Of a stretch of DNA of 64,000 nucleotides, positions 1-64,000 are shown one piece after another; position 1 is the first letter of the stretch, and the number at the start of each line of letters is the position of its first letter. The translations under genes were made by a program, and so were the position numbers. Below the pieces are notes generated by a model. The model was not told the DNA's origin and did no database searches. It saw only the letters and a program-made list of their open reading frames with translations. The DNA is taken from the NCBI RefSeq assembly GCF_031598375.1, contig NZ_CP123872.1, positions 1,364,001 through 1,428,000 on the forward strand. The letters run 5' to 3'. The stretch is from Temperatibacter marinus. Its GTDB lineage: Bacteria; Pseudomonadota; Alphaproteobacteria; Sphingomonadales; Kordiimonadaceae.

Positions 1-293
1 AGCGCACGGATATGTTCAGGACTTTCATGACCATGGAATTGAAGATGCGTCAAATCAAGTGCCTCGATCATTTCAAGAATATCCTGCTCCGCTGCATTTA
101 CGAATACGCCGACACGTGCGGGTCCTTGGGGCAGTGATTTTCCCAATTCCTGAGCCTTTGATAAAGTCAGATGTCTTGGTGATTTTGGGAAAGAAATAAA
201 ACCCAGATAGGCAGCCCCGGCTTCAGCCGCAGCTTCCGCGGCCTCCATAGTGGTAATTCCACAAATTTTTACGGATACAGAGGACTGTGTCAC
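1..293 (-). CDS. trpF: Phosphoribosylanthranilate isomerase, N-terminal part (cut by window edge)
   Basis: Reading from a GTG at 293, the first 97 codons are visible and the rest lies outside the window. After a short leader the protein has the KICGIT motif that opens the first beta strand of TrpF, then an AAEAGAAYLGF stretch and a VGVFVN strand, all typical of the (beta/alpha)8 isomerase converting phosphoribosylanthranilate to CdRP in tryptophan synthesis. An in-frame TAA sits two codons before the GTG, so no earlier start is possible. It lies only 3 bases after the dienoyl-CoA isomerase stop. That is an unusual neighbour, because trpF normally precedes trpB. Confidence 0.9.
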   Translation of the reverse strand, partial: MTQSSVSVKICGITTMEAAEAAAEAGAAYLGFISFPKSPRHLTLSKAQELGKSLPQGPARVGVFVNAAEQDILEMIEALDLTHLQFHGHESPEHIRA

Positions 294-296
294 ACC

Positions 297-1151
297 TTAA
301 GCCTTTTTCTTTTTCTCAATCGCTGTTTCATAGGAAAGCAAATTTTCAAATTCAACCTCTGCTTTACTGAGCATTGCCATAGCAGCTTTTTGTACATCAT
401 CTCCCAACAGCATAGCACTGTTCCATGTCGCTACATACTCAAGACCAGATTGAATGCTATTCTCTCGTGCATGATTAAGAACGGCTTTGGTTCCTGTCAT
501 GGCCATTGGAGATTTGGATGCTATCATCTTTGCAAGAGCAAAGGCTCCCTCTAGCATATCGTCCTTGGTGTCGTAGACGGTATTGACAAAACCGTATGAT
601 TTGGCTTCCTCTGCTTTAAATTCTCGACCTGTATATGCTAACTCACGAACCAGGCCATTCGGTAATAAATGGCCAATTCTCTGCAAGGTTCCTACATCTG
701 CAACAATCCCAACATCAATTTCTTTGATGGAAAAAAAACTATCCTTCGTACAAAGGCGAATATCGCAAGCTGTAATCATGTCAACACCGCCGCCGATGCA
801 AGCGTTATGAATGGCAGCAATAACGGGAACTCGAGCCCGGTCTGCGGCGTCTAAGCCATGCTGCCAATTTTTTACATGGCGCCTTAATCTATCTCTGTGA
901 CGGGCAGGATCTTTGGCTTGTTCCATTAAAAAACCAGCTGCTTCTTTGAGATCAAGGCCAACAGTGAAATGCTTACTCTCGCCGCCGCTCAGAACGATTG
1001 CTCTAACTTCTGGATTTTCACAAAGTGCATCGACAGCAGCTCCTATTTCTTCAAACATGAGGCCGCTCATAGCATTTAATTTCGCTGGGCGGTTCAGGGC
1101 AACATGTCCCACATGCCCATCGAGGGTGATTTTTACGGTTTCATACCTCAT
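297..1151 (-). CDS. Delta(3,5)-Delta(2,4)-dienoyl-CoA isomerase (crotonase family, ECH1-like)
   Basis: This 284-residue crotonase-fold protein resembles ECH1, which shifts double bonds in 3,5-dienoyl-CoA during oxidation of unsaturated fatty acids with odd-numbered double bonds. With this start the acidic residues are D124 (GGGVDM), E144 (IKEIDVG) and D152 (ADVGTLQRI). Their spacing of 20 and 8 equals that of D176, E196 and D204 in the rat enzyme. Plain enoyl-CoA hydratases lack this triad. An ATG at 1175 is possible, but AAGAGG lies 9 bases before the ATG at 1151, so that start is preferred. It overlaps the B3/B4 gene by 11 bases, suggesting co-translation. Confidence 0.85.
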   Translation of the reverse strand: MRYETVKITLDGHVGHVALNRPAKLNAMSGLMFEEIGAAVDALCENPEVRAIVLSGGESKHFTVGLDLKEAAGFLMEQAKDPARHRDRLRRHVKNWQHGLDAADRARVPVIAAIHNACIGGGVDMITACDIRLCTKDSFFSIKEIDVGIVADVGTLQRIGHLLPNGLVRELAYTGREFKAEEAKSYGFVNTVYDTKDDMLEGAFALAKMIASKSPMAMTGTKAVLNHARENSIQSGLEYVATWNSAMLLGDDVQKAAMAMLSKAEVEFENLLSYETAIEKKKKA

Positions 1152-1833
1152 TGAGTTGATCCTCTTCAAGTTCATTTTCCAGCTCAGCTAATTTGTCTTC
1201 TGGAATACAATATTGTGAATAGATTAAGTCTGCGGCGTCGGCAATTTGCTCTAGATAGTCGACTTCTATATTGAGCCCAAATAAAATGAGTAAAAAATTT
1301 GTTGTTGTTTCCGTCACACTGGTTCTCAGGCTATCACTATAGGGTGTGCCGAAAGGGCCTTGGTCATCCGCGAGTAAAGGAAGGCCTTCAAGGTTAATAG
1401 ATCCGCGACCAACGCCTTCATAGGTTTCATTTTCTGTGCCGACGCGCAGCGTGATATCCCCATTAATCTGATCGATATCGTAGCACCCTACTGGAAGGCC
1501 AGTGCCAAGTGAGAGTAGATTTGCAGCATCGACGACATTATTAATAAAATAAAGATCTTTGCCTGACATGACACGTCTTAGGAGAGCTTCACTAGAAGGC
1601 CTGTATCGACTGGGATCTTTGCCGCATATTTTGAAGGCCTCCCTTATGGAGGCAATAATGGGATCACTGCTGGCAGCTTCCCCCATCATTTCTGCTTGTC
1701 GGCTCTCTGCTTCAGCTTGCAGGCTTTCTACAAGCCCCGCAGGACTTTCTGTCACTTGAACAGGGAAATGAATGGCCCCAAGGTGAACAGCAAAGCCTAG
1801 AGATTGAAATTTTTGATCCACTAAAATCTGCAC
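1141..1833 (-). CDS. B3/B4 domain protein (PheRS-beta-like)
   Basis: The 230-residue protein carries the B3/B4 domain otherwise found in the beta subunit of phenylalanyl-tRNA synthetase. The recognisable block is DPSRYRPSSEALLRRV, then LYFINNVVDAANLLSL, LPVGCYDID and GDITLRVG, followed by an acidic tail. Stand-alone members (COG3382 type) are thought to bind tRNA or edit mischarged tRNA, but their role is not settled. The start is GTG with GAGGAG 9 bases upstream. That SD lies in a small hairpin (CTCCT/AGGAG around 1842-1855), which could damp translation. It is followed by the dienoyl-CoA isomerase in the same transcript. Confidence 0.8.
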   Translation of the reverse strand: MQILVDQKFQSLGFAVHLGAIHFPVQVTESPAGLVESLQAEAESRQAEMMGEAASSDPIIASIREAFKICGKDPSRYRPSSEALLRRVMSGKDLYFINNVVDAANLLSLGTGLPVGCYDIDQINGDITLRVGTENETYEGVGRGSINLEGLPLLADDQGPFGTPYSDSLRTSVTETTTNFLLILFGLNIEVDYLEQIADAADLIYSQYCIPEDKLAELENELEEDQLNEV

Positions 1834-1885
1834 AATCTTTACTCCTCTTAAGGAGAGAATAGGGGAGGTTTTTTATAAGGTCTAG

Positions 1886-1926
1886 ACAAAAAAAACCACT
1901 TACACCGAAGTTCGGATGCAAGTGGT
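1886..1926 (-). terminator. Intrinsic terminator (end of candidate sRNA or attenuator)
   Basis: CCACTT (1896-1901) pairs with AAGTGG (1920-1925), and the inner CCGAA/TTCGG arm extends the stem. On the minus strand it is followed directly by eight T residues (1888-1895). It lies 53 bases upstream of the B3/B4 start codon, so it would separate that gene from transcription coming from upstream. Confidence 0.7.
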
Positions 1927-2065
1927 AAGGTGCTGTGTCTTTTGCAAGAGTGCACAGGTGTGCACTGAGCAAATATAAGTTGGAAAACGCGTATCCAACT
2001 TATTCTTAAATCAGGAGGGAAAACCTGATTAAGCAAGAGAGGCCTTAGGGAAACCTGACTTGTAA
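1886..2065 (-). ncRNA. Candidate structured small RNA with four hairpins
   Basis: This gap between the fadB terminator and the B3/B4 gene contains four stem-loops in a row. They are AATCAGG/CCTGATT (2009-2030), ATAAGTTGG/CCAACTTAT (1975-2003), a perfect 8-bp stem at 1949-1966, and a long imperfect stem at 1896-1925 followed on the minus strand by eight T residues. The last looks like an intrinsic terminator, so the direction is minus. A UUUUCCCU-like loop occurs in the first hairpin, and its CAGGTTT(T)CCCT context is repeated near 2046-2058. I do not recognise a known RNA family. A long untranslated leader of the B3/B4 gene ending in an attenuator is the main alternative. Confidence 0.45.
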
Positions 2066-2098
2066 ACTATGTACGGGGCGGGAATTATTTTGGATCAA

Positions 2099-2128
2099 AA
2101 AAAAGGCCCGATGAAATCAGGCCTTTTA
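2099..2128 (-). terminator. Intrinsic terminator after the fadB-type gene
   Basis: AAAAGGCC (2101-2108) and GGCCTTTT (2120-2127) form the stem, extended by GAT/ATC around a GAA loop. On the minus strand it ends in a T-run and sits 22 bases after the FadB stop, closing the beta-oxidation operon. Confidence 0.85.
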
Positions 2129-2149
2129 AGAATAGTTTAAGAGAGACGC

Positions 2150-4357
2150 TTATGCTGCCTTCTTACCTTTGGGGTTTGTTGGGGTGTAGAAAGTTTCCCC
2201 TGAGGATGCCATATCTCTCAATTGTTGTGTCGGCCGGAACCGCTCGCCGTGTTTATCGGCAAGACGATCTGCTGTTTCAACAAAACTCGCTATACCAACA
2301 GTATCCAAATAACTGAAAGGACCGCCAAGGAAAGGAGGGAATCCAATTCCGAAGATTGCTCCTACATCTGCTGAGGACGCATCAATGAGGACACCTTCTT
2401 CGAAACAGCGTGCTGCTTCTACGACTTGACGCACAAGAAGTCGCTCTTTAACAGCTTCTAGGGTTGGCTGCTCATCTGACAAAGGGAAATGTTCATTGAG
2501 ATCAGGCCAGAGATATTTTTTACCTCCTTCAGGATAGACGTAAGAACCCTTCCCGTTTTTACGGCCGTAGCGCTCTAGTTCCATCATTTTCTCAACGAAA
2601 GCGTCGGCTGGAGTTGCAACATAGGCATCACCAAGGGCATCCCGTGTTGCCTTGCCAACTTTGTATGAAAGATCAATGGCAACTTCATCGCCGACAGCGA
2701 GAGGGCCGACCGGCATCCCAACCATTTTCCCAGCATTATCGATTAGAGCGGGGTTCACACCTTCTTGAACCATGCAATAGCCTTCAGTTACATAGGTGCC
2801 AAATGTACGGCTTGTAAAGAAACCACGGCTATCATTGACCACGATAGGCGTTTTCTTAATCTGTGATACATAGTCAAGCGCGAGAGCCAGTGTTGCATCA
2901 TCGGTTTCATTGCCCATAATAATTTCAACAAGAGGCATTTTATCCACAGGGCTGAAGAAATGAATACCGATAAATTGATGAGGGCGTGTGAAGTTTTTCG
3001 CCAAGCCTGTAATTGGCATTGTTGATGTGTTTGATCCATAAACAACATCTTTGCCAATGACGGCCTCAACTTTTTCCGTCACTTCTTTCTTCACTTTTGG
3101 ATCTTCGAAAACAGCTTCGATGATCAAGTCACAGTCAGCAAGGTCATCATAGCTATCTGTTGGGATGATGCGCTCAAGAAGTGCATCGCCTTTTTCCTTG
3201 GAGACCTTACCTCGTTCAACGCCTTTTTTCACAAGATTGCGGCTATAATCTTTTCCTTTTTCAGCACTGTCTTTGCTGACATCGAAAAGAACAACATCCA
3301 TACCAACTTTTGCTGAAACATAGGCGATTCCAGCCCCCATAAGGCCCGCACCAAGCATGCCGAGACGCTTCACTTTGTTTTTCTCAGGGCCTTTCGGACG
3401 AAGAGATCCTTTTTCCACAGCTTGTTTATTTAGGAACAGAGTGCGGATCATGCTTTGTGAAACTGGCCCTTTCAACAAGTTAAGGAAATATTTGCTTTCA
3501 ATTTTTAAAGCGGTGTCCATGGGCACGATTGATCCTTCGTAGACGCATGACAAGATGGCCTGAACCGCAGGATAATTTTGCTTGGTTTGTTTTTGAGCCA
3601 TGGCATTAGCGCCAACGAAGACTTGAACAGCACGTGGATCCATAGCGCCGCCGCCGCCAGGAAATTTAAAGCCTTTTTTATCCCATGGCGCAATGGCAGA
3701 GGATGTCTTTGCCACATAGTCCTTTGCTTTGCCCACGACGTCTGCAGCATCCACGACTTCGTTCAAAATGCCAAAGCCTTGAGCTGTGAAGGGGTTAAAA
3801 TTCTTTGCGGTCATGAGGGGTTGCGCGGCATTTTGGATGCCAATAAGGCGTGGAAGACGTTGCGTGCCTCCAGCACCAGGTAGCAATCCGATTTGTACTT
3901 CAGGGAAACCAATCTGAGTTTTTGGATCATTAGTACAAACGCGGTAATGACAGGCAAGAGCGATTTCAAATCCGCCACCAAGGGCAAGGCCATTGATCGC
4001 TGCAGCGAAAGGTTTGGTTCCTTCTTTTGCTAAGGTCTTCATATCCTTACCACCAGTTTCCATTTTACGGAAAACACGATTAAGATTAAATGTTGCTTCA
4101 AATTGTTCTTCGAGTGACGCATTCGCCATATCCATGCCGCCAAGCATTGTTAGGTCAGCACCAGCCACAAATGAGCCTGTTTTTCCTGAAGTGATGACAC
4201 AGCCTTTAATCGCTTCGTCAGAGAGAACTTGATCAACACAGGTTTCGAAATCTTCGATAACCTGAGCGTTGATGACATTCATTGATGCATCAGGTAGATC
4301 AATTGTCATCAAAGCAACGCCGTCTGAATCTACTTCAAAATTAATTGTTTTAGTCAT
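2150..4357 (-). CDS. fadB: FadB/FadJ-type enoyl-CoA hydratase/3-hydroxyacyl-CoA dehydrogenase
   Basis: This 735-residue bifunctional beta-oxidation enzyme hydrates trans-2-enoyl-CoA and oxidises the resulting L-3-hydroxyacyl-CoA with NAD+. The N-terminal crotonase domain has the catalytic glutamates in GGGFEIALACHYR (E131) and GFPEVQIGLLPGAGG (E153). From about residue 330 the dehydrogenase begins with the GAGLMGAGIAY nucleotide-binding loop, followed by GIHFFSPVDKMPLVEII with its catalytic histidine. The C-terminal domain ends near GIGFPPFLGGPF. Length is normal for the family. AGGGAG lies 8 bases before the ATG. It follows the thiolase by 17 bases, giving the usual A/B pair of the trifunctional complex. 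Confidence 0.93.
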   Translation of the reverse strand: MTKTINFEVDSDGVALMTIDLPDASMNVINAQVIEDFETCVDQVLSDEAIKGCVITSGKTGSFVAGADLTMLGGMDMANASLEEQFEATFNLNRVFRKMETGGKDMKTLAKEGTKPFAAAINGLALGGGFEIALACHYRVCTNDPKTQIGFPEVQIGLLPGAGGTQRLPRLIGIQNAAQPLMTAKNFNPFTAQGFGILNEVVDAADVVGKAKDYVAKTSSAIAPWDKKGFKFPGGGGAMDPRAVQVFVGANAMAQKQTKQNYPAVQAILSCVYEGSIVPMDTALKIESKYFLNLLKGPVSQSMIRTLFLNKQAVEKGSLRPKGPEKNKVKRLGMLGAGLMGAGIAYVSAKVGMDVVLFDVSKDSAEKGKDYSRNLVKKGVERGKVSKEKGDALLERIIPTDSYDDLADCDLIIEAVFEDPKVKKEVTEKVEAVIGKDVVYGSNTSTMPITGLAKNFTRPHQFIGIHFFSPVDKMPLVEIIMGNETDDATLALALDYVSQIKKTPIVVNDSRGFFTSRTFGTYVTEGYCMVQEGVNPALIDNAGKMVGMPVGPLAVGDEVAIDLSYKVGKATRDALGDAYVATPADAFVEKMMELERYGRKNGKGSYVYPEGGKKYLWPDLNEHFPLSDEQPTLEAVKERLLVRQVVEAARCFEEGVLIDASSADVGAIFGIGFPPFLGGPFSYLDTVGIASFVETADRLADKHGERFRPTQQLRDMASSGETFYTPTNPKGKKAA

Positions 4358-4374
4358 TATTTTGCTCCCTACTC

Positions 4375-5580
4375 TTACACACGTTCAATAATAGTTGCTG
4401 TACCCATACCAGCACCGATACAAAGCGTTGCAAGGGCTGTTTCTTTGCCGCTACGCTCTAACTCATCAAGAACGGTACCAAGGATCATTGCTCCTGTCGC
4501 ACCTAGTGGGTGTCCCATCGCGATAGATCCGCCGCAAACATTCATTTTATCATGAGGTATATTCAGTTTCTGCATCATACGTAGAACAACAGAAGCAAAA
4601 GCTTCATTCAATTCGTATAAATCAATATCCGCTACAGCCATGCCCGCTTTCTTAAGGGCTTTTTCTGCTGCATAGCTTGGACCCGTCAGCATAATTGTAG
4701 GCTCGGAACCAATTGAAGCCATTGATTTGATACGAGCTCTTGGCTTAAGGCCAAGTTTCTCGCCAATTTCTTTGTTCCCAATAAGAATGCCTGCAGAGCC
4801 ATCTACGATGCCCGAGCTATTTCCTGCGTGATGCACATGGTTAATTTTTTCAAGTTCGGGGTATTTTTGTACCGCGACATCGTCAAAACCAAAGGCGCCC
4901 ATCTCAATGAAAGAAGGTTTTAGACCCCCTAGAGACTGCATGTCCGCTTCAGGACGCATATGCTCATCTTTTGCGAGAGCTGTCATGCCAATGACGTCTT
5001 TTACGGGAACGATTGACTTGTCAAAGCGTCCTTCAGACCATGCTTTAGCAGCGCGTTTTTGGCTTTCTACAGCGTAAGCATCGCAGTCGTCGCGACTGAA
5101 TCCATACTTCGTAGCGATCAGATCAGCTGAAACACCTTGCGGCACAAAATAAGAATGGAACGCAACCGCTGGATCAGTTGCCCAAGCAGCGCCATCTGAG
5201 CCCATAGGAACCCGGCTCATGCTTTCAACACCACCGCCGATTGCCATATCTGCTTCGCCAGACATGACTTTCGCTGCAGCGATATTTGTTGCTTCAAGAC
5301 CTGAAGCACAAAAACGGTTGACCTGAAAACCAGCGGTTGTCTCTGCATACCCAGCATTAATCGCTGCGATGCGCGGAATACATCCTCCTTGTTCACCCAC
5401 AGGGGAAACACAGCCCATGACAACATCATCTACGACAGACGTATCCAAGTCGTTCCGTTCTCGCAGAGCTTCTAATACTTGAGTGGCCAGTTGAACGGGT
5501 GTTATTTCGTGCAAGCTGCCGTCCTTACGGCCTTTTCCACGCGGTGTGCGCACATGGTCATAAATATAGGCTTCAGTCAT
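4375..5580 (-). CDS. fadA: Acetyl-CoA C-acyltransferase (thiolase)
   Basis: The 401-residue thiolase cleaves 3-ketoacyl-CoA with CoA to acetyl-CoA and a shortened acyl-CoA. The nucleophile C91 lies in [16 protein letters not shown]357 in [11 protein letters not shown] and C387 in [10 protein letters not shown] complete the active site. It is placed between the acyl-CoA dehydrogenase and the FadB-type gene, so degradative action is more likely than biosynthetic condensation. Chain-length preference cannot be read from the sequence. The gap to the upstream acyl-CoA dehydrogenase is 84 bases and shows no terminator, so all three probably share a transcript. Confidence 0.92.
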
Positions 5581-5664
5581 ATTTTTGTCCTCTTCCTTTA
5601 GAACTTTTTAAGAGATGAATGAAGCAGGGCAAACCCTGCTTGATTTGTTAATACTTAAGATAGA

Positions 5665-7461
5665 TTAAAATTCGTCTTCGTGTAGCGCCATGACATCTTC
5701 ACATCCGGCTTCGAGCTCAGCAAGAAGGGATTTTGTTTCCACCATACGGCGGCGCATAAAGTAGCGACCAGTTTTAATTTTTGTTTTATAGAAAGCTGTA
5801 TCGCCTTCACTGGCTTCAATTTTTGGCTGCACTACAGATGCCATCCATAGCCACATGTGACCAAGAATGACACGGCCAAAAAGGTGCATATAAGCGACAG
5901 AGCCGGCGCCTGCATTATCTGGGTTTGCCATGCCATTTTGCATGAGCCACATGGTTGCTTGTTGCAGATCTTTGATGCCGGCTTCAAGTGGGACAGTAAA
6001 ATCTTTGAGAGCGTCATTCTCTTTGTTCTCAGCAATCAACGTCTGAACTGATTTGAAGTAGCGCTGGATTGAGCGGCCTCCATTGGCACCCAATTTCCGG
6101 CCAACAAGGTCAAGGGCTTGAATGCCATTTGTGCCTTCATAAATTTGCGCGATCCGTGCATCCCGAACGAATTGTTCCATGCCCCATTCTTTCACATACC
6201 CGTGGCCGCCAAAGACCTGTTGGTTGTTGACACAGTTATCAAACCCTTCATCCGTCATGACGCCTTTAATGATAGGCGTAAGAAGGCCGACAATGTCATC
6301 TGCCCACTCGCGGCGTTTTTCATTGGTGGAATTGTGAGACATTTCTACAAGATGACCGCACCACACCGCCAAACAACGAGAGGCTTCATTAAAGCTTTTA
6401 CTGTTCATAAGCATCCGACGGACATCAGGATGTACAATGATTGGATCTGCGGGGCCCTCTGGATTTTTTGGTCCAGTTAGAGAGCGCATTTGCAAGCGGT
6501 CTTTCGCATAATCTAGAGCATTTTGATAAGAGACTTCTGAAAGAGCAAGACCCTGGATCCCCACACCGATCCGTGCCGCATTCATCATGATAAACATAGA
6601 GTTCAACCCTTTGTTCTTTTCACCGATCAAATAGCCCGTAGCTTGGTCGTAATTCATAACACAAGTTGAATTAGCATGAATGCCCATTTTTTCTTCTAGG
6701 GAACCAACTGATACGCCGTTACGCTCACCGATAGAGCCATCGTCATTGATATGAAACTTTGGAACGATAAAGAGGCTTATGCCTTTTGTTCCTGCAGGAG
6801 AATCGGGCATGCGTGCGAGCACAAGATGAATGATGTTCTCACTCATATCGTGATCACCGCTTGAGATGAAAATTTTTGTCCCAGTAATGTTGTAACTGCC
6901 ATCGGCATTTGGCTCAGCTTTTGTGCGGAGCATGCCAAGATCTGTACCACAGTGAGGCTCAGTTAAATTCATAGTTCCTGTCCATGAACCTTCAACCATT
7001 TTGGGTAGATATTGCTCTTTTTGTTCTTGAGATCCATCAATATTAATGGCTGCCATTGCGCCTGAAGAGAGGCCAGGATACATAGCAAATCCATGGTTCG
7101 CACTGACAAGAAATTCTTCAATGATCATGCCTACTGCATGAGGCATGCCCTGACCCCCAAACTCTGGGTCTTGGGTCAATGATGGCCACCCGGCTTCCGA
7201 GTAAGCTTGGTATGCTTCCTTAAATCCTTTTGGCGTTTTAACCGTCCCATCTTCAAGGAGTGTACAGCCTTCTTCATCCCCAGAGAGGTTAAGAGGGGCG
7301 AGCTCATTGGAGACAAACTTTCCAGATTCTTCCAAAATTGCGGCAATAAGATCTGGTGTCGCTTCAGCGTAAGACGGCAGGTCTTCCACATGACTTTGAA
7401 GGTCTAAAACTTCATTGATTATAAACAGCGCATCTTTTACTGGGGCAGTATAACGAGGCAT
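5665..7461 (-). CDS. Long acyl-CoA dehydrogenase (DmdC-like family, about 600 aa)
   Basis: At 598 residues this is longer than the roughly 380-residue classical acyl-CoA dehydrogenases and matches the longer class that includes DmdC (3-methylmercaptopropionyl-CoA dehydrogenase). It opens with a short N-terminal extension (YTAPVKDALFIINEVLDL). The core carries MNLTEPHCGTDLG and FISSGDHD near the FAD/substrate site, and QIYEGTNGIQALDL with the catalytic glutamate. A C-terminal helical extension ends in RRRMVET. It would oxidise acyl-CoA to enoyl-CoA and pass electrons to EtfAB, encoded at 56.8-58.4 kb. Substrate is unknown: fatty acyl-CoA is favoured by context, and a DMSP-type substrate cannot be excluded. 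Confidence 0.88.
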   Translation of the reverse strand: MPRYTAPVKDALFIINEVLDLQSHVEDLPSYAEATPDLIAAILEESGKFVSNELAPLNLSGDEEGCTLLEDGTVKTPKGFKEAYQAYSEAGWPSLTQDPEFGGQGMPHAVGMIIEEFLVSANHGFAMYPGLSSGAMAAINIDGSQEQKEQYLPKMVEGSWTGTMNLTEPHCGTDLGMLRTKAEPNADGSYNITGTKIFISSGDHDMSENIIHLVLARMPDSPAGTKGISLFIVPKFHINDDGSIGERNGVSVGSLEEKMGIHANSTCVMNYDQATGYLIGEKNKGLNSMFIMMNAARIGVGIQGLALSEVSYQNALDYAKDRLQMRSLTGPKNPEGPADPIIVHPDVRRMLMNSKSFNEASRCLAVWCGHLVEMSHNSTNEKRREWADDIVGLLTPIIKGVMTDEGFDNCVNNQQVFGGHGYVKEWGMEQFVRDARIAQIYEGTNGIQALDLVGRKLGANGGRSIQRYFKSVQTLIAENKENDALKDFTVPLEAGIKDLQQATMWLMQNGMANPDNAGAGSVAYMHLFGRVILGHMWLWMASVVQPKIEASEGDTAFYKTKIKTGRYFMRRRMVETKSLLAELEAGCEDVMALHEDEF

Positions 7462-7519
7462 GTCTCTTCCTTTTCTTCTGTTTAAGCTGGTGATGTATCC
7501 AGCGTTCTTAGATTATAGA

Positions 7520-7984
7520 TTAGTTTTTCAAAAATTTTACGGCAGGCGGAACTTCTGGCGTCTTGCCTGTAGCCTTACTGATCCACTTTCCTGTCTTTTC
7601 GCATGCAGTGAGGTCTTCAAGAAGGGAGCAGAAATCTGTCAATTCTTTGATGGTATCGTCAATATCTTGACGCTGATCTTCTAAGGCATTGATACGAGAC
7701 CGACATTTTTCTAGAGTCACAATTCGCTGCGTTGTTCGGTCATCATCAAGGCTATAAAGATCGAGCATCTCTGAAATCTCACTCAGAGAAAAGCCGACCC
7801 GACGCCCCCTTAAAATCCAGGCAACTTTCGTTCTATCAGCAGGGCTATATATTCGATTTTGCCCTTCTCTTGTTGGCGTGATCAAGCCTTGTTCTTCATA
7901 ATGACGCAGAGTGCGCGACGTCACATCAAACTCCTTGGTCAGGTCTTTGATGGTGAAACGTTCTTTACTGTCCTGCATGATCAT
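7520..7984 (-). CDS. MerR-family regulator of the beta-oxidation operon
   Basis: The protein has an N-terminal winged helix typical of MerR (FTIKDLTKEF, then TSRTLRHYEEQGL and GQNRIYSPADR) followed by a dimerisation helix. CAGGA 9 bases before the ATG at 7984 supports that start over a TTG at 8023. There is no metal-binding cysteine cluster, so metal sensing is unlikely. The family includes LiuR-type regulators of acyl-CoA degradation. It is the first gene before the acyl-CoA dehydrogenase (58-base gap) and sits under a promoter containing a near-perfect palindrome, so it probably controls itself and the downstream fad genes in response to an acyl-CoA. The ligand is inferred. Confidence 0.85.
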   Translation of the reverse strand: MIMQDSKERFTIKDLTKEFDVTSRTLRHYEEQGLITPTREGQNRIYSPADRTKVAWILRGRRVGFSLSEISEMLDLYSLDDDRTTQRIVTLEKCRSRINALEDQRQDIDDTIKELTDFCSLLEDLTACEKTGKWISKATGKTPEVPPAVKFLKN

Positions 7985-8061
7985 AAAGTCATATCCTGCT
8001 CTTTGGGATTCCCCATAGGTCAATGCAATCGTGCATCAACAAAATCCCGTTTTCCCGAGGG

Positions 8062-8093
8062 TCTATATTATTTACGTTTACGTTAACGTCAAC
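8062..8093 (-). promoter_or_regulatory. MerR-type promoter with palindromic operator
   Basis: On the minus strand TTGACG (8087-8092) and TATAGA (8062-8067) form -35 and -10 boxes with a 19-base spacer, the stretched spacing typical of MerR-controlled promoters. An 18-bp palindrome at 8076-8093 (GTTTACG, TTAA, CGTCAAC; one mismatched pair) overlaps the -35 box and the spacer. It resembles the operators of LiuR-like regulators. The likely target is the MerR gene and the fad genes after it. Confidence 0.7.
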
Positions 8094-8315
8094 TTGAAAA
8101 TATATTGTTTCTTAACTATTTGTTTTTAAGTACTTTTTCATCTTTGATTCATGTATATATAGAGTTAACTCTTCTGAATTTCATACCGAATCGGGTTTTC
8201 TATTATGAAAAATTTATGGAATAGTCAGACAAAGATGAAGCTGACGATTGCAATTATCCTAGTTCTGCGTTACCACTGAAGATAGAGTAATAATTCAGTT
8301 TAAAAGCAACCTCTT
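8094..8315. other. AT-rich divergent intergenic region with 12-bp palindrome
   Basis: This is the upstream half of a gene-free stretch of about 330 bases (7985-8315) between the MerR gene and the TauE-type gene. A TATATA at 8154-8159 could be a -10 box for the plus strand. Directly after it lies a perfect palindrome, AGAGTTAACTCT (8161-8172), a candidate operator near the transcript start. No convincing -35 box is visible. An open frame of 24 codons at 8205-8279 lacks a ribosome-binding site and is not called. Confidence 0.35.
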
Positions 8316-9239
8316 ATGCCGCTTTATCTGCCGATCGCTGAACTTTCAATGAACGTCATCCTCGTAATAGGGATGGGCGCAATGGTTGGTTTCTTGTCTG
8401 GTATGTTTGGTGTTGGCGGCGGTTTCTTAATGACACCGCTCTTGATTTTCGCTGGGGTCCCTCCGACTGTTGCAGTTGCAACAGAAGCCAATCAAATTAC
8501 TGCTGCCTCTGTTTCTGGGGCGTTGGCCCATTATAAAAGGGCTGGCGTAGATTTGAAAATGGGCATGATGCTCATAGTAGGGGGGGCTATTGGTGCCTTT
8601 TTTGGGGCGAAAGTTTTTGCTTTCCTGAGGACACTTGGCCAAGTGGATTTGATGATTTCACTCGCCTATGTTCTTTTCCTTGGCTCTGTTGGAGGGTTAA
8701 TGTTTTGGGAAAGTGTTCAAGCGATTATCCGTGCGCGTAATAATACACCGCCTGTCATTAATCGGGATAACCGGCATGCCAGCTGGGTACATAAATTACC
8801 CTTCAAAATGCGATTTAGAAAATCTCGGCTTTACATCTCTGCAATCTTACCAATTAGTATCGGCCTTGTGGTCGGAGTCTTGGCAGCGATTATGGGTGTT
8901 GGCGGCGGGTTTATCATGGTGCCAGCGATGATTTATATTTTGGGAATGCCGACCAATGTCGTGGTTGGAACCTCGTTGTTTCAGATTATTTTTGTGACCG
9001 CATTAACCACTGTTTTTCACTCAGTCAATACACAGACTGTTGATATACTGTTGGCGCTTCTGCTTTTGTTAGGGGCTGTTGTCGGCGCACAGGTCGGTGT
9101 CAGGGTCGGCTTAAAGTTAAAGGGCGAACAATTGCGCGCTTTGCTCGCACTAATGGTTTTAGCAGTTTGTGTGAAAATGGCCTTAGGTCTCCTGATTGAA
9201 CCCGATGACCTCTTTTCCGTACAGGAGGTGGGCAAATAA
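8316..9239 (+). CDS. TauE/SafE (TSUP) family anion exporter
   Basis: The 307-residue inner-membrane protein has the two-repeat architecture of the TSUP family. Each half contains a glycine-rich motif: MVGFLSGMFGVGGGFLMTP near residue 25 and VVGVLAAIMGVGGGFIMVP in the second half. About eight hydrophobic segments are visible. Family members export sulfite, sulfoacetate or other organosulfur anions, and the true substrate here is unknown. Its stop overlaps the start of the TIGR02186 gene by one base (TAATG), so the two are translationally coupled. The upstream start codons are ambiguous: an ATG at 8349 (MNVILVIG) would also leave an intact first helix. Confidence 0.85.
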   Translation: MPLYLPIAELSMNVILVIGMGAMVGFLSGMFGVGGGFLMTPLLIFAGVPPTVAVATEANQITAASVSGALAHYKRAGVDLKMGMMLIVGGAIGAFFGAKVFAFLRTLGQVDLMISLAYVLFLGSVGGLMFWESVQAIIRARNNTPPVINRDNRHASWVHKLPFKMRFRKSRLYISAILPISIGLVVGVLAAIMGVGGGFIMVPAMIYILGMPTNVVVGTSLFQIIFVTALTTVFHSVNTQTVDILLALLLLLGAVVGAQVGVRVGLKLKGEQLRALLALMVLAVCVKMALGLLIEPDDLFSVQEVGK

Positions 9240-9991
9240 TGATGAAAAGGCTTTTCCTTGCATTTTTCTTACTGGTTCCATTGGGGATGTCTGCCCAGGC
9301 TCAAGTAACGGACCTCTCAGAAAATCGAATTGAAATTCGATATAGCTTTGAGGGCGCAGATTTAATTTTGTTTGGCACCCCAGGACAGAGATTACAACCG
9401 GGTGAATATGACGTTGTCGTCGTTGTTCGCGGTCCGACGGTACCTACAATTGTCCGTAAAAAAGCTCATAAGTATGGGATATGGATGAATGACCAGTCTC
9501 TGACATTTCCTCAAGTCCCAGGGTATTATGCGGTTGCGGCCAATCGTCCCTTAGCCGAGATTGCGAGCAAAGAGGACCTTGAAAAGCATGCCATAGGGTT
9601 TGAGAATATGGCCCTTGAGACTGAGCAGCCCTCCTTGTCAGCGGTGCAACTTAAATCGTTTAAGGAGGCGCTTTATCGAGGGCGACAAGAAGCTGACCTC
9701 TACCGACAAGGCCAGGATACAGTCAAGTTGATTGGAGAAGGGCTTTTCAGGACGAATGTGCATTTACCTGCGAATGTACCTGTCGGTGATTTTTTGGTGA
9801 ACGCGTATATTTTCCAGGATAAAAATTTGCTCGCTTTTAATGAGATTCCCATGGTCGTTGCCAAAGAAGGGTTTGAGCGGGCGGTTTATGAATTTGCGCA
9901 TACAATGCCCATGTTATATGGCCTGACTGCTGTTTTCATAGCCCTCGTGGCTGGTTGGCTAGCGGGGATGGCAGGCTTAAGAAAAGGCTAA
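9239..9991 (+). CDS. TIGR02186-type membrane-anchored protein, partner of the TauE exporter
   Basis: The 250-residue protein has an N-terminal signal sequence cleaved around SAQAQ, an extracytoplasmic beta-rich domain (IEIRYSFEGADLILFGT, YDVVVVVRGP), and a C-terminal transmembrane helix near LTAVFIALVAGWLAGMAG. This layout fits the alphaproteobacterial TIGR02186 family, whose function is unknown and which regularly follows TauE/SafE genes. AGGAGGTG lies just before the start, and the gene overlaps the exporter by one base. It may be a periplasmic accessory of that exporter. Its stop interlocks with that of tusA on the other strand. Confidence 0.8.
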   Translation: MMKRLFLAFFLLVPLGMSAQAQVTDLSENRIEIRYSFEGADLILFGTPGQRLQPGEYDVVVVVRGPTVPTIVRKKAHKYGIWMNDQSLTFPQVPGYYAVAANRPLAEIASKEDLEKHAIGFENMALETEQPSLSAVQLKSFKEALYRGRQEADLYRQGQDTVKLIGEGLFRTNVHLPANVPVGDFLVNAYIFQDKNLLAFNEIPMVVAKEGFERAVYEFAHTMPMLYGLTAVFIALVAGWLAGMAGLRKG

Positions 9992-10218
9992 GTTTTTGCG
10001 ACGGTTGCGCATCCGAGTTTCTCGTCAATTTCAATAAGGCTGTGCCCGCTTTCTACGCAAAAGGCTGGTATGTCTTTGGCCGCATTAGGATCATCAAAGT
10101 AGATCAGGATTGTGTCTCCAGATTGCATTTCAGCCAATTTTCGTCTGAGCCTTAACACAGGCATGGGACAACGCATACCACGCGCATTCAATTCATAAGA
10201 TATGGACTCTGCACGCAT
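9988..10218 (-). CDS. TusA/SirA-like sulfurtransferase
   Basis: The 76-residue protein has the family hallmark near its start, LNARGMRCPMPVLRLRR, with the persulfide-carrying cysteine in the CPMP motif. The two-layer alpha/beta fold continues through DTILIYFDDPNAAKDI and FCVESGH. Such proteins relay sulfur for tRNA thiolation, cofactor synthesis or sulfur oxidation. It is the last gene after aroK-aroB (7-base gap). It also lies tail-to-tail with the TauE/TIGR02186 pair, which is suggestive because TauE homologues move sulfur oxyanions. The stops of the two convergent genes share CTAA at 9988-9991. Confidence 0.85.
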   Translation of the reverse strand: MRAESISYELNARGMRCPMPVLRLRRKLAEMQSGDTILIYFDDPNAAKDIPAFCVESGHSLIEIDEKLGCATVAKT

Positions 10219-10225
10219 CAGCTTA

Positions 10226-11344
10226 TCAGGCCTTGAGGGAGCGCATGATTGTTGTCTTGATGATCTGAGAATCGGGTCCCTTGACGAGAAGTGATTTTCC
10301 GATTCCCTCGGCTAGGACGAAGACAATTTCACCGGCTTCTATTTTTTTATCCTGTGCCATGTTGTTCACAAGGGTATCAGCTTCCAGAGTATGAGGAACA
10401 TCAGCAGCACGGGTCATCATACCGCAAGCTTTAAGATGTCGGGCAACTCTATCTGCTTCTTCTTGAGGGCAAAGGCCTAAATGCACAGAGGCTTCGAAGG
10501 CTAAACACATGCCAATTGAAACGCCTTCGCCGTGAAGTAGAGTTCCGTCATAACCACAGGCTGCTTCGATGGCGTGCCCAAAAGTATGTCCGAGATTGAG
10601 CAATGCTCTCTTGCCCCCTTCTCTTTCATCTTCTGAGACGACTTGTGCTTTTGATTGGCAACTTTTGGAGATGGCTTGGGCCATTAAATCCTTGTCTCCC
10701 TTTAAAAGGCTTGGGCCATTTTCTTCGAGCCAAGAGAAGAATGTCTCATCATTAATAAGACCATATTTGACCACTTCAGCATAGCCCGCCAAAGTTTCAC
10801 GCGCTGGCAGTGTCGACAGGCTGTTAATGTCTATGAAGACAGCTTCGGGTTGATAGAAAGCTCCGACTAAATTTTTGCCGTATTTTGTATTGATGCCTGT
10901 TTTGCCTCCTACGCTGCTATCAACTTGTGAAAGCAAAGTCGTGGGGACTTGAATGAAAGGAAGGCCGCGTAATAAGCTGCTGGCCACATAGCCCACGAGG
11001 TCTCCAATGACACCGCCGCCTAAGGCGACAAGGCAGTCTTTCCGACTGGGCTTATAGGAAAGCAGTCTATTGATGAGGCTTTCGTATTGTGAAAAGGATT
11101 TTGTTTGTTCACCAGCAGGCAAAATCACGGTCTCAACATGAAGGTGAGCTGCAGCACAGCTTTCTAGCAGAGGCGAGAGATAATGAGGGGCGACATTTTC
11201 ATCAGTGATGATAAACAAGCGATCACTTTGCAAATGATCTGAAGCTAACTCTGCAAAAGATGGGATCAAATCAGATCCGATGGAAATGGTATAAGAGCGA
11301 TCCGCAAGATCAACAAAAACTCTTTCAAGGATTTCAGCAGGCAC
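10226..11344 (-). CDS. aroB: 3-dehydroquinate synthase
   Basis: The 372-residue enzyme converts DAHP to 3-dehydroquinate in the shikimate pathway, using NAD+ and a divalent metal. Visible motifs are the NAD-binding LVALGGGVIGDLVGYVASS, the QVPTTLLSQVDSSVGGKTGIN block, KNLVGAFYQPEAV, and the metal site residues in AGYAEVVKYG and NLGHTFGHAIEA. It starts with GTG directly after the aroK stop (TAA then GTG), with GGAGAG a few bases upstream. This gives a tight aroK-aroB pair as in many proteobacteria. Confidence 0.96.
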   Translation of the reverse strand: MPAEILERVFVDLADRSYTISIGSDLIPSFAELASDHLQSDRLFIITDENVAPHYLSPLLESCAAAHLHVETVILPAGEQTKSFSQYESLINRLLSYKPSRKDCLVALGGGVIGDLVGYVASSLLRGLPFIQVPTTLLSQVDSSVGGKTGINTKYGKNLVGAFYQPEAVFIDINSLSTLPARETLAGYAEVVKYGLINDETFFSWLEENGPSLLKGDKDLMAQAISKSCQSKAQVVSEDEREGGKRALLNLGHTFGHAIEAACGYDGTLLHGEGVSIGMCLAFEASVHLGLCPQEEADRVARHLKACGMMTRAADVPHTLEADTLVNNMAQDKKIEAGEIVFVLAEGIGKSLLVKGPDSQIIKTTIMRSLKA

Positions 11345-12040
11345 TTAACTCTCCTTCGCTTTTTTCTCCCCTTCAGGGGGGTGACTCTTTCGAATTTTTT
11401 TATAATAGGCTCTTAAGATTTTGACCATATTGGCAACAACAATTTCGTGGGGGCCATCGCTAGAGCGGACTTGGAGTGTTGATTCCGCATAAATTGGATT
11501 GCGCTCTGCGGCTAAGTTTCTCAAAATATCTTCAGGATTGCCCTTCTTAAGAAGGGGACGGGTATCTCGTCTGCTGGTTCGTTCCACCAGCACATCAATA
11601 TCTGCATTAAGCCAGATTGTTGTGGCTTCTTTTTTGATCAAAGCACGGGTTTCTTCATTCATAAAAGCTCCGCCGCCAGTAGCAATCACTTTTGGTTTGC
11701 CTTGCATAAGGCGGTTAATGACACGCCGTTCTACAGCTCGAAATTCGTCTTCCCCGTATGAATCGAATATCTCAGCAACAGACATTTGTGCCGCCTTCTC
11801 AATTTCATGATCACTGTCTACAAAACCTACCCCTATGGATCGGGATAGGCGCCGGCCAATGGTGGTCTTCCCAACCCCCATCAGCCCAATTAAAACAATT
11901 GGCTTGTCAAGCTTGACGGTAGACTGATTACGACTGCCTTGACGCTGAGACGTACTCCGCCCAGAACGGCCAGCCCCTTGTCTATCAGGGCGGCGACTGC
12001 CAAAGTTTCGGCGATTTTTATGTCGACGTGATCTAATCAT
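11345..12040 (-). CDS. aroK: Shikimate kinase with arginine-rich N-terminal extension
   Basis: The kinase core starts near residue 45 with KPIVLIGLMGVGKTT (Walker A), followed by the shikimate-binding DSDHEIE and RAVERR, GGGAFM, and the lid region RRDTRPLL. It phosphorylates shikimate at the 3-OH with ATP. Ahead of the core there are about 44 residues rich in Arg, Gln, Gly and Ser (for example RSRRHKNRRNFGSRR). No ATG, GTG or TTG codon occurs in frame between the first ATG and the Walker motif, so the extension appears genuine. The SD before the ATG is weak. aroB follows immediately. Confidence 0.93.
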   Translation of the reverse strand: MIRSRRHKNRRNFGSRRPDRQGAGRSGRSTSQRQGSRNQSTVKLDKPIVLIGLMGVGKTTIGRRLSRSIGVGFVDSDHEIEKAAQMSVAEIFDSYGEDEFRAVERRVINRLMQGKPKVIATGGGAFMNEETRALIKKEATTIWLNADIDVLVERTSRRDTRPLLKKGNPEDILRNLAAERNPIYAESTLQVRSSDGPHEIVVANMVKILRAYYKKIRKSHPPEGEKKAKES

Positions 12041-12260
12041 AGAAAATCTATTACGGATTTTTAGGGCGTCGCGCTACAGTTTTATCCGCTTTGTGACTAA
12101 ATATTTCAGGGGCCAATCATAAAATAGCCTGATTTTTATGGTCTAAGGTTTTTTATTCAAAGGAAAATGACCACAAGACTGGACTTGCTCAGCATGGCTA
12201 TCTATAAAAAGAAACGATAAGATTTTGGGTAAGGGCGAAGACCCCTAAAAGGTAGATTAT
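12041..12260. other. Divergent intergenic region between aroK and the small membrane protein
   Basis: About 220 AT-rich bases hold the start regions of two diverging operons. No strong terminator or palindrome stands out. Promoter boxes are not clear enough to call individually. Confidence 0.3.
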
Positions 12261-12401
12261 ATGTCAACGATTACTAAAGTTATTTCTGGAGCAATTTTTC
12301 TCGGTCTAATCATTGGGGCAGTTGTCTTGATGACTACGGACATTCCTGCACCGGAATCAAAGGTTTCTAAAACTCTCAGCAATGATCGTTTTCCTGGATA
12401 G
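12261..12401 (+). CDS. 46-residue single-span membrane protein
   Basis: An ATG with AAGGTAG 6 bases upstream opens a 46-codon frame. It encodes a short polar start (MSTITK), one transmembrane helix (VISGAIFLGLIIGAVVLM), then TTDIPAPESKVSKTLSNDRFPG. The tail pattern of DIPAP followed by a basic/polar stretch ending in DRFP suggests a conserved small protein rather than random coding. I recall similar short proteins in alphaproteobacteria but cannot name a family. It precedes the exported 711-residue protein by 41 bases and probably shares its transcript. Confidence 0.65.
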   Translation: MSTITKVISGAIFLGLIIGAVVLMTTDIPAPESKVSKTLSNDRFPG

Positions 12402-12442
12402 GTTCCAGTAAAATTCACCTTTTGGAAAACAGGACACACCCT

Positions 12443-14578
12443 ATGAAAAATGCATTCACCTATCTGCTCACCATGGGACTCTGTTTTCTCCTGCTCAAGA
12501 CGTCACCAATTGCCTCGCAAGAGACTGAAGAAGAAAACAAGCCTTCAGCATCAGAAGAGAAAAAGTCTGTCCCTAAGGAAAAAAAGGCAGAAGAGACAGA
12601 GAAATCATCAACAGAGACAACTTTAAACGCTGTAAAAAAAGAGCTTCTTTCTGTTAAAGAGCAACCAAAATTAAAATTACAATTAGGCCCTGGAATTGGA
12701 AAACCACTTTCAGTCTTGCCGCGTCCCTTTTTGCCTAAAGGGAGTGTAAAGCTGCCTGCAAAGTCCTTGTCTGAAAATCACCCCAGTATTCAAGAAAACA
12801 GCCTGCCAAGAGCTGACAAAATAGATCAGACTCTTGTTGAAACGCAGGAGAAGACTCCTCTTGTTGAAGGGCAACCAGTTAACAAGGCGGATGACATTGT
12901 AGAAAATACTGGAGGGCAGAATCCTCTAGGTGTTTCAATTTTGGAAAGTGGTTCACTGGCAGCCCTGGATCCAAGCGGTGTCGCTGTGAATGAGACGATA
13001 CTAAGCCCCGTTGGTGCTGACTTTTGGACTGGTTTGTCACGGGCAGAAATATTGACCCAATATTCAAAATTAACACGGTCGGGGGGCTCTTCGGCCTTGG
13101 ATAAGCTGTCACGGGATATTTATAAAGCAGGAATTGATCTGCCAGCCCCTAAAGATGAACAGCAAGATGTGAATGGCTTTTTAAGACAACGCTTTCAGTT
13201 TTTATCTCAGTCTGGTGAAGGTGAAGCCCTGGCCAGTTTATTAGCCTTATTACCTGCGGATAAAGACTGGTCTGAATTTGATGAAGAAAAGACCAAAGTT
13301 GCGCTTGCAGCAGATAAAAGGGCAGAAGCTTGTGCTATCGCTGAAGGTCGTGTTGGTTCTTCTCGTGAAGCTTATTGGCTCAGGCTGTTAACCTTCTGTA
13401 ACGCCATTAATGGGCGCAGAGATAATGTTGATTTCCAGATTAGTGTCTTAGAAGAATTAGACAGTTTAAGTCCGGCTTTTTTTAAGCTTATCGATTATAT
13501 TTTAATTGAGGCTGAAACAGGAGTGGCCGCTGATCGATCACCAGATATTCTCTCCCCTTTAAATATCCAGATTTTAGAAGCCTCTCTCGTGAATATTTCC
13601 CGTGCGGCTGTCAGTGATTTGTCCCTTGAAAATGTGGATCCGCTTGCTGTACCGGTCCTTTTGAAGGCACCCGGTGTGAAGCCTGAAGCTAAGGTGAAAT
13701 TGCTTGAAAAAGCATTGATTGAAAATTGGGTCACTTCTCAAGCCTTTACCGATTTCATTATCAGGTTTGCCCCGACACCGATTCAGGTGGCTGATGCATA
13801 TAGTCTTGCCCAAACCCTTGAGGGAGAAGAAGTTGATATAGAAGATCCTGGATTTATCATTGACCTAACTCTTGCGAGTCAAGCTTTGCGAGCAGATACA
13901 ATCGAAGAAAGAATGACTGCCTTACAATTCGCTTATAGACGTGCTGTAAAAGCAGGGCATATGCATCGTTTGGCCGGGGGATATCTCCCCCTTGTTCGTG
14001 ACGTTCCAGTAACAACTGATGCTGCTCAATATGCTGAAATGATGATTAGAATGGGCCTTGTTTCCGGTGATTATGATCTTGCCCTTAATTGGTTCACAAT
14101 GATTAGACAATCTGAGGCAGGTAAAGTGCCAAATCTGGATACTACATTGATCAAAGTTTTTCCTTATATGGCATTACTCGATTCTTCTATTTCTCTGGAT
14201 GACAAAGTGTCTTCTCAGTGGTGGGATGCAGTAAAAGCGGATCCAATGAAATATGAAAAAGCAGGTATGATTGCCACCGTTCTAGAGGCTCAACAAATCG
14301 AAGTGGCAGAAAGCTTTTGGGAAAAATTAGCAGAGGGCCCCGTCGTTCTCAAGTCCGGTGCGGCTTCACCAGCTCAGTGGCGAGCTCTTTTGAAGGCATC
14401 TCTTGAAGAAGATAGACGAGGTGTTTTCAATGCGGCTCACTCTATGATTGCTAGTGCTAAAATTTCTAATATTCCAGTAGCTCTGTCCGGTACCTTGCTG
14501 GCCAGTTTGGTCGCTGCGGACTATAAAGAGATCAGCAGGTCTCTTGCCATCGAAATGCTTGTGCTCTCAGGCTTGTAA
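12443..14578 (+). CDS. Exported alpha-helical protein of unknown function upstream of xerD
   Basis: I do not recognise this 711-residue protein. The chosen ATG has CAGGA 8 bases upstream (a TTG at 12422 is the alternative) and begins with a signal peptide (MKNAFTYLLTMGLCFLLLK, cleavage near IASQE). Then comes a highly charged, Glu/Lys/Ser-rich linker to about residue 65 and a Pro-rich low-complexity stretch to about 150. From there to the end it is predominantly helical with many Ala/Leu pairs, reminiscent of TPR-like or alpha-solenoid repeats. It likely acts in the periplasm or as a surface protein. xerD follows after 14 bases, so the genes are probably co-transcribed. Confidence 0.75.
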   Translation: MKNAFTYLLTMGLCFLLLKTSPIASQETEEENKPSASEEKKSVPKEKKAEETEKSSTETTLNAVKKELLSVKEQPKLKLQLGPGIGKPLSVLPRPFLPKGSVKLPAKSLSENHPSIQENSLPRADKIDQTLVETQEKTPLVEGQPVNKADDIVENTGGQNPLGVSILESGSLAALDPSGVAVNETILSPVGADFWTGLSRAEILTQYSKLTRSGGSSALDKLSRDIYKAGIDLPAPKDEQQDVNGFLRQRFQFLSQSGEGEALASLLALLPADKDWSEFDEEKTKVALAADKRAEACAIAEGRVGSSREAYWLRLLTFCNAINGRRDNVDFQISVLEELDSLSPAFFKLIDYILIEAETGVAADRSPDILSPLNIQILEASLVNISRAAVSDLSLENVDPLAVPVLLKAPGVKPEAKVKLLEKALIENWVTSQAFTDFIIRFAPTPIQVADAYSLAQTLEGEEVDIEDPGFIIDLTLASQALRADTIEERMTALQFAYRRAVKAGHMHRLAGGYLPLVRDVPVTTDAAQYAEMMIRMGLVSGDYDLALNWFTMIRQSEAGKVPNLDTTLIKVFPYMALLDSSISLDDKVSSQWWDAVKADPMKYEKAGMIATVLEAQQIEVAESFWEKLAEGPVVLKSGAASPAQWRALLKASLEEDRRGVFNAAHSMIASAKISNIPVALSGTLLASLVAADYKEISRSLAIEMLVLSGL

Positions 14579-14592
14579 GCAAGGCATAAAAG

Positions 14593-15507
14593 ATGTCTGA
14601 CGTTGCGTTAATTGATCAATTTTTAGAAATGATGGCTGCAGAAAAAGGCAGTGCTCGGAATAGTCTATTGGCCTATCAGCGAGATTTACTTGATCTTTCG
14701 GAAACTGTATCTGGTTCCCTTGAGCATGCATCGACGAGTGATTTAAAAGCATGGCTTGCTTCTATACAAAAAAGAGGCTTATCAAATAGTACTGCGGCTC
14801 GCAAGCTCTCAGCCGTACGACAATTTTATCTCTTTCTGTTTCGAGATGGATTGCGCTTTGATAATCCTGCAGCAATTTTGGAGAGCCCTCGAATAGCGCG
14901 GCCTTTACCCAAGGTTCTTGGTGAAATCGATGTCCAAAAAATTTTAGAGGCAGCGCATCATCAGGCTGCTACCGGAGATCTAAAAACCCTCCGCAACCTT
15001 GCCCTGATTGAAACGCTCTATGCTACAGGACTTAGAATTCAGGAATTGGTTAGTTTACCGCGGGCCATATTTGGACCTGATACGGTTGTTTTTACTGTAA
15101 CAGGCAAAGGGAATAAAGATCGAATGGTCCCTCTTGGCGGGCCTGCTCGTAAAGCCTTGAGAACTTATTGTCTGGCCCGAGATGCTTCTTCAGAAAAAGA
15201 GAGTGTTTACTTGTTCCCCTCACGAGGAAAAGAAGGTCACATTACACGACGGCGCGTTGGCCAAATGATGAAGGACCTTGCCATTGAAGCAGGTATGATG
15301 CCATCGAAAGTGAGCCCGCATAAATTGCGCCATGCTTTTGCCACTCACTTATTGGCGCATGGAGCCGACCTTAGAAGCGTTCAAAAGCTCTTAGGACACG
15401 CAGACATATCCACGACGCAGATCTATACACATGTGCTTGATGAGCGTTTGAAAAAACTTGTGCAGGAAAAGCATCCGCTTGCTCAAAAAAAGGGTGCCAA
15501 AAAATGA
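14593..15507 (+). CDS. xerD: Tyrosine recombinase XerD
   Basis: The 304-residue recombinase resolves chromosome dimers at dif with XerC. The N-terminal core-binding domain (SARNSLLAYQRDL to SAVRQFYLFLF) is followed by the catalytic domain. That domain has Arg in YATGLRIQELVSL, Lys in GKGNKDRMVPL, His and Arg in HKLRHAFATHLL, and His and nucleophilic Tyr in LLGHADISTTQIYTHV. The assignment to XerD rather than XerC rests on the position between aroK and accA, a common arrangement of xerD in this class. AAGG lies 8 bases before the ATG. No dif-like site is visible in the window. Confidence 0.85.
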   Translation: MSDVALIDQFLEMMAAEKGSARNSLLAYQRDLLDLSETVSGSLEHASTSDLKAWLASIQKRGLSNSTAARKLSAVRQFYLFLFRDGLRFDNPAAILESPRIARPLPKVLGEIDVQKILEAAHHQAATGDLKTLRNLALIETLYATGLRIQELVSLPRAIFGPDTVVFTVTGKGNKDRMVPLGGPARKALRTYCLARDASSEKESVYLFPSRGKEGHITRRRVGQMMKDLAIEAGMMPSKVSPHKLRHAFATHLLAHGADLRSVQKLLGHADISTTQIYTHVLDERLKKLVQEKHPLAQKKGAKK

Positions 15508-15566
15508 GAAACGAGGCGCTCTAAATCTTGACATTTGTAAAGAGGTGTGAGCATGGTGCGCCAAAT

Positions 15567-15595
15567 TTGATTTTGTCCTCTCTCTCTCTTATACT
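15567..15595 (+). promoter_or_regulatory. Sigma-70-like promoter of accA
   Basis: TTGATT (15567-15572) and TATACT (15590-15595) are separated by exactly 17 bases, the spacer being a CT-rich run. The -10 box ends 37 bases before the accA ATG, leaving a short leader with a good SD. Confidence 0.65.
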
Positions 15596-15632
15596 GAGAA
15601 CTCTGGGCATAGAAAACAAAGGTGAGTATCGA

Positions 15633-16586
15633 ATGATGACTTTTCTTGAGTTTGAAAAACCGATAGCAGAACTAGAAGGTAAAATTCGTGAGCTGCGAGG
15701 TTTGACAACGAGTGACGTTGATGTAACTGCGGAAGTTGGACAATTAGAGAGTAAATTAGATAAACTCTTAAAAGATACTTATACTCAGCTCAGTCCCTGG
15801 CAAAAAATGCAGGTAGCAAGACACCCGGAGCGTCCTCACTTTAAAGATATTATCGCCCATATGTTTGAGGATTTCACCCCTCTTGCTGGAGATCGTTATT
15901 TTGGCGAAGATGATGCGATCCCCTCTGGCCTTGCGCGTTTTCGGGGCGAAGCTTGTGTTGTGATGGGTCATGAAAAAGGGTGGGATACGCAGTCTCGCAT
16001 TAAACATAATTTTGGCATGGGCCGTCCTGAAGGATACCGTAAGGCTGTAAGGCTTATGGATATGGCAGAGCGTTTTGGCCTGCCTGTGATCACTCTTGTT
16101 GATACATCAGGCGCCTATCCAGGTCTCGGCGCTGAAGAACGGGGTCAGGCAGAGGCCATCGCACGGTCAACAGAAGCATGCCTTAATATGAGAGCGCCTC
16201 TTGTCTCTTGTGTGATCGGTGAAGGTGGTTCTGGCGGCGCGATCGCCCTCGCGGCAGGCAATCAAGTTTTGATGTTAGAACATGCTATCTATAGTGTGAT
16301 CAGTCCTGAAGGGTGTGCTTCTATTTTGTGGCGCACTGGGGACCGCGCAAAAGATGCAGCAGATGCTCTCAGAATTACCGCACAAGATCTGAAAAAACTT
16401 GCTATTGTTGATAGTATTATAAGCGAGCCTCTTGGCGGAGCTCACAGAAACCCTGAGCAAGCTATGAATCTTCTTGGGAATGGTATAGAACAGTCTCTAA
16501 GAGATATGGCGGGCATGAGTGGTGAGAAGTTGAGAGAAGCGCGCCGGACAAAATTCCTAGCTATGGGCGAGCATGGTCTCGCTTAA
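15633..16586 (+). CDS. accA: Acetyl-CoA carboxylase carboxyltransferase subunit alpha
   Basis: The 317-residue protein pairs with AccD to transfer CO2 from biotin to acetyl-CoA in the first step of fatty-acid synthesis. It begins with MMTFLEFEKPIAELEGKI, typical for AccA. It contains PWQKMQVARHPERPH, ITLVDTSGAYPGLGAEERGQ, the oxyanion-hole region GEGGSGGAIALAAGN and ISPEGCASILWR. The start at 15633 has AAGGTGAG about 8 bases upstream and a promoter 37 bases before it. Reading frames that open further upstream would cross that promoter and give an atypical extension. Confidence 0.95.
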   Translation: MMTFLEFEKPIAELEGKIRELRGLTTSDVDVTAEVGQLESKLDKLLKDTYTQLSPWQKMQVARHPERPHFKDIIAHMFEDFTPLAGDRYFGEDDAIPSGLARFRGEACVVMGHEKGWDTQSRIKHNFGMGRPEGYRKAVRLMDMAERFGLPVITLVDTSGAYPGLGAEERGQAEAIARSTEACLNMRAPLVSCVIGEGGSGGAIALAAGNQVLMLEHAIYSVISPEGCASILWRTGDRAKDAADALRITAQDLKKLAIVDSIISEPLGGAHRNPEQAMNLLGNGIEQSLRDMAGMSGEKLREARRTKFLAMGEHGLA

Positions 16587-16607
16587 TTCATTCTACTAAG
16601 ACCATTT

Positions 16608-16635
16608 AAAAACCCACTTTACGAAGTGGGTTTTT
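16608..16635. terminator. Bidirectional terminator between accA and the MATE gene
   Basis: AAAAACCCACTT (16608-16619) pairs perfectly with AAGTGGGTTTTT (16624-16635) around a TACG loop, with A- and T-runs on both sides. It therefore works for accA and for the opposing MATE gene. The last codons and stop of the MATE gene form one arm and the loop. Confidence 0.9.
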
Positions 16636-18031
16636 TTGTGAGTTGTATAAATCGCAGAAGTTGAATGACCATTGAGACTACAACGCCCATCAGTGTGCCA
16701 AGAAACAACCCTTTTAGACCCATCTCGAAAGTAAAAGCCAGTATGTAGCAGGCAGGCAGCATGACGCCAATGAAACTGGTGCTTTGGATGACTGTCGGGA
16801 TCCATGTTTCTTTCACGCCGCGTAAAAAATTAGAAACTAACATTTGTGCGGCATCAAAGAACATCATTAAAACGAAGAGTAATGCCAAGGAAACAAGAGC
16901 GTCTTGAACAGCAGTATCGTTACTAAAAATACCAATTAAAGGGGCTGGCATTAACAGGATACTGACACCCAGTCCTCCTACAATAAGGACGTTTAAGATA
17001 AGTGCGCTGATGCCCGCCAAAATCGTATCAAGACGATCTCGACGGGAAAAAGCAATTCCAACGCGCACTGCAGCGGCACCGCCAATGCCTAGGGATATCA
17101 TTAAGGGAAGACCGTTGACTTGGCTTACAACACCATGAGCAGCAAGAGGAATGGTGCCAAGCCACCCCGCAAAGATGACCAAAGCACTAAAAGCAATGAC
17201 TTCAGCAGCGAGGGAAACGCCTGAGGCATAGCCTAATTGCCTTTGATCAGCCCAGTCAGACCATCGCTGTCCGTGAGGGTCTCTTACACCAAAGCGTCTC
17301 AGACTCGGGGCATGCCAAATGTAAAGCATCATACCAAGTCCCATTATCCAGCGGACGACAGTGGTTGTCCAGGCCGACCCTTCTGCCCCTAGAGAGGGGA
17401 TGAATCCTGTATAGGGCATTAGGGCAGAGTCACTATTCACCCCATAGATCAAAAGTATATTTAGGCCGATGTTAACAATGTTGGCGATAACCATGATCTT
17501 TAATCCTACATCAGGGCGCTTAACGCCTTCAAGGAACATAAAACAGCAAATAAATAAAATCTGCCCCGGCATCCCGATCCCTAAAATTTGAATGATCTTA
17601 CCACTCTCTTGTGTAATCTCTGGCGCTTGACCCAGTGCTTCTAAAATGAAAGGGGCGGGAATAGATAACAAGAGGACAAAAAGACTGATGAAGCCAGTAA
17701 AAGGCAGGCTGCGCCGCCAAACCCGGCCACACTCTTGATAATCTTTGGCCCCATAAGCATTGGATGTATAGACCATGACACCCATTAAAATCCCGAGCGC
17801 AATCACATTGGTAAACATGATTATAGACTGGTTCGCAAGATTGAGCCAAGCTAAGTGAGCAGTGGCAAAATGTCCGACCATAGCCATATCTACAAGATTA
17901 AGGGTTAACATCCCAACGCGCATACCCATGGTTGGGACAGCAAGCCTGACAAGCTCACTGAACTGACGCTTAAAGCGTCCAAACATCCATCCCGCAGGAT
18001 GCGGTGTTTCTCTATCCCATTTTATGCTCAC
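16619..18031 (-). CDS. MATE family multidrug/metabolite efflux protein
   Basis: The 470-residue protein has about twelve transmembrane helices in two related halves, as expected for a MATE cation-coupled antiporter. Helix 1 region reads LVRLAVPTMGMRVGMLTLNL followed by VDMAMVGHF, close to the NorM signature. The second half starts near GVSLAAEVIAFSALV. It would export cationic compounds or metabolites, but the substrate is not predictable. Start is GTG with AAGGA 6 bases upstream. The stop codon lies at the tip of the shared terminator hairpin with accA. Confidence 0.88.
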   Translation of the reverse strand: MSIKWDRETPHPAGWMFGRFKRQFSELVRLAVPTMGMRVGMLTLNLVDMAMVGHFATAHLAWLNLANQSIIMFTNVIALGILMGVMVYTSNAYGAKDYQECGRVWRRSLPFTGFISLFVLLLSIPAPFILEALGQAPEITQESGKIIQILGIGMPGQILFICCFMFLEGVKRPDVGLKIMVIANIVNIGLNILLIYGVNSDSALMPYTGFIPSLGAEGSAWTTTVVRWIMGLGMMLYIWHAPSLRRFGVRDPHGQRWSDWADQRQLGYASGVSLAAEVIAFSALVIFAGWLGTIPLAAHGVVSQVNGLPLMISLGIGGAAAVRVGIAFSRRDRLDTILAGISALILNVLIVGGLGVSILLMPAPLIGIFSNDTAVQDALVSLALLFVLMMFFDAAQMLVSNFLRGVKETWIPTVIQSTSFIGVMLPACYILAFTFEMGLKGLFLGTLMGVVVSMVIQLLRFIQLTKKPTS

Positions 18032-18137
18032 AAGAGATCCTTGATAAAAACCTTGATTAATCCAGCAACCATTTGCACAATAGCGCCCAAACTACAAACA
18101 TAAAGTTGAAATAACCTTATCTTGGGAGGGGAAGGCT

Positions 18138-19889
18138 ATGTCAGAACTCACAAAACTAAATGAAGGGGCACCAGGTCCTATTACCACGGGTGCTTATCCA
18201 GAGCTTACACCCTATGCAATAGGGGTTGGCTATTTTCTTGGTGTCATTATTGCCATAGCCATTGGTTATGCTTCTTTGAAGCTTGGTTTCTCAATAGAAG
18301 GATCAGAACTTGCTGCTATTCTTGGATTTGGTATTCTAAGGGGTATTTTGCGGCGCCGATCGATCGTAGAAAATAATGTAACACAAACGGTGGCATCCGC
18401 TGTCAACGGGGCCTCAAGTGGTTTGATGTTCTCTGTGCCGGCTATCTTTATTCTAGGCTATGGGCAAGAATTGAACCCAATGATTGTAACATTCGGTGCA
18501 ATTGCCGGTGCTTTTCTAGGTATTGCTTTTATCATTCCGCTTCGGAAACAAATGATTGATTTTGAACGGCTTACCTATCCAGGCGGCGTAGCAGTGGCCA
18601 GTATTCTGAAGTCTCCGGGGGCGGGCATTGAAAAGGCCAAGCTTTTAATGGGAGCGCTGTTATTTTCAGGGGTTCTTCATTTCCTATCAATTCAATTTGA
18701 TATTCATGATTTACATGTGGGGGATTGGCTTGGTGTCTCTGAAGAAAACGCCTATCTCAATCTTATGTTCTACGCCTCTCTTATGACTGTTGGTGTTGGC
18801 TTTATTGCCGGACGCGGGGGTGTTGCTTTTATCATTGGTGGATTTGTTTGTTACTTCTTTCTTGCGCCAATGCTTGATCTAACAGGGAATCTGCCGGTTG
18901 ATGCAGCTGGGGCGGTTATAACAGATGCCAATGCATTGCGGGTTGGCTTGTTTAGGCCAACTGGGATTGGGATGCTAATCGGGGGAGCGATCATCGGGGT
19001 ACTCTTTGCCTTACCGCTTATTAAATCTGCAGTAAAATCGATGCAGAATAGTGCGAAAGTAGAAAGCGCGATGAGTCGGGATGAAATGCCAATTAAGCTC
19101 TTGTATTTTGCTATTGTCGGCGCAGCAATTTTACTGATGGTGATGGCTTGGACATCGGCTGAAAATGTTGGAATTGGTCGCGGGATTGCCATGGGTTTGC
19201 TAGGGACACTCTGGATTTGGATGGCGGGTATTATCCTGTCTGAGGCCATCGGTCGGACCAATTGGTCCCCGCTTTCCGGCATGACACTGGTTGCGGTGAC
19301 AATCCTTATCATGCTCACAAACGGCATGGAAACTTCTCAGGCTATCGTTGCTGCAGTGACTGTCGGCGCTGCCACTTGTGTGGCTATGAGCCAGGCAACC
19401 GACTTAATGTTGGATATGAAAACTGGCTATCTTGTTGGCGCGACACCGCGGCAGCAGCAGATGGGTCAATTTTTTGGTGCTTGGCTTGGACCCATTGTGA
19501 TCATCATCTTAATCTATGTTCTTCATCAAGCCTTTGGCTTAGGGTCTGACGAATTGCCTGCGCCTCAGGGTCAAGCCCTTGCTTCGATGGTTAGCGGGAT
19601 TACAGGTGGTGACGTACCTATGGAGAAATATGCGGCAGGCGCATTATTGGGTGGCTTACTATCCGCCATGATGACCGGTCTTGGGATTACGGTAGGTCTT
19701 GGATTTTATCTCCCCTTTAATATTGTACTGACTTATTCAGTTGGGACATTGCTTCGTGAAATTACGGACCGGAAGATGGGCACCCATTGGTCAGACAACA
19801 AAGGCATTCCTATTGCGGCAGGCTTGATTGTTGGTGAAGCCTTGGTTGGGGTTGGTAATGCTGTTTATAAAATTGCGACAGCGATGTAA
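18138..19889 (+). CDS. OPT family oligopeptide transporter
   Basis: The 583-residue integral membrane protein matches the OPT/YSL superfamily. It has an N-terminal ELTPYAIGVGYFLGVIIAIA, then SAVNGASSGLMFSVPAIFILG, RKQMIDFERLTYPGGVAVA, and many further hydrophobic segments. OPT proteins import oligopeptides or metal-chelate conjugates with protons. A strong GGGAGGGGAAGG precedes the ATG. The next two genes follow with gaps of 11 and 3 bases. The last encodes an exported dipeptidase-like amidohydrolase, so peptide uptake and hydrolysis is the likely theme. Confidence 0.88.
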   Translation: MSELTKLNEGAPGPITTGAYPELTPYAIGVGYFLGVIIAIAIGYASLKLGFSIEGSELAAILGFGILRGILRRRSIVENNVTQTVASAVNGASSGLMFSVPAIFILGYGQELNPMIVTFGAIAGAFLGIAFIIPLRKQMIDFERLTYPGGVAVASILKSPGAGIEKAKLLMGALLFSGVLHFLSIQFDIHDLHVGDWLGVSEENAYLNLMFYASLMTVGVGFIAGRGGVAFIIGGFVCYFFLAPMLDLTGNLPVDAAGAVITDANALRVGLFRPTGIGMLIGGAIIGVLFALPLIKSAVKSMQNSAKVESAMSRDEMPIKLLYFAIVGAAILLMVMAWTSAENVGIGRGIAMGLLGTLWIWMAGIILSEAIGRTNWSPLSGMTLVAVTILIMLTNGMETSQAIVAAVTVGAATCVAMSQATDLMLDMKTGYLVGATPRQQQMGQFFGAWLGPIVIIILIYVLHQAFGLGSDELPAPQGQALASMVSGITGGDVPMEKYAAGALLGGLLSAMMTGLGITVGLGFYLPFNIVLTYSVGTLLREITDRKMGTHWSDNKGIPIAAGLIVGEALVGVGNAVYKIATAM

Positions 19890-19900
19890 GGAGAAAAGAA

Positions 19901-20437
19901 ATGCTTACTATTGCGAAACTTATTATCATTGCAGCTTTTCTTACAGGGGCTTTCTTAGCAAGCCTCGATGAAGATGCTGTCAATTGGACCTATTTTATTC
20001 CTGTCATTTTTGGGGGTATTATTGGCATCACTCTCTTAAAGGTCGGTGAAAAAGCGGCGGCTCAAGACGATAGTCTGCTGGCAGCGGATAAAGAGATGTT
20101 AGAGGTTAGTCTTCAGAATATCTTGAAAAACCTAAGAGATTTAGACGGCCGGAAAGAAAAAATACCAACCTATGAAATGAGATTTGAGATCGATAAAATT
20201 TTCAGGACTGATTTGAATAATTTTGCTGACAGTCGAGAGAGTATGAAACATTTATTTGGCCTGATGGCATATGCGGATATCATGTCTTCTTTCGCTGCAG
20301 GCGAGCGCTATTTGAACCGGGTTTGGTCCGCTTCTACAGATGGCTATGTGGATGAAGTCTTGGCTTATGTCTCTAAATCCCATTCACAATTTGAGCATGC
20401 CTTAGAAGAATGGCAACGCTACGAAAGTAAAGGATAA
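19901..20437 (+). CDS. Unknown two-span membrane protein in the OPT operon
   Basis: I do not recognise this 178-residue protein. Two hydrophobic helices lie at about residues 4-22 (IAKLIIIAAFLTGAFLASL) and 29-46 (WTYFIPVIFGGIIGITLL), followed by a soluble, charged, mostly helical domain of some 130 residues. That domain includes EVSLQNILKNLRDLDGR and SKSHSQFEHALEEWQRY. AAGGAG lies 8 bases before the ATG. It sits 11 bases after the OPT gene and 3 bases before the amidohydrolase, so it is probably translated with them. It may be an accessory subunit or regulator of the transporter. Confidence 0.8.
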   Translation: MLTIAKLIIIAAFLTGAFLASLDEDAVNWTYFIPVIFGGIIGITLLKVGEKAAAQDDSLLAADKEMLEVSLQNILKNLRDLDGRKEKIPTYEMRFEIDKIFRTDLNNFADSRESMKHLFGLMAYADIMSSFAAGERYLNRVWSASTDGYVDEVLAYVSKSHSQFEHALEEWQRYESKG

Positions 20438-20440
20438 GTT

Positions 20441-21706
20441 ATGAAAAAAATTCTACACAACAGCTCAGCGATTCTCGCAGCTTTATGGATGAGTTCAGCG
20501 GCCCTTGCTGAAGATATAATTCTGAAACCTAAACAGGTTCTGGATGTGGTGAGCGGAAAAATGCTGAAAGGCGCAGCGGTTCATGTAAAAGACGGTAAAA
20601 TCGTGGCTGTCGGCAACGTGAGTGTTGATGGGGCTAAGGTGATTGACCTTAAAGAGAAGACACTCTTACCTGGGTTGATGGATATGCATGTTCACCTTAC
20701 GGGCGATCCAACGGAAGGCTTTTTTGCAGATGTTTCTTATTCCCAGCCTCGGTATGCAGTGCGTGCGGTTAGATTGGCAAAAAGAACCCTAATGGCAGGC
20801 TTTACAACTGTGCGTAATCTTGGTGCTGGTGGATATAGTGTGATTGCTGTTCGCGACGGTATCAATGCCGGGGAGATTATGGGGCCGCGTATATGGGCGG
20901 CAGGCAATAGTATTGGTATTGTGGGCGGACACTGTGACAATAATTGGTCACCCCCAGAGGCGAATGCTCAGTCAGGCGGCGCCGCGAATGGTCCATGGGC
21001 CGTGCGCGCAAAGGTACGCGAGAATATTAAATACGGTGCGAATACCATCAAGATTTGCGCAACTGGGGGCGTTTTTTCTAAAGGGACAAGTGTCGGTGCT
21101 CAGCAGATGGTTTTAGAAGAAATGAAAGCCGCGGTGGATGAAGCTCATCTAAGGGGCCGCATCATTGCGGCTCATGCGCACGGCACAAGTGGTATTAAAG
21201 ATGCCATCAGAGCTGGTGTAGATAGTATCGAACATTGTTCTTTCCTTGATCAGGAAGGCATTGATCTGGCCTTGAAACATGGCACGTATCTCTCTTGTGA
21301 TATTTATAATACAGAATATACCTTGGCTTTTGGTGAAGCGAACGGCGTGCCTGAAGAAAACATCAATAAAGAGAAGATGGTTTCAAAAGCCCAGCGGGAG
21401 AGCTTTAGAAAGGCCCACGAGGCTGGTGTGAAACTTGTCTTTGGATCTGATGCTGCCATTTACCCACACGGAGATAATGCGAAACAGTTTTCTGTTATGG
21501 TGAAGTTTGGAATGACTCCGCTTGAGTCTATTCAAGCAGCAACAATTACTTCTGCGGCTTTGCTAAAACAGGAGAAATCCTTAGGCCAGATTAAAGCTGG
21601 ATTTTTAGCAGATATCATTGCTGTAGACGGAGATCCGACACAGAATGTCAAAGTCTTAGAGAATGTAAGCTTTGTTATGAAAGACGGTAAAGTCTATAAA
21701 AAATAA
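20441..21706 (+). CDS. Exported amidohydrolase (Xaa-Pro dipeptidase/imidazolonepropionase-like)
   Basis: The 421-residue metal-dependent hydrolase begins with a signal peptide (ILAALWMSSAALAED). Metal ligands of the amidohydrolase superfamily are visible: HxH in MDMHVHL, the carboxylated lysine in NTIKICATGGV, His in IAAHAHG and SIEHCSF, and Asp in VFGSDAAI. Close relatives cleave dipeptides with C-terminal Arg/Lys or proline bonds, so a periplasmic dipeptidase role fits the OPT transporter upstream. The C-terminal strand returns to the small beta-sandwich (LGQIKAGFLADIIAVDGDP). A terminator follows 22 bases downstream. Confidence 0.87.
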   Translation: MKKILHNSSAILAALWMSSAALAEDIILKPKQVLDVVSGKMLKGAAVHVKDGKIVAVGNVSVDGAKVIDLKEKTLLPGLMDMHVHLTGDPTEGFFADVSYSQPRYAVRAVRLAKRTLMAGFTTVRNLGAGGYSVIAVRDGINAGEIMGPRIWAAGNSIGIVGGHCDNNWSPPEANAQSGGAANGPWAVRAKVRENIKYGANTIKICATGGVFSKGTSVGAQQMVLEEMKAAVDEAHLRGRIIAAHAHGTSGIKDAIRAGVDSIEHCSFLDQEGIDLALKHGTYLSCDIYNTEYTLAFGEANGVPEENINKEKMVSKAQRESFRKAHEAGVKLVFGSDAAIYPHGDNAKQFSVMVKFGMTPLESIQAATITSAALLKQEKSLGQIKAGFLADIIAVDGDPTQNVKVLENVSFVMKDGKVYKK

Positions 21707-21727
21707 ATTGACGATTGAAAATTTAAC

Positions 21728-21760
21728 AAGCCTGAAGTTTAGCGCTTCAGGCTTTTTTTA
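21728..21760. terminator. Bidirectional terminator between amidohydrolase and flavin oxidoreductase
   Basis: AAGCCTGAAG (21728-21737) pairs perfectly with CTTCAGGCTT (21745-21754), and the plus-strand side is followed by a T-run. The stop codon of the opposing gene (21739-21741) lies inside the 7-base loop. Confidence 0.9.
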
Positions 21761-23046
21761 TAGGCCTTTGCTAACTTGTTGTCCTTAGTGAAATTACTGA
21801 AAATTGCCTTGAAAAGGCCCTGCGTTAAGGTTGGCATCGTGCCGGCTCCCATCTCCCGTAATTTTTCATAATACCATCCCATAACTCCTAAACCATGTGC
21901 CAGCTTTAGAATGTTAAACGGGCTTGTTGGCTTGAGCCACCAGCTGGTTGGAATGAAATGATCCTCGCTGGGAAGCTTTGCGATTGAACCATTTAACAGG
22001 TCTTTGGTGCAAAGCGGAAAAGGGACCATTGGGCGAGCCAAACCAATGAGGTCAGATTCGCCGTTTGATAAGGCTTCGTTCATGACATCTTTACTGCGGA
22101 AACCTCCCGTAATCATGAGAGGCATATCAGCGATCTTTTGTATGGCAGTTGCATAGTGAAGAAAAAAAGCTTCGCGAACTTTTGTGCTCGATTTCATCTG
22201 TGTTTCATCTTCAAAAACAGGTTCCAAAGCGCCGTCTAAACCGACCATTTTTGGTTGCTCATATGTGCCCCCAGAGATTTCAAGAAAATCTATGTTCAGG
22301 GCATTCAGCCATTTTACCACCTTCAAGCAATCCTCAAAGGAAAAGCCACCCTTTTGAAAATCGGCACTATTGAGTTTCACCGCAACACCAAAGCCGTCCC
22401 CTGTGACTTTTTGAACTTCTGAAACGACTTCAATGAGCAGGCGTGCTCGATTTTCAAGATTGCCGCCCCATCGATCTGATCGTTTGTTAGATTTTGGAGA
22501 AAGAAATTGGCTGAGAAGATAGCCGTGAGCGCCGTGAATTTGAACGCCTTTAAATCCAGCTTCTTCACATGCTTTTGCGGCAAGTGAGAATTTGCCTATA
22601 AGGGCTTCTAATTCTGCTTCAGTAAGGCTCACGGGTTTTCCGTATTGACCGCCAGGGAGGGACAGTTGGACATCACTGGCTGATTTGGGTTTTTTATTTA
22701 TATTAATAGGTGTTTGTCGACCACTATGAGACAATTGGACAAAACAGGCTGTCTCATATTGCTGAGACGCAAAAGCGAATTTTTTAAGCGCGTCCATGCG
22801 CTCATCGCTCTGAGGTCCATCAATGACAATGTTACCAGCTCGTTCCAAGTGAAAACGATCAACCATTACATTGCCCGTGATTAATAATCCTGTGTCAGAT
22901 TTCGCCCATAGATCATAGAGACGACAGTGGTCCATAGTGGCCAGGCCATTCTCATCAGCAAGGCCTTCTGTCATGGCAGCTTTTGCAAGGCGGTTTTTTA
23001 GATTAAGCCCGCAGGGAAGAATGTAACTGTCTTGAATTTGCGGCAT
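21739..23046 (-). CDS. NADH:flavin oxidoreductase (old yellow enzyme family)
   Basis: The 435-residue protein is an FMN-dependent TIM-barrel ene-reductase. The start is followed by NLKNRLAKAAMTEGLAD, then VQLSHSGRQTP, GVQIHGAHGYLLSQFLSP, NKRSDRWGG and, late in the barrel, the phosphate-binding MITGGFRSKD and IGLARPMV. It has only the barrel domain and not the FeS/FAD modules of 2,4-dienoyl-CoA reductase. The substrate is unknown: an enone, nitro compound or enoyl derivative. GGGAGC precedes the ATG at 23046, while the ATG at 23058 lacks an SD. Confidence 0.85.
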   Translation of the reverse strand: MPQIQDSYILPCGLNLKNRLAKAAMTEGLADENGLATMDHCRLYDLWAKSDTGLLITGNVMVDRFHLERAGNIVIDGPQSDERMDALKKFAFASQQYETACFVQLSHSGRQTPININKKPKSASDVQLSLPGGQYGKPVSLTEAELEALIGKFSLAAKACEEAGFKGVQIHGAHGYLLSQFLSPKSNKRSDRWGGNLENRARLLIEVVSEVQKVTGDGFGVAVKLNSADFQKGGFSFEDCLKVVKWLNALNIDFLEISGGTYEQPKMVGLDGALEPVFEDETQMKSSTKVREAFFLHYATAIQKIADMPLMITGGFRSKDVMNEALSNGESDLIGLARPMVPFPLCTKDLLNGSIAKLPSEDHFIPTSWWLKPTSPFNILKLAHGLGVMGWYYEKLREMGAGTMPTLTQGLFKAIFSNFTKDNKLAKAYKKSLKR

Positions 23047-23108
23047 GAAAGCTCCCATATGTTTGGAGTGATTGTAGGGTCTTTTTCGTGCTTTTCAATA
23101 GAGGACAA

Positions 23109-23135
23109 AAAAAACGCCGCCAAGGGCAGCGTTTT
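23109..23135 (-). terminator. Intrinsic terminator of the POT permease gene
   Basis: On the minus strand AACGC-TGCC and GGCGGCGTT pair around CTT, followed by a run of T residues. It lies about 20 bases after the permease stop. Confidence 0.8.
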
Positions 23136-23154
23136 CTCTCTTCACTTTAAGACT

Positions 23155-24714
23155 TTAGCTTTTGGCTGCTTCCGTTTCTAGCTGCATGGCAAAACGATAG
23201 GTCCATTTACCATAAACATATAGGCCGAATGTGGTGATCAGCCCAACAGCCCCCATCACATACCAAACTGTGCCAATATTATTTGCAGCATACATGCTAG
23301 CAGTTAACACATCAGGATTTTGGCCTGTAACTTCAACAAGTTTTTGAAAAGCTTCACCAATTGGGACAGCTTTTTCACTGGCATCGACACCTTGTGTATT
23401 TAGCATCTCTCGAGCGATGGTATCCTTATCAGAATATGCGCCGTAAAGTGTCGGGCCAACTTTACTCTCTAGAACCCAACCAAAGCCTATGGGGAATTGA
23501 CTAAAACCAAGATACATAGCTTTTTTGTCGTGGGGAGCAATATTGCCTAGATATTCACTGCATTTCGGTGATGATAACATTTCCCCGAAAGAAAAGCAGA
23601 CAATTGCAGCAACGATGACCCATGCCGCATTTGCGCCCGCGAATAAGAGAAGGGCCGCTGAAGCTAGAAATGTTCCAAGGGCCATGCTTGAAACGGCTTT
23701 CAGTTTGGCACTCCATCCAGCCACTAAGAAACAGATGGATAAAATTAAGAAGGCGTTTAAATTCACCAAACCTTCTGGGCTGATGGTTTTGCCGTCTTGA
23801 GACATGCCCATGGCGAATATGGCCACAGGATTGCTGGTCCCTTCTGCGCCAAATAGATCATTCACTAATACTTTTGTATCTACCCAATCACGGAAGTAGA
23901 GTGGCGCGATATCCCAAAAGGCCATCAACATAAACCAAAAACCAGAGAAGAGTAGAATATACCATAAGAGCACGGGGTTTTTCAGCTCTACTAAACTTGC
24001 TTTCCAAAGGGATGCTTCTTTTTCGCCACTTTCCTTAAGTTTAGCTCTACGGGCTAGGCGCGCTTCTTTGTCTGGCTCTTTATAAGTTAAAAGGAGAAGG
24101 AAGTTCAGACTGATGATAGCGGCGCATGCATAAAAAATATTTTCCCAGGCCAGTTGACGCAGTTGTGCAGAAATAAGGGGGCCGATAAAGGCCCCTATAT
24201 TTACTGTTTGATAGAAGACCCCCCATGCTATGGAGCTATTTGTTCTATCAGTTGATTTGACGATTGTCCCTTGCAAGCCGGGTTTGAAAATCCCCGTACC
24301 AAAGGCCAAGACAACAGCACCGGCTGAAAAACCCATAGGGGTTGGGAACCACGCCATAAGCAGATAGCCTAAGATTTTGAAAACTGTTGAGGCGAAGATG
24401 GTTTCCTTATAGCCATAGCGATCTGAGAGCCCCCCTGTGAGGACAGGGACAAAAGTTTGTACTAAAGCCCAGATAACAAAGATATTGGCAAGGTCAGCAG
24501 GACGCAGGCCAAGGCCCCCATTTGCTGCGCTGTCAGTCACATAAAGGCTTGAAAGAGACCTAACTCCGTAATAAGCAAGGCGCTCGACAATCTCCATGCC
24601 ACCGCAAATCCAAAAGACATAAGACAGGCTTGCAATTGCTGCAAAGGTACCCAGCTGTTCCACATCTTTTATACTCGTGGTTTGTTTCGTTTCGGTTATT
24701 TTATTCTCACTCAT
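23155..24714 (-). CDS. POT/PTR2 family proton-coupled peptide transporter
   Basis: The 519-residue major-facilitator protein carries the POT signature ExxERxxYYG in the first helix (GGMEIVERLAYYGVRSL). It also has YQTVNIGAFIGPLISAQLR in the helix-5 region, and around twelve hydrophobic segments. Family members import di- and tripeptides with protons. A large periplasmic or cytoplasmic insert near VNDLFGAEGTSNPVAIF is unusual. The start at 24714 has GGAGG 8-9 bases upstream; the alternatives at 24720 and 24729 lie inside that SD. With the OPT transporter 4 kb away it suggests peptide scavenging. Confidence 0.87.
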   Translation of the reverse strand: MSENKITETKQTTSIKDVEQLGTFAAIASLSYVFWICGGMEIVERLAYYGVRSLSSLYVTDSAANGGLGLRPADLANIFVIWALVQTFVPVLTGGLSDRYGYKETIFASTVFKILGYLLMAWFPTPMGFSAGAVVLAFGTGIFKPGLQGTIVKSTDRTNSSIAWGVFYQTVNIGAFIGPLISAQLRQLAWENIFYACAAIISLNFLLLLTYKEPDKEARLARRAKLKESGEKEASLWKASLVELKNPVLLWYILLFSGFWFMLMAFWDIAPLYFRDWVDTKVLVNDLFGAEGTSNPVAIFAMGMSQDGKTISPEGLVNLNAFLILSICFLVAGWSAKLKAVSSMALGTFLASAALLLFAGANAAWVIVAAIVCFSFGEMLSSPKCSEYLGNIAPHDKKAMYLGFSQFPIGFGWVLESKVGPTLYGAYSDKDTIAREMLNTQGVDASEKAVPIGEAFQKLVEVTGQNPDVLTASMYAANNIGTVWYVMGAVGLITTFGLYVYGKWTYRFAMQLETEAAKS

Positions 24715-24751
24715 GACCATCCCTCCCAAGGAACACTAATGATTAATAATA

Positions 24752-24777
24752 GAAAAAGGCCCCCAAAAGGGAGCCTT
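24752..24777 (-). terminator. Intrinsic terminator of the NhaC-type gene
   Basis: On the minus strand AAGGCTCCC and GGGGGCCTT pair around TTTT with one mismatch and run into a T-tract. It lies 10 bases after the antiporter stop. Confidence 0.8.
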
Positions 24778-24786
24778 GGCTGTATT

Positions 24787-26280
24787 TTATTCTGCTGCTT
24801 CTGATTTTGGTGAAGGTTTGACAAAAATCACTTTGAAAAGGAACCATGCACTGACAAGAGCGACAATTGGACTAAAGATATTGAAGAAAGCATAAGGTAG
24901 ATAGTCAATTGTTGCCACCCCTAGAGCTCCGGCCATAAAGGCACCACAAGTGTTCCATGGAATAAGAGCAGATGTTACGGTTCCTGCATCTTCAATCGCG
25001 CGAGATAGATTGCGTGAATCTAAATTTCGCTTTTCAAATTCTGCCTTATACATTCGGCCTGGCATCACGATAGACATATACTGATCAGAGGCGATAAGGT
25101 TGGTGCCAAAGGCAGTTGCAAGAGTACTGGCAAGCAGTCCACGCACAGTCGAGACTCGGGCCAAAATTGATTGAACCAGTTTATTCACTAAACCGGCCTT
25201 TTCCATCATACCACCGAATGCCATTGCTGAGATGATTAACCAGACGGTATTATTCATCGACGCCATACCGCCTTTATTGATGAGGCTATCTACTTGAGAA
25301 ACGCCTGTTTCAATGTTCAATCCGCCAAAAAGAACACTCCAAATACCTTTCAGTTGAACAAAAAATCCATTCATAAATTCTAAAGCCGTACCAGTTGAGA
25401 TAGAGCTCGTATTGGCCATTTTTAAGACAGCGTCTTGCTGGAAAAGGAGAGAAAAAATCACGCCAACTAAAGACCCTACGATGACAGAAGGAAGAGCAGG
25501 AATTTTTCTGTTGGCCATCACAAGAAGTACAACCATAGGGAAGAGCATATACCACGCGATATGGAATTCACTAGAAAGAGTTGCTTTTATTGTATCAATA
25601 GTAGGATCCGTAATAACGCCTTCTGCACCAAATCCTAGAAATGAGAAAAGGATCATGGCGATAATGAAAGCCGGAACTGTGGTCCATAACATATGTTTAA
25701 TATGTGCAAAAAGTTCAGTGCCTGCTACTGCCGGCGCTAAATTTGTTGTATCAGAAAGAGGGGATAATTTATCTCCCATATAGGCCCCAGAGATAACAGC
25801 ACCAGCAGTGATTGCAGGATCTAACTGCAGAGCAGAGGCAATGCCGATAAAAGCGACACCCACCGTCCCTGCTGTTGACCAGCTGGATCCAATCGAAATG
25901 GCAACAATTGCAGATATCAAGCATGCTGCAGGGTAAAATAGGGAGGGGTTTAACAATTCAATGCCGTAAATGATCATTGTGGGAACTGTGCCTGAAAGCA
26001 TCCAACTGCCAATCAGCATTCCTACACAAAATAATATGAGGATAGCGCCCATGGCCATTTGTATACCTGCCGTAAGCCCTTCTTGTAAGGCGTCCCATTT
26101 CAAGCCGTTTTTGTAAGCAATGAGGCCAGCGATAGCTGCTGACATGACGAGAGCAATCTGGTTTGGACCATAGGAACTATCTTCCCCATAGAGATAGACT
26201 GATGCTGCAAGTGATAAAATTAGAAATAGAACTGGAATGAGCGCATCCAGCATGGATGGCTGTTTAATATTCTCAGACAT
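24787..26280 (-). CDS. NhaC-family Na+/H+ antiporter
   Basis: The 497-residue protein has about a dozen membrane segments. Its NhaC-type motifs are SIGSSWSTAGTVGVAFIGIA, GDKLSPLSDTTNLAPAVAG and FGTNLIASDQYMSIVMPGR. Members exchange Na+ for H+, and some relatives exchange malate/lactate or other organic acids, so the exact substrates are open. AGGGAGTCGTA precedes the ATG. It has its own terminator. The adjacent peptide permease and antiporter are both ion-coupled, but nothing in the sequence links them in one transcript. Confidence 0.88.
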   Translation of the reverse strand: MSENIKQPSMLDALIPVLFLILSLAASVYLYGEDSSYGPNQIALVMSAAIAGLIAYKNGLKWDALQEGLTAGIQMAMGAILILFCVGMLIGSWMLSGTVPTMIIYGIELLNPSLFYPAACLISAIVAISIGSSWSTAGTVGVAFIGIASALQLDPAITAGAVISGAYMGDKLSPLSDTTNLAPAVAGTELFAHIKHMLWTTVPAFIIAMILFSFLGFGAEGVITDPTIDTIKATLSSEFHIAWYMLFPMVVLLVMANRKIPALPSVIVGSLVGVIFSLLFQQDAVLKMANTSSISTGTALEFMNGFFVQLKGIWSVLFGGLNIETGVSQVDSLINKGGMASMNNTVWLIISAMAFGGMMEKAGLVNKLVQSILARVSTVRGLLASTLATAFGTNLIASDQYMSIVMPGRMYKAEFEKRNLDSRNLSRAIEDAGTVTSALIPWNTCGAFMAGALGVATIDYLPYAFFNIFSPIVALVSAWFLFKVIFVKPSPKSEAAE

Positions 26281-26360
26281 TACGACTCCCTACCCAATGT
26301 ATTATGTGTGCATAACCTGTCATAGAATGGTGTAGATCGCAAGACTGGAAAGAAAAAGTC

Positions 26361-26771
26361 TTAGCTCATATCAGAGAGAGAAATGATTTTATCATCTTTA
26401 AGTGTAAAAAAACTCGCGCCGCGTAAAATTGTAGCTTCTCCGGCTTTCATGCCATTAGGTAAGTCCACTAAGGGGACGCCTGCAAACTCTACTTGGAGTG
26501 CAACTTTGTCGCCTTCAACAACAGCCATGAGGACAGTTTGTTTTCTGCTGGCAAAAGCTGCAGCACTACTTTCGGCAAGCGCTCTGATAGAATCATGCCC
26601 TTTCCAGTTCATTGCTGCAAAATAATTTGAAATATTTTCAAATTCTGCTTCTCGGTGAAGACAGGACATCATCGCATCCACATCTTTTTCATTATAAGAT
26701 GTGATAAATTTTCGAATAACTTCCGGTAAATTTTCGTGTGTACTCATTGCCCAATTCCAACCCTTGTTCAT
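26361..26771 (-). CDS. SnoaL-like/NTF2-fold protein
   Basis: The 136-residue protein has the pattern of the NTF2-like superfamily. A first helix (IRKFITSYNEKDVDAMMSCL) is followed by HREAEFENI, a KGHDSIRAL helix, and the curved sheet TVLMAVVEGDKVALQVEFAG and GASFFTLKDDKIISLSDM. Such small proteins can be cyclases, isomerases or binding modules, and no catalytic pair can be assigned. An ATG at 26747 (MSTHENLPEV) is an equally good start; both have weak SDs. No link to a neighbour is visible. Confidence 0.75.
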   Translation of the reverse strand: MNKGWNWAMSTHENLPEVIRKFITSYNEKDVDAMMSCLHREAEFENISNYFAAMNWKGHDSIRALAESSAAAFASRKQTVLMAVVEGDKVALQVEFAGVPLVDLPNGMKAGEATILRGASFFTLKDDKIISLSDMS

Positions 26772-26849
26772 ATCCCAAATGGAATCCTACATTGTTTGCA
26801 AGTATTTGGCAAATTGGATGGGCATCGACTGGCATCATAGCGAACCACA

Positions 26850-26880
26850 AAAAAACGCCTGCAAAATTGCAGACGTTTTT
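26850..26880. terminator. Terminator after the transaldolase-type gene
   Basis: AAACGCCTGCAA pairs with TTGCAGACGTTT with a single mismatch (26853-26878), flanked by A-run and T-run on opposite sides. It could serve either strand, and the minus-strand gene ending at 26902 is the natural user. Confidence 0.85.
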
Positions 26881-26901
26881 AGAAGGGTATTTAAAGGGTC
26901 T

Positions 26902-27555
26902 TTAAAGAATAGAAAACCCTGTTGCAGCCCAATCTTTATCGAAGCCCTTTAGACCACTATCAGTAAGTGGGTGATTAAAGAGTTTGCGCATTGCTCCCCA
27001 AGGCATTGTGGCAACATCTGCACCAATGCGCGCGCTTTCAAGTACATGCGCAGGGTGACGAACTGAAGCAACAAGAATTTGAGTGTCGAAGCCATAGTTA
27101 TCATAAACTAAGCGAATGTCTTCAATCAGTTCCATGCCATTAAAGCCAACATCATCATGACGTCCTACAAATGGAGAAATGAAAGTTGCGCCTGCTTTCG
27201 CAGCAAGCAGCGCCTGATTGGCTGAAAAGCAAAGGGTAACATTCACCATAATGTCACGCTCTCTCAGGGCTTTACATGTTTTTAGCCCATCAACAGTGAG
27301 AGGTACTTTAACGGCAATATTGCTAGCGATCTCAGCACATTTAAGACCTTCCTTCATCATTGTTTCATGATCATGAGCTGTAGTTTCAGCAGAGACAGGG
27401 CCATCTACTTCCGCTGCGATTTCTGCAATAACTTCGAAAAAGTCGCGGCCGGCTTGCTTGATGAGAGAGGGGTTGGTCGTTACTCCGTCAAGTAGGCCTG
27501 TTGCATTTGCTTCGCGGATGTCGTTGATGTCGGCTGTGTCCAAAAAGAACTTCAT
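26902..27555 (-). CDS. fsa: Fructose-6-phosphate aldolase/transaldolase (TalC type)
   Basis: At 217 residues this is the short, single-domain transaldolase subfamily. [13 protein letters not shown] begins the barrel, [10 protein letters not shown] follows, the Schiff-base lysine is in NIAVKVPLT, and [19 protein letters not shown] and SPFVGRHDD are present. It would either exchange dihydroxyacetone units in the pentose phosphate pathway or cleave fructose-6-phosphate; these cannot be separated here. AGGAGCCAACC precedes the ATG at 27555. An in-frame earlier ATG at 27585 adds ten unrelated residues. Confidence 0.93.
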
Positions 27556-27712
27556 GGTTGGCTCCTTAGTAGGGTGTATTGTCAAAGGTTATTCTCTAAG
27601 ACCCTTAAGATTTATGCTTTTGGTCCTACTCTGAAAATGAAATTTTTGCAAGGATAGTCTTGAGAGTTTTCTTGTCTCGTGGCATCAAAAGAAAAAAGGA
27701 ATGATATTCAAC

Positions 27713-29941
27713 ATGACGTCTCAGGAAAATTTATTTGGATCCAGCATTCAGCGCCTTTCAATATTACTGCCTCTGCCTTTCTCTGATCCCTATGATTATC
27801 TTTGCCCTGAAACTTGCAAAATTGAACTCGGCAGTTATGTTGAAGTGCCTCTTGGATCGCGACGTCTTGTCGGTGTGGTATGGGCACTAGAAGGCAGTGA
27901 CAATCATCTTCCAGATGACAAATTAAAATCTATTCTGCGTGTGTTAGATTCACCGCCTATGGAAGAAAGCCTTAGAAGGCTAGTCGACTTCACAGCAACA
28001 TATACAATTTCTCCAAAGGGCAATGTGATGAAGATGTGTCTGGGGCTTTTCGGCGGCAAAGACGGCGTGGAAAGGTTTGATCATCGCCCCATGCTACAGC
28101 ATGTTTCACTGCTTCATGATTTATCTGCTCATCGTTTAACTGAAAAAAGAAGGGCAGTTGTAGACGCCTTAAATGGCTTGCCGCCAATGCCAATCTCAGC
28201 GGCTTCTGAGCAAGCGGGTGTTTCACAGTCGATCATCAGAGCAATGATAAAGCAAGGTCTTTTGGATAGTATAGACTTGCCTCTCGATTCCCCCTTCGAG
28301 ACTGCCCAACTAAGGGGAGGTGAGCACCCTAAACTATCAGAAGAACAACAGACGGCCTCAGATGCTATCATCAAAACATTGCGGCAGAAGACATATGAGT
28401 GCTTTTTGCTGGAAGGGGTTACAGGATCTGGAAAAACAGAAGTATATTTTGAGGCAATAACAGATGTTCTTGAGCAGGATCAGTCAGCTCAAATTCTGGT
28501 CCTTCTTCCTGAAATTGCTCTGACCAGTCAATGGCTTGGTCGATTTGAAGATCGATTTGGTGTGAAACCTGCTGAGTGGCACAGTGATGTTGGCGCAGCA
28601 GAGAAAAGGCGTGTTTGGCGCGCGGCAGGTAAGGGAAATGTTCAAGTTATTGTTGGGGCGCGTTCCAGTCTCTATCTTCCTTTTAAGAATTTATCCCTCA
28701 TCATTGTTGATGAGGAGCATGATCCTAGCTTTAAGCAAGAAGAGGGAGTTATGTACCATGCACGGGATATGGCTGTGACCCGGGCTTTCCTACAAAACTG
28801 TCCTGTTGTTCTTGCTTCCGCGACACCTTCATTGGAAAGTTTAATCAATGTTAAGAATGAGCGCTACCACCATTTAACTCTCTTAGAGCGTCATGGATCT
28901 GCAACTCTGCCGGATATTCAGGCGATTGATATGCGTATTGATGCACCGCCTGCGGGGCAATGGCTCTCCCCAAAATTAATGGAAAAGATTACAGAGAATT
29001 TGGTCAAAGGTGATCAGACGGCACTCTTTCTAAACCGACGTGGTTATGCCCCGCTGACTTTATGTCGTACGTGCGGACACCGTGTTGAATGTCCTCACTG
29101 TAGTGCTTGGCTTGTGGAGCATCGGGGTCGACAACGGCTTCAGTGTCATCACTGTGGGTTTGACATGCCTACTCTTGAAGCATGTCCAGACTGTGAAACG
29201 GAAGATAGTCTGGTTGCGTGTGGGCCTGGGGTTGAACGCTTGGGTGAAGAAGTTGTGACGCTCTTTCCTGAGGCACAAGTCGCAGTCCTGGCTTCTGATA
29301 CAATGACCAGCGTCAGTAAAATGGCAGCTGTTGTCGCTCAAATCGAAGCGGGCGAGATCGATATTATCATTGGCACCCAGATGATTACCAAGGGATATCA
29401 TTTCCCCAAGTTAACTCTAGTCGGGGTTATTGATGCTGATCTAGGTTTGCGGGGCGGTGATATGCGTGCTGGAGAGAGAACGTATCAGCAATTGGTGCAA
29501 GTCTCAGGGCGGGCTGGTCGGGCAGAACGTAAGGGGCGCGTTTATCTCCAGAGTTTCGAGCCGGAACACCCCGTTGTTCAAGCTCTGCTGACGGGGGACG
29601 GTGCGACCTACATGGCGGCAGAAATTGAGGCACGCCGTACGTATGCGATGCCTCCTTTTGGTAAGCTTGTCGCGCTTATCTTATCAGGGGAAGATGTTAA
29701 AAAAGTAATAGATGTTGGACGACAATTGGCAGCTAAAGCACCGCATTCAGATCAGGTAAAAGTGATGGGTCCAGCGCCAGCACCTATGACAAAAATACGA
29801 GGCCATTTTCGGTACAGATTGCTTTTGCATGCCTCTAAGAAGACAGCCGTTCAGCCATTGGTAAAAGAATGGATTGCAGCGATAGGCACAGTTAAAGGCG
29901 TGAAGATTAAGATAGATATTGATCCTTACAGCTTCTTCTAA
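27713..29941 (+). CDS. priA: Primosomal protein N' (replication restart helicase PriA)
   Basis: The 742-residue helicase reloads DnaB at stalled forks. Its N-terminal DNA-binding domain (RLSILLPLPFSDPYDYLCP) leads to the helicase core with Walker A GVTGSGKTEVY and the DEEH box in IIVDEEHDPSFKQ. Between the lobes lies the zinc-binding insert with CRTCGHRVECPHC, CHHC and CPDC. QVSGRAGRAERKG marks the final helicase motif. The ATG at 27701 lies directly on the AAAAAAGGA SD, so the ATG at 27713 is the more likely start. The gene is divergent from fsa. Confidence 0.94.
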   Translation: MTSQENLFGSSIQRLSILLPLPFSDPYDYLCPETCKIELGSYVEVPLGSRRLVGVVWALEGSDNHLPDDKLKSILRVLDSPPMEESLRRLVDFTATYTISPKGNVMKMCLGLFGGKDGVERFDHRPMLQHVSLLHDLSAHRLTEKRRAVVDALNGLPPMPISAASEQAGVSQSIIRAMIKQGLLDSIDLPLDSPFETAQLRGGEHPKLSEEQQTASDAIIKTLRQKTYECFLLEGVTGSGKTEVYFEAITDVLEQDQSAQILVLLPEIALTSQWLGRFEDRFGVKPAEWHSDVGAAEKRRVWRAAGKGNVQVIVGARSSLYLPFKNLSLIIVDEEHDPSFKQEEGVMYHARDMAVTRAFLQNCPVVLASATPSLESLINVKNERYHHLTLLERHGSATLPDIQAIDMRIDAPPAGQWLSPKLMEKITENLVKGDQTALFLNRRGYAPLTLCRTCGHRVECPHCSAWLVEHRGRQRLQCHHCGFDMPTLEACPDCETEDSLVACGPGVERLGEEVVTLFPEAQVAVLASDTMTSVSKMAAVVAQIEAGEIDIIIGTQMITKGYHFPKLTLVGVIDADLGLRGGDMRAGERTYQQLVQVSGRAGRAERKGRVYLQSFEPEHPVVQALLTGDGATYMAAEIEARRTYAMPPFGKLVALILSGEDVKKVIDVGRQLAAKAPHSDQVKVMGPAPAPMTKIRGHFRYRLLLHASKKTAVQPLVKEWIAAIGTVKGVKIKIDIDPYSFF

Positions 29942-30451
29942 CTAATATTTGAATTGTAAGACTGACATGATCATTGTCGGTTTCTCTTGGCTGTCACCGA
30001 GAGGAAGGTGGAGGATATCGAATTTTTTGTAATTGAGCTCTGACCAATAAAGAGGATGGTCAAAGATTACAGCAGGGGCACCGCTTTTTACAATAGAACT
30101 TAACCGTTCAATGACCTTTTCCTGATTAGGGATCACCTTGAGATTTAGTCCAGTAGCATCGGATCCATAATTTTCACTGACCTTGGTGCCGACTAGCCTT
30201 ACTGTAAAGTCCATAATATCAGGTGCCACATCTAGAATGTATATATTGGGTAAACAGGCAGCGAACTTAAAAGGACTGAATTGATCACGAGAGGGATATG
30301 GATTACTTTCTCGGGCTTTGTGCCACCAATCAAAAAGTTCTAATCCATCTTCAAATTTTGAAAGATCTTTCCGAGAAAAATCAAAGATTTCTGGCTTATG
30401 GGATAAACTGATATTCATAAGGCTCATACTCGTCTTTCTGACAGGGACCAC
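29942..30451 (-). CDS. PAS-domain protein (alphaproteobacterial PAS_5 type)
   Basis: The 169-residue protein resembles the single-domain PAS_5 family common in alphaproteobacteria. It has FDWWHKARESNPYPSRDQF, then LPNIYILDVAPDIMDFTVRL, GTKVSENYGSDATGLNL and a C-terminal HLPLGDSQEKPTMIMSVLQF strand. The opening tryptophans and the YPSR motif are characteristic. Function is unknown, with sensing or regulation being usual for PAS folds. The start is uncertain: GTG at 30451, or ATGs at 30427 and 30418. It lies tail-to-tail with priA, the stop codons touching. Confidence 0.78.
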   Translation of the reverse strand: MVPVRKTSMSLMNISLSHKPEIFDFSRKDLSKFEDGLELFDWWHKARESNPYPSRDQFSPFKFAACLPNIYILDVAPDIMDFTVRLVGTKVSENYGSDATGLNLKVIPNQEKVIERLSSIVKSGAPAVIFDHPLYWSELNYKKFDILHLPLGDSQEKPTMIMSVLQFKY

Positions 30452-30597
30452 TTATTAAAATAGTTCTGAAGGGAAAGGTGTAAATAGACGAATTAAAACG
30501 GTAAATTTAAAGGAAGCATTTCATTTTGAAAAGAAGCAGCCTCAATCAAGACTTTTGACAGACCCTTTCATGCTCTTTTTCTGCGACCTTTGCGGGG

Positions 30598-31572
30598 TCA
30601 AGATTGTATAGTCGCGTGCAAAGCAGTGAGAAGAAGGGGGGCAGCACGGGATTCAAAAAGAGGATCGATGAGAGTCATTTCTATGGATGAGTGGGCAACG
30701 GATCCTGCTGCAATCAAGTTTGTTTCGTCATAGATCACGAGAAGACGGCCAAGCTTTTCTTCAAAATCGATGTTTTTGTGACAACGAGTTGCAAGGGCCT
30801 GAAGTTTGAAGAGGTCTGAGCGATGAGCTGCTTGGATCAACAGGCTACTGTCTTGGTCTTTGTGAAGTACCCATGTCGCCCAATTTGCTTCTATGCCAAA
30901 ATCATTTTTCAGAGCGAATTTTTTGACAATTTTGCGCATGGGATAGCCATAGTTGCGTCCCCAGTGCCAGTCATCTCCAGTAATTTTTGCAGTCGGCCAG
31001 TGCTCATAACAGCCTTCTAGGTCTTCTGGCTGTTTCGCACCGTCAATATAGACCAGGTCAGGGACAAAGCCTGTATCTGCGATGCCCTTGAGGGCATCAG
31101 GGGAATAACCTTGGACGGGAATAAAACGATCCTGATAAGCTTGGATGTTCGCGAGGCCTGTCTCTTTCGGGCCTTGATTTCGGATATCTTCAACAAATCG
31201 AGTCTGATCTTCTGCGTGCGGATACAGTCGGTTTAATAATGGTCTGTCCACATATTTTTTGACTTGTTCTTTCAATGACTCTGGCCAAGGGTCTACGCCT
31301 ACGATATGGAGGGTATCAAATTTTGCCAGCCAACGACGGGTTGAGGCACACATGAAGCAGCCAATTTCTACCATAAAAATAGGCTCAGTTCCGTGTTTTG
31401 TCCGTCTAATTTTTTCGATTTCCCGCTCAATCACTTCTCGTCCACCACCGCCCAGAGTAAAGTTATGCGCAGACAGGCCAGAAACATCTGGCCAAGGGTG
31501 CAGTTGTTGCAATTGTTTAAACGAATCTATCATGGGGTTCTTATAAGCAAGCCTAAGCTTTGCCTCAAGCAT
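30598..31572 (-). CDS. Class I methyltransferase-like protein
   Basis: The 324-residue protein carries a Rossmann-type core: motif I region FMVEIGCFMCASTRRWL, then LHIVGVDPWPESL and DLVYIDGAKQPEDLEGCYEHW ending in GDDW. This resembles the Methyltransf_24 group often found in polysaccharide or secondary-metabolite loci. The last hundred or so residues (LGRLLVIYDETNLIAAGS and after) do not match the core and look like a separate region. An ATG at 31533 is an alternative start. Substrate and role are unknown. The gene stands alone, divergent from map. Confidence 0.6.
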   Translation of the reverse strand: MLEAKLRLAYKNPMIDSFKQLQQLHPWPDVSGLSAHNFTLGGGGREVIEREIEKIRRTKHGTEPIFMVEIGCFMCASTRRWLAKFDTLHIVGVDPWPESLKEQVKKYVDRPLLNRLYPHAEDQTRFVEDIRNQGPKETGLANIQAYQDRFIPVQGYSPDALKGIADTGFVPDLVYIDGAKQPEDLEGCYEHWPTAKITGDDWHWGRNYGYPMRKIVKKFALKNDFGIEANWATWVLHKDQDSSLLIQAAHRSDLFKLQALATRCHKNIDFEEKLGRLLVIYDETNLIAAGSVAHSSIEMTLIDPLFESRAAPLLLTALHATIQS

Positions 31573-31575
31573 TCC

Positions 31576-31604
31576 TTGACCTTTTTCGGCCTGTACCCTA
31601 TGAA
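31576..31604 (+). promoter_or_regulatory. Sigma-70-like promoter of map
   Basis: TTGACC (31576-31581) and TATGAA (31599-31604) are separated by 17 bases. The -10 ends 27 bases before the map ATG and would start the map-glyQ-glyS-kinase transcript. Confidence 0.6.
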
Positions 31605-31631
31605 CGAAGCACGAAATATAGGGATATAATT

Positions 31632-32372
31632 ATGATTATTGAAAATGATGATCAGCTTGAAAAGTTATTTGTAATTGGCCATCTCTGCAGAGATATTTTG
31701 CATCGGATGCTGGATGCCGTGCGCCCAGGGATCACCCCGCTTGAACTTGATGCGATTGCCGCAAAAATGTTTGAAGAAGCTGGCGGTGTTTCTGCCCCGA
31801 TCTTGGCATATGATTTTCCAGGTCAGACATGCATTTCCGTAGGAACCGCTGTTGCTCATGGAATCCCAGATGAGAGACCTCTGGTTGAAGGAGAGATGAT
31901 CAATATTGATGTTTCTGGCATGAAGGATGGGTATTTCGGCGATTTAGGAGCCAGTCGCGTTGTCGGTCAAGCTTCAGAGGAGCAGGCAAAACTTTTAGCC
32001 GCAACGAAAGAAGCGCAGTTTAAAGGGATGATGGCTGCTAAAGCTGGGCAACCGATCAATGCGGTAGGCAAGGCTGTGGAAAAAGTCGCAAGCAAAGGTG
32101 GGTATAAAATCATTGAAGGTCTAACGGGACACGGTGTTGGGGGCTTTATTCATGAAGAACCAACAATTCCCAATGTCTATAAGAGGGGCCTTAGAAAGAA
32201 ACTCCAAAAAGGCCAAGTCATCACAGTAGAGCCTTTTTTGACAACGCATAGTCGTGATTATGTGGAAGATTTAGACGGCTGGACCCTTCATTTGGATAAA
32301 GGTGGGCTTGGGGCTCAGTTTGAACATACTTTTGTAGTGACAGATGGTGCGCCAATCATTATTACAAAATAA
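31632..32372 (+). CDS. map: Type I methionine aminopeptidase
   Basis: The 246-residue enzyme removes the initiator methionine from nascent proteins. All five metal ligands of the pita-bread fold can be placed: the two aspartates in NIDVSGMKDGYFGDLG, His in GHGVGGFIHEEP, Glu in TVEPF and Glu in AQFEHTF. AGGGATATAATT precedes the ATG. A TTG-started extension to 31560 would run through the promoter and is rejected. The MetAP insert DVSGM lacks a few residues seen in E. coli, giving a slightly shorter loop. glyQ follows after 27 bases. Confidence 0.92.
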   Translation: MIIENDDQLEKLFVIGHLCRDILHRMLDAVRPGITPLELDAIAAKMFEEAGGVSAPILAYDFPGQTCISVGTAVAHGIPDERPLVEGEMINIDVSGMKDGYFGDLGASRVVGQASEEQAKLLAATKEAQFKGMMAAKAGQPINAVGKAVEKVASKGGYKIIEGLTGHGVGGFIHEEPTIPNVYKRGLRKKLQKGQVITVEPFLTTHSRDYVEDLDGWTLHLDKGGLGAQFEHTFVVTDGAPIIITK

Positions 32373-32399
32373 ATCATTTAAAGAATTAAAGAGAGACAG

Positions 32400-33281
32400 A
32401 TGTCTACGTATAAGAAAAGCGATATGCCATTTCAGAAATTGATCCTCACGCTTCAAAACTATTGGGCAGAGTATGGCTGTAATATCTTGCAACCTTATGA
32501 TATGGAAATGGGCGCTGGAACTTTTCATCCTGCCACAACTTTGCGGGCCTTAGGGCCTGATGATTGGAATGCAGCCTATGTACAGCCTAGCCGCCGTCCT
32601 ACCGATGGGCGATACGGCGAAAATCCTATGCGGTTGCAGCATTATTATCAGTTTCAGGTCATTTTAAAACCAAGCCCAAAAGACATTCAAGATCTATACT
32701 TGGGCTCTTTGAAAGCCATTGGCATCGATCCGCTTGTTCATGATATTCGATTTGTAGAAGATGACTGGGAAAGTCCTACCCTTGGGGCTTGGGGACTTGG
32801 ATGGGAAGTATGGTGTGACGGGATGGAAGTCTCGCAATTTACTTACTTCCAGCAAGTTGGAGGCTTTGACTGCAAACCTGTATCTGGAGAACTTACCTAT
32901 GGATTAGAGCGCCTATGCATGTTTGTACAAGGTGTGGATAATGTCTATGATCTAGATTATAACGGTTCCGGAACTACATACGGAGATATTTATCTCGCGA
33001 ACGAGCAACAGCAGTCCGCCTATAATTTTGATCATGCGAATACTGACTTTTTATTTGCCGCTTTTAAAAATGCCCAAGAAGAATGTTCTAAGTTGATTGA
33101 GGCCGATCTGCCGCTGCCAGCTTATGAGCAGTGTATTAAAGCCTCGCATACTTTTAACTTGTTGGATGCACGGGGTGTCATTTCTGTGACGGAGCGTCAA
33201 GCCTATATCGGGCGTGTCAGAGATTTAGCAAAAGGCTGCTGTGCTGCCTATCTGAAAAAGAATGGATGGGGAGAAGAATAA
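32400..33281 (+). CDS. glyQ: Glycyl-tRNA synthetase alpha subunit
   Basis: The 293-residue class II synthetase subunit activates glycine and charges tRNA-Gly together with GlyS. It begins [19 protein letters not shown]. It contains [16 protein letters not shown], the [17 protein letters not shown] motif, [20 protein letters not shown]-like residues with one change, and [11 protein letters not shown]. It ends 33281 with a TAATG overlap into glyS, so the two subunits are coupled and made in equal amounts. Confidence 0.96.
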
Positions 33282-35311
33282 TGACACAAGAATTACTCAT
33301 AGAACTCTTTTCTGAAGAAATTCCAGCGCGTATGCAACAGAAAGCTGGAGAAGACTTTAGACGTCTTATGGCAGATGAATTGAAAGCAGCAGGCCTCACT
33401 TTTGGAGCTATGGATGCCTTTACAACCCCCCGTCGTCTAACTTTGGTGGTTAGAGACTTACCGGCGCAAACACCGGATACTCGTGAAGAGAGAAAAGGCC
33501 CAGCGACAGCAGCCCCGGAAAAAGCTGTTGAAGGCTTCTTGCGCGGTGCGGGTGTTACTCGCGACGATTGTGAAATCCGCGAGGTCAAAGGCCGTGAATT
33601 TCTTTTTGCCATTATTGAGAAAAAAGGTGTGCAAACCACAGAAGTTATTGCAGCGGCCTTGACAAAAATAATCAGGAATTTTCCTTGGCCTAAGTCACAG
33701 CGATGGGGTGCCGGAAACTTGCGCTGGGTTAGGCCGTTACAAAATATTCTCTGTTTATACGGAGGGACAGCTGTTGAACTTTCGCTTGACGAGCTAACGT
33801 CATCGACCAAAACTTTCGGCCACCGCTTCCTTGCGCCTGAATGGTTTGACGTTGCCGACTTTGCTGACTATGAAGCTAAATTACTGGCTCATAAAGTGAT
33901 GCTGCGCCCATCGGATCGTGCCGCGATGATTGCAGAGGCCGCAGAAAGCCTTGCAAGCGACACGGGACTGACATGGGTAGAAGACAAAGGCCTCTTACAA
34001 GAAGTCTCAGGTCTGGTAGAATGGCCTGTGCCTTTGATGGGTAGTTTTGATCCCGCCTTTTTGGACGTGCCTGAAGAAGTTTTGATCTTAACCATGAAAA
34101 AAGATCAAAAATACTTTGTTCTTAGAGATATGAAGGGTCAACTTGCCCCGCATTTTATCACCATTTCTAACTTAGAAGCGACAGACGGGGGCACTGCTAT
34201 TGCAGAGGGCAATGCTCGTGTCATTGCCGCCCGTCTTGCAGACGCAAAATTCTTCTGGGAGCAAGACTTGAAAGGGCGTTTAGACGATTTACTTCCCGCC
34301 TTGAAAGAAATTATTTTTCATATTGACCTTGGCACTGTGCATGAGCGTGTGGAGCGGATGAAAGCTGTCGCAAGCTCACTCGCTGAGAGGTGCGGTGCAG
34401 ACGCATCAGACGCTGTCCGGGCCGCAGAACTTTCTAAAGCGGATCTGACCTCAAATATGGTTTACGAATTTCCAGAAGTGCAGGGGGTCATGGGACGATA
34501 TTATGCTCAGAAACAAGGAGAAAGTGAAGCCGTTGCAGATGCACTGCGCGATCATTATGCACCAGCAGGTCCAAGCGATGACTGCCCTAGTGCTCCGGTT
34601 TCTATTGCGGTCGCTTTGGCAGAGAAGCTTGATACACTTGTCGGATTCTTTGGCATAGAACAAAAGCCAACAGGGTCGAAAGATCCTTATGCCCTCCGCC
34701 GTGCTGCTCTTGGGGTTATTCGGTTGATTACAGAGAATGATATTCGTTTAAATCTCGCGCCTAGTTTTGAAGCCGTGAAATGTGAGTTTTCTTGTGATCT
34801 TGCACCGCTTGATGATCTTCTGGCCTTTTTCATGGATCGTCTTAAAGTTCAGCAGAAAGAAAAGGGCGTTCGCTTTGATGTCATCGATGCTGTTGCTGCT
34901 CTCGGGGGCGATGATCTTGTGGACATTCTGAATCGTGTGAATGCGTTGCAATCATTTTTAGCTACCGAAGACGGCTCTAATTTGGTGGCCGGATATAAAA
35001 GGGCGAATAATATCCTGAAAAAAGCTGCAGCAGAAAACGGCCTTGCAGGTCAAGGCACAACTGAGGCTGAAGCCGCGCTTTATGACGCTTTGGAAGCGGC
35101 AGCAACGCCGGTGGCATCCTCTTTAGACTCTGAAGACTATGCAGCTGTTATGTCGGCCTTAGCATCGCTTCGCGGTCCGATTGATCAATTCTTTGAAGAT
35201 GTCATGGTCAATAGTGAGGTAGATTCTGAGCGGCAGAATAGGCTGGCATTGCTTGCTTCCTTTGTCGCAAATGTGAATAAGGTTGCCGACTTTACTCAAC
35301 TTGAAGGCTAA
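33281..35311 (+). CDS. glyS: Glycyl-tRNA synthetase beta subunit
   Basis: The 676-residue partner of GlyQ is mostly helical, with a C-terminal anticodon-binding region. It starts ELLIELFSEEIPARMQ, typical of GlyS, followed by FTTPRRLTLVV, KKGVQTTEV, LRWVRPLQNI and TMKKDQKYFVL. The HD-like and anticodon parts follow (SVAVALAEKLDTLVGFF-type region, DPYALRR). The ATG at 33281 has GGAGA 8 bases upstream and overlaps the glyQ stop by one base. An ATG at 33266 inside glyQ is less likely. The next gene starts with another TAATG overlap. Confidence 0.95.
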   Translation: MTQELLIELFSEEIPARMQQKAGEDFRRLMADELKAAGLTFGAMDAFTTPRRLTLVVRDLPAQTPDTREERKGPATAAPEKAVEGFLRGAGVTRDDCEIREVKGREFLFAIIEKKGVQTTEVIAAALTKIIRNFPWPKSQRWGAGNLRWVRPLQNILCLYGGTAVELSLDELTSSTKTFGHRFLAPEWFDVADFADYEAKLLAHKVMLRPSDRAAMIAEAAESLASDTGLTWVEDKGLLQEVSGLVEWPVPLMGSFDPAFLDVPEEVLILTMKKDQKYFVLRDMKGQLAPHFITISNLEATDGGTAIAEGNARVIAARLADAKFFWEQDLKGRLDDLLPALKEIIFHIDLGTVHERVERMKAVASSLAERCGADASDAVRAAELSKADLTSNMVYEFPEVQGVMGRYYAQKQGESEAVADALRDHYAPAGPSDDCPSAPVSIAVALAEKLDTLVGFFGIEQKPTGSKDPYALRRAALGVIRLITENDIRLNLAPSFEAVKCEFSCDLAPLDDLLAFFMDRLKVQQKEKGVRFDVIDAVAALGGDDLVDILNRVNALQSFLATEDGSNLVAGYKRANNILKKAAAENGLAGQGTTEAEAALYDALEAAATPVASSLDSEDYAAVMSALASLRGPIDQFFEDVMVNSEVDSERQNRLALLASFVANVNKVADFTQLEG

Positions 35312-35850
35312 TGATTGATAGGAACACCATTCTCCAAAACCAGAGTGCCCCCTATGTGATCGGGGTCAATGGATTGGACTGTGCTGGGAAAACCACTTAT
35401 GCCTTAAAGCTCCAGCAAATATTGATAGAAACAGGGAAGAGCGTCAACCTTCTTCATATTGACGACTTCAACAATTTAGCGCAGCAAAAAATAGTCTATG
35501 ACGCTTATGCAAAGGGTGCCTTTTCCGAAAGCCTTTTTGAAGCTTACTATGACAATAGTATTCACTATAATAAAGTGGCAGATGCCCTTGAAGCGTCTAA
35601 AGACTGTTTCACCATAACCATCATTGAAGGTGTCTTTTTGTATAAACAATCGCTCGTTGATCTCATTGATTATAAGATATTTTTAAGGGTGGATCAGACA
35701 CTGGCTCGTGAGCGGTACGCCGACCGTAAAATAGCAGTTGATGACTCGCGTCCTCTCACAGTATTTGAGGATATATGGGTGCGTGCCTATGACCGATATT
35801 GTGCCGAATATCAGCCCGAGACGTTGGCAGACTTTATCGACGTTTCTTAG
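35311..35850 (+). CDS. P-loop nucleoside/uridine kinase-like protein
   Basis: The 179-residue protein has a Walker A loop (GVNGLDCAGKTTYALKL), followed by NLLHIDDFNN, which fits the acidic base position of uridine kinase/phosphoribulokinase folds, and IIEGVFLYKQSLVDLIDYKIFL. RERYADRK may form the lid arginines. It is likely to phosphorylate a small molecule, but the substrate is unknown. It is linked to glyS by TAATG, an unusual partner for a synthetase. The stop interlocks with the convergent DUF2125 gene through a shared TTAG. Confidence 0.7.
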   Translation: MIDRNTILQNQSAPYVIGVNGLDCAGKTTYALKLQQILIETGKSVNLLHIDDFNNLAQQKIVYDAYAKGAFSESLFEAYYDNSIHYNKVADALEASKDCFTITIIEGVFLYKQSLVDLIDYKIFLRVDQTLARERYADRKIAVDDSRPLTVFEDIWVRAYDRYCAEYQPETLADFIDVS

Positions 35851-36851
35851 TCAAACAAACGATCTGTCAGGGCCACTTGCCTGTTCGCTATCAAGACCGC
35901 TCCGCCTTGCATCATGATGCCAATTTCAGTTTTTTCAGGCAAACTTTGGATGTGTGCCAGACTGCCTCTACGAGGGAATAGGTTTGAACTCTCAAATATC
36001 TTTGACCAGTAACTCATATTTTGAGCTTTTACAGAAAAAGTTCCAAGAAGGTTTGTTTGGGCATCTACAGAAAGCGTGCCACTTGTGCCTAGGGCAGCTT
36101 GATTGGGTCCCTTTCGGCCCACTAAAATATTAAAAGTTTTTACATCGATTAGGCCACCGTTGCTGGACCATTGGACGGCTTGTTTTTCTTGCCAGCGGGT
36201 TAGACCTTCGCCCGTAAGACTGCCCGTTATCTCTAACCCAGCAATATATTCGTGGGGTGCTTTGCCGTCACCAATTTCACCACCTGCAACTTGAAGTCTA
36301 AAGTCAGCAATTGTTGCTTCGTATAGGTTGTCACTAGCTTGTCTTTTCGCCGGTAAAACAGTAGAGAATACCCAATTTTCCGCTGTCATTGATTGAGTGA
36401 GGCCAGGGGCCCTCTTAAGAATAAAATCGCCAGCTTCTTGACTGTCGGCAACGATAACCGTACGTCCATCATCGTATACTTTATGGCTGATAGCCACAAA
36501 ATCATCCGAAAGTGAGATTCCCCGGTCCAGCAGGTCCAAGCTCAGACCCTTGACGTTGAGCAGCCAATGATTGGGTGTCCAGATATGAGAGATTAGCACA
36601 ATTTCATCAGCAGTGCCCTCTATAGTATTAGATGTGTCCGTGAGCGAGACATCAGTAAATGTTAACGCAATTCTATAGGGGAAGCCTCCTTGTTCTAATT
36701 TGTCGAAGCGAAATGTATACCCTTGGTCCTCAAGAGAACGAACAGCAGTTCTTAGGCTTCTCTCTGCATTGGTGATGACGGTAGAACGAACGCCTGTATA
36801 AATAATAGCCATCGCGAGAATGATGAGAATGATAGGTGAAAAACGTTTCAT
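35847..36851 (-). CDS. DUF2125 protein
   Basis: The 334-residue protein begins with a membrane anchor or signal (PIILIILAMAIIYTGVRS). It continues with a long beta-rich domain typical of DUF2125, found mainly in alphaproteobacteria (YTFRFDKLEQGGFPYRIAL, then ADEIVLISHIWTPNHWLLNV). Function is unknown; these proteins probably sit in the periplasm and may bind lipids or act at the envelope. It is the last gene of the ftsE-ftsX-ydcF group with a gap of 12 bases, which suggests an envelope role. Confidence 0.82.
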   Translation of the reverse strand: MKRFSPIILIILAMAIIYTGVRSTVITNAERSLRTAVRSLEDQGYTFRFDKLEQGGFPYRIALTFTDVSLTDTSNTIEGTADEIVLISHIWTPNHWLLNVKGLSLDLLDRGISLSDDFVAISHKVYDDGRTVIVADSQEAGDFILKRAPGLTQSMTAENWVFSTVLPAKRQASDNLYEATIADFRLQVAGGEIGDGKAPHEYIAGLEITGSLTGEGLTRWQEKQAVQWSSNGGLIDVKTFNILVGRKGPNQAALGTSGTLSVDAQTNLLGTFSVKAQNMSYWSKIFESSNLFPRRGSLAHIQSLPEKTEIGIMMQGGAVLIANRQVALTDRLFD

Positions 36852-36863
36852 AGAAAGCTTCTT

Positions 36864-37466
36864 TTATATACGCTGATCACTGATCTTTTTTGAAAGATCA
36901 GAAGGGTGGGTTGACGCAAGTGTACTACTATTTTGGAGAAGTGTGATCAGATATTTATTATATTCTCTAACAAAATAACCAAGGGGCGCGTCTGATTCTG
37001 CGGGATAGGGTTTATATGCTCCGCTTGGATCGATTTTTTTCATCAGCAGCATTGCTCGGGGTAAATGGTAATCAGAAGTGACCAAATACAGGGTGCTAAA
37101 ATTATTTTTTTCTCGCCATTTTTTTGTCTCAAGTGCATTTCCGAGAGTATTCTCAGCTTCAAACCCAAGATCAATACAACATTCAAACAAGGCTGGGTCA
37201 GCCTCAGTAAGGCTAATCAAGGTTTGTGGGGTTACGGCCGTGTTCACACCTGAGAAAAGGAGGCGGTTTCCTTGTTTAGCCGTCAGTAAGGCAACCCCCG
37301 TTTTTAATCGATTTGAATCACCCGTGAACACCACGATAGCGTCTGCGGGCTGGGAAGAAGATTGATCGCTATCGAAAGGAATATTTAAGACATAAAGTCC
37401 AAAGCCAAGCGCCCATATGACACAGGCGTAACAAGGCATTTTAAGTAGGGCAAGGAAGAGTTTCAT
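36864..37466 (-). CDS. YdcF/SanA-like DUF218 protein
   Basis: The 200-residue protein has an N-terminal membrane helix (YACVIWALGFGLYVLNI) and a DUF218 domain. Its motifs include ADAIVVFTGDSNRLKTGVALL, the nucleotide-like loop LLFSGVN, AENTLGNA and TLYLVTSDYHLPRAMLLM. Members of this family (ElyC, SanA, YdcF) are implicated in envelope or peptidoglycan precursor homeostasis, though chemistry is unproven. It starts 8 bases after ftsX, so it probably belongs to the division operon. Confidence 0.85.
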   Translation of the reverse strand: MKLFLALLKMPCYACVIWALGFGLYVLNIPFDSDQSSSQPADAIVVFTGDSNRLKTGVALLTAKQGNRLLFSGVNTAVTPQTLISLTEADPALFECCIDLGFEAENTLGNALETKKWREKNNFSTLYLVTSDYHLPRAMLLMKKIDPSGAYKPYPAESDAPLGYFVREYNKYLITLLQNSSTLASTHPSDLSKKISDQRI

Positions 37467-37474
37467 GGGAAAAC

Positions 37475-38353
37475 CTACATCATTTTCTTTAACGCACTGC
37501 GGACGGTACTTCCAGCAGTAACCATGGTAATGATGCTGGAGACAAGGGGTAGTATTAATAAAATATAGTAATCACTATCACTCGGAGCGATACTATTCAT
37601 AAGTCCTTCTCCTAAACGGCTGGCTAAGACGCTTAAGCCATAGAGCCCCAGTGACGCGAAAGCAACACCGATCAAGCCCCCTAGAAAACCATGGCGCCAA
37701 TATTTGCGTTCAAATGTCCGTGCAATGATATGATCTTCAGCCCCTATCATATGCATGATTTCAATATTTTTTTTATGAGTAGCGAGCCCTGTTCGGCACC
37801 CAAAGATGACAATGGCAATGGTACATAAAATAACAAGAGCAGCAGTTGAAGATAAGAGCAATCGTGCCAAATCAGCCAGATCAAGTATGCGGCCCATCCA
37901 TTCCTGGTGATCATCAACTCGTGCGGATGTTACGCCAGCCTGCAGTTTATCTTTTATGCTAGCAATGACTGCTGTGTCTGTAGACTGTAGTTTAATGTCA
38001 ATCATTGTCGGGATCGGTAGGTCTGCTTCGGCAGGAATGTCACCTAGCCATGGTTTAATAAGGGCCATTGTTTCACTCTCTGCCAAAACATCAGCGGAGA
38101 TCACCCCAGGGGTTGCACGAACAATCCGCAGGGCTTCGTCTGTATCGCGGGCTCGGATACGTTGATCGGCCTCCACAATTTGAACGGACATATGCGTTGC
38201 TAGATTGCTGGACCATCCTTCCAGGCCTCGTCCGATGGCAACACCGAGCACAAGGCAGAGTGCGCAGAGAAAAATCATCACGGCAATTACCCATGGCAAT
38301 AGGCCTTCGCCGCGGTGCTTGTTTGGTAAGAAATCATAAGCAGGCCCAAACAT
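37475..38353 (-). CDS. ftsX: Cell-division permease-like protein FtsX
   Basis: The 292-residue membrane protein has a short cytoplasmic N-terminus, one helix (PWVIAVMIFLCALCLVLGVA), a periplasmic domain with VQIVEADQRIRARDTDEALRI, then three helices including LLLSSTAALVILCTIAIVIF. This is the FtsX layout: with FtsE it activates peptidoglycan hydrolases at the septum. AAGAGG lies 7 bases before the ATG at 38353, which is one base past the ftsE stop. The longer frame from 38455 overlaps ftsE and is not used. Confidence 0.92.
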   Translation of the reverse strand: MFGPAYDFLPNKHRGEGLLPWVIAVMIFLCALCLVLGVAIGRGLEGWSSNLATHMSVQIVEADQRIRARDTDEALRIVRATPGVISADVLAESETMALIKPWLGDIPAEADLPIPTMIDIKLQSTDTAVIASIKDKLQAGVTSARVDDHQEWMGRILDLADLARLLLSSTAALVILCTIAIVIFGCRTGLATHKKNIEIMHMIGAEDHIIARTFERKYWRHGFLGGLIGVAFASLGLYGLSVLASRLGEGLMNSIAPSDSDYYILLILPLVSSIITMVTAGSTVRSALKKMM

Positions 38354-38354
38354 A

Positions 38355-39065
38355 TTATGTCCTCTTCCATGCTGGTTGGCTGGTCTTAATGTAAGGCCCT
38401 TTGGTGCCTGGTAATATGGTGAGATTACCGTCATCAAGACGCAGCGTTGGAGCACCTATTTCTTTAACGATTCCCATATCATGGGTGGCGATGACAATGG
38501 TCGTTCCAAGCTTATTTAACTCCTCAAAAAGATGCATGAGCCGCATGGCCATCTCGGGATCCACATTACCCGTCGGTTCGTCTGCCAACAATAGATCTGG
38601 CTTATTAATGACAGCGCGTGCAATGGCAACCCGCTGCTTTTCACCACCAGAGAGCGTTGCCGGTTTTGCGTGCATGCGGTCCTGTAGACCAACCCAGTTA
38701 AGAAGTTCTCCTACATAGTCGGCCACTTGAGATTTCTTGGCGCCTTTGATTTGTAGGGGAAGAGCAACATTATCAAAGGCTGATAAATGATCAAACAGGC
38801 GAAAATCTTGAAATACGACACCAATGCGTCGTCTCATGCGAGGCAGTTCAGACCGGTCAAGAGCAGAGAGGTCTTTACCAAGGATTGAAATCAATCCTCG
38901 AGATTGACGCTTGGCCAGATAGAGGAGTTTTAACAAAGAGGTTTTTCCTGCGCCGCTGGGTCCCGTCAAGAAATGAAGAGACCCTGGCTTGAGCGTGAAA
39001 CTCACATCTTTTAGGACCTCTTTCCCCATTCCGTATCTCAGGCCAACATTTTCAAAGCTTATCAC
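38355..39065 (-). CDS. ftsE: Cell-division ATP-binding protein FtsE
   Basis: The 236-residue ABC ATPase contains Walker A (GPSGAGKTSLLKLL), a Q-loop within VVFQDFRLFDHLS, the signature LSGGEKQRVAIARA, Walker B LLLADEPTGNVD and the switch His in IATHD. The RLFDHLSAFDNVALPL segment after the Q-loop is typical for FtsE. The GTG start has GGGGAA 6 bases upstream. It couples ATP hydrolysis to FtsX. The divergent zinc-ribbon gene shares the upstream intergenic region. Confidence 0.95.
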   Translation of the reverse strand: MISFENVGLRYGMGKEVLKDVSFTLKPGSLHFLTGPSGAGKTSLLKLLYLAKRQSRGLISILGKDLSALDRSELPRMRRRIGVVFQDFRLFDHLSAFDNVALPLQIKGAKKSQVADYVGELLNWVGLQDRMHAKPATLSGGEKQRVAIARAVINKPDLLLADEPTGNVDPEMAMRLMHLFEELNKLGTTIVIATHDMGIVKEIGAPTLRLDDGNLTILPGTKGPYIKTSQPAWKRT

Positions 39066-39210
39066 GCTGAGTTCCCCTATAAAAAAGCTAAAATCATAAG
39101 GTAGAAATATTTATTTCAGTGTTTATGACTGCTTAAACCGTAATTGCTTGTCAGCATAAACAGCTTCCACACAAAAATAAAGCAGGATTAGCTTGCACAT
39201 TTGTGCTATC

Positions 39211-39230
39211 ATAACTTAGTATTAAGTTAT
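39211..39230. promoter_or_regulatory. Perfect 8+8 inverted repeat between ftsE and the zinc-ribbon gene
   Basis: ATAACTTA and TAAGTTAT are exact inverted repeats with a GTAT spacer. They lie about 75-95 bases before the zinc-ribbon gene and 146-165 bases before ftsE, with no T-run, so an operator is likelier than a terminator. The binding protein is unknown. Confidence 0.4.
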
Positions 39231-39303
39231 TGATGTGTTTAGTTAATGATCTTTACTAGGATATGAATTGAGAAAAATATTTTAGAGTAATGGGGTGACT
39301 TTT

Positions 39304-40470
39304 ATGATTTTGGCATGTCCGTCATGCAAGACCAGTTTTAAAGTACCCGAGGGTGCTATTACTGCCGAGGGTCGAAAAGTTCGATGCGCTAGTTGTGCTC
39401 ACGTGTGGCATGCGACGCTTAAAGATATTAAGCCTGCTACGCCGCCACGCCAAGCGCAGCGTCCTGCTATGCCTCAGAGCCCTCCTCAGCCCAGACCAGC
39501 TCAGCCTTCAGAATTGGATCATCCTCAAGCTGCTTTACAACGGACAGCGCGCCCAGCGTCAAATCCCATGCCGCCTGCCATGCCTGCTGATCAGGCACGT
39601 GCACAAACAGAAGCCATTCGGCAGGCGATGCTGGCTGAAGCTGGTGTTGAAGACACTGTAGAAGATCCTCCTTACTCAGAAGCTGTCACCGAACAATCAA
39701 GCAACGATCAACAAAGTGATTTGGGTGCTCTTCTTGAAGGGGCGAACGAACATACAGAAGATGCGAACGCTGAATTTGATGTCAGTGTTCTAGACGAGGC
39801 GTCGGGTGAAGAAGGGCCTAGCTTATCGACTGATGAACTTATGGAGAAATATCTTGGCGGTGAGGATGATGATCCAATTATGCAGCATCGTATGCGCCAA
39901 AAGAAAGAATATGAACGAAAAGTCGCACGCCGCAAATCAATCGTAAAAAATTTCTTCATATGGACTATGCTTCTGGCGTGGGTTGTCGGCGTCGCAGGCT
40001 TTTTCTTTGTGCCGCGTGAGACGATTATGGCTTGGTGGCCAGCCTCTAAAGTGATTTATGATAAAATGGATTCTGGCGGGGATACCACAGCTCTTGAAGA
40101 GCAGTTAAAAGATGAATTGGCAAAGGACGGTTTGACCCTGTCGCCGAAACCCTCAGATGTTCAACAAGGTTTATTCGTTGAAGATCCCCAAACTGAATAT
40201 GTAGAGCGAGACGGTCAAAGCTTTCTAAAGATCACAGGCCGCATTCAGAACAATGGGGACTATGCTATCACTGTCCCTGCCTTCGAAGCGCAAGTCAGAG
40301 ACTTGAATAGAGTGGTGATAAAATCATGGCGTTTTGAAGTGAAAGGCGAAGGGAGAATTCTATCCCGTGGTGGACGGATGGAGTATGAGACTATTTCGCC
40401 GTGGCCAGTGCCTGATAATGCGAATAGTTTGGCTGTAAAACCTTTGTTCGGTGATCAAGGAGGATCATAA
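39304..40470 (+). CDS. MJ0042-type zinc-ribbon membrane protein with C-terminal DUF3426-like domain
   Basis: The 388-residue protein opens with a zinc ribbon (CPSCKTSFKVPEGAI, then RCASCAHVWHA). A long Pro/Gln/Glu-rich linker of some 170 residues follows, then one transmembrane helix (NFFIWTMLLAWVVGVAGFFF) and a C-terminal extracytoplasmic beta domain with FLKITGRIQNNGDYAITVPAF. GGGGTG precedes the ATG; a GTG at 39295 adds three residues. The family is common in alphaproteobacteria and its function is not established. It precedes hpt by 4 bases. Confidence 0.8.
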   Translation: MILACPSCKTSFKVPEGAITAEGRKVRCASCAHVWHATLKDIKPATPPRQAQRPAMPQSPPQPRPAQPSELDHPQAALQRTARPASNPMPPAMPADQARAQTEAIRQAMLAEAGVEDTVEDPPYSEAVTEQSSNDQQSDLGALLEGANEHTEDANAEFDVSVLDEASGEEGPSLSTDELMEKYLGGEDDDPIMQHRMRQKKEYERKVARRKSIVKNFFIWTMLLAWVVGVAGFFFVPRETIMAWWPASKVIYDKMDSGGDTTALEEQLKDELAKDGLTLSPKPSDVQQGLFVEDPQTEYVERDGQSFLKITGRIQNNGDYAITVPAFEAQVRDLNRVVIKSWRFEVKGEGRILSRGGRMEYETISPWPVPDNANSLAVKPLFGDQGGS

Positions 40471-40474
40471 GAGG

Positions 40475-41035
40475 ATGGATCCATTCTTTGATTGGGGGCG
40501 GGCGAAAAATGCCCATGAAGGTGTAGAGCCTTTATTTACAGCAGGTGAAATTGTTGAGCGCGTTGAAGAATTGGCAACGCTTCTCTCTAAATGGATGGAC
40601 GATGATGAAGAGCCTTTGGCTCAAGTTATTATGAATGGGGCCGTTATGTTCGGTGCCGATCTTGTTCGGGCTTTGTCCAGTCGGGGTGTTGTGTTGGAAA
40701 TGGATTTCATACATATGCAACGAAACTCGCAGGCGGGGACTGTCGATTTAATCGCCGCTAGTAACCGTCCTGTAACCGGGCGTCATGTTTTGATCATTGA
40801 CGATATCTTTGATACAGGGCGTACTCTACAAAAAGCAAAAGACCATTTTTACCGTCTTGGGGCTGATCAAGTGACATCTGTTGTCCTGCTAGATAAATCT
40901 AACGGCAAAGAAACTGCTACTCGACCAGAGTATATTGGTTTTGAATGTCCGAATGTTTTTGTTATTGGCTATGGTATGGACATTGGTTTCCGCTACCGGG
41001 AGCTTCCTTTCGTCGGAAAGCTCGGGACTGCCTAA
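40475..41035 (+). CDS. hpt: Hypoxanthine-type phosphoribosyltransferase
   Basis: The 186-residue protein has the PRPP-binding motif VLIIDDIFDTGRTL, a flexible loop region with MDFIHMQRNSQAGTVDL, and VVLLDKSNGKE with the base-binding lysine. YIGFECPNVFVIGYGMDIGFRYRELP closes the fold, as in HPRT. It would salvage hypoxanthine and/or guanine to IMP/GMP. The ATG at 40475 lies 11 bases after GGAGG. It is 4 bases downstream of the zinc-ribbon gene, so likely co-transcribed with it. Confidence 0.85.
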   Translation: MDPFFDWGRAKNAHEGVEPLFTAGEIVERVEELATLLSKWMDDDEEPLAQVIMNGAVMFGADLVRALSSRGVVLEMDFIHMQRNSQAGTVDLIAASNRPVTGRHVLIIDDIFDTGRTLQKAKDHFYRLGADQVTSVVLLDKSNGKETATRPEYIGFECPNVFVIGYGMDIGFRYRELPFVGKLGTA

Positions 41036-41066
41036 GCGGCTTGCATGTTCTTCATAAGAAATTCGC

Positions 41067-42605
41067 TTACTCCCCTTCCCCTGAAATTGAGAGAAGATAG
41101 ATTGCCAGGTCCCGTCGCCCTGCAGCATCTACATTAGGGGGAGGCATAGGGCTTGGTGGATTTTTCAAGAAAAATGAAAGCATGTCGATCGAGTATTTTT
41201 TCTTCAAATCTTTTAAAGGCTTATATTGACCTGCTGCTGCCGCTGATTGAACATGACAAGCTGCACAATTATTCGCAATGAATGTAATCATCCCTGCCTG
41301 CTGTGCTCTCGAGAGTTCTTCAGGCGCTATATCTTTGAGAGGATCATTACTATCGGGGAGGGCTTGTGGTTGCGCTGCGGCAGACTTTTTATCGGCTACA
41401 GGCGATGTTTTAGGCGTCAGGTCTCCCCAGCTCACACTGTATACTTTTCCCGCAAAGTCGTCTGAGATGTATATTCGGCCCTCAGCGTCTTGGATAATTT
41501 CTACAGGGCGCCCTATGACAGTGTCATCCCTGTTTAAGAAGCCAGTCATGAAATCTCGCTCTTCAAGATCCCCCTGATCATTGATATGCAAGCTCACCAC
41601 CTTATAGCCGACTAATTTACTGCTATTCCAAGAGCCATGCAATGCAACAAGGGCAACATCTTTATAATCCTCTCGTGTGGTATTCGCGTCTAGAAACCTT
41701 ATGCCGAGTGGGGCTCTATGAGCGCCAAAGCCATGGTAAGGATGAATGGAATTTGCAGCTTTTTCTTGATAATTGGCACCTCCATCAGGATCAGGGACCC
41801 CATTGTCATAGGCATAAGGCCAGCCATAATCTAAACCCTCTTGAACGATGTTTAATTCACAGTTAGGTGTTTGATCACCAAGGAGGTCGCGACCATTATC
41901 TGTGGCAAAAAGACGATCAAATCCAAATCCTTGCTTTTTCCAATCAAACCCTACTGAATTTCTAAGACCGGTCGCAAAAATTTTTACATCCTTGCCGACG
42001 GCATCCGTAGAGAGAATGGTGGCTCTAAAAGGATTTTCTTCCTCACAGACATTGCAGCTTGATCCAATTGAGATATATAATCTGCCATCGGGTCCAAAAT
42101 CTATCGTCCTGGTTCTGTGATTACCACCTTCTGGAAGACCTTTGAGGATAAGTTGAGGATCCCCAGTGATTTTACGCTGTGTAGCATCAAAGGGGAACCG
42201 CCGGATTTGGGTAACTTCTGAAACATAAAGCCAGTTATCTTTTAGGGTAATACCATGCGGTGTATCAAGACCAGAGAGTAATGTTTCTCGGCCATCACTT
42301 TGACCGTCATTATTGCTGTCCTTATGGAGAAGCGTAATGGTACCTTCTCGCGTAGAGCTTACCAGCATGTCCCCCCGAGTGGTAATCCGCATAACGCGCG
42401 CATAGGGGATGGCACTCGCAAAGACATGGACTTTCATTCCTTCTGGGACTTTTAAACTGCGCGTCGCTTCTTCGTTAGACACTGGATCGCCGCCAAAGCC
42501 AAGCACATGAAGAATTCCAGGCCCTTTAATGGTCGGCGCAAAGACAAGTCCTGCTCCTACTAATAGAAGAAGAACGACGGATAAACCTATGAGAAATTTT
42601 TTCAT
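41067..42605 (-). CDS. PQQ-type sugar (sorbosone-like) dehydrogenase fused to cytochrome c
   Basis: The 512-residue protein begins with a signal/anchor (FLIGLSVVLLLLVGAGLVFA). A six-bladed beta-propeller of the soluble glucose/sorbosone dehydrogenase type follows, with ATGLRNSVGFDW, GLDYGWPYAYDNG, HYHGFGAHRAPLG-like and LHGSWNSSK segments. After a Pro/Ala/Lys linker near residue 400 comes a class I cytochrome c domain with the heme motif CAACH and a distal-Met region (SPMPPP). It would oxidise a sugar or aldehyde in the periplasm and pass electrons to its own heme. GGGAG precedes the ATG. It lies 41 bases after btuD, so read-through from the btu operon is possible. Confidence 0.8.
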   Translation of the reverse strand: MKKFLIGLSVVLLLLVGAGLVFAPTIKGPGILHVLGFGGDPVSNEEATRSLKVPEGMKVHVFASAIPYARVMRITTRGDMLVSSTREGTITLLHKDSNNDGQSDGRETLLSGLDTPHGITLKDNWLYVSEVTQIRRFPFDATQRKITGDPQLILKGLPEGGNHRTRTIDFGPDGRLYISIGSSCNVCEEENPFRATILSTDAVGKDVKIFATGLRNSVGFDWKKQGFGFDRLFATDNGRDLLGDQTPNCELNIVQEGLDYGWPYAYDNGVPDPDGGANYQEKAANSIHPYHGFGAHRAPLGIRFLDANTTREDYKDVALVALHGSWNSSKLVGYKVVSLHINDQGDLEERDFMTGFLNRDDTVIGRPVEIIQDAEGRIYISDDFAGKVYSVSWGDLTPKTSPVADKKSAAAQPQALPDSNDPLKDIAPEELSRAQQAGMITFIANNCAACHVQSAAAAGQYKPLKDLKKKYSIDMLSFFLKNPPSPMPPPNVDAAGRRDLAIYLLSISGEGE

Positions 42606-42646
42606 GCACCACTCCCTTAACTAATAGAATGATGGAGCAGGGAACC

Positions 42647-43378
42647 TTAGCTGTCAACAGCTTCAAAACCATCAGTGCCTTCAATTAAACCATAAACTTG
42701 TTTTAAATTATGAGCAGATAAAGCTTTAGAAGCTGGTCCGCTTGAAATAAGCCGCCCTTGATCAAGAAGAATTAAACGATCAGCAAATCTTTGTGCAAGG
42801 TGTAAATCATGTAAGATAACGATGATGGTCTTACCTTGATCGGTTAGTCTGCGAAAAACAGCCATAACATCCAACTGGTGTCGTGGATCTAAGCTGGCAG
42901 TAGGTTCATCAATTAACAAGCAGTCGGCTTTTGTCGCCAAAGTGCGCGCCAGCAGAGTGAGGGCTCTTTCCCCTCCAGAAAGGGTTGTGACAATTCTGTC
43001 TTTCAGAGCTGTGATGCCTACTGTTTCGAGGGCATCTGTTATAATAGATTTATCTTTTTGTTCAGTCATTCCATGGGGGTATCGACCCAAGGCCACAATA
43101 TTTTCCACTGTCATAGGCCAGTGTATTGTTGTGCCCTGAGGCATATAGGCTATTTTTTTTGCTCTGTGCTCTGGATCAACGGCGTCCAAAGGCACGGAAT
43201 TTATCTTGATGGTACCCTCAAAGTCATGAAGTCCAATCAATGTTTTCATAAGAGATGTTTTACCAGCACCGTTAGGACCAACTAAAGCGATGAGTTTGCC
43301 AGCAGGGATCTCCAATGAAATATTTTTCAGCAAGACTGTATTGTTTACAGAAACTGACAAGTTTTGAACAGTAATCAT
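42647..43378 (-). CDS. btuD: Cobalamin ABC transporter ATP-binding protein
   Basis: The 243-residue ABC ATPase has Walker A GPNGAGKTSLMKTL, a Q-loop in YMPQGTTIHWPMTVENIVALG, signature LSGGERALTLLARTL, Walker B CLLIDEPTASLD and the switch His in ILHDLH. It belongs to the FecE/BtuD group for iron chelates and B12. The start codon touches the btuC stop (43378). Corrinoid specificity is inferred from the cobalamin riboswitch and TonB receptor at the head of the operon. Confidence 0.9.
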   Translation of the reverse strand: MITVQNLSVSVNNTVLLKNISLEIPAGKLIALVGPNGAGKTSLMKTLIGLHDFEGTIKINSVPLDAVDPEHRAKKIAYMPQGTTIHWPMTVENIVALGRYPHGMTEQKDKSIITDALETVGITALKDRIVTTLSGGERALTLLARTLATKADCLLIDEPTASLDPRHQLDVMAVFRRLTDQGKTIIVILHDLHLAQRFADRLILLDQGRLISSGPASKALSAHNLKQVYGLIEGTDGFEAVDS

Positions 43379-44361
43379 CAGCGCATCTCCCGCCTTGTCT
43401 TAAAGATAACCCACAAAAAGAAGGGGGCTCCAATGAAGGCTGTAACTACGCCAATCCGTAGCTCAGAATAAAAGCCAGGCAGCCTGACAAGAATATCTGC
43501 AAAGCCAAGAAGTAAAGCTCCAATAAGGGCGCTGGGGATCAGAGTTTTGCCTGGATCGTGCTGCACAAAGGGCCTCGCAATATGCGGGGTGATTAGTCCA
43601 ATAAACCCAATAATACCGGATACGGCCACTCCTGCTCCTACAATTAAGGCGCTTCCCAAAATGATCATCAAAGCTGTTTTTTCTGTATCAACGCCCATTG
43701 ATTTAGCAACATCTTCTCCGAGAGTTAAACTGGTGAGAGGTCTGCGTTGCCAGAAGATCATTATCATCCCGATGAGTATGAAAGGACCTGCTAGATAAAC
43801 ATCTGTAAGGGAGCGGTTTTCTAGTGATCCAAGCATCCACATCACCATCTCTTGCATACTTACAGGCGAAGGAGCAAAGCTAATAAGTAAAGAGGTCATC
43901 GCGCCGCAAAGGCTAGAGATAGCGACCCCGAGTAAGATGATTGTTAAATGACTGGCTTCTCTTCGAGTGATAAAGAATAAAGCAGCGGTCGCCAAAAAAC
44001 CGGAGAGCATAGCTGCAAGAGGCAACGCATAAGAAAACAGGCTTGTTAGGCCGTAATGGATGGCCAAGACCGCCCCCATGCTGCTAGCAGCAGATATGCC
44101 AAGAACACCAGGGTCAGCCAAGGGGTTTCTCAGCAACCCCTGTAGAGCGGCTCCTGAAATACCGAGCCCTGCACCTACAAAGAGTGCCAGCAAAAGACGC
44201 GGAATTCTAAGCTCAAATATGATCAGGGCAGTCGTCTCTTCTGCCTTTCCTGTGAGAGCCGAAGCAAGGTCTACAAACGAAAGGTCAACGGCGCCAAATT
44301 GAAGCGAAAAAAGTGCCATGATGAGCAAGAGTAAACCACTAATAATATGCAGGCGGGTCAT
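43378..44361 (-). CDS. btuC: Cobalamin ABC transporter permease (FecCD/BtuC family)
   Basis: The 327-residue protein has about ten membrane segments and the FecCD/BtuC hallmark GAALQGLLRNPLADPGVLGIS. Also visible are the loop SPVSMQEMVMWMLGSL and the GFIGLITPHIARPFVQHDPG coupling helix that contacts the ATPase. It overlaps btuF by 4 bases and shares one base with btuD, so the three components are tightly coupled. As homodimer it would form the inner-membrane path for vitamin B12 or another corrinoid. Confidence 0.9.
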   Translation of the reverse strand: MTRLHIISGLLLLIMALFSLQFGAVDLSFVDLASALTGKAEETTALIIFELRIPRLLLALFVGAGLGISGAALQGLLRNPLADPGVLGISAASSMGAVLAIHYGLTSLFSYALPLAAMLSGFLATAALFFITRREASHLTIILLGVAISSLCGAMTSLLISFAPSPVSMQEMVMWMLGSLENRSLTDVYLAGPFILIGMIMIFWQRRPLTSLTLGEDVAKSMGVDTEKTALMIILGSALIVGAGVAVSGIIGFIGLITPHIARPFVQHDPGKTLIPSALIGALLLGFADILVRLPGFYSELRIGVVTAFIGAPFFLWVIFKTRREMR

Positions 44362-45239
44362 TGATCTTCCTTTTGGTTATACTGATCACGAAGGTATTTG
44401 GCTGCGGGTATGGCAAAGAGACCACTGCAAGATAAATAACTGCCAGGAATGTCAATTCTTGTCACGGCATTGAGTTTCTTTTCAAAAAAATCATGCCGGG
44501 CAATGCCCCAATTGAAATTTACTGCAGAAGCCACATCGTAAAATCCAGTGATCATAATGTCGGGGGCCTTTTCAACCATGCGTTCTAAAGGAATTGGTTG
44601 CCACCCTGTATATCCCAGCTGGGACATATAGTTTTGAAAACCAGCAAGCTTAATAATCTCATTCATCAATGTCTTATCGCCAGTAGAAAAGGCGCCAGGT
44701 GTTAAATAAAGGGCTTGGCCTTTTACTGGTTTAAAGGCTTTCAACGCTTTAAAGTCGTTTTCAATATTTGTGAGCAATTGAGCGGCTTTTTCATGATGGC
44801 CGAACCGACCAGCTATCATGGATATTTTTTGTTTGGAAATATCATAGATGGTCTTTTTCTGTGAAGCTTGATCTTCCGACATAGAGATTTCAAGAAGAGG
44901 GACATTCAACTTGGCGAGGCTGATCGATAGGTTGCGGTCACCAGCCCAGCTTTTCACCACTAGATCAGGATTGAGAGATAGAATGAGGTCCGTTGAGGGC
45001 CTGATTTGACGGATCGACTCGACTTTATCCTTATAATAAGAGTGCGAGAGTGAGGCTTCCATAGAGACAGCAGCAATTTGAGAGCGCTCTGCAAGGCCGA
45101 GCACATATTGGTCGGCACAATAATCAAGAGATACAATCCGTGTTGGTTTCACGCCTTTTGGCTTCACGTCTTCTGGCATCGCGAGGCTGGAAAGAGTAGC
45201 GAACAGAGTCGGAATGATGGTCTTACTTATTTTTGCCAT
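44358..45239 (-). CDS. btuF: Periplasmic corrinoid-binding protein
   Basis: The 293-residue protein has a short signal region (TIIPTLFATLSSLAMPED). The two-lobed BtuF/FecB fold follows: TRIVSLDYCADQYVLGL as first strand-helix, then DLILSLNPDLVVKSW, a long connecting helix (YDISKQKISMIAGRFG) and the C-terminal lobe ending IPGSYLSCSGLFAIPAAKYL. It would deliver corrinoid to BtuC. It overlaps the upstream BtuF-like gene by 13 bases and btuC by 4. No lipobox is visible, so it should be a free periplasmic protein. Confidence 0.85.
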   Translation of the reverse strand: MAKISKTIIPTLFATLSSLAMPEDVKPKGVKPTRIVSLDYCADQYVLGLAERSQIAAVSMEASLSHSYYKDKVESIRQIRPSTDLILSLNPDLVVKSWAGDRNLSISLAKLNVPLLEISMSEDQASQKKTIYDISKQKISMIAGRFGHHEKAAQLLTNIENDFKALKAFKPVKGQALYLTPGAFSTGDKTLMNEIIKLAGFQNYMSQLGYTGWQPIPLERMVEKAPDIMITGFYDVASAVNFNWGIARHDFFEKKLNAVTRIDIPGSYLSCSGLFAIPAAKYLRDQYNQKEDQ

Positions 45240-46147
45240 GGTAACTGCCCTACAGGAATATCAACCCCTCGCGGTAGAGTGAAAGGGTGCCTTTTTGGGA
45301 AAAGAGAATGCGCCAATAATTCAAGGCTGTCTACAAGGCGCAAACTGGCCCTTGAGAATAATTGATTGCCATCAAAAAGATGAATTTTCGTGCCGTTGGA
45401 ATTTAAAATATCCAACTGGAAATATACATTTGATGTTAGAATTTCATTCAGAGTTCGCTTCATATCGAATCCGCAGCAAGCGATTGCGAGATGATCTGGC
45501 TTTGCTTGAATGAGAGCATCCCAATCACAGGAGAAAGATGGTTTTTCATTAAGATCAAAACAACTGTCAGCGCCCGCAAATTGTATGAGATCTCTCATCC
45601 AGTGCCCGCTGATAAAAGGGGGGTCGACCCAATCTAATAGAACCATAGAGGGTCGCGCGCCGTGTTGACGCTCTCTCACCTTTTGGATACGAGCCTGGCA
45701 GTCCTCATATAAATTTTTCGCCAAATCCTCACGAGCGGTCGCCTCGCCCAGTATGAGCAAAGTATTTAAGACATCATCAAGCGTGAAAGGTTCAAAATTG
45801 ATGAGCTGGACATGCTCAGGTAAATTACTCAGTGCTTTTTCTACATCGCGCCCATCAACAGCACAGACGTCGCACAGGGCTTGAGAGATGATAAGGTCCG
45901 GATTGAGAGACCTTATCTGGTCGATGTCTAGGATATAGAGAGCATTTTGATTTTGTAATTCTGATCGAACAAAATGATCAATTTCGATAGAAGAGGCGTC
46001 TTTTGGAACATTGCAGGAGGTAACGCGAGGTAAGTGTTTTATCTCTGCAGGATAGTCACAGGCATGCGAAATTCCAACCAGACTGTCTGCCAGTCCCAAA
46101 TCAGCAATCATTTCTGTTGCACTAGGTAGGAGAGAAATTATTCGCAC
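45227..46147 (-). CDS. Second BtuF-like protein, without signal peptide
   Basis: The 306-residue protein starts directly with the first strand of the fold, RIISLLPSATEMIADLGL, then LVGISHACDYP, DLIISQALCDVCAVDG and LLDWVDPPFISGHWM. No signal peptide or lipobox is present. The GTG at 46147 has AAGGA 7-8 bases upstream; a TTG at 46171 would add eight polar residues and still no signal. Such cytoplasmic BtuF relatives are annotated as cobalamin-binding proteins of unclear role. It lies between btuB and btuF, overlapping the latter. Confidence 0.82.
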   Translation of the reverse strand: MRIISLLPSATEMIADLGLADSLVGISHACDYPAEIKHLPRVTSCNVPKDASSIEIDHFVRSELQNQNALYILDIDQIRSLNPDLIISQALCDVCAVDGRDVEKALSNLPEHVQLINFEPFTLDDVLNTLLILGEATAREDLAKNLYEDCQARIQKVRERQHGARPSMVLLDWVDPPFISGHWMRDLIQFAGADSCFDLNEKPSFSCDWDALIQAKPDHLAIACCGFDMKRTLNEILTSNVYFQLDILNSNGTKIHLFDGNQLFSRASLRLVDSLELLAHSLFPKRHPFTLPRGVDIPVGQLPWQK

Positions 46148-46175
46148 GCCTGCATCCTTTCTTAAGGCCAACGAT

Positions 46176-48050
46176 TTAGAAAGTGATTTTCACACCCCCG
46201 TAGGCAGCAAAGCCAGGCGTAGAAAATCCATAGATATCTTCATACTCTGCATCTAGAGCATTCTCCAAACGGCCGAATAAAGCAATTGAATCGTTCAATT
46301 GATAGGTACTAGCCACCCGTAAAAGAAGATAGTCGCCGACAGAGACACGTTCGCTAGGATTAGGCCACGGCGGGAAGAAGAGATCTGTTGCTTTGCCAGT
46401 ATAGACACCAGATATTGTCAGGTCGAGATGATCCATCGGGGATGTTGTCAGCCCAAATGTCGCTGTATGTTTTGGCCGTCTTAACTCTTGAGAACGAGTG
46501 CCAAAACTATCTGTTTCAGTTGCGTCAGTATAGGTATAGCTTCCTGTAAAGGAGGTAGTTTCAGAGAGCTGCCAGTCAAGAGTAAATTCAAATCCCTTGC
46601 GTTTACTTTCTTCATCTTTATTGACGGCGGTATATAAGAAAGAGGTTGTATCGAAAGCGAAGCCATTAATTTCATTTTTCAAATCTGATGTATAAGCTGT
46701 AACAGACGCTGAAACTGCCTCAGTAAATGCGTGCTCAATGCCAGCCTCAAAAGTAATAGACTCTTCAGGAGATAAGGTTGGATTCCCGATAAATTGATCT
46801 GGGAAAAAACCAAATCTCTCTAGAAAGGTGGGTGCTTTTTGACCGCGCGAGATGCTTGAAAAGAAACGAGTTTGATTTGATAAACTATAACTCAGACCAG
46901 CACGCCAACTAGTAAAATCATCAAAATCTGAGTGCCAATCTTTTCGCAAAGACAGGGCAAGTGTGAAGGCGTCAGTCGGGGTCAGGAGAGTGTCTGCTGT
47001 TAAGCCTGTTACCTTTACGGATTGATCTTGATTTGGATCCCCCCACGGGCTTGCATCCCCTGTCTGCGTGAAGTCAGTTTTTTCATGATCTAGAGCAAGG
47101 GTTAATACTTGCCAATCGCTGACTTGATAGCGTGTGTCAAAGCTTACAGAAAAACGATTTGAGCCTGTTGTCCCATTGTCTGAGCCTGCCGAATAATTGT
47201 CAATCTGTGTATCGCTATAGCCCAGCTTAGCTGTGATGAATAGGTCATCATTCATTTGATGATCAACTTTTGCTGAAAAATATGTTTTTGCCGATTCAGT
47301 AATAAGATCGCCGTCCGCAGGAAACCCAGTAAGGAAATCAGTGCCGTCAAAGGCATTTTCACTGGATGAATGACGAAGAGAGGTGATGAGCGTTGTTGCT
47401 TCAGCAAGCTGCACAGTTGCTTTTAAAGAGGCTGTAAAATCTTCATAGCCATCTGTTTCACCGCCTTGACGAGACACATTGATCCCCTCTGATTTTTTAT
47501 AGGAAAGTGACCCTTGAACAGAGATACGCTCAGAAGATTGCGTCAGGGAGGCCCGTAAAGCTTTGGTGTCAAAGCTACCATATTCTGCGGCAAGGCTAAT
47601 CCCAGATTGCTCGCCTGACGTTGTGATAATATTCACCACACCAGCGAGCGCATCACTGCCCCAGCTGGCACTGACGGGGCTTTTAATGATTTCGATGCGT
47701 TCAATTGAGAGGGCTGAAAATAATTCCCATTGGACCTCATCGCCTGCAGCCGGGTCATTCATTTCTACACCATCAATCATGACAAGAAGATGATTGGCTT
47801 CCGCGCCTCTAGGTCGAATTTGTGTTTGTCCGCCAACAGATCCAGCGCGTGAAACAGAAAGGCCTGCCACTGATTTTAGAATATCAGCGACAGTTTGATA
47901 CTGAGCCTTTTCAATATCAGCTTTTGTAATAACGGTGACTTTTGAGGTGGATTTACTCAACTCAATAGGTGTGCGTAGGGCGGTAACAGTGATTTCCTCA
48001 GCAGCATCGTCTTGAATGAGCGAGGATAAAATGAAAAGTGTTTCAATCAT
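46176..48050 (-). CDS. btuB: TonB-dependent vitamin B12 receptor (BtuB-like)
   Basis: The 624-residue outer-membrane protein begins with a short signal (MIETLFILSSLIQ). A TonB box-like ITVTA and the plug domain follow, with TVADILKSVAGLSVSRAG, QIRPRGAEANHLLVMIDGV and GSDALAGVVNIIT. The rest is a 22-stranded barrel ending in the terminal aromatic KITF. BtuB identity is supported by the cobalamin riboswitch directly upstream and the btuFCD genes downstream. The ATG at 48050 has GGAG 9 bases upstream; a TTG at 48065 overlaps this SD and is rejected. Confidence 0.92.
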   Translation of the reverse strand: MIETLFILSSLIQDDAAEEITVTALRTPIELSKSTSKVTVITKADIEKAQYQTVADILKSVAGLSVSRAGSVGGQTQIRPRGAEANHLLVMIDGVEMNDPAAGDEVQWELFSALSIERIEIIKSPVSASWGSDALAGVVNIITTSGEQSGISLAAEYGSFDTKALRASLTQSSERISVQGSLSYKKSEGINVSRQGGETDGYEDFTASLKATVQLAEATTLITSLRHSSSENAFDGTDFLTGFPADGDLITESAKTYFSAKVDHQMNDDLFITAKLGYSDTQIDNYSAGSDNGTTGSNRFSVSFDTRYQVSDWQVLTLALDHEKTDFTQTGDASPWGDPNQDQSVKVTGLTADTLLTPTDAFTLALSLRKDWHSDFDDFTSWRAGLSYSLSNQTRFFSSISRGQKAPTFLERFGFFPDQFIGNPTLSPEESITFEAGIEHAFTEAVSASVTAYTSDLKNEINGFAFDTTSFLYTAVNKDEESKRKGFEFTLDWQLSETTSFTGSYTYTDATETDSFGTRSQELRRPKHTATFGLTTSPMDHLDLTISGVYTGKATDLFFPPWPNPSERVSVGDYLLLRVASTYQLNDSIALFGRLENALDAEYEDIYGFSTPGFAAYGGVKITF

Positions 48051-48057
48051 GATAGAT

Positions 48058-48099
48058 ATCTCCAATACAAAACTGTGGGTTGGAGATCTATGTCCAACC
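48058..48099 (-). promoter_or_regulatory. Riboswitch expression platform: alternative hairpins at the btuB SD
   Basis: In RNA sense, ATCTCCAA (48087-48080) is complementary over 8 bp to TTGGAGAT (48065-48058), which contains the btuB SD, so pairing would hide it. The same ATCTCCAA region can instead pair upstream: GGTTGGA (48099-48093) with TCCAACC (48084-48078). The two hairpins cannot coexist. This fits control of translation initiation, and no T-run is present to suggest termination. Confidence 0.65.
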
Positions 48100-48174
48100 G
48101 CACAACGATAAAAATAGTCGTCGTTACGGTTGTACCGCCCATTGTTGCGCTATTCCCGGCACTCAGGATCGACG

Positions 48175-48335
48175 TGCGATGGCAGGTTTCCTGACTTGTG
48201 GTTCTTCATTTTATACCGCCTTCCCAAATAAATTCAGTGGCATTGGATATAAAACTCATCACTTACAGTTGCGGGGACAGCACTGGATTTGCACCAGTTT
48301 CCCTATTATCTCGGTATTAGCCGAGCACCATCTGA
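48175..48335 (-). ncRNA. Cobalamin riboswitch
   Basis: The minus-strand transcript contains all the hallmark blocks. They are GATGGTGC near the 5' side, a CTCGGC/CCGAG hairpin, GGGAAACTGGTGCAAATCC, GCTGTCCCCGCAACTGTAA, GGGAAGGCGGT, and the B12 box AAGTCAGGAAACCTGCC (48182-48197 region). It precedes btuB by about 125 bases. When adenosylcobalamin is bound, riboswitches of this class repress uptake genes. The 5' limit lies only about 20 bases from the stop of the upstream hydrolase gene. Confidence 0.95.
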
Positions 48336-48357
48336 TCGCCTTTTCGCAAATTGATTG

Positions 48358-49749
48358 TTATTTGTCCAGCGCTTTTAGAATATCTTTTGCAAAGGTTGCC
48401 ATATCAAAACGGCCACCAGTTGCGCTATCATAGCCACGGCGCACAATCAGGAGGTTATGCTGAGGAAGCATCAGCATAATTTGGCCTCTGTTGCCTCGCG
48501 AGGCATACCCAAGGCCAGGATAGAGCCAGAATTGGGCACCGTAGCCAATGTCACGACCTTCAGGTTGTGCGGGTGCAGGGTGCGCCACATAAGAGGCCCA
48601 GCCCTTTGGTAAGATTTGCTCATCTCCCCATTGTCCGTCTTGTAAATAGAGAATACCAAGCCGGGCGAGATCTCTGGAGGTTGTCCAGACCTGAGAAGAC
48701 ATAATAAAATTACCGCCCCAGTCGCTTTCAGGAACTGTGTGATACATGCCTATTTTATCAAACAGATTTAGATAAGGATAGGCGAGATGTTTTTCCACAT
48801 GATCTCCTTGTGCAGCCCTTAAGGCTCTCGTTAGAAGCATGGTGTCATTATTCGCATATTTCCAGCGTTTCCCAGGGGTGGTTTCAAGGGGCTGATGCAC
48901 AGCAGTGTCTGTCACTCTATTGCCGCCCCAATATACCTTGTCAGTGCGATTGCCTGCTCTTGTGCTGAATAGGCCGCTGCCCATGTGGATAAGATTCTCA
49001 AGGGTAATGGCTCTACGAGGATCACCGGGTGATTGCCATTCAGGGATTTGGACGGGCTCTTTAAGGTCTATAAGCCCGTCTTTGACAGCAATCCCGATGA
49101 CAGAGGCTGCGATAGACTTGGCTGTTGACCATGTACGTTGAGAGGTCCACGGTGTATAATCAGATCTATAGGTTTCGGCGATCAGCTTAGTGGGTGTAGA
49201 AATTAAAATAGCAGTTGTCTTCTGTCCCGGTTTATTTGTGTTATATTTGGATCCATTAAAGGCTGCTTTAATCACAGTGTTTAAGGCTTTGTTTGACGAA
49301 GTTTGAATGTCTTTAGGGTCGCCGTTCGGCCAAGATGTTCCCCGATTTGATAAAGGGGGTAGTGTAATCGTCGGCATGTATTTTATGTCATTAACTGTTG
49401 TACCGACAGGCATTTGGACACAGCCTAGCCTGCCTCTATACCACCATAGTCGAGGGGGTAACTTTTCATCATATTTGATTGCCACCGTCTTATTTGTATA
49501 GTCTATGACCGCCTCAGGGAGGCTGTTTACAATCTCTTGTAATTCAGGGCGAATACCCGTGAGCTCATCTGCTTTGATTTTATCGAGGGATTTGCCTCCA
49601 TTAAAGACACCACCGCATGTGAATACACCTTTATAGCCCGCAGCGATGGCTCTTTTATACAGAGGCCAGTCATAATCATGTGCGTACGTAGGAATAGAAA
49701 CTACTGAGAGGAGAGCAGCAGAAAGAAGTGATTTAGTAATGCTGTTCAT
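48358..49749 (-). CDS. Exported serine hydrolase (class C beta-lactamase/PBP-like)
   Basis: The 463-residue protein starts with a signal peptide (LLSAALLSVVSIPTYAHD). The serine beta-lactamase fold shows SxxK in WSTAKSIAASVIG, the YxN-type motif in KYANNDTML and a GNRGQ stretch near the third motif. The preceding region has LENLIHMGSGL, common in these esterase/peptidase relatives. A roughly 150-residue N-terminal part ahead of the fold is not recognised. Its substrate is unknown; antibiotic resistance should not be assumed. It follows fghA by 23 bases, and its 3' end may hold the btu promoter. Confidence 0.8.
   Translation of the reverse strand: MNSITKSLLSAALLSVVSIPTYAHDYDWPLYKRAIAAGYKGVFTCGGVFNGGKSLDKIKADELTGIRPELQEIVNSLPEAVIDYTNKTVAIKYDEKLPPRLWWYRGRLGCVQMPVGTTVNDIKYMPTITLPPLSNRGTSWPNGDPKDIQTSSNKALNTVIKAAFNGSKYNTNKPGQKTTAILISTPTKLIAETYRSDYTPWTSQRTWSTAKSIAASVIGIAVKDGLIDLKEPVQIPEWQSPGDPRRAITLENLIHMGSGLFSTRAGNRTDKVYWGGNRVTDTAVHQPLETTPGKRWKYANNDTMLLTRALRAAQGDHVEKHLAYPYLNLFDKIGMYHTVPESDWGGNFIMSSQVWTTSRDLARLGILYLQDGQWGDEQILPKGWASYVAHPAPAQPEGRDIGYGAQFWLYPGLGYASRGNRGQIMLMLPQHNLLIVRRGYDSATGGRFDMATFAKDILKALDK
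48379..48407 (-). promoter_or_regulatory. Candidate promoter of the riboswitch-btu transcript
   Basis: On the minus strand TTGATA (48407-48402) and GATATT (48384-48379) have a 17-base spacer. Transcription would start around 48370, inside the last codons of the serine hydrolase gene and about 35 bases before the riboswitch core. No other room for a promoter exists between the hydrolase stop and the aptamer. Confidence 0.45.
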
Positions 49750-49772
49750 AGAGTGTCCTTGATTTAGAAGGG

Positions 49773-50627
49773 TTATAAATTGGCCAGCGCTTGTGCGTGA
49801 TGGCGTAAATGATCTTCAATGAAAGTGGCGATAAAATAATAGCTGTGGTCATAATCCATTTGGCGTCTCAAGAGCAGATCTTGTCCAACCATTCCGCAGG
49901 CAAGTTCTAATTGATCAGGTTTTAACTGCTCTTCTATGAACTGATCCCCCATCCCTTGATCTACAAGGATTTGAACGCCCTCAATCGGCCCATGATTTAA
50001 TAAGAGGGCGCAGGCATCATGATTTGACCATTCACCAACATCTGTCCCTAAATAATTATTGAGGGCCTTTTGCCCCCAAGGGGCATCGATGGGATGACAG
50101 ATGGGAGAGAAAGCAGAAACAGACTTATATAGCTCCGGATTTTTGCGCCATAATGTTAAAGCGCCGTGCCCGCCCATGCTGTGTCCCATGATTGCTTGTC
50201 GACCCAAATCAACAGGGAAATGTTCTGCCACAAGAGCGGGCAGTTCTTGAGTAATGTAGCTATACATCTGATAATGAGAGGACCAGGGTTCTTCTGTGGC
50301 ATCAAGATAGAATCCGGCGCCTAACCCTAGATCATACGCCCCTTCTGGATCATCAGGGACCGTCTCTCCTCGCGGGCTTGTGTCTGGGCAAATAATCACT
50401 AAGCCAAGCTCAGATGCTGTTCGTTGAAATCCAGCCTTCGTAGTAGCATTGTCCTGAGTGCACGTCAGACCGGACAAATACCAAACCACCGGGGCCATCT
50501 CTAATGCGGCTGAAGATGGGACATAGACCGAAAATTCCATTTCGCAGTTCGTCACATCAGACGCATGCTTATAAACACCCTGGATTCCCTCAAAGGCATA
50601 GATTTCACTGACAGTGGTCAGAGTCAT
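49773..50627 (-). CDS. fghA: S-formylglutathione hydrolase
   Basis: The 284-residue esterase D-type alpha/beta hydrolase has VWYLSGLTCTQDN, the nucleophile elbow in IMGHSMGGHGALTLW, and the catalytic His in MDYDHSYYFIATFIEDH. FSPICHPIDAPWGQKAL is also typical. It hydrolyses S-formylglutathione to formate and glutathione, the second step of glutathione-dependent formaldehyde oxidation. The first-step enzyme is encoded 11 bases upstream. Confidence 0.95.
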   Translation of the reverse strand: MTLTTVSEIYAFEGIQGVYKHASDVTNCEMEFSVYVPSSAALEMAPVVWYLSGLTCTQDNATTKAGFQRTASELGLVIICPDTSPRGETVPDDPEGAYDLGLGAGFYLDATEEPWSSHYQMYSYITQELPALVAEHFPVDLGRQAIMGHSMGGHGALTLWRKNPELYKSVSAFSPICHPIDAPWGQKALNNYLGTDVGEWSNHDACALLLNHGPIEGVQILVDQGMGDQFIEEQLKPDQLELACGMVGQDLLLRRQMDYDHSYYFIATFIEDHLRHHAQALANL

Positions 50628-50638
50628 AGGCAGTCTCT

Positions 50639-51742
50639 CTAATATTTAATCACACTTCTAATGCTCTCTCCCTTATGCATAAGGTCGAAGGCTTTATTGA
50701 TGTCATCAAGCGGCATTGTGTGCGTGATGAGGCTATCAATGTCTATTTTCCCGTCCATATACCAATCCACGATTCTTGGCACATCTGTTCGCCCTCTAGC
50801 GCCTCCAAAAGCGGACCCACGCCAAACTCGACCAGTCACTAGCTGGAAAGGTCGGGTTGAGATTTCTTGGCCTGCACCAGCAACGCCGATGATGATGCTC
50901 TCGCCCCATCCTTTATGACAACACTCTAGCGCTTGTCTCATAGTGGTTACATTACCAATACATTCAAAGCTATAATCTGCGCCGCCATTCGTCAGGTCCA
51001 TAATGGCTTCCATAACATCACAGTCTTTGGGGTTCAGAAAATCAGTCATGCCAAAGTGTCTGCCCATAGCTTCACGGTCGTTGTTAATGTCTATGCCAAT
51101 GATTTTATTGGCGCCGACCATGCGAGCCCCTTGGATCACATTAAGGCCAATACCACCGAGTCCAAAGACGACCACATTGCTACCGGGCTCAACTTTAGCA
51201 TCGAATACCACAGCGCCGACACCTGTTGTCACTCCGCAGCCGATGTAGCAGATCTTTTCAAAATCAGCGTCTTTCCGTACTTTCGCCAACGCTATTTCAG
51301 GTAAGACAGTATGGTTAGAGAATGTAGAGCATCCCATGTAGTGAAGGATAGGTGTACCATCGATACTGAAGCGGCTAGTACCATCAGGCATCAAGCCTTG
51401 ACCCTGTGTTTCACGAATAGATTGACACAGATTGGTTTTTGGGTGGAGACAGTAATCGCATTCACGGCATTCAGGGGTGTAAAGCGGGATAACATGATCG
51501 CCGGGCTTTAAGCTGGTTACGCCAGCACCTACCTCTAGGACTATGCCTGCACCCTCATGGCCTAAAATTGCAGGAAATGCACCTTCAGGGTCATCGCCTG
51601 ATAACGTAAAAGCATCCGTATGGCAAACGCCCGTGGCTTTAATTTCAACCAAGACTTCGCCTGCACGTGGGCCTTCAAGGTCTACTGTTTCAACCGCTAG
51701 AGGTGTTCCTGCTTTATAGGCTATCGCTGCACGCGTTTTCAT
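50639..51742 (-). CDS. adhC: S-(hydroxymethyl)glutathione dehydrogenase (class III alcohol dehydrogenase)
   Basis: The 367-residue zinc enzyme oxidises S-hydroxymethylglutathione with NAD+. The catalytic-zinc site appears in [14 protein letters not shown] and [10 protein letters not shown]. The structural-zinc cysteines lie in [15 protein letters not shown], and the NAD-binding loop in [33 protein letters not shown] is typical of class III. AAGGA lies 5 bases before the ATG at 51742; the frame extends to 51802 but without support. With fghA it detoxifies formaldehyde. Confidence 0.95.
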
Positions 51743-51816
51743 CTTGTTCCTTCTCCCATCACTCATACAAATTATAGAGAGTATCATATGTCTTTTTCTC
51801 AAGGGATCAACTTTTC

Positions 51817-51851
51817 TTGACAGGTTTCTTTTATTTTGGTATTTACCTAAA
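51817..51851 (+). promoter_or_regulatory. Promoter and operator of the SdpR/SdpI-like pair
   Basis: TTGACA (51817-51822) and TATTTA (51840-51845) are separated by 17 bases. An 18-bp imperfect palindrome (TTTTGGTA, TT, TACCTAAA; 51834-51851, seven of eight pairs matching) covers the -10 box. This is where an ArsR-type autorepressor would block RNA polymerase. Confidence 0.6.
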
Positions 51852-51886
51852 TAACAAATAAAAACCGAGTCACGACAGGAATCACT

Positions 51887-52192
51887 ATGCCAGATGTATA
51901 CAAAGCACTATCAAGCCCGGTAAGGCGAGACATTTTAGCCTTGTTGCAAAATGAAGATATGACAGCCGGAGATGTGTCCGCAGCTTTAGAAAAAGCAGGG
52001 ACGATTATTAGCAAGCCAACCCTTTCTGGCCATTTCAATATCTTAAAGTCAGCAGGATTAATCGTTGCAGATAAGAAGGCAACAACCATTACCTATAGCA
52101 TCAACACCTCTGTCGTAGAGGATATGATGCGACAAATGATGACACTATTTGGTGGACCAAAAAAAGAAGGGGAGTCCTCACATGTTGAGTAA
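51887..52192 (+). CDS. ArsR-family repressor, SdpR-like
   Basis: The 101-residue winged-helix protein begins [20 protein letters not shown], followed by [28 protein letters not shown] as recognition helix region and a wing ([11 protein letters not shown]). There are no metal-binding cysteines, as in SdpR rather than arsenic sensors. SdpR of Bacillus represses sdpRI and is inactivated by SdpI at the membrane. The 3' end overlaps the SdpI-like gene by 11 bases and an operator covers the promoter, so autoregulation is likely. Confidence 0.82.
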
Positions 52193-52859
52193 AAATTATC
52201 ATCTTACATTTACTTTATTTGCCTTAATGATTGCCTTAACCATTTATGCGTTAGGACAATTGCCAGCAGGGACAGAGCTTCCTGTTCATTACAATATTCA
52301 GGGGGAGGCAGATCGATATGCTCCTGCTTCTAGCGCTTTATGGTTTGTGATTGGCATGGCTGCTTTTACCGCTTTATTAATAAATTTCTTACCGGCGTTA
52401 GATCCAAGAATGAAAAATGTTGAGAATACCCGACCTGCCATTCGTGGCATGGTTAATGGCTTTGTCCTTTTTTCAGCGATCTTGCATGGTGGCATGGTCG
52501 GACAAGCCCTTGGATATCCTTTTGAAATCATGCAGTCTCTTTTAGTTGCAATGAGTTTGATGTTTTTAATAATGGGTAATTATATCTCTAAAACACGCTC
52601 AAATTTTTTCATCGGTATTCGCACGCCTTGGACATTAACCAGTGAAACTGTTTGGGTTAAAACGCACCGTCTTGCAGCGCGCTTAATGGTACCGGTTTCT
52701 ATGGTTGTACTTATTTTGGCGCTCTTAGGATATTATAAAACTCTGTTCCCCTATTTGTTGTTTGGTATGATTGCAACCATGTTAATCCCTGTCATTTACA
52801 GTTGGTTTGCCTATAGAGCAGAGAGAGTTCGTGATCTAGAAAGTTCTGGAGATTCTTAA
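52182..52859 (+). CDS. SdpI-family membrane protein
   Basis: The 225-residue protein has an N-terminal DUF1648-like region (LPVHYNIQGEADRYA) and several membrane helices. The SdpI-type block GNYISKTRSNFFIGIRTPWT continues with LTSETVWVKTHRLAARL. In Bacillus SdpI gives immunity to the SdpC toxin and signals to SdpR. No SdpC-like toxin gene is seen nearby, so a general envelope-stress or immunity role is inferred. GGGGAG lies 8 bases before the ATG at 52182, inside the sdpR-like gene. Confidence 0.82.
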   Translation: MLSKNYHLTFTLFALMIALTIYALGQLPAGTELPVHYNIQGEADRYAPASSALWFVIGMAAFTALLINFLPALDPRMKNVENTRPAIRGMVNGFVLFSAILHGGMVGQALGYPFEIMQSLLVAMSLMFLIMGNYISKTRSNFFIGIRTPWTLTSETVWVKTHRLAARLMVPVSMVVLILALLGYYKTLFPYLLFGMIATMLIPVIYSWFAYRAERVRDLESSGDS

Positions 52860-52895
52860 CAGTCTCAAGAAGAGATGTTCTAATTGATAAAGAAT

Positions 52896-52930
52896 AGGAC
52901 TCTTAGTTTATTTCCTAAGGGTCCTTTATT
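52896..52930. terminator. Bidirectional terminator between SdpI-like and HNH genes
   Basis: AGGACTCTTAG pairs with CTAAGGGTCCT with one mismatch around a TTTATTTC loop, and T/A-rich runs flank both sides. It ends directly at the stop codon of the HNH gene. Confidence 0.75.
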
Positions 52931-53557
52931 TTAGCTTTCTAGTTCAACATCCCAATAGAGGAAATCTCGCCAGCTCTCATGACAGAAGTTCGGTGGGAAG
53001 TGCCTGCCTTGTCCTTGAAGCTCAAAAGTCGTTGGTTGTTTAGGCGGGTAAGGTAAATTCATGCCAGCCTCTGCTGGGGTGCGGCCGCCTTTTCTGCGAT
53101 TACAAGGGCCACAGCTTGCTACAATATTTTCCCAGCTTGTAATGCCGCCGTATGTGCGGGGAATAACATGATCAAAAGTGAGATCCTCTCCTCGGTGTGG
53201 GGTGGCGCAGTACTGGCAGGAAAATTTATCTCTCAGAAATAAATTAAATCGAGTGAAAGCAGGGTAGGCGGGTTGTTTGATATATTCTCTGAGAGCAATA
53301 ACACTTGGAAGTTTTAGAGAGGTTGAGGGGGAGTGAACTTCATGGTCATATTCGGCGATAGTTTGAACTTTTTCTAGAAACACAGCTTTTAAAGCCGTCT
53401 GCCAGTCCCATAAACTGAGAGGGAAATAACTTAAAGGCCTGAAGTCTGCATTCAGGACAAGTGCTGGACATCCGCCTTTGAGGTTTGGCGCTTCTCGCCT
53501 GACATATGCCTTTGAATGATGTGGATGAAATTCAGTTGATTTAAAGTCCAAGCCCAT
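52931..53557 (-). CDS. HNH endonuclease family protein
   Basis: The 208-residue protein has a zinc-supported HNH fold. CQYC is followed by LTFDHVIPRTYGG with the catalytic His, then WENIVASCGPCNRRKG with the second zinc pair and RTPAEAGM. The N-terminal ALVLNADFRPLSYFPLSLWDW is typical of a housekeeping-type family widespread in bacteria, not tied to introns or restriction systems. GGGAGAGG precedes the ATG at 53557; the frame is open to an earlier ATG at 53587. Biological role is unknown. Confidence 0.85.
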   Translation of the reverse strand: MGLDFKSTEFHPHHSKAYVRREAPNLKGGCPALVLNADFRPLSYFPLSLWDWQTALKAVFLEKVQTIAEYDHEVHSPSTSLKLPSVIALREYIKQPAYPAFTRFNLFLRDKFSCQYCATPHRGEDLTFDHVIPRTYGGITSWENIVASCGPCNRRKGGRTPAEAGMNLPYPPKQPTTFELQGQGRHFPPNFCHESWRDFLYWDVELES

Positions 53558-53734
53558 GACGACCTCTCCCAGTCCGACCATCCCCATGGCCGTTCAAAGT
53601 CCGTTCCGTCCCTGACTGCTATCTTATTTGAAAAGATAGTCTTTCTATAGTCTCACTAATGGAAATTAGTGACATTTATAAGAAAGTTACACTATATTTT
53701 AAAGAAACTCAAATATCTCTGCCGAGTAGACCTT

Positions 53735-54559
53735 ATGACAAACACTATACGTACTAGATTTGCACCAAGCCCGACGGGATATCTACACCGCGGTCATGCT
53801 TTATCGGCGCTTTATGCTTTCGATTTTGCACAAAAGCATGGGGGAGAATTTCTTCTAAGAATTGAAGATATTGATACTGTTCGATGCCGGGAGGATTATA
53901 TACAGCCGATGTTAGATGACTTGACGTGGCTTGGTTTATCATGGCCAGAGCCTGTTCGTCGTCAAAGTCAGCATTTCGAGGACTATCAGAATGCGCTCTC
54001 TAAACTTGATGCCTTAGGAGTGTTATATCCTTGTACTTGCACGCGGAAACAAATCCAAGCCGCGCATCCTGTAATGGGGAAAGAAGGGCCGCTGTATCCA
54101 GGTCTCTGTAAAGGGAAAGCTCTTACCTTATCTGAAGAATATGTTATTCGATTGGATCTTGAAAAGGCCGAAAATTACTTGCGTGATCAGGGCCGTTATC
54201 CGACCCAGTGGCTTGATCTAGAAAAAGGAATGCAACAGAGTTGTCCTTTAGCGCTGGGGGATGTGGTTCTATCCCGAAAAGATACCCCAACAAGTTATCA
54301 TTTGTCTGTTGTTGTTGATGATGCTCTTCAGGGGATTACGCATGTGATTAGAGGAATGGATTTATTTTACTCGACCCATATCCATGCCATTTTACAGGCG
54401 TTGCTCGAGTTCGAACAACCAACTTATATACATCATCAACTTATGGTGGACGCTGAGGGCAAGAAGTTTTCTAAACGGGATAAATCAGAAACGCTACAGT
54501 CTATTCGAGAACAAAACGCTTGTGCGGCAGTATTTATTGAAAACCTGCCCCTCCGTTAG
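53735..54559 (+). CDS. gluQRS: Glutamyl-Q tRNA(Asp) synthetase
   Basis: The 274-residue protein is a truncated glutamyl-tRNA synthetase that attaches glutamate to queuosine in tRNA-Asp. It has the class I HIGH-like motif (PSPTGYLHRGHALSAL), the zinc ligands CTC with YPGLC, IRGMDLFYSTHIHAILQAL and the KMSKS-like FSKRDKS. The anticodon-binding domain of full GltX is absent, as expected. The ATG at 53735 gives a normal N-terminus (MTNTIRTRFAP). Its TAG interlocks with the TAA of the convergent beta-helix gene. Confidence 0.92.
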   Translation: MTNTIRTRFAPSPTGYLHRGHALSALYAFDFAQKHGGEFLLRIEDIDTVRCREDYIQPMLDDLTWLGLSWPEPVRRQSQHFEDYQNALSKLDALGVLYPCTCTRKQIQAAHPVMGKEGPLYPGLCKGKALTLSEEYVIRLDLEKAENYLRDQGRYPTQWLDLEKGMQQSCPLALGDVVLSRKDTPTSYHLSVVVDDALQGITHVIRGMDLFYSTHIHAILQALLEFEQPTYIHHQLMVDAEGKKFSKRDKSETLQSIREQNACAAVFIENLPLR

Positions 54560-55623
54560 CGCGACTGCTCACTCATCATTTTTTTAAGCATCGTATATGC
54601 GCGGTCTGTGGCTGGCCAGTAAGGGAGTTCTGGATGAGGGCCAAAACCAAACTCTTCTCTGCTCTTAATGAGGATGTTATCCTCTGGAACCCATCTTTTG
54701 AAAAAACCAACCAAAACATTGCCAGAGGCTGTTGGATAATCCAAACTTTTATGGATTCCTAGTAAATAAGACCCAGCTTCTCGATCTGTGATGATAAGAT
54801 TATTCGTCATAGAGAATTTATTTTTTTTATGACGGACACCTTCGACACCCCAGCTTAAAAGTTCATAATTTACAGACCCAGGACCTTCGATCAGCATATT
54901 GTCGCGTATGATCACTTCTCCCCCGTTAGGGACATCAATTAAACGACTATCGTCGCCGTCAAGAGATGCGACTATAGAGTTTTGAATAATAGTAACAGCA
55001 GCACGAGATTTAATTTCGTGAGCTTGATCTTTCGCACTAATGAAAACAGAACGTCGAATGGCTAATTTGTCGCCGTTCATATAGATTGCATGAGCCCGCC
55101 CTTTTTTACCGATCCGTTCAAATCGAGAATTCACAACTTCTAAAGTGCCAACTTTACCTGAGGTTAAAATACCAGATTGACTATCATGAAAATAGACATT
55201 CATGACCTTCAGGTTCTTCCCTTCGGCTCGGATGCAACTTCCATTGTTATGTTCAGCTTTTGCCCCAGAACATTCAATGTTTTTAATGATTGTATTACTG
55301 CCCTTTATCACAAAAGTCGCCTTACCTTTGGTGATCGTGTCAACAAAATGCGTTCCTTTGCTGCCAGAAATAATAACACCATTGCGCTTAAGCTCTCCGG
55401 CTTGTCGGTAGATGCCAGGGCCAATTTTAATAAAGCCGTTATCTGTCACCATATTGAAGGCCACCTGGATGTCTCTTACAACTCTATTGTTAACAAGGAT
55501 TTCACCTTCCTCTAGCATCTCTGCCTTGATGAAATCTTGAGCATAGCTAGGCGACATTGCTGAGAAGGAAAAGATAGCAAGGACGGTTAGGTGAAACTTT
55601 TGCAATCGGCTTAGGCAGTTCAT
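54556..55623 (-). CDS. Exported right-handed beta-helix protein
   Basis: The 355-residue protein has a signal peptide (FHLTVLAIFSFSAMSPSYAQ) and repeating short strands typical of a parallel beta-helix. Rungs such as GVIISGSKGTHFVDTI, FVIKGSNTIIKNIECSGA, LKVMNVYFHDSQSGIL, LEVVNSRFERIG and VTIIQNSIVASLDG can be lined up. No catalytic lyase residues can be assigned, so polysaccharide binding or degradation is only possible. GAGGA lies 10 bases before the ATG at 55623. Confidence 0.78.
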   Translation of the reverse strand: MNCLSRLQKFHLTVLAIFSFSAMSPSYAQDFIKAEMLEEGEILVNNRVVRDIQVAFNMVTDNGFIKIGPGIYRQAGELKRNGVIISGSKGTHFVDTITKGKATFVIKGSNTIIKNIECSGAKAEHNNGSCIRAEGKNLKVMNVYFHDSQSGILTSGKVGTLEVVNSRFERIGKKGRAHAIYMNGDKLAIRRSVFISAKDQAHEIKSRAAVTIIQNSIVASLDGDDSRLIDVPNGGEVIIRDNMLIEGPGSVNYELLSWGVEGVRHKKNKFSMTNNLIITDREAGSYLLGIHKSLDYPTASGNVLVGFFKRWVPEDNILIKSREEFGFGPHPELPYWPATDRAYTMLKKMMSEQSR

Positions 55624-55814
55624 GATAGAGCGATCCTCAATCCTGTGTGTTAATCTGACAAGAGTATGGGGGATGCAGTAGGGGCGAGTCAAAATATTTC
55701 TTAGGAGAGAATTGCTTGATTTGCCCTTGCCTGAAGGCGGAAAGAGATTATACTTTAGCTCAACTCTGTTGTTTACTGCAGCAACGCAGGTAAACCAGTC
55801 TACGGGAAATCATC

Positions 55815-56012
55815 ATGACTCAGTTTTTTTTCATCATAGCGATCTTATTCGCACTCGCAACTCTCGGATTTTTACTCTTTGGTGTGGGCCGAATGTCCCA
55901 ACAGGGCGTCGAAAATGCCAAAAAGTCTAATAAATTAATGCGCTATAGAATTTTGTTTCAAGGATTAGCCGTTTTGGCCCTCTTTTTACTCGCGATGGCG
56001 GCGTCAAGCTAA
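55815..56012 (+). CDS. HIG1-like twin-transmembrane protein
   Basis: The 65-residue protein has two hydrophobic helices (FFFIIAILFALATLGFLLFG and ILFQGLAVLALFLLAMAAS) joined by a polar loop with NKLMRYRILFQG. That loop resembles the HIG1 signature seen in respiratory-complex assembly factors and in small alphaproteobacterial twin-TM proteins. It ends with a TAATG overlap into the adenosyltransferase gene. A role near cytochrome oxidase or membrane complexes is inferred from the fold, not shown. Confidence 0.75.
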   Translation: MTQFFFIIAILFALATLGFLLFGVGRMSQQGVENAKKSNKLMRYRILFQGLAVLALFLLAMAASS

Positions 56013-56596
56013 TGGTAAAGTTAAATAAAATTTATACACGCACAGGTGACTCTGGTGAAACAGGGCTGGTAGATGGCAGTCGGTTGAGTAAAGCCGATTC
56101 TCGCGTCATCGCTTATGGTACTGTCGATGAAGCAAATAGTACGATTGGATTGGTGAGGTTACATACCAAAGACATAGCTGATGCAGATCAGAAGTTACAA
56201 GCCATTCAAAACGACTTATTTGATCTGGGTGCTGATCTAGCAACACCGAAAGCAGATGGGGAACATGGTTTTGAGCCCAGTGAAATGGTGCTGAGAATAG
56301 TTGCTGAGCAAGTGGCGCGCCTGGAAAAAGAAATCGACCAGATGAATGAAAAACTTGATCCATTGACAAGCTTTATCCTGCCGGGCGGTTCTGCGATCAG
56401 TGCCCATCTTCACCTCTCAAGGACTGTTGTAAGGCGGGCTGAGAGAGATACAGTTGTTGCGGCGCAGCGTACAGATATCAATCCTCTTGCAATCCAGTAT
56501 CTCAACAGATTGTCTGACCACCTTTTTGTAATGGGAAGGCTTCTAAATGAAGGTGGGAAAGCAGATTTCCTTTGGATTCCTGGTGGAAATCGATAG
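56012..56596 (+). CDS. PduO-type cob(I)alamin adenosyltransferase
   Basis: The 194-residue protein has the PduO family start KIYTRTGDSGETGLVDG with the ATP-binding residues, then DSRVIAYGTVDEANSTIGLV, and late in the chain FILPGGS and RTVVRRAERD, followed by YLNRLSDHLFVMGR. It transfers the adenosyl group of ATP to reduced cobalamin, making coenzyme B12. It complements the B12-uptake operon at 42.6-48.1 kb, although no B12-dependent enzyme lies in the window. Start is coupled to the HIG1-like gene. Confidence 0.92.
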   Translation: MVKLNKIYTRTGDSGETGLVDGSRLSKADSRVIAYGTVDEANSTIGLVRLHTKDIADADQKLQAIQNDLFDLGADLATPKADGEHGFEPSEMVLRIVAEQVARLEKEIDQMNEKLDPLTSFILPGGSAISAHLHLSRTVVRRAERDTVVAAQRTDINPLAIQYLNRLSDHLFVMGRLLNEGGKADFLWIPGGNR

Positions 56597-56669
56597 GGAA
56601 ATTTTGAAAGAAATGCTTCGTCATTTTAAGAAGTAAAATATATTAGACGCTGCAGTGCAATAATTCCGT

Positions 56670-56698
56670 TTGACTCTTGCTTGCTCAAATGGTTTAAA
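56670..56698 (+). promoter_or_regulatory. Candidate promoter of etfBA
   Basis: TTGACT (56670-56675) and TTTAAA (56693-56698) with a 17-base spacer lie about 75 bases before etfB. The -10 box matches the consensus only in four positions. Confidence 0.45.
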
Positions 56699-56732
56699 AC
56701 AGTGTAATTGTCTATTGGGCAAATTAATGATG

Positions 56733-56744
56733 GTCTTTAAAGAC
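56733..56744 (+). promoter_or_regulatory. Perfect 12-bp palindrome in the etfB leader
   Basis: GTCTTTAAAGAC is an exact palindrome between the predicted promoter and etfB, about 29 bases before the ATG. It could be an operator or simply AT-rich chance, and no copy is seen elsewhere in the window. Confidence 0.3.
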
Positions 56745-56772
56745 TGAGGAAGTGTAAACAGGAGAATAATTC

Positions 56773-57519
56773 ATGAAGGTTCTGGTCCCTGTAAAACGCG
56801 TTGTTGATTATAATGTCAAAGTACGTGTGAAGTCAGATAATACTGGCGTAGAACTAGCTAATGTTAAAATGTCGATGAACCCCTTTGATGAAATTGCTGT
56901 GGAAGAAGCAATTCGTTTAAAAGAAGCGGGTATTGTTTCTGAAATTGTTGTGGTCTCTATTGGTCCCAAAGCGGCTAGCGAAACTATTCGCACAGGCCTA
57001 GCGATGGGCGGTGATCGTGGTATTCTCGTTACTGAAGATAGTGATGTCGAACCCCTTGCTGTTGCTAAAATCCTAAAAGGAATTGTTGAAGAAGAAAGCC
57101 CTGAAATGGTTATTCTTGGGAAGCAGGCAATTGACGGCGATAATAATCAGACGGGTCAAATGCTAGCGCAGCTTCTTGGCTGGCCGCAGGGTACATTTGC
57201 TTCAAAAGTTGTGGTTGCTGACGGTGCCGCTGACGTTACCCGTGAGATTGATGGGGGTCTTGAAACTGTAAAACTTCAATTGCCAGCGGTTGTGACCACA
57301 GATCTAAGATTGAATGAGCCACGGTATGCTTCTCTGCCCAATATTATGAAGGCAAAACGTAAGCCAATCGCTGATAAAACAGCGGCAGATTACGGCGTTG
57401 ATGTATCTCCACGTGTGACAGTGCTTAAGGTAGAAGAGCCAGCATCACGTGAAGCAGGGATCATGGTTGACTCTGTTGAAGAGCTAGTGGCGAAACTTAA
57501 AGAAAAAGGAGCCCTCTAA
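56773..57519 (+). CDS. etfB: Electron transfer flavoprotein beta subunit
   Basis: The 248-residue subunit binds AMP and pairs with EtfA to collect electrons from acyl-CoA dehydrogenases. It starts [19 protein letters not shown]. The family pattern includes [58 protein letters not shown] and [35 protein letters not shown] precedes the ATG. It ends with a TAATG overlap to etfA. It would accept electrons from the acyl-CoA dehydrogenase at 5.7-7.5 kb. Confidence 0.96.
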
Positions 57520-58445
57520 TGACTGCTCTTGTAATTGTAGAACATGATAATTGTGAAGTTAAAGATGCGACATTAGCGACAGTGACCGCCGCCAAAAATT
57601 TTGGGGATGTGCACTTACTTGTTGCTGGGTCGGAGTGTGGCTCTGTTGCTGAGGCTGCGGCGACCATAGACGGTGTTTCAAAAGTTCTGGTTGCTGATGA
57701 TGCAGCTTATGCGCATTCTCTGGCATCTGAACTTGCCAATATTACCCTCTCAGTCGCAGGAGAGTATGACGCTATTCTTGCTCCGGCAACCACGACGGGT
57801 AAAAACTTTTTACCGCGTGTCGCTGCTTCTCTCGACGTGGCTCAAATTTCTGACATTGTTTCTGTTGAAAGCACAGATACTTTTAAACGTCCGATTTATG
57901 CTGGTAATGCGATTGCTACAGTGCAGTCATCAGACACGAAGAAAGTCATTACAGTACGTGCCACTGCTTTTGATAAAGCGGCTGCAACAGGCGGGTCTGC
58001 GGAAGTGGTATCAGTAGATGCAACTGAAGGATCTGGAAAATCAAGCTATGTGGGTAGCGAACTTTCTGAAAGTGATCGTCCAGAATTAACCTCTGCTAAG
58101 GTGATTATCTCCGGCGGTCGTGGCATGGGTTCTGGAGAAAATTTCTCTATCATTGAAGCTGTGGCAGACAAATTAGGCGCTGCTGTAGGAGCTTCTCGAG
58201 CGGCTGTAGACGCAGGCTTTGTCCCGAATGATTATCAGGTTGGCCAAACAGGGAAGATTGTTGCCCCAGAGCTGTATATTGCTGTGGGCATTTCCGGTGC
58301 AATTCAACATTTAGCAGGCATGAAAGACAGTAAAATTATTGTCGCCATCAATAAAGACGAAGAAGCACCAATTTTTCAGGTTGCTGATTATGGTCTTGTT
58401 GCGGACTTGTTTGAAGCTGTTCCTGAGCTTGAAAAAGCCCTTTAA
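57519..58445 (+). CDS. etfA: Electron transfer flavoprotein alpha subunit
   Basis: The 308-residue subunit carries FAD. Its C-terminal domain shows the FAD-binding signature: ISGGRGMGSGENF, then GAAVGASRAAVDAGFVPND, YQVGQTGKIVAPELYIAVG and SGAIQHLAGMKDSKIIVAIN. The N-terminal half has the adenine-binding Rossmann-like strands. The first four residues of the gene are set by the TAATG overlap with etfB. A terminator lies 14 bases downstream, so hbd is transcribed separately or by read-through. Confidence 0.96.
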   Translation: MTALVIVEHDNCEVKDATLATVTAAKNFGDVHLLVAGSECGSVAEAAATIDGVSKVLVADDAAYAHSLASELANITLSVAGEYDAILAPATTTGKNFLPRVAASLDVAQISDIVSVESTDTFKRPIYAGNAIATVQSSDTKKVITVRATAFDKAAATGGSAEVVSVDATEGSGKSSYVGSELSESDRPELTSAKVIISGGRGMGSGENFSIIEAVADKLGAAVGASRAAVDAGFVPNDYQVGQTGKIVAPELYIAVGISGAIQHLAGMKDSKIIVAINKDEEAPIFQVADYGLVADLFEAVPELEKAL

Positions 58446-58458
58446 GAAACACCAAGAA

Positions 58459-58487
58459 AAGGCACCACTTGATGGCGCCTTTTTTTC
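58459..58487 (+). terminator. Intrinsic terminator after etfA
   Basis: AAGGCACCA pairs with TGGCGCCTT with one mismatch around CTTGA, followed by a run of seven T residues. Confidence 0.85.
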
Positions 58488-58533
58488 TTTGGAAAATTAA
58501 GAGGCGACCATAAAAGGCCTTAGGGATTTGGAA

Positions 58534-59406
58534 ATGATAAAAAACATAGGAATTATCGGCGCAGGACAGATGGGTAATGGTATTGCCCATGTTTGCGCAC
58601 AGTCAGGCTATAGTGTCATTCTACAAGATGTTTCTCTAGACCGTGCTGAATCGGGCCTGGCTGTGATTGATAAAAATATGCAGCGTCAGCTGTTAAAGGG
58701 TAAAATTTCTGAGACAGATTTGTCCGAGGCGCTTGCTCGCATAACGCCTTCTGGAACGCCAGTAGATTTGGCTGATTGCGACATTGTTATTGAAGCTGCT
58801 ACAGAGAATGAGCACGTAAAAGTGGCTATATTTGAAGAGCTTTGCAAGCATTTGAAGCCGGAAGCTTTGATCGCCTCAAATACGTCGTCAATTTCAATTA
58901 CGCGCCTTGCCTCTGGGACTGATCGTCCTGGTCAGTTTATGGGGGTTCATTTTATGAATCCAGTGCCGGTTATGAAACTGGTGGAGCTTATTCCAGGCAT
59001 TGCCACAGATGAGGCGGCCTCGCAAACATTTAGAACCTTTGTCGATAGCCTTGGAAAGACAACGTCAGAATCTGAAGATTTTCCTGCTTTTATCGTGAAT
59101 CGCATTTTGATCCCAATGATTAATGAAGCCATCTATACTCTCTATGAGGGGGTCGGGAGTGTAGAAGGCATTGATAGTGCCATGCGCCTTGGGGCAAACC
59201 ATCCAATGGGGCCACTTCAATTGGCAGATTTTATCGGCCTTGATACGTGTTTATCGATCATGCAAGTCCTGCATGAAGGACTGTCAGATACAAAATATCG
59301 TCCATGCCCCTTATTAGTAAAATATGTTGAAGCAGGATGGTTAGGACGAAAGACTGGGCGAGGATTTTATGATTATACTTCGGATGTGCCAACGCCTACA
59401 CGGTAA
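58534..59406 (+). CDS. 3-hydroxybutyryl-CoA dehydrogenase
   Basis: The 290-residue single-domain enzyme oxidises or reduces short 3-hydroxyacyl-CoA with NAD(P). It has GIIGAGQMGNGIAHVCAQSG for dinucleotide binding, IEAATENEHVK, NTSSISITRLA, MGVHFMNPVPVMKLVEL with the catalytic His and GRKTGRGFYDY. This short form lacks the hydratase domain of the FadB-type protein at 2.2-4.4 kb and probably handles C4 substrates. AGGGA precedes the ATG at 58534; a TTG at 58528 is an alternative. A strong terminator follows. Confidence 0.93.
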   Translation: MIKNIGIIGAGQMGNGIAHVCAQSGYSVILQDVSLDRAESGLAVIDKNMQRQLLKGKISETDLSEALARITPSGTPVDLADCDIVIEAATENEHVKVAIFEELCKHLKPEALIASNTSSISITRLASGTDRPGQFMGVHFMNPVPVMKLVELIPGIATDEAASQTFRTFVDSLGKTTSESEDFPAFIVNRILIPMINEAIYTLYEGVGSVEGIDSAMRLGANHPMGPLQLADFIGLDTCLSIMQVLHEGLSDTKYRPCPLLVKYVEAGWLGRKTGRGFYDYTSDVPTPTR

Positions 59407-59428
59407 AGACATCTCCGAAGAAGAAGAT

Positions 59429-59460
59429 TATAGCCTCCACATTTGGAGGCTATTTTTTTA
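59429..59460 (+). terminator. Intrinsic terminator after 3-hydroxybutyryl-CoA dehydrogenase
   Basis: ATAGCCTCC (59430-59438) pairs perfectly with GGAGGCTAT (59445-59453) around ACATTT and is followed by a T-run. Confidence 0.9.
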
Positions 59461-59598
59461 TCCTATAGTGTTAGATTGGCCTAAGGTAGGGCGGGTTTAC
59501 GATAAGAAAAACTAACCCTGATTCATAAGATAAAATGGCGGGCATTTTCTCAGATACTTGCTATGATGCCTGCTATCCGTAAGATAAGGGAATTAAAT

Positions 59599-60285
59599 AT
59601 GACACCGTTTAAAATAGTGATAGGTAATAAAAACTATTCAAGCTGGAGTTTCCGTGGTTGGCTCGCGCTTGAAGTATTAGAGGTTGAATTTGAAGAGATA
59701 TTACTTCCTCTCGATACACCTGAGTTTTTTGAGAAAATTAAAGGCCTTAACCCTTCCGGGACTGTTCCAGCTGTCTGGCATGGAGATACGCTTGTATGGG
59801 ATAGTCTTGCGATTATTGATTATCTTGACAAAGTGTTCCCCGACTACGGCTATTGGCCAACGTCGCCTGAAGCCTATGCATGGGCGCGGGGCATGAGCGC
59901 AGAAATGCATTCCGGTTTATTTGGCTTAAGAGCGCACTGCCCAATGAATATGCGGGAGCATTTTAAAGGACTATCTCTTGCAGATCACGTGCAGAAAAAT
60001 GTTGACCGCATTGAATATTTATGGACGCAAGCCTTAGAAAAATTTTCTGGCGCGGGTCCCTATCTCTTTGGGAACAAACTTACTGGCGCGGATATTATGT
60101 TTGCCCCTGTCGTGAGCCGTTTCCGTACCTACGATATAAAGCTGAATGAGCGCTGCGAGGCATACCGAAAAGCCATAGAATCTTCTGACGCCTATAGTAA
60201 ATGGTATAAAGCCGGCATTCAAGAAAGCTGGATTGTAGATCAAGATGAAATTGATCGGGCAGTAAAAATTCTAGGCGCAGAATGA
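59599..60285 (+). CDS. Glutathione S-transferase family protein
   Basis: The 228-residue protein has the thioredoxin-like N-terminal domain (FKIVIGNKNYSSWSFRGW), with the cis-proline region GLNPSGTVPAVWH and the glutathione-binding DSLAIIDYL. An all-helical C-terminal domain follows. The Ser/Tyr positions near residue 12-14 are the candidate catalytic residues. Substrate is unknown. AAGGGAATTAAAT precedes the ATG at 59599; the upstream open frame to 59563 is not supported. The stop lies in a 20-base direct repeat that continues to the 3' end of the convergent TlpA-like gene. Confidence 0.83.
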   Translation: MTPFKIVIGNKNYSSWSFRGWLALEVLEVEFEEILLPLDTPEFFEKIKGLNPSGTVPAVWHGDTLVWDSLAIIDYLDKVFPDYGYWPTSPEAYAWARGMSAEMHSGLFGLRAHCPMNMREHFKGLSLADHVQKNVDRIEYLWTQALEKFSGAGPYLFGNKLTGADIMFAPVVSRFRTYDIKLNERCEAYRKAIESSDAYSKWYKAGIQESWIVDQDEIDRAVKILGAE

Positions 60286-60315
60286 AATTTTTAGGCGCAG
60301 AATAAAATTTTAGGC
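60269..60315. repeat. Short tandem repeat (20-base unit) at the end of the GST gene
   Basis: The unit TTNTAGGCGCAGAATRAAAT occurs twice in succession, at 60269-60288 and 60289-60308, followed by a partial third TTTTAGGC. The first copy contains the GST stop (GCA GAA TGA), the second repeats it as GCA GAA TAA, and the third forms the stop of the opposing TlpA-like gene. It looks like a recent slippage duplication. Confidence 0.7.
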
Positions 60316-60894
60316 ATTGATCAATTTTGTGAACAGCAAGAGTGCATCTGCACTGGCCCAGTCTAGGGGGCCGATGTATTCAGCGATTATCATACCTGTT
60401 TTATCCACCACATAGCTGGTTGGCAATTTTCCTTCGGCCATTTTTGTGGCTGTGTTCATTCGCTTGTCAGCATAGAGAGAAAGGCCGTTCACTTTCCATT
60501 CTTTGAGAGTGCGGTCTGCCCTTTTCAGCCCCCCAATGTCTTGATTGATTGCGACAACTTCAAAGCGATCTCCGCCTAATTTTTGTTGAAGGAGGGCGAC
60601 ATCATGCATTTCATATTTGCACGGGGCGCACCAGCTGGCCCATAGATTGATGAAAAGCACTTTACCTTTCAGGGAAGAAAGTTTAGCTGGGGTACCATCT
60701 TCGAGTTCAATAATGTGGTCAGGCAGAGGTTTCGGTACCTCATAAAATGTCAATTTTTTCATCTCTCCTGAAACAAAAGCCTCAAATTCACTTTTTGTAT
60801 AAGAAGTGTTTGAGCTTGTGCCCAGCAGGTTATATGCTGCACCAAGAATGATAATAAGGATAAGTGACATAACAATAAGAGATTGACGTGTCAT
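60310..60894 (-). CDS. TlpA-like membrane-anchored thioredoxin
   Basis: The 194-residue protein has an N-terminal helix ([20 protein letters not shown]) and a periplasmic thioredoxin domain with the redox motif [19 protein letters not shown] precedes it and [11 protein letters not shown] holds the cis-proline. TlpA/ResA relatives reduce apo-cytochromes or copper-site cysteines during respiratory-complex assembly; the partner is unknown. AGGGGG lies close before the ATG at 60894. Only 27 bases separate it from the argH start on the other strand. Confidence 0.85.
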
Positions 60895-60921
60895 GGGGCC
60901 CCCTCTAACGGACTGAGTAAC

Positions 60922-62361
60922 ATGAGTGAAAATAAAAATAGCGTAGCCCAAGAAGAAAGCAAGGCATCTTCTGAAGATAAGCAATCAAATAGCATGTGGG
61001 GCGGTCGTTTTAAAGATGGCCCGAGTGCGATTATGCAGGCCATCAACGCCTCAATTGATTTCGATAAACGGTTGTATGCCCAAGATATTCGGGGCTCTTT
61101 GGCCCATGCGGCTATGCTTGAATCGGTTGGTATCATTTCCGCAGAAGATCTTGCCGCTATCCAACAAGGGCTGGCTGAGATCAAGCAAGAAATTGAAGAG
61201 GAGCGCTTTGAGTTTTCCGCCGAGCTTGAGGATATTCACATGAATATTGAAGCTCGCTTAAAAAGTAAGATTGGTGATGCTGGGGCTCGCCTTCATACAG
61301 CACGGTCTAGAAATGACCAAGTGGCAACAGACTTTAAACTTTGGTGCAGAGATTCGATTGATCGCATGATTGTCGATGTTGCGAGCCTTCAGTCAGCGCT
61401 TGTTGATCAGGCTGAAAATTATGCTGATGCGGTCATGCCTGGATTCACACATTTACAAACAGCGCAGCCTGTCACACTTGGACATCACTTGATGGCGTAT
61501 TTTGAAATGTTGGAACGCGATAAAGGGCGTTTGAAAGATTGCCGAATAAGGCTGAATGAAAACCCTTTAGGCTCGGCAGCTTTGGCAGGGACTCCTTTCC
61601 CCATAGACCGTGAACAAACTTCCTCTGCCTTAGGTTTTGATCGGCCAACACGAAATTCTTTGGACGCTGTTTCTGATCGTGATTTCGCCTTGGAACTTCT
61701 GTCTGTTCTGTCTCTGTCAGCGGTACATCTCTCAAGGCTGGCGGATGAAATTGTCTTATGGGCCTCAGCGCAGTTTAAATTCATTGAGCTTTCAGATCGT
61801 TTCTCGACAGGGTCGAGCATCATGCCACAGAAGAGAAACCCAGACGCAGCAGAGCTCGTACGATCAAAAGTCGGTCGGATCACTGGGCAGCACACAACAC
61901 TGACACTGGTGATGAAAGGATTACCCCTAGCCTATAGTAAGGATATGCAAGAAGATAAAGTTCCTGTATTCACCGCCGTTGAAGATTACGAGCTGTGCAT
62001 CGCTGCGATGACAGGGATGATTAGAGATCTGAAAGCCAACAAAGGGGAGATGGCAAAAGCTGCAGCACTCGGCTTCTCCACGGCAACGGACCTTGCGGAT
62101 TGGTGCGTGCGAGAATTGAATATGCCTTTCAGAAATGCTCACCATGTCACAGGAGCGATTGTCGCTTTAGCAGAAAAACAGAATAAAGAATTAAAAGACT
62201 TATCCCTAGAAGAGATGCAATCAGTTGAACCGGAAATTCATACAGGTATATTTGATGTACTTTCCATTGAAGCGTCGGTTGGATCGCGGCAGGCTTTTGG
62301 CGGGACTTCCCCGCAAAATGTGAAGGCCGCAGTTGCTTATGCACGAAATCACCTGTTATAA
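60922..62361 (+). CDS. argH: Argininosuccinate lyase
   Basis: The 479-residue fumarase-superfamily enzyme splits argininosuccinate into arginine and fumarate. Conserved parts are [18 protein letters not shown] at residues about 25-40, [18 protein letters not shown], the second block [19 protein letters not shown], and the signature [17 protein letters not shown] with the catalytic serine. The roughly 20 residues ahead of the core are charged and unusually long. The ATG at 60922 is used because GACTGAGT precedes it. lptM and lysA follow on the same strand. Confidence 0.95.
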
Positions 62362-62405
62362 CGAATTTGGATAAGATCATTAATGGATCACTAAAGGATT
62401 AATCA

Positions 62406-62522
62406 ATGAAGAAAATGTTGACTCTCTCTTGTGTTGTTTTGCTTGCTTTAACTGTGGTGGCTTGTGGCAAGAAAGGCGATTTAGAGGCACCAGAGAGAAC
62501 ATCGTCTTTTTCACAAGAATAA
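62406..62522 (+). CDS. lptM: Small lipoprotein LptM (YifL-like)
   Basis: A 38-codon gene encodes a signal helix (LTLSCVVLLALTVVAC) with the lipobox VVAC, lipidated at C20, and the short mature tail CGKKGDLEAPERTSSF. LptM is a small outer-membrane lipoprotein that helps oxidative maturation of the LptD/E lipopolysaccharide translocon. Its usual position is immediately upstream of lysA, as here (12 bases). Confidence 0.85.
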   Translation: MKKMLTLSCVVLLALTVVACGKKGDLEAPERTSSFSQE

Positions 62523-62534
62523 AAGTATCGCCCT

Positions 62535-63809
62535 ATGGATTATTTCTTTCACAAAGACGGCAGCATGTTTGCCGAAGATGTTGACTTGCACGAAATTGCG
62601 CGCGAGGTTGGCACACCTTTTTACGTGTATAGTCAATCGACCCTTGAACGTCATTTACGCGTTTTTGACGATGCAATGACAGGACTAGATCGATTGATTT
62701 GTTTTGCTGTCAAAGCCAATAGCAATGTGGCTGTCTTAAAACTATTGGCTAAGCAAGGGGCAGGGGCAGATGTTGTCTCTGGAGGTGAGCTAAAACGAGC
62801 TCTCAAAGCGGGTATACCTGGAGAGCGGATCGTTTTTTCTGGGGTCGGTAAAAAGCCTTATGAAATGGATGCTGCCCTGAAAGTTGGTATCAAACAATTT
62901 AACGTGGAAAGCGAACCAGAGCTTGAGGTATTGAATGCGCGAGCGATTAAATTAGGAAAAGTCGCTCCTGTAGCCCTCAGAATTAATCCCGATGTTGACG
63001 CCAAAACCCACGAAAAAATTTCCACAGGCAAAGCAGAGAACAAGTTTGGAATTTCTTGGCTAAAGGCCAGGGATGTCTATGAAAAAATGAAAGAGATGGA
63101 TGGCATTGCCCCTGTTGGTGTTGACGTTCATATTGGGTCACAATTGACAGATTTAGAGCCCTTCCGTTTGGCCTTTACAAAAGTGATAGAAATGGTCAAA
63201 GACTTACGGGAAGCCGGTCATGATATCACTCAGATCGATCTGGGGGGAGGATTGGGGATCCCTTATGGCGATTCAGCCGAAGCGCCTCCGCTCCCGAGTG
63301 TCTACGGGCAGATGGTTCAAGATGTCGTCAAAGAGATGATGGCAGAAGTTGATTTGGAGTTTATTTTTGAGCCGGGCCGACTGATAGCCGGAAACGCAGG
63401 GATTATGGTGAGCGAGGTCATTTATGTCAAAGAAGGTGACGGCCGTAAGTTTGTCATTCTTGATGCAGCGATGAACGACCTTGCACGCCCTGCAATGTAT
63501 GATGCCTACCATAATATTGATCCCGTGAATTTGTCTGAGGAAGCGGAAGAAGAGCTTGTTGATTTTGTGGGTCCTGTTTGTGAATCTGGGGACACATTTG
63601 CAAAAGGCCGTCTTATTCAACCCTTAGAAGCGGGTGACTTAGTTGCTATAAAATCTGCAGGTGCTTACGGTGCCGTAATGTCGAATAGTTATAACACTAG
63701 GGCATTGGTACCTGAGGTTCTGGTGAGAGGGGATCAATTCTCAATCATCCGCCACAGGATAGAAGTTGATGAGCTGATTGGACAAGATCAAATCCCAAAT
63801 TGGGTTTGA
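62535..63809 (+). CDS. lysA: Diaminopimelate decarboxylase
   Basis: The 424-residue PLP-dependent, alanine-racemase-fold enzyme makes lysine from meso-diaminopimelate. The PLP lysine lies in LICFAVKANSNVAVL. Further motifs are VDVHIGSQLTDLEPF, DLGGGLGIPYGD, FEPGRLIAGNAG, and the substrate-binding CESGDTFAKGR with the active-site cysteine. It ends with AYGAVMSNSYNTR. It is the last step of lysine synthesis and follows lptM by 12 bases, making argH-lptM-lysA a compact group. Confidence 0.96.
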   Translation: MDYFFHKDGSMFAEDVDLHEIAREVGTPFYVYSQSTLERHLRVFDDAMTGLDRLICFAVKANSNVAVLKLLAKQGAGADVVSGGELKRALKAGIPGERIVFSGVGKKPYEMDAALKVGIKQFNVESEPELEVLNARAIKLGKVAPVALRINPDVDAKTHEKISTGKAENKFGISWLKARDVYEKMKEMDGIAPVGVDVHIGSQLTDLEPFRLAFTKVIEMVKDLREAGHDITQIDLGGGLGIPYGDSAEAPPLPSVYGQMVQDVVKEMMAEVDLEFIFEPGRLIAGNAGIMVSEVIYVKEGDGRKFVILDAAMNDLARPAMYDAYHNIDPVNLSEEAEEELVDFVGPVCESGDTFAKGRLIQPLEAGDLVAIKSAGAYGAVMSNSYNTRALVPEVLVRGDQFSIIRHRIEVDELIGQDQIPNWV

Positions 63810-63894
63810 TACCTTCCTTTGTAAGAGAAAAGATTGCATGAAGGGTTAATATCTGATTAAATTTTCGAATGAAAAACATTGAGGATAACCGTTC

Positions 63895-64000
63895 GTGATT
63901 GAACAAAATGCAAACTATGTCAGCATGGCAATCATTTTGCTTATTTTAGCAGGCTGCACTTATATTAGCGAACGGGAAAAGGCAAAATTTGGCACCCTCA
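63895..64000 (+). CDS. Start of an unidentified membrane protein (cut by window edge)
   Basis: A GTG with GAGGATAACCGTTC upstream opens a frame of 35 codons to the window end. It reads MIEQNANYVSMAIILLILAG, then CTYISEREKAKFGTL. One hydrophobic helix is followed by a charged loop, the pattern at the start of polytopic transporters. The first residues recall DUF819-type membrane proteins, but this is too short for an assignment. Confidence 0.5.
   Translation, partial: MIEQNANYVSMAIILLILAGCTYISEREKAKFGTL

Follow-up and report, generated by a model that had tools for sequence, protein, structure and literature searches.

How can a cobalamin aptamer govern translation of the btuB gene behind it, when the hairpins formed around the Shine–Dalgarno sequence (SD) of the gene share no strand with the aptamer? 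In the window (the whole 64,000-nucleotide stretch of DNA analysed here), the initial annotation had placed two exclusive hairpins at 48058–48099, one of them carrying the SD, and had taken them to explain how the aptamer acts without a terminator. The masking of the SD, the rival hairpin, and the absence of a terminator-like site were borne out, but the two hairpins alone are insufficient because neither has a strand in common with the aptamer, and a further hairpin (H1) and a helix (a:a') are needed. The core idea is thus partly supported, in a form extended by H1 and a:a'. Judged from the sequence, the window contains a real, conserved B12 riboswitch platform, and we propose, with a probability of about 60%, that it is a cobalamin riboswitch of the translational OFF type, controlling btuB, in which H1 and a:a' relay the state of the aptamer to the SD.

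The aptamer, the btuB gene and the candidate L5/L13 loop pair

The aptamer is located on the minus strand (48164..48347) and matches the Rfam cobalamin riboswitch model RF00174 over its full length (model positions 1–189; 127 bits against a gathering threshold of 31.5 bits; E-value, 1.6e-31), being the sole RF00174 match in the 3.18-Mb genome at E ≤ 0.001. As already annotated, it precedes btuB (46176..48050, minus strand; ATG, 48050–48048), whose product resembles TonB-dependent B12 receptors on the basis of TIGR01779 (E-value, 5.1e-79, with a score below the curated cut-off, 266.4 vs 599.7 bits), the plug and barrel domains found by Pfam, and the PDB, in which the best six matches are BtuB. 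Profile matches in the region following btuB (42647..46171, minus strand) assign two Peripla_BP_2 proteins, a FecCD permease (BtuC-like), and an ABC ATPase (BtuD-like), a gene set that appears to resemble a B12 uptake operon; because all scores are below the curated NCBIfam cut-offs, the btu names of these downstream genes are putative and given by context. The two Peripla_BP_2 proteins, encoded side by side after btuB (45227–46171 and 44358–45239, minus strand), are distinct and both weakly BtuF-like, and inspection by eye reveals no obvious signal sequence in the first (45227–46171). Two B12-binding domains (PF02310) are encoded in the genome (G000:C1:2449670-2449945 and 2515905-2516249), which therefore has likely users of imported B12. 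An open reading frame of 117 amino acids on the plus strand (48080–48433) overlaps the riboswitch in antisense and is probably spurious.

Within the aptamer, the C-rich loop L5 (CCCCG) is found at 48276–48272 on the minus strand, and directly after the aptamer a hairpin, GUGC[CGGGAAUA]GCGC (48147..48162, minus strand), is assigned as P13/L13 from its sequence and the L5/L13 rule given in PMC10653944. The CGGG of L13 is complementary to the CCCG of L5, making the two loops a candidate for a kissing interaction, with P13 itself showing a low probability in the folds (0.0–0.2). The loop of the SD-masking hairpin (UUUUGUA, with UGCAAAU as its partner) had also been considered as L13 and was dropped; the papers and the alignment identify L5 as the C-rich loop and L13 as the CGGG hairpin just past the aptamer.

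Competing strands around the btuB Shine–Dalgarno sequence

The SD (GGAG, 48063–48060) lies 9 nt upstream of the start codon and belongs to strand 4 (UUGGAGAU; 48058..48065, minus strand), which is defined by its sequence and pairing. In the SD hairpin, an 8-bp perfect helix joins 48087–48080 with 48065–48058 across a loop of 14 nt (minus strand; arms, ATCTCCAA/TTGGAGAT, or AUCUCCAA/UUGGAGAU in RNA), the SD being inside TTGGAGAT. The second hairpin, GGUUGGA/UCCAACC, is a 7-bp perfect helix of 48099–48093 with 48084–48078 (loop, 8 nt; minus strand), which UGUG/CACA lengthens to 11 bp interrupted by a single bulge (48104–48074). Since the UCCAA strand is common to both helices, they are mutually exclusive, as the initial annotation had read them. 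Of 5000 dinucleotide-shuffled versions of 48048–48138, 3 contain such a pair of rival helices (each with at least seven Watson–Crick pairs, sharing at least 5 nt, and with loops of at most 25 nt), and the 125-nt platform (48036–48160) is more stable than its shuffles (z-score, −2.46; 4 of 200 equally good). Both parts of a platform of the btuB type, a helix of the anti-SD that masks the SD and an exclusive helix that would free it, are present.

In terms of strands, the anti-anti-SD (strand 2, UGUGCGGUUGGA; 48093..48104, minus strand) overlaps the 3' arm of H1, and the anti-SD (strand 3, AUCUCCAACCCACA; 48074..48087, minus strand) has either strand 2 or strand 4 as its partner. The cores of strands 1 to 4 (CAACCG, CGGUUGGA, CUCCAACC, and UUGGAG) permit either 1:2 together with 3:4, or 2:3. 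Strands 1 and 2 form the core of H1 (48092..48135, minus strand), in which CAACCG (48132–48127) pairs with CGGUUG (48100–48095); H1 is the most stable element of the platform (−18.3 kcal/mol), is present in the predicted minimum-energy fold, and competes with the second hairpin, the 5' arm of which overlaps its 3' arm. Strand 1 takes part also in the small hairpin 0:1 (48127..48137, minus strand), formed by CGGU (48137–48134) and ACCG (48130–48127). The 5' arm of H1 further contains strand a' (CGACG; 48119..48123, minus strand), which is complementary to strand a (CGUCG; 48170..48174, minus strand) just past P1 and would pair with it in the proposed ON state. P13/L13 and a:a' are both situated between the aptamer and the rival hairpins, with P13 enclosed by a:a'. 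In the minus-strand transcript, the 3' arm of P13 with its flank (GCGCAAC, 48150–48144) could also pair with the 3' arm of H1 (GUUGUGC, 48106–48100) over 7 bp including one G-U, which in the window would give P13 and H1 another potential connection; this pairing was not evident by eye among the relatives inspected.

The choice between the two hairpins could in principle be made by B12 directly, with H1 being incidental. Both hairpins are indeed present and exclusive, and, taken alone, the extended second hairpin is more stable than the SD hairpin (−14.3 vs −11.3 kcal/mol); however, neither is connected to the aptamer by a shared strand, and the still more stable H1 shares strand 2 and has arms that are conserved in relatives. 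Together with the pairing of strand 2 in relatives described in the following section, these features render a direct switch rather unlikely.

Folding of the growing transcript gave a succession of structures. With the 3' end at 48118, a:a' reaches 0.85 and 0:1 (CGG/CCG) 0.58; H1 takes over with the 3' end at 48102–48082; at 48074–48070, 2:3 (0.58–0.61) stands against H1 (0.41–0.44); and from 48058 on, 3:4 hides the SD (0.99). At equilibrium without ligand, the OFF state lies below the ON state by 4.5 to about 8 kcal/mol (−41.0 vs −32.7 kcal/mol), indicating that the ON state would be kinetic, or helped by something outside the folding program. When the 2:3 state is forced, weak local pairs still involve most of the SD (unpaired values, 0.16, 0.11, 0.13, and 0.81).

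An SD hairpin at 0.99 at equilibrium would also be expected if the ligand only stabilised P13 through the kissing loop next to a constitutively favoured SD hairpin, with the alternative helices playing a minor part. The match of the L13 CGGG to the C-rich L5 agrees with this reading, and regulation through a kissing loop has been reported for btuB of E. coli and for env8 (PMC10653944). We nevertheless consider it unlikely, as it leaves the conserved a:a' and the strand-2 complementarity unexplained and provides no ON state. Control that is mainly Rho-dependent or otherwise transcriptional, with masking of the SD being secondary, is extremely improbable; Rho-linked loss of mRNA after a translational block is described for E. 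coli (PMC11162775), but a scan of 47900–48500 in the window revealed no terminator-like site. The initial annotation, also seeing none, had named control of the transcript by a terminator as counting against its proposal.

Conservation of the platform in relatives

RF00174 is present in 28 of the 29 genomes of the family (that of the window included), with 41 riboswitches in total. Seven were left out, namely one truncated copy, four before metE-like genes, and two before CbtA-like genes, as we presume these genes to be by eye from sequence features; the remaining 34 leaders were aligned, and 27 of them constitute alignment A1 and model R1. The riboswitches before the metE-like genes (L002, L004, L013, and L033) have no a:a' by eye and seemingly a different platform.

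Applied to the 27 leaders unprompted, RNAalifold returned P13, the small hairpin CGG/CCG (0:1), and helix a:a', which in the family is formed by GUCGCC just after P1 and GGCGAC in the 5' arm of H1. The helix is kept in 26 of the 27 rows, the exception being the window, which has its own shifted version of only 5 bp, out of register in the family alignment. One end pair of the helix occurs as GC (16), GU (7), and AU (3) across A1. Over all 34 rows (33 distinct), 97% of the a:a' cells are paired, and two of the six pairs have changed on both sides; these counts serve a:a' only, P13 and 0:1 being misplaced in the structure used for the count (59% and 30% paired, respectively).

In wider searches, R1 has matches in 88 genomes out of 246 for the order and in 39 out of 190 for the class, of which the low-scoring ones may reflect the B12 box alone, because R1 includes this conserved box; as R1 also contains a:a', the loci found with it are biased for this helix, whereas sets found with RF00174 are unbiased. 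An independent RF00174 sample of the class gave 77 matches in 39 of 58 genomes. Leaving out the 7 lower-scoring matches, we inspected 69 leaders besides the window, 65 of which were usable. The leaders' own flanks form a better downstream helix than swapped ones (mean score, 6.46 vs 5.72; 0 of 5000 permutations as good, 65 leaders), under a score that accepts any helix in the zone, the best helix found often being other than a:a'; at the same score threshold, 55 of 65 own flanks pass against 66% of the swapped pairs. By eye, a:a' can be recognised in many of the leaders preceding receptor-like genes, with widely different letters (GUCGCC:GGCGAC, GUCGUC:GACGAC, AUCGCC:GGCGAU, GUCACC:GGUGAC, and GCAUCACU:AGUGAUGC). 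The last of these variants belongs to a leader from another family of the class (L194, identical to L145) and is a striking compensatory change.

The remaining helices were examined by a swap test, in which the pairing of strands from the same leader is compared with that of strands exchanged between genomes in 5000 permutations. A loose set of 55 leaders was obtained from 107 by dropping 44 (those lacking an anchor or a start, or oddly spaced) and then 8 near-duplicates, and a strict set of 44 leaders from 56 by dropping 12 with too short a strand-2 zone; the window is absent from both. The own SD and anti-SD strands (3:4) outperform swapped ones in both sets (0 of 5000 each), lending support from relatives to the SD masking that had been annotated. 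The arms of H1 are likewise matched to each other (0 of 5000), weakly so outside the own and the second family (933 of 5000). For 2:3, own strands are also better matched in the loose test, both with strands overlapping by up to 3 nt (0 of 5000; 55 leaders) and without overlap (0 of 5000; 48 of the 55 leaders), and in the strict test (9 of 5000; 44 of the 56 leaders). Divided by group, the strict 2:3 matching is weak in the own family (422 of 5000), clearer in the second family (86 of 5000), and absent outside these two (2589 of 5000). Control strand pairs expected not to match gave 2066, 2247, and 3505 of 5000.

We also compared the downstream pairing of strand 2 with that obtained for shuffled spacers, after dropping 8 of the 34 family leaders. 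Without a:a', this pairing did not exceed chance across the family, being above the shuffles in 14 of 26 leaders (p = 0.32), with 7 of the 26 beating at least 19 of 20 shuffles. In the window itself, downstream sequence does invade strand 2 under this condition (3.2 vs 0.0 pairs; 0 of 20 shuffles), as a direct switch between the two hairpins would have it. When the RNA was begun after a', mimicking a' paired to a, 46 of 48 leaders paired strand 2 downstream beyond their shuffle mean (own family, 25 of 26; second family, 21 of 22, with 7 of its 29 leaders dropped from this test). The p values (3e-8 and 7e-7, respectively) overstate the independence of the leaders, which are related and, in the second family, mostly found with R1. 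The 95% level is reached individually by only 4 leaders of the own family (out of 26) and 11 of the second (out of 22), the window (0.23) not being among them. The strand-2 pairing thus exceeds chance across the family only with a' occupied, which argues against the direct switch and is as predicted for a gate, where 2:3 could form only as long as H1 is kept from closing.

A proposed relay from the aptamer to the SD and its relation to known riboswitches

The order of the strands is a, P13/L13, and 0, then the two arms of H1 (1 with a' on the 5' side and 2 on the 3' side), followed by 3 (anti-SD) and 4 (SD). In the proposed relay, a:a' and 0:1 would form in the absence of B12 as soon as they are transcribed and block H1, so that strand 2 could capture strand 3 ahead of the transcription of the SD, leaving the SD free (ON). 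With B12 bound, kissing of L5 and L13 would stretch the short linker between P1 and P13, which holds strand a, away from a'; H1 would then close and take strand 2, and the released strand 3 would mask the SD (OFF), resulting in repression of btuB. We infer this order of events as a kinetic one.

Weakening of a:a' by the ligand is an assumption in this scheme, and the opposite effect is conceivable because P13 lies inside a:a'. If a:a' belonged to the ligand-bound state, with the stabilisation of P13 in turn stabilising the helix that encloses it, B12 would switch translation on, and an activating corrinoid riboswitch has been described (PMC10653944). Yet the gene encodes a B12 uptake receptor, which in E. 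coli is repressed by AdoCbl (PMC11162775), and activation by B12 is accordingly very unlikely here.

The relay with ligand-weakened a:a' may extend to the btuB cobalamin riboswitches of the class as a three-step device, in which a:a' holds open the gate H1, and the arm thus freed serves as the anti-anti-SD; the sign would be inverted twice, so that B12 still represses, and the gate would separate sensing from the SD, with either end evolving freely. We give this generalization an even chance. The conserved a:a' offers a concrete, testable connection of the P1–P13 linker to the SD in translational platforms. Our literature search found no such relay among the papers it covered, and key older papers on B12 riboswitches may describe one.

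Parts of the proposal have counterparts in known systems. In generic sequestor platforms, the ligand removes an antisequestor, and the sequestor forms (PMC2258182), as proposed for the window; unlike in these platforms, the antisequestor of the window would itself be gated by a third hairpin. The metE corrinoid riboswitch of Priestia megaterium likewise combines an L5–L13 kissing loop, a candidate here, with exclusive downstream helices (PMC10653944); it is transcriptional, and the 3' side of its P13 itself forms the antiterminator, whereas the window would use a:a' pairing and the SD as output.

Closely similar is E. coli btuB, which also has a cobalamin aptamer on btuB, P13/L13 (in E. coli a kissing element) after the aptamer, and a stem-loop that masks the SD, with an anti-SD/anti-anti-SD helix in the ON state (PMC11162775). 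R1 gave no match to the E. coli btuB locus at E-values up to 10. In the E. coli leader, the post-P1 GUCGCA can pair with UGCGGC beyond P13 (−9.6 kcal/mol), and UGCGGC, in our own reading, directly overlaps the anti-SD arm, so that this pairing would act on the masking stem. In contrast, H1 is inserted in the window, where a' would block H1, and the other arm of H1 is the anti-anti-SD. From this comparison, the platform of the window is probably of the E. coli btuB kind with H1 inserted, the gate being the point of difference, and the insertion would illustrate how such a platform can be lengthened with its sign unchanged.
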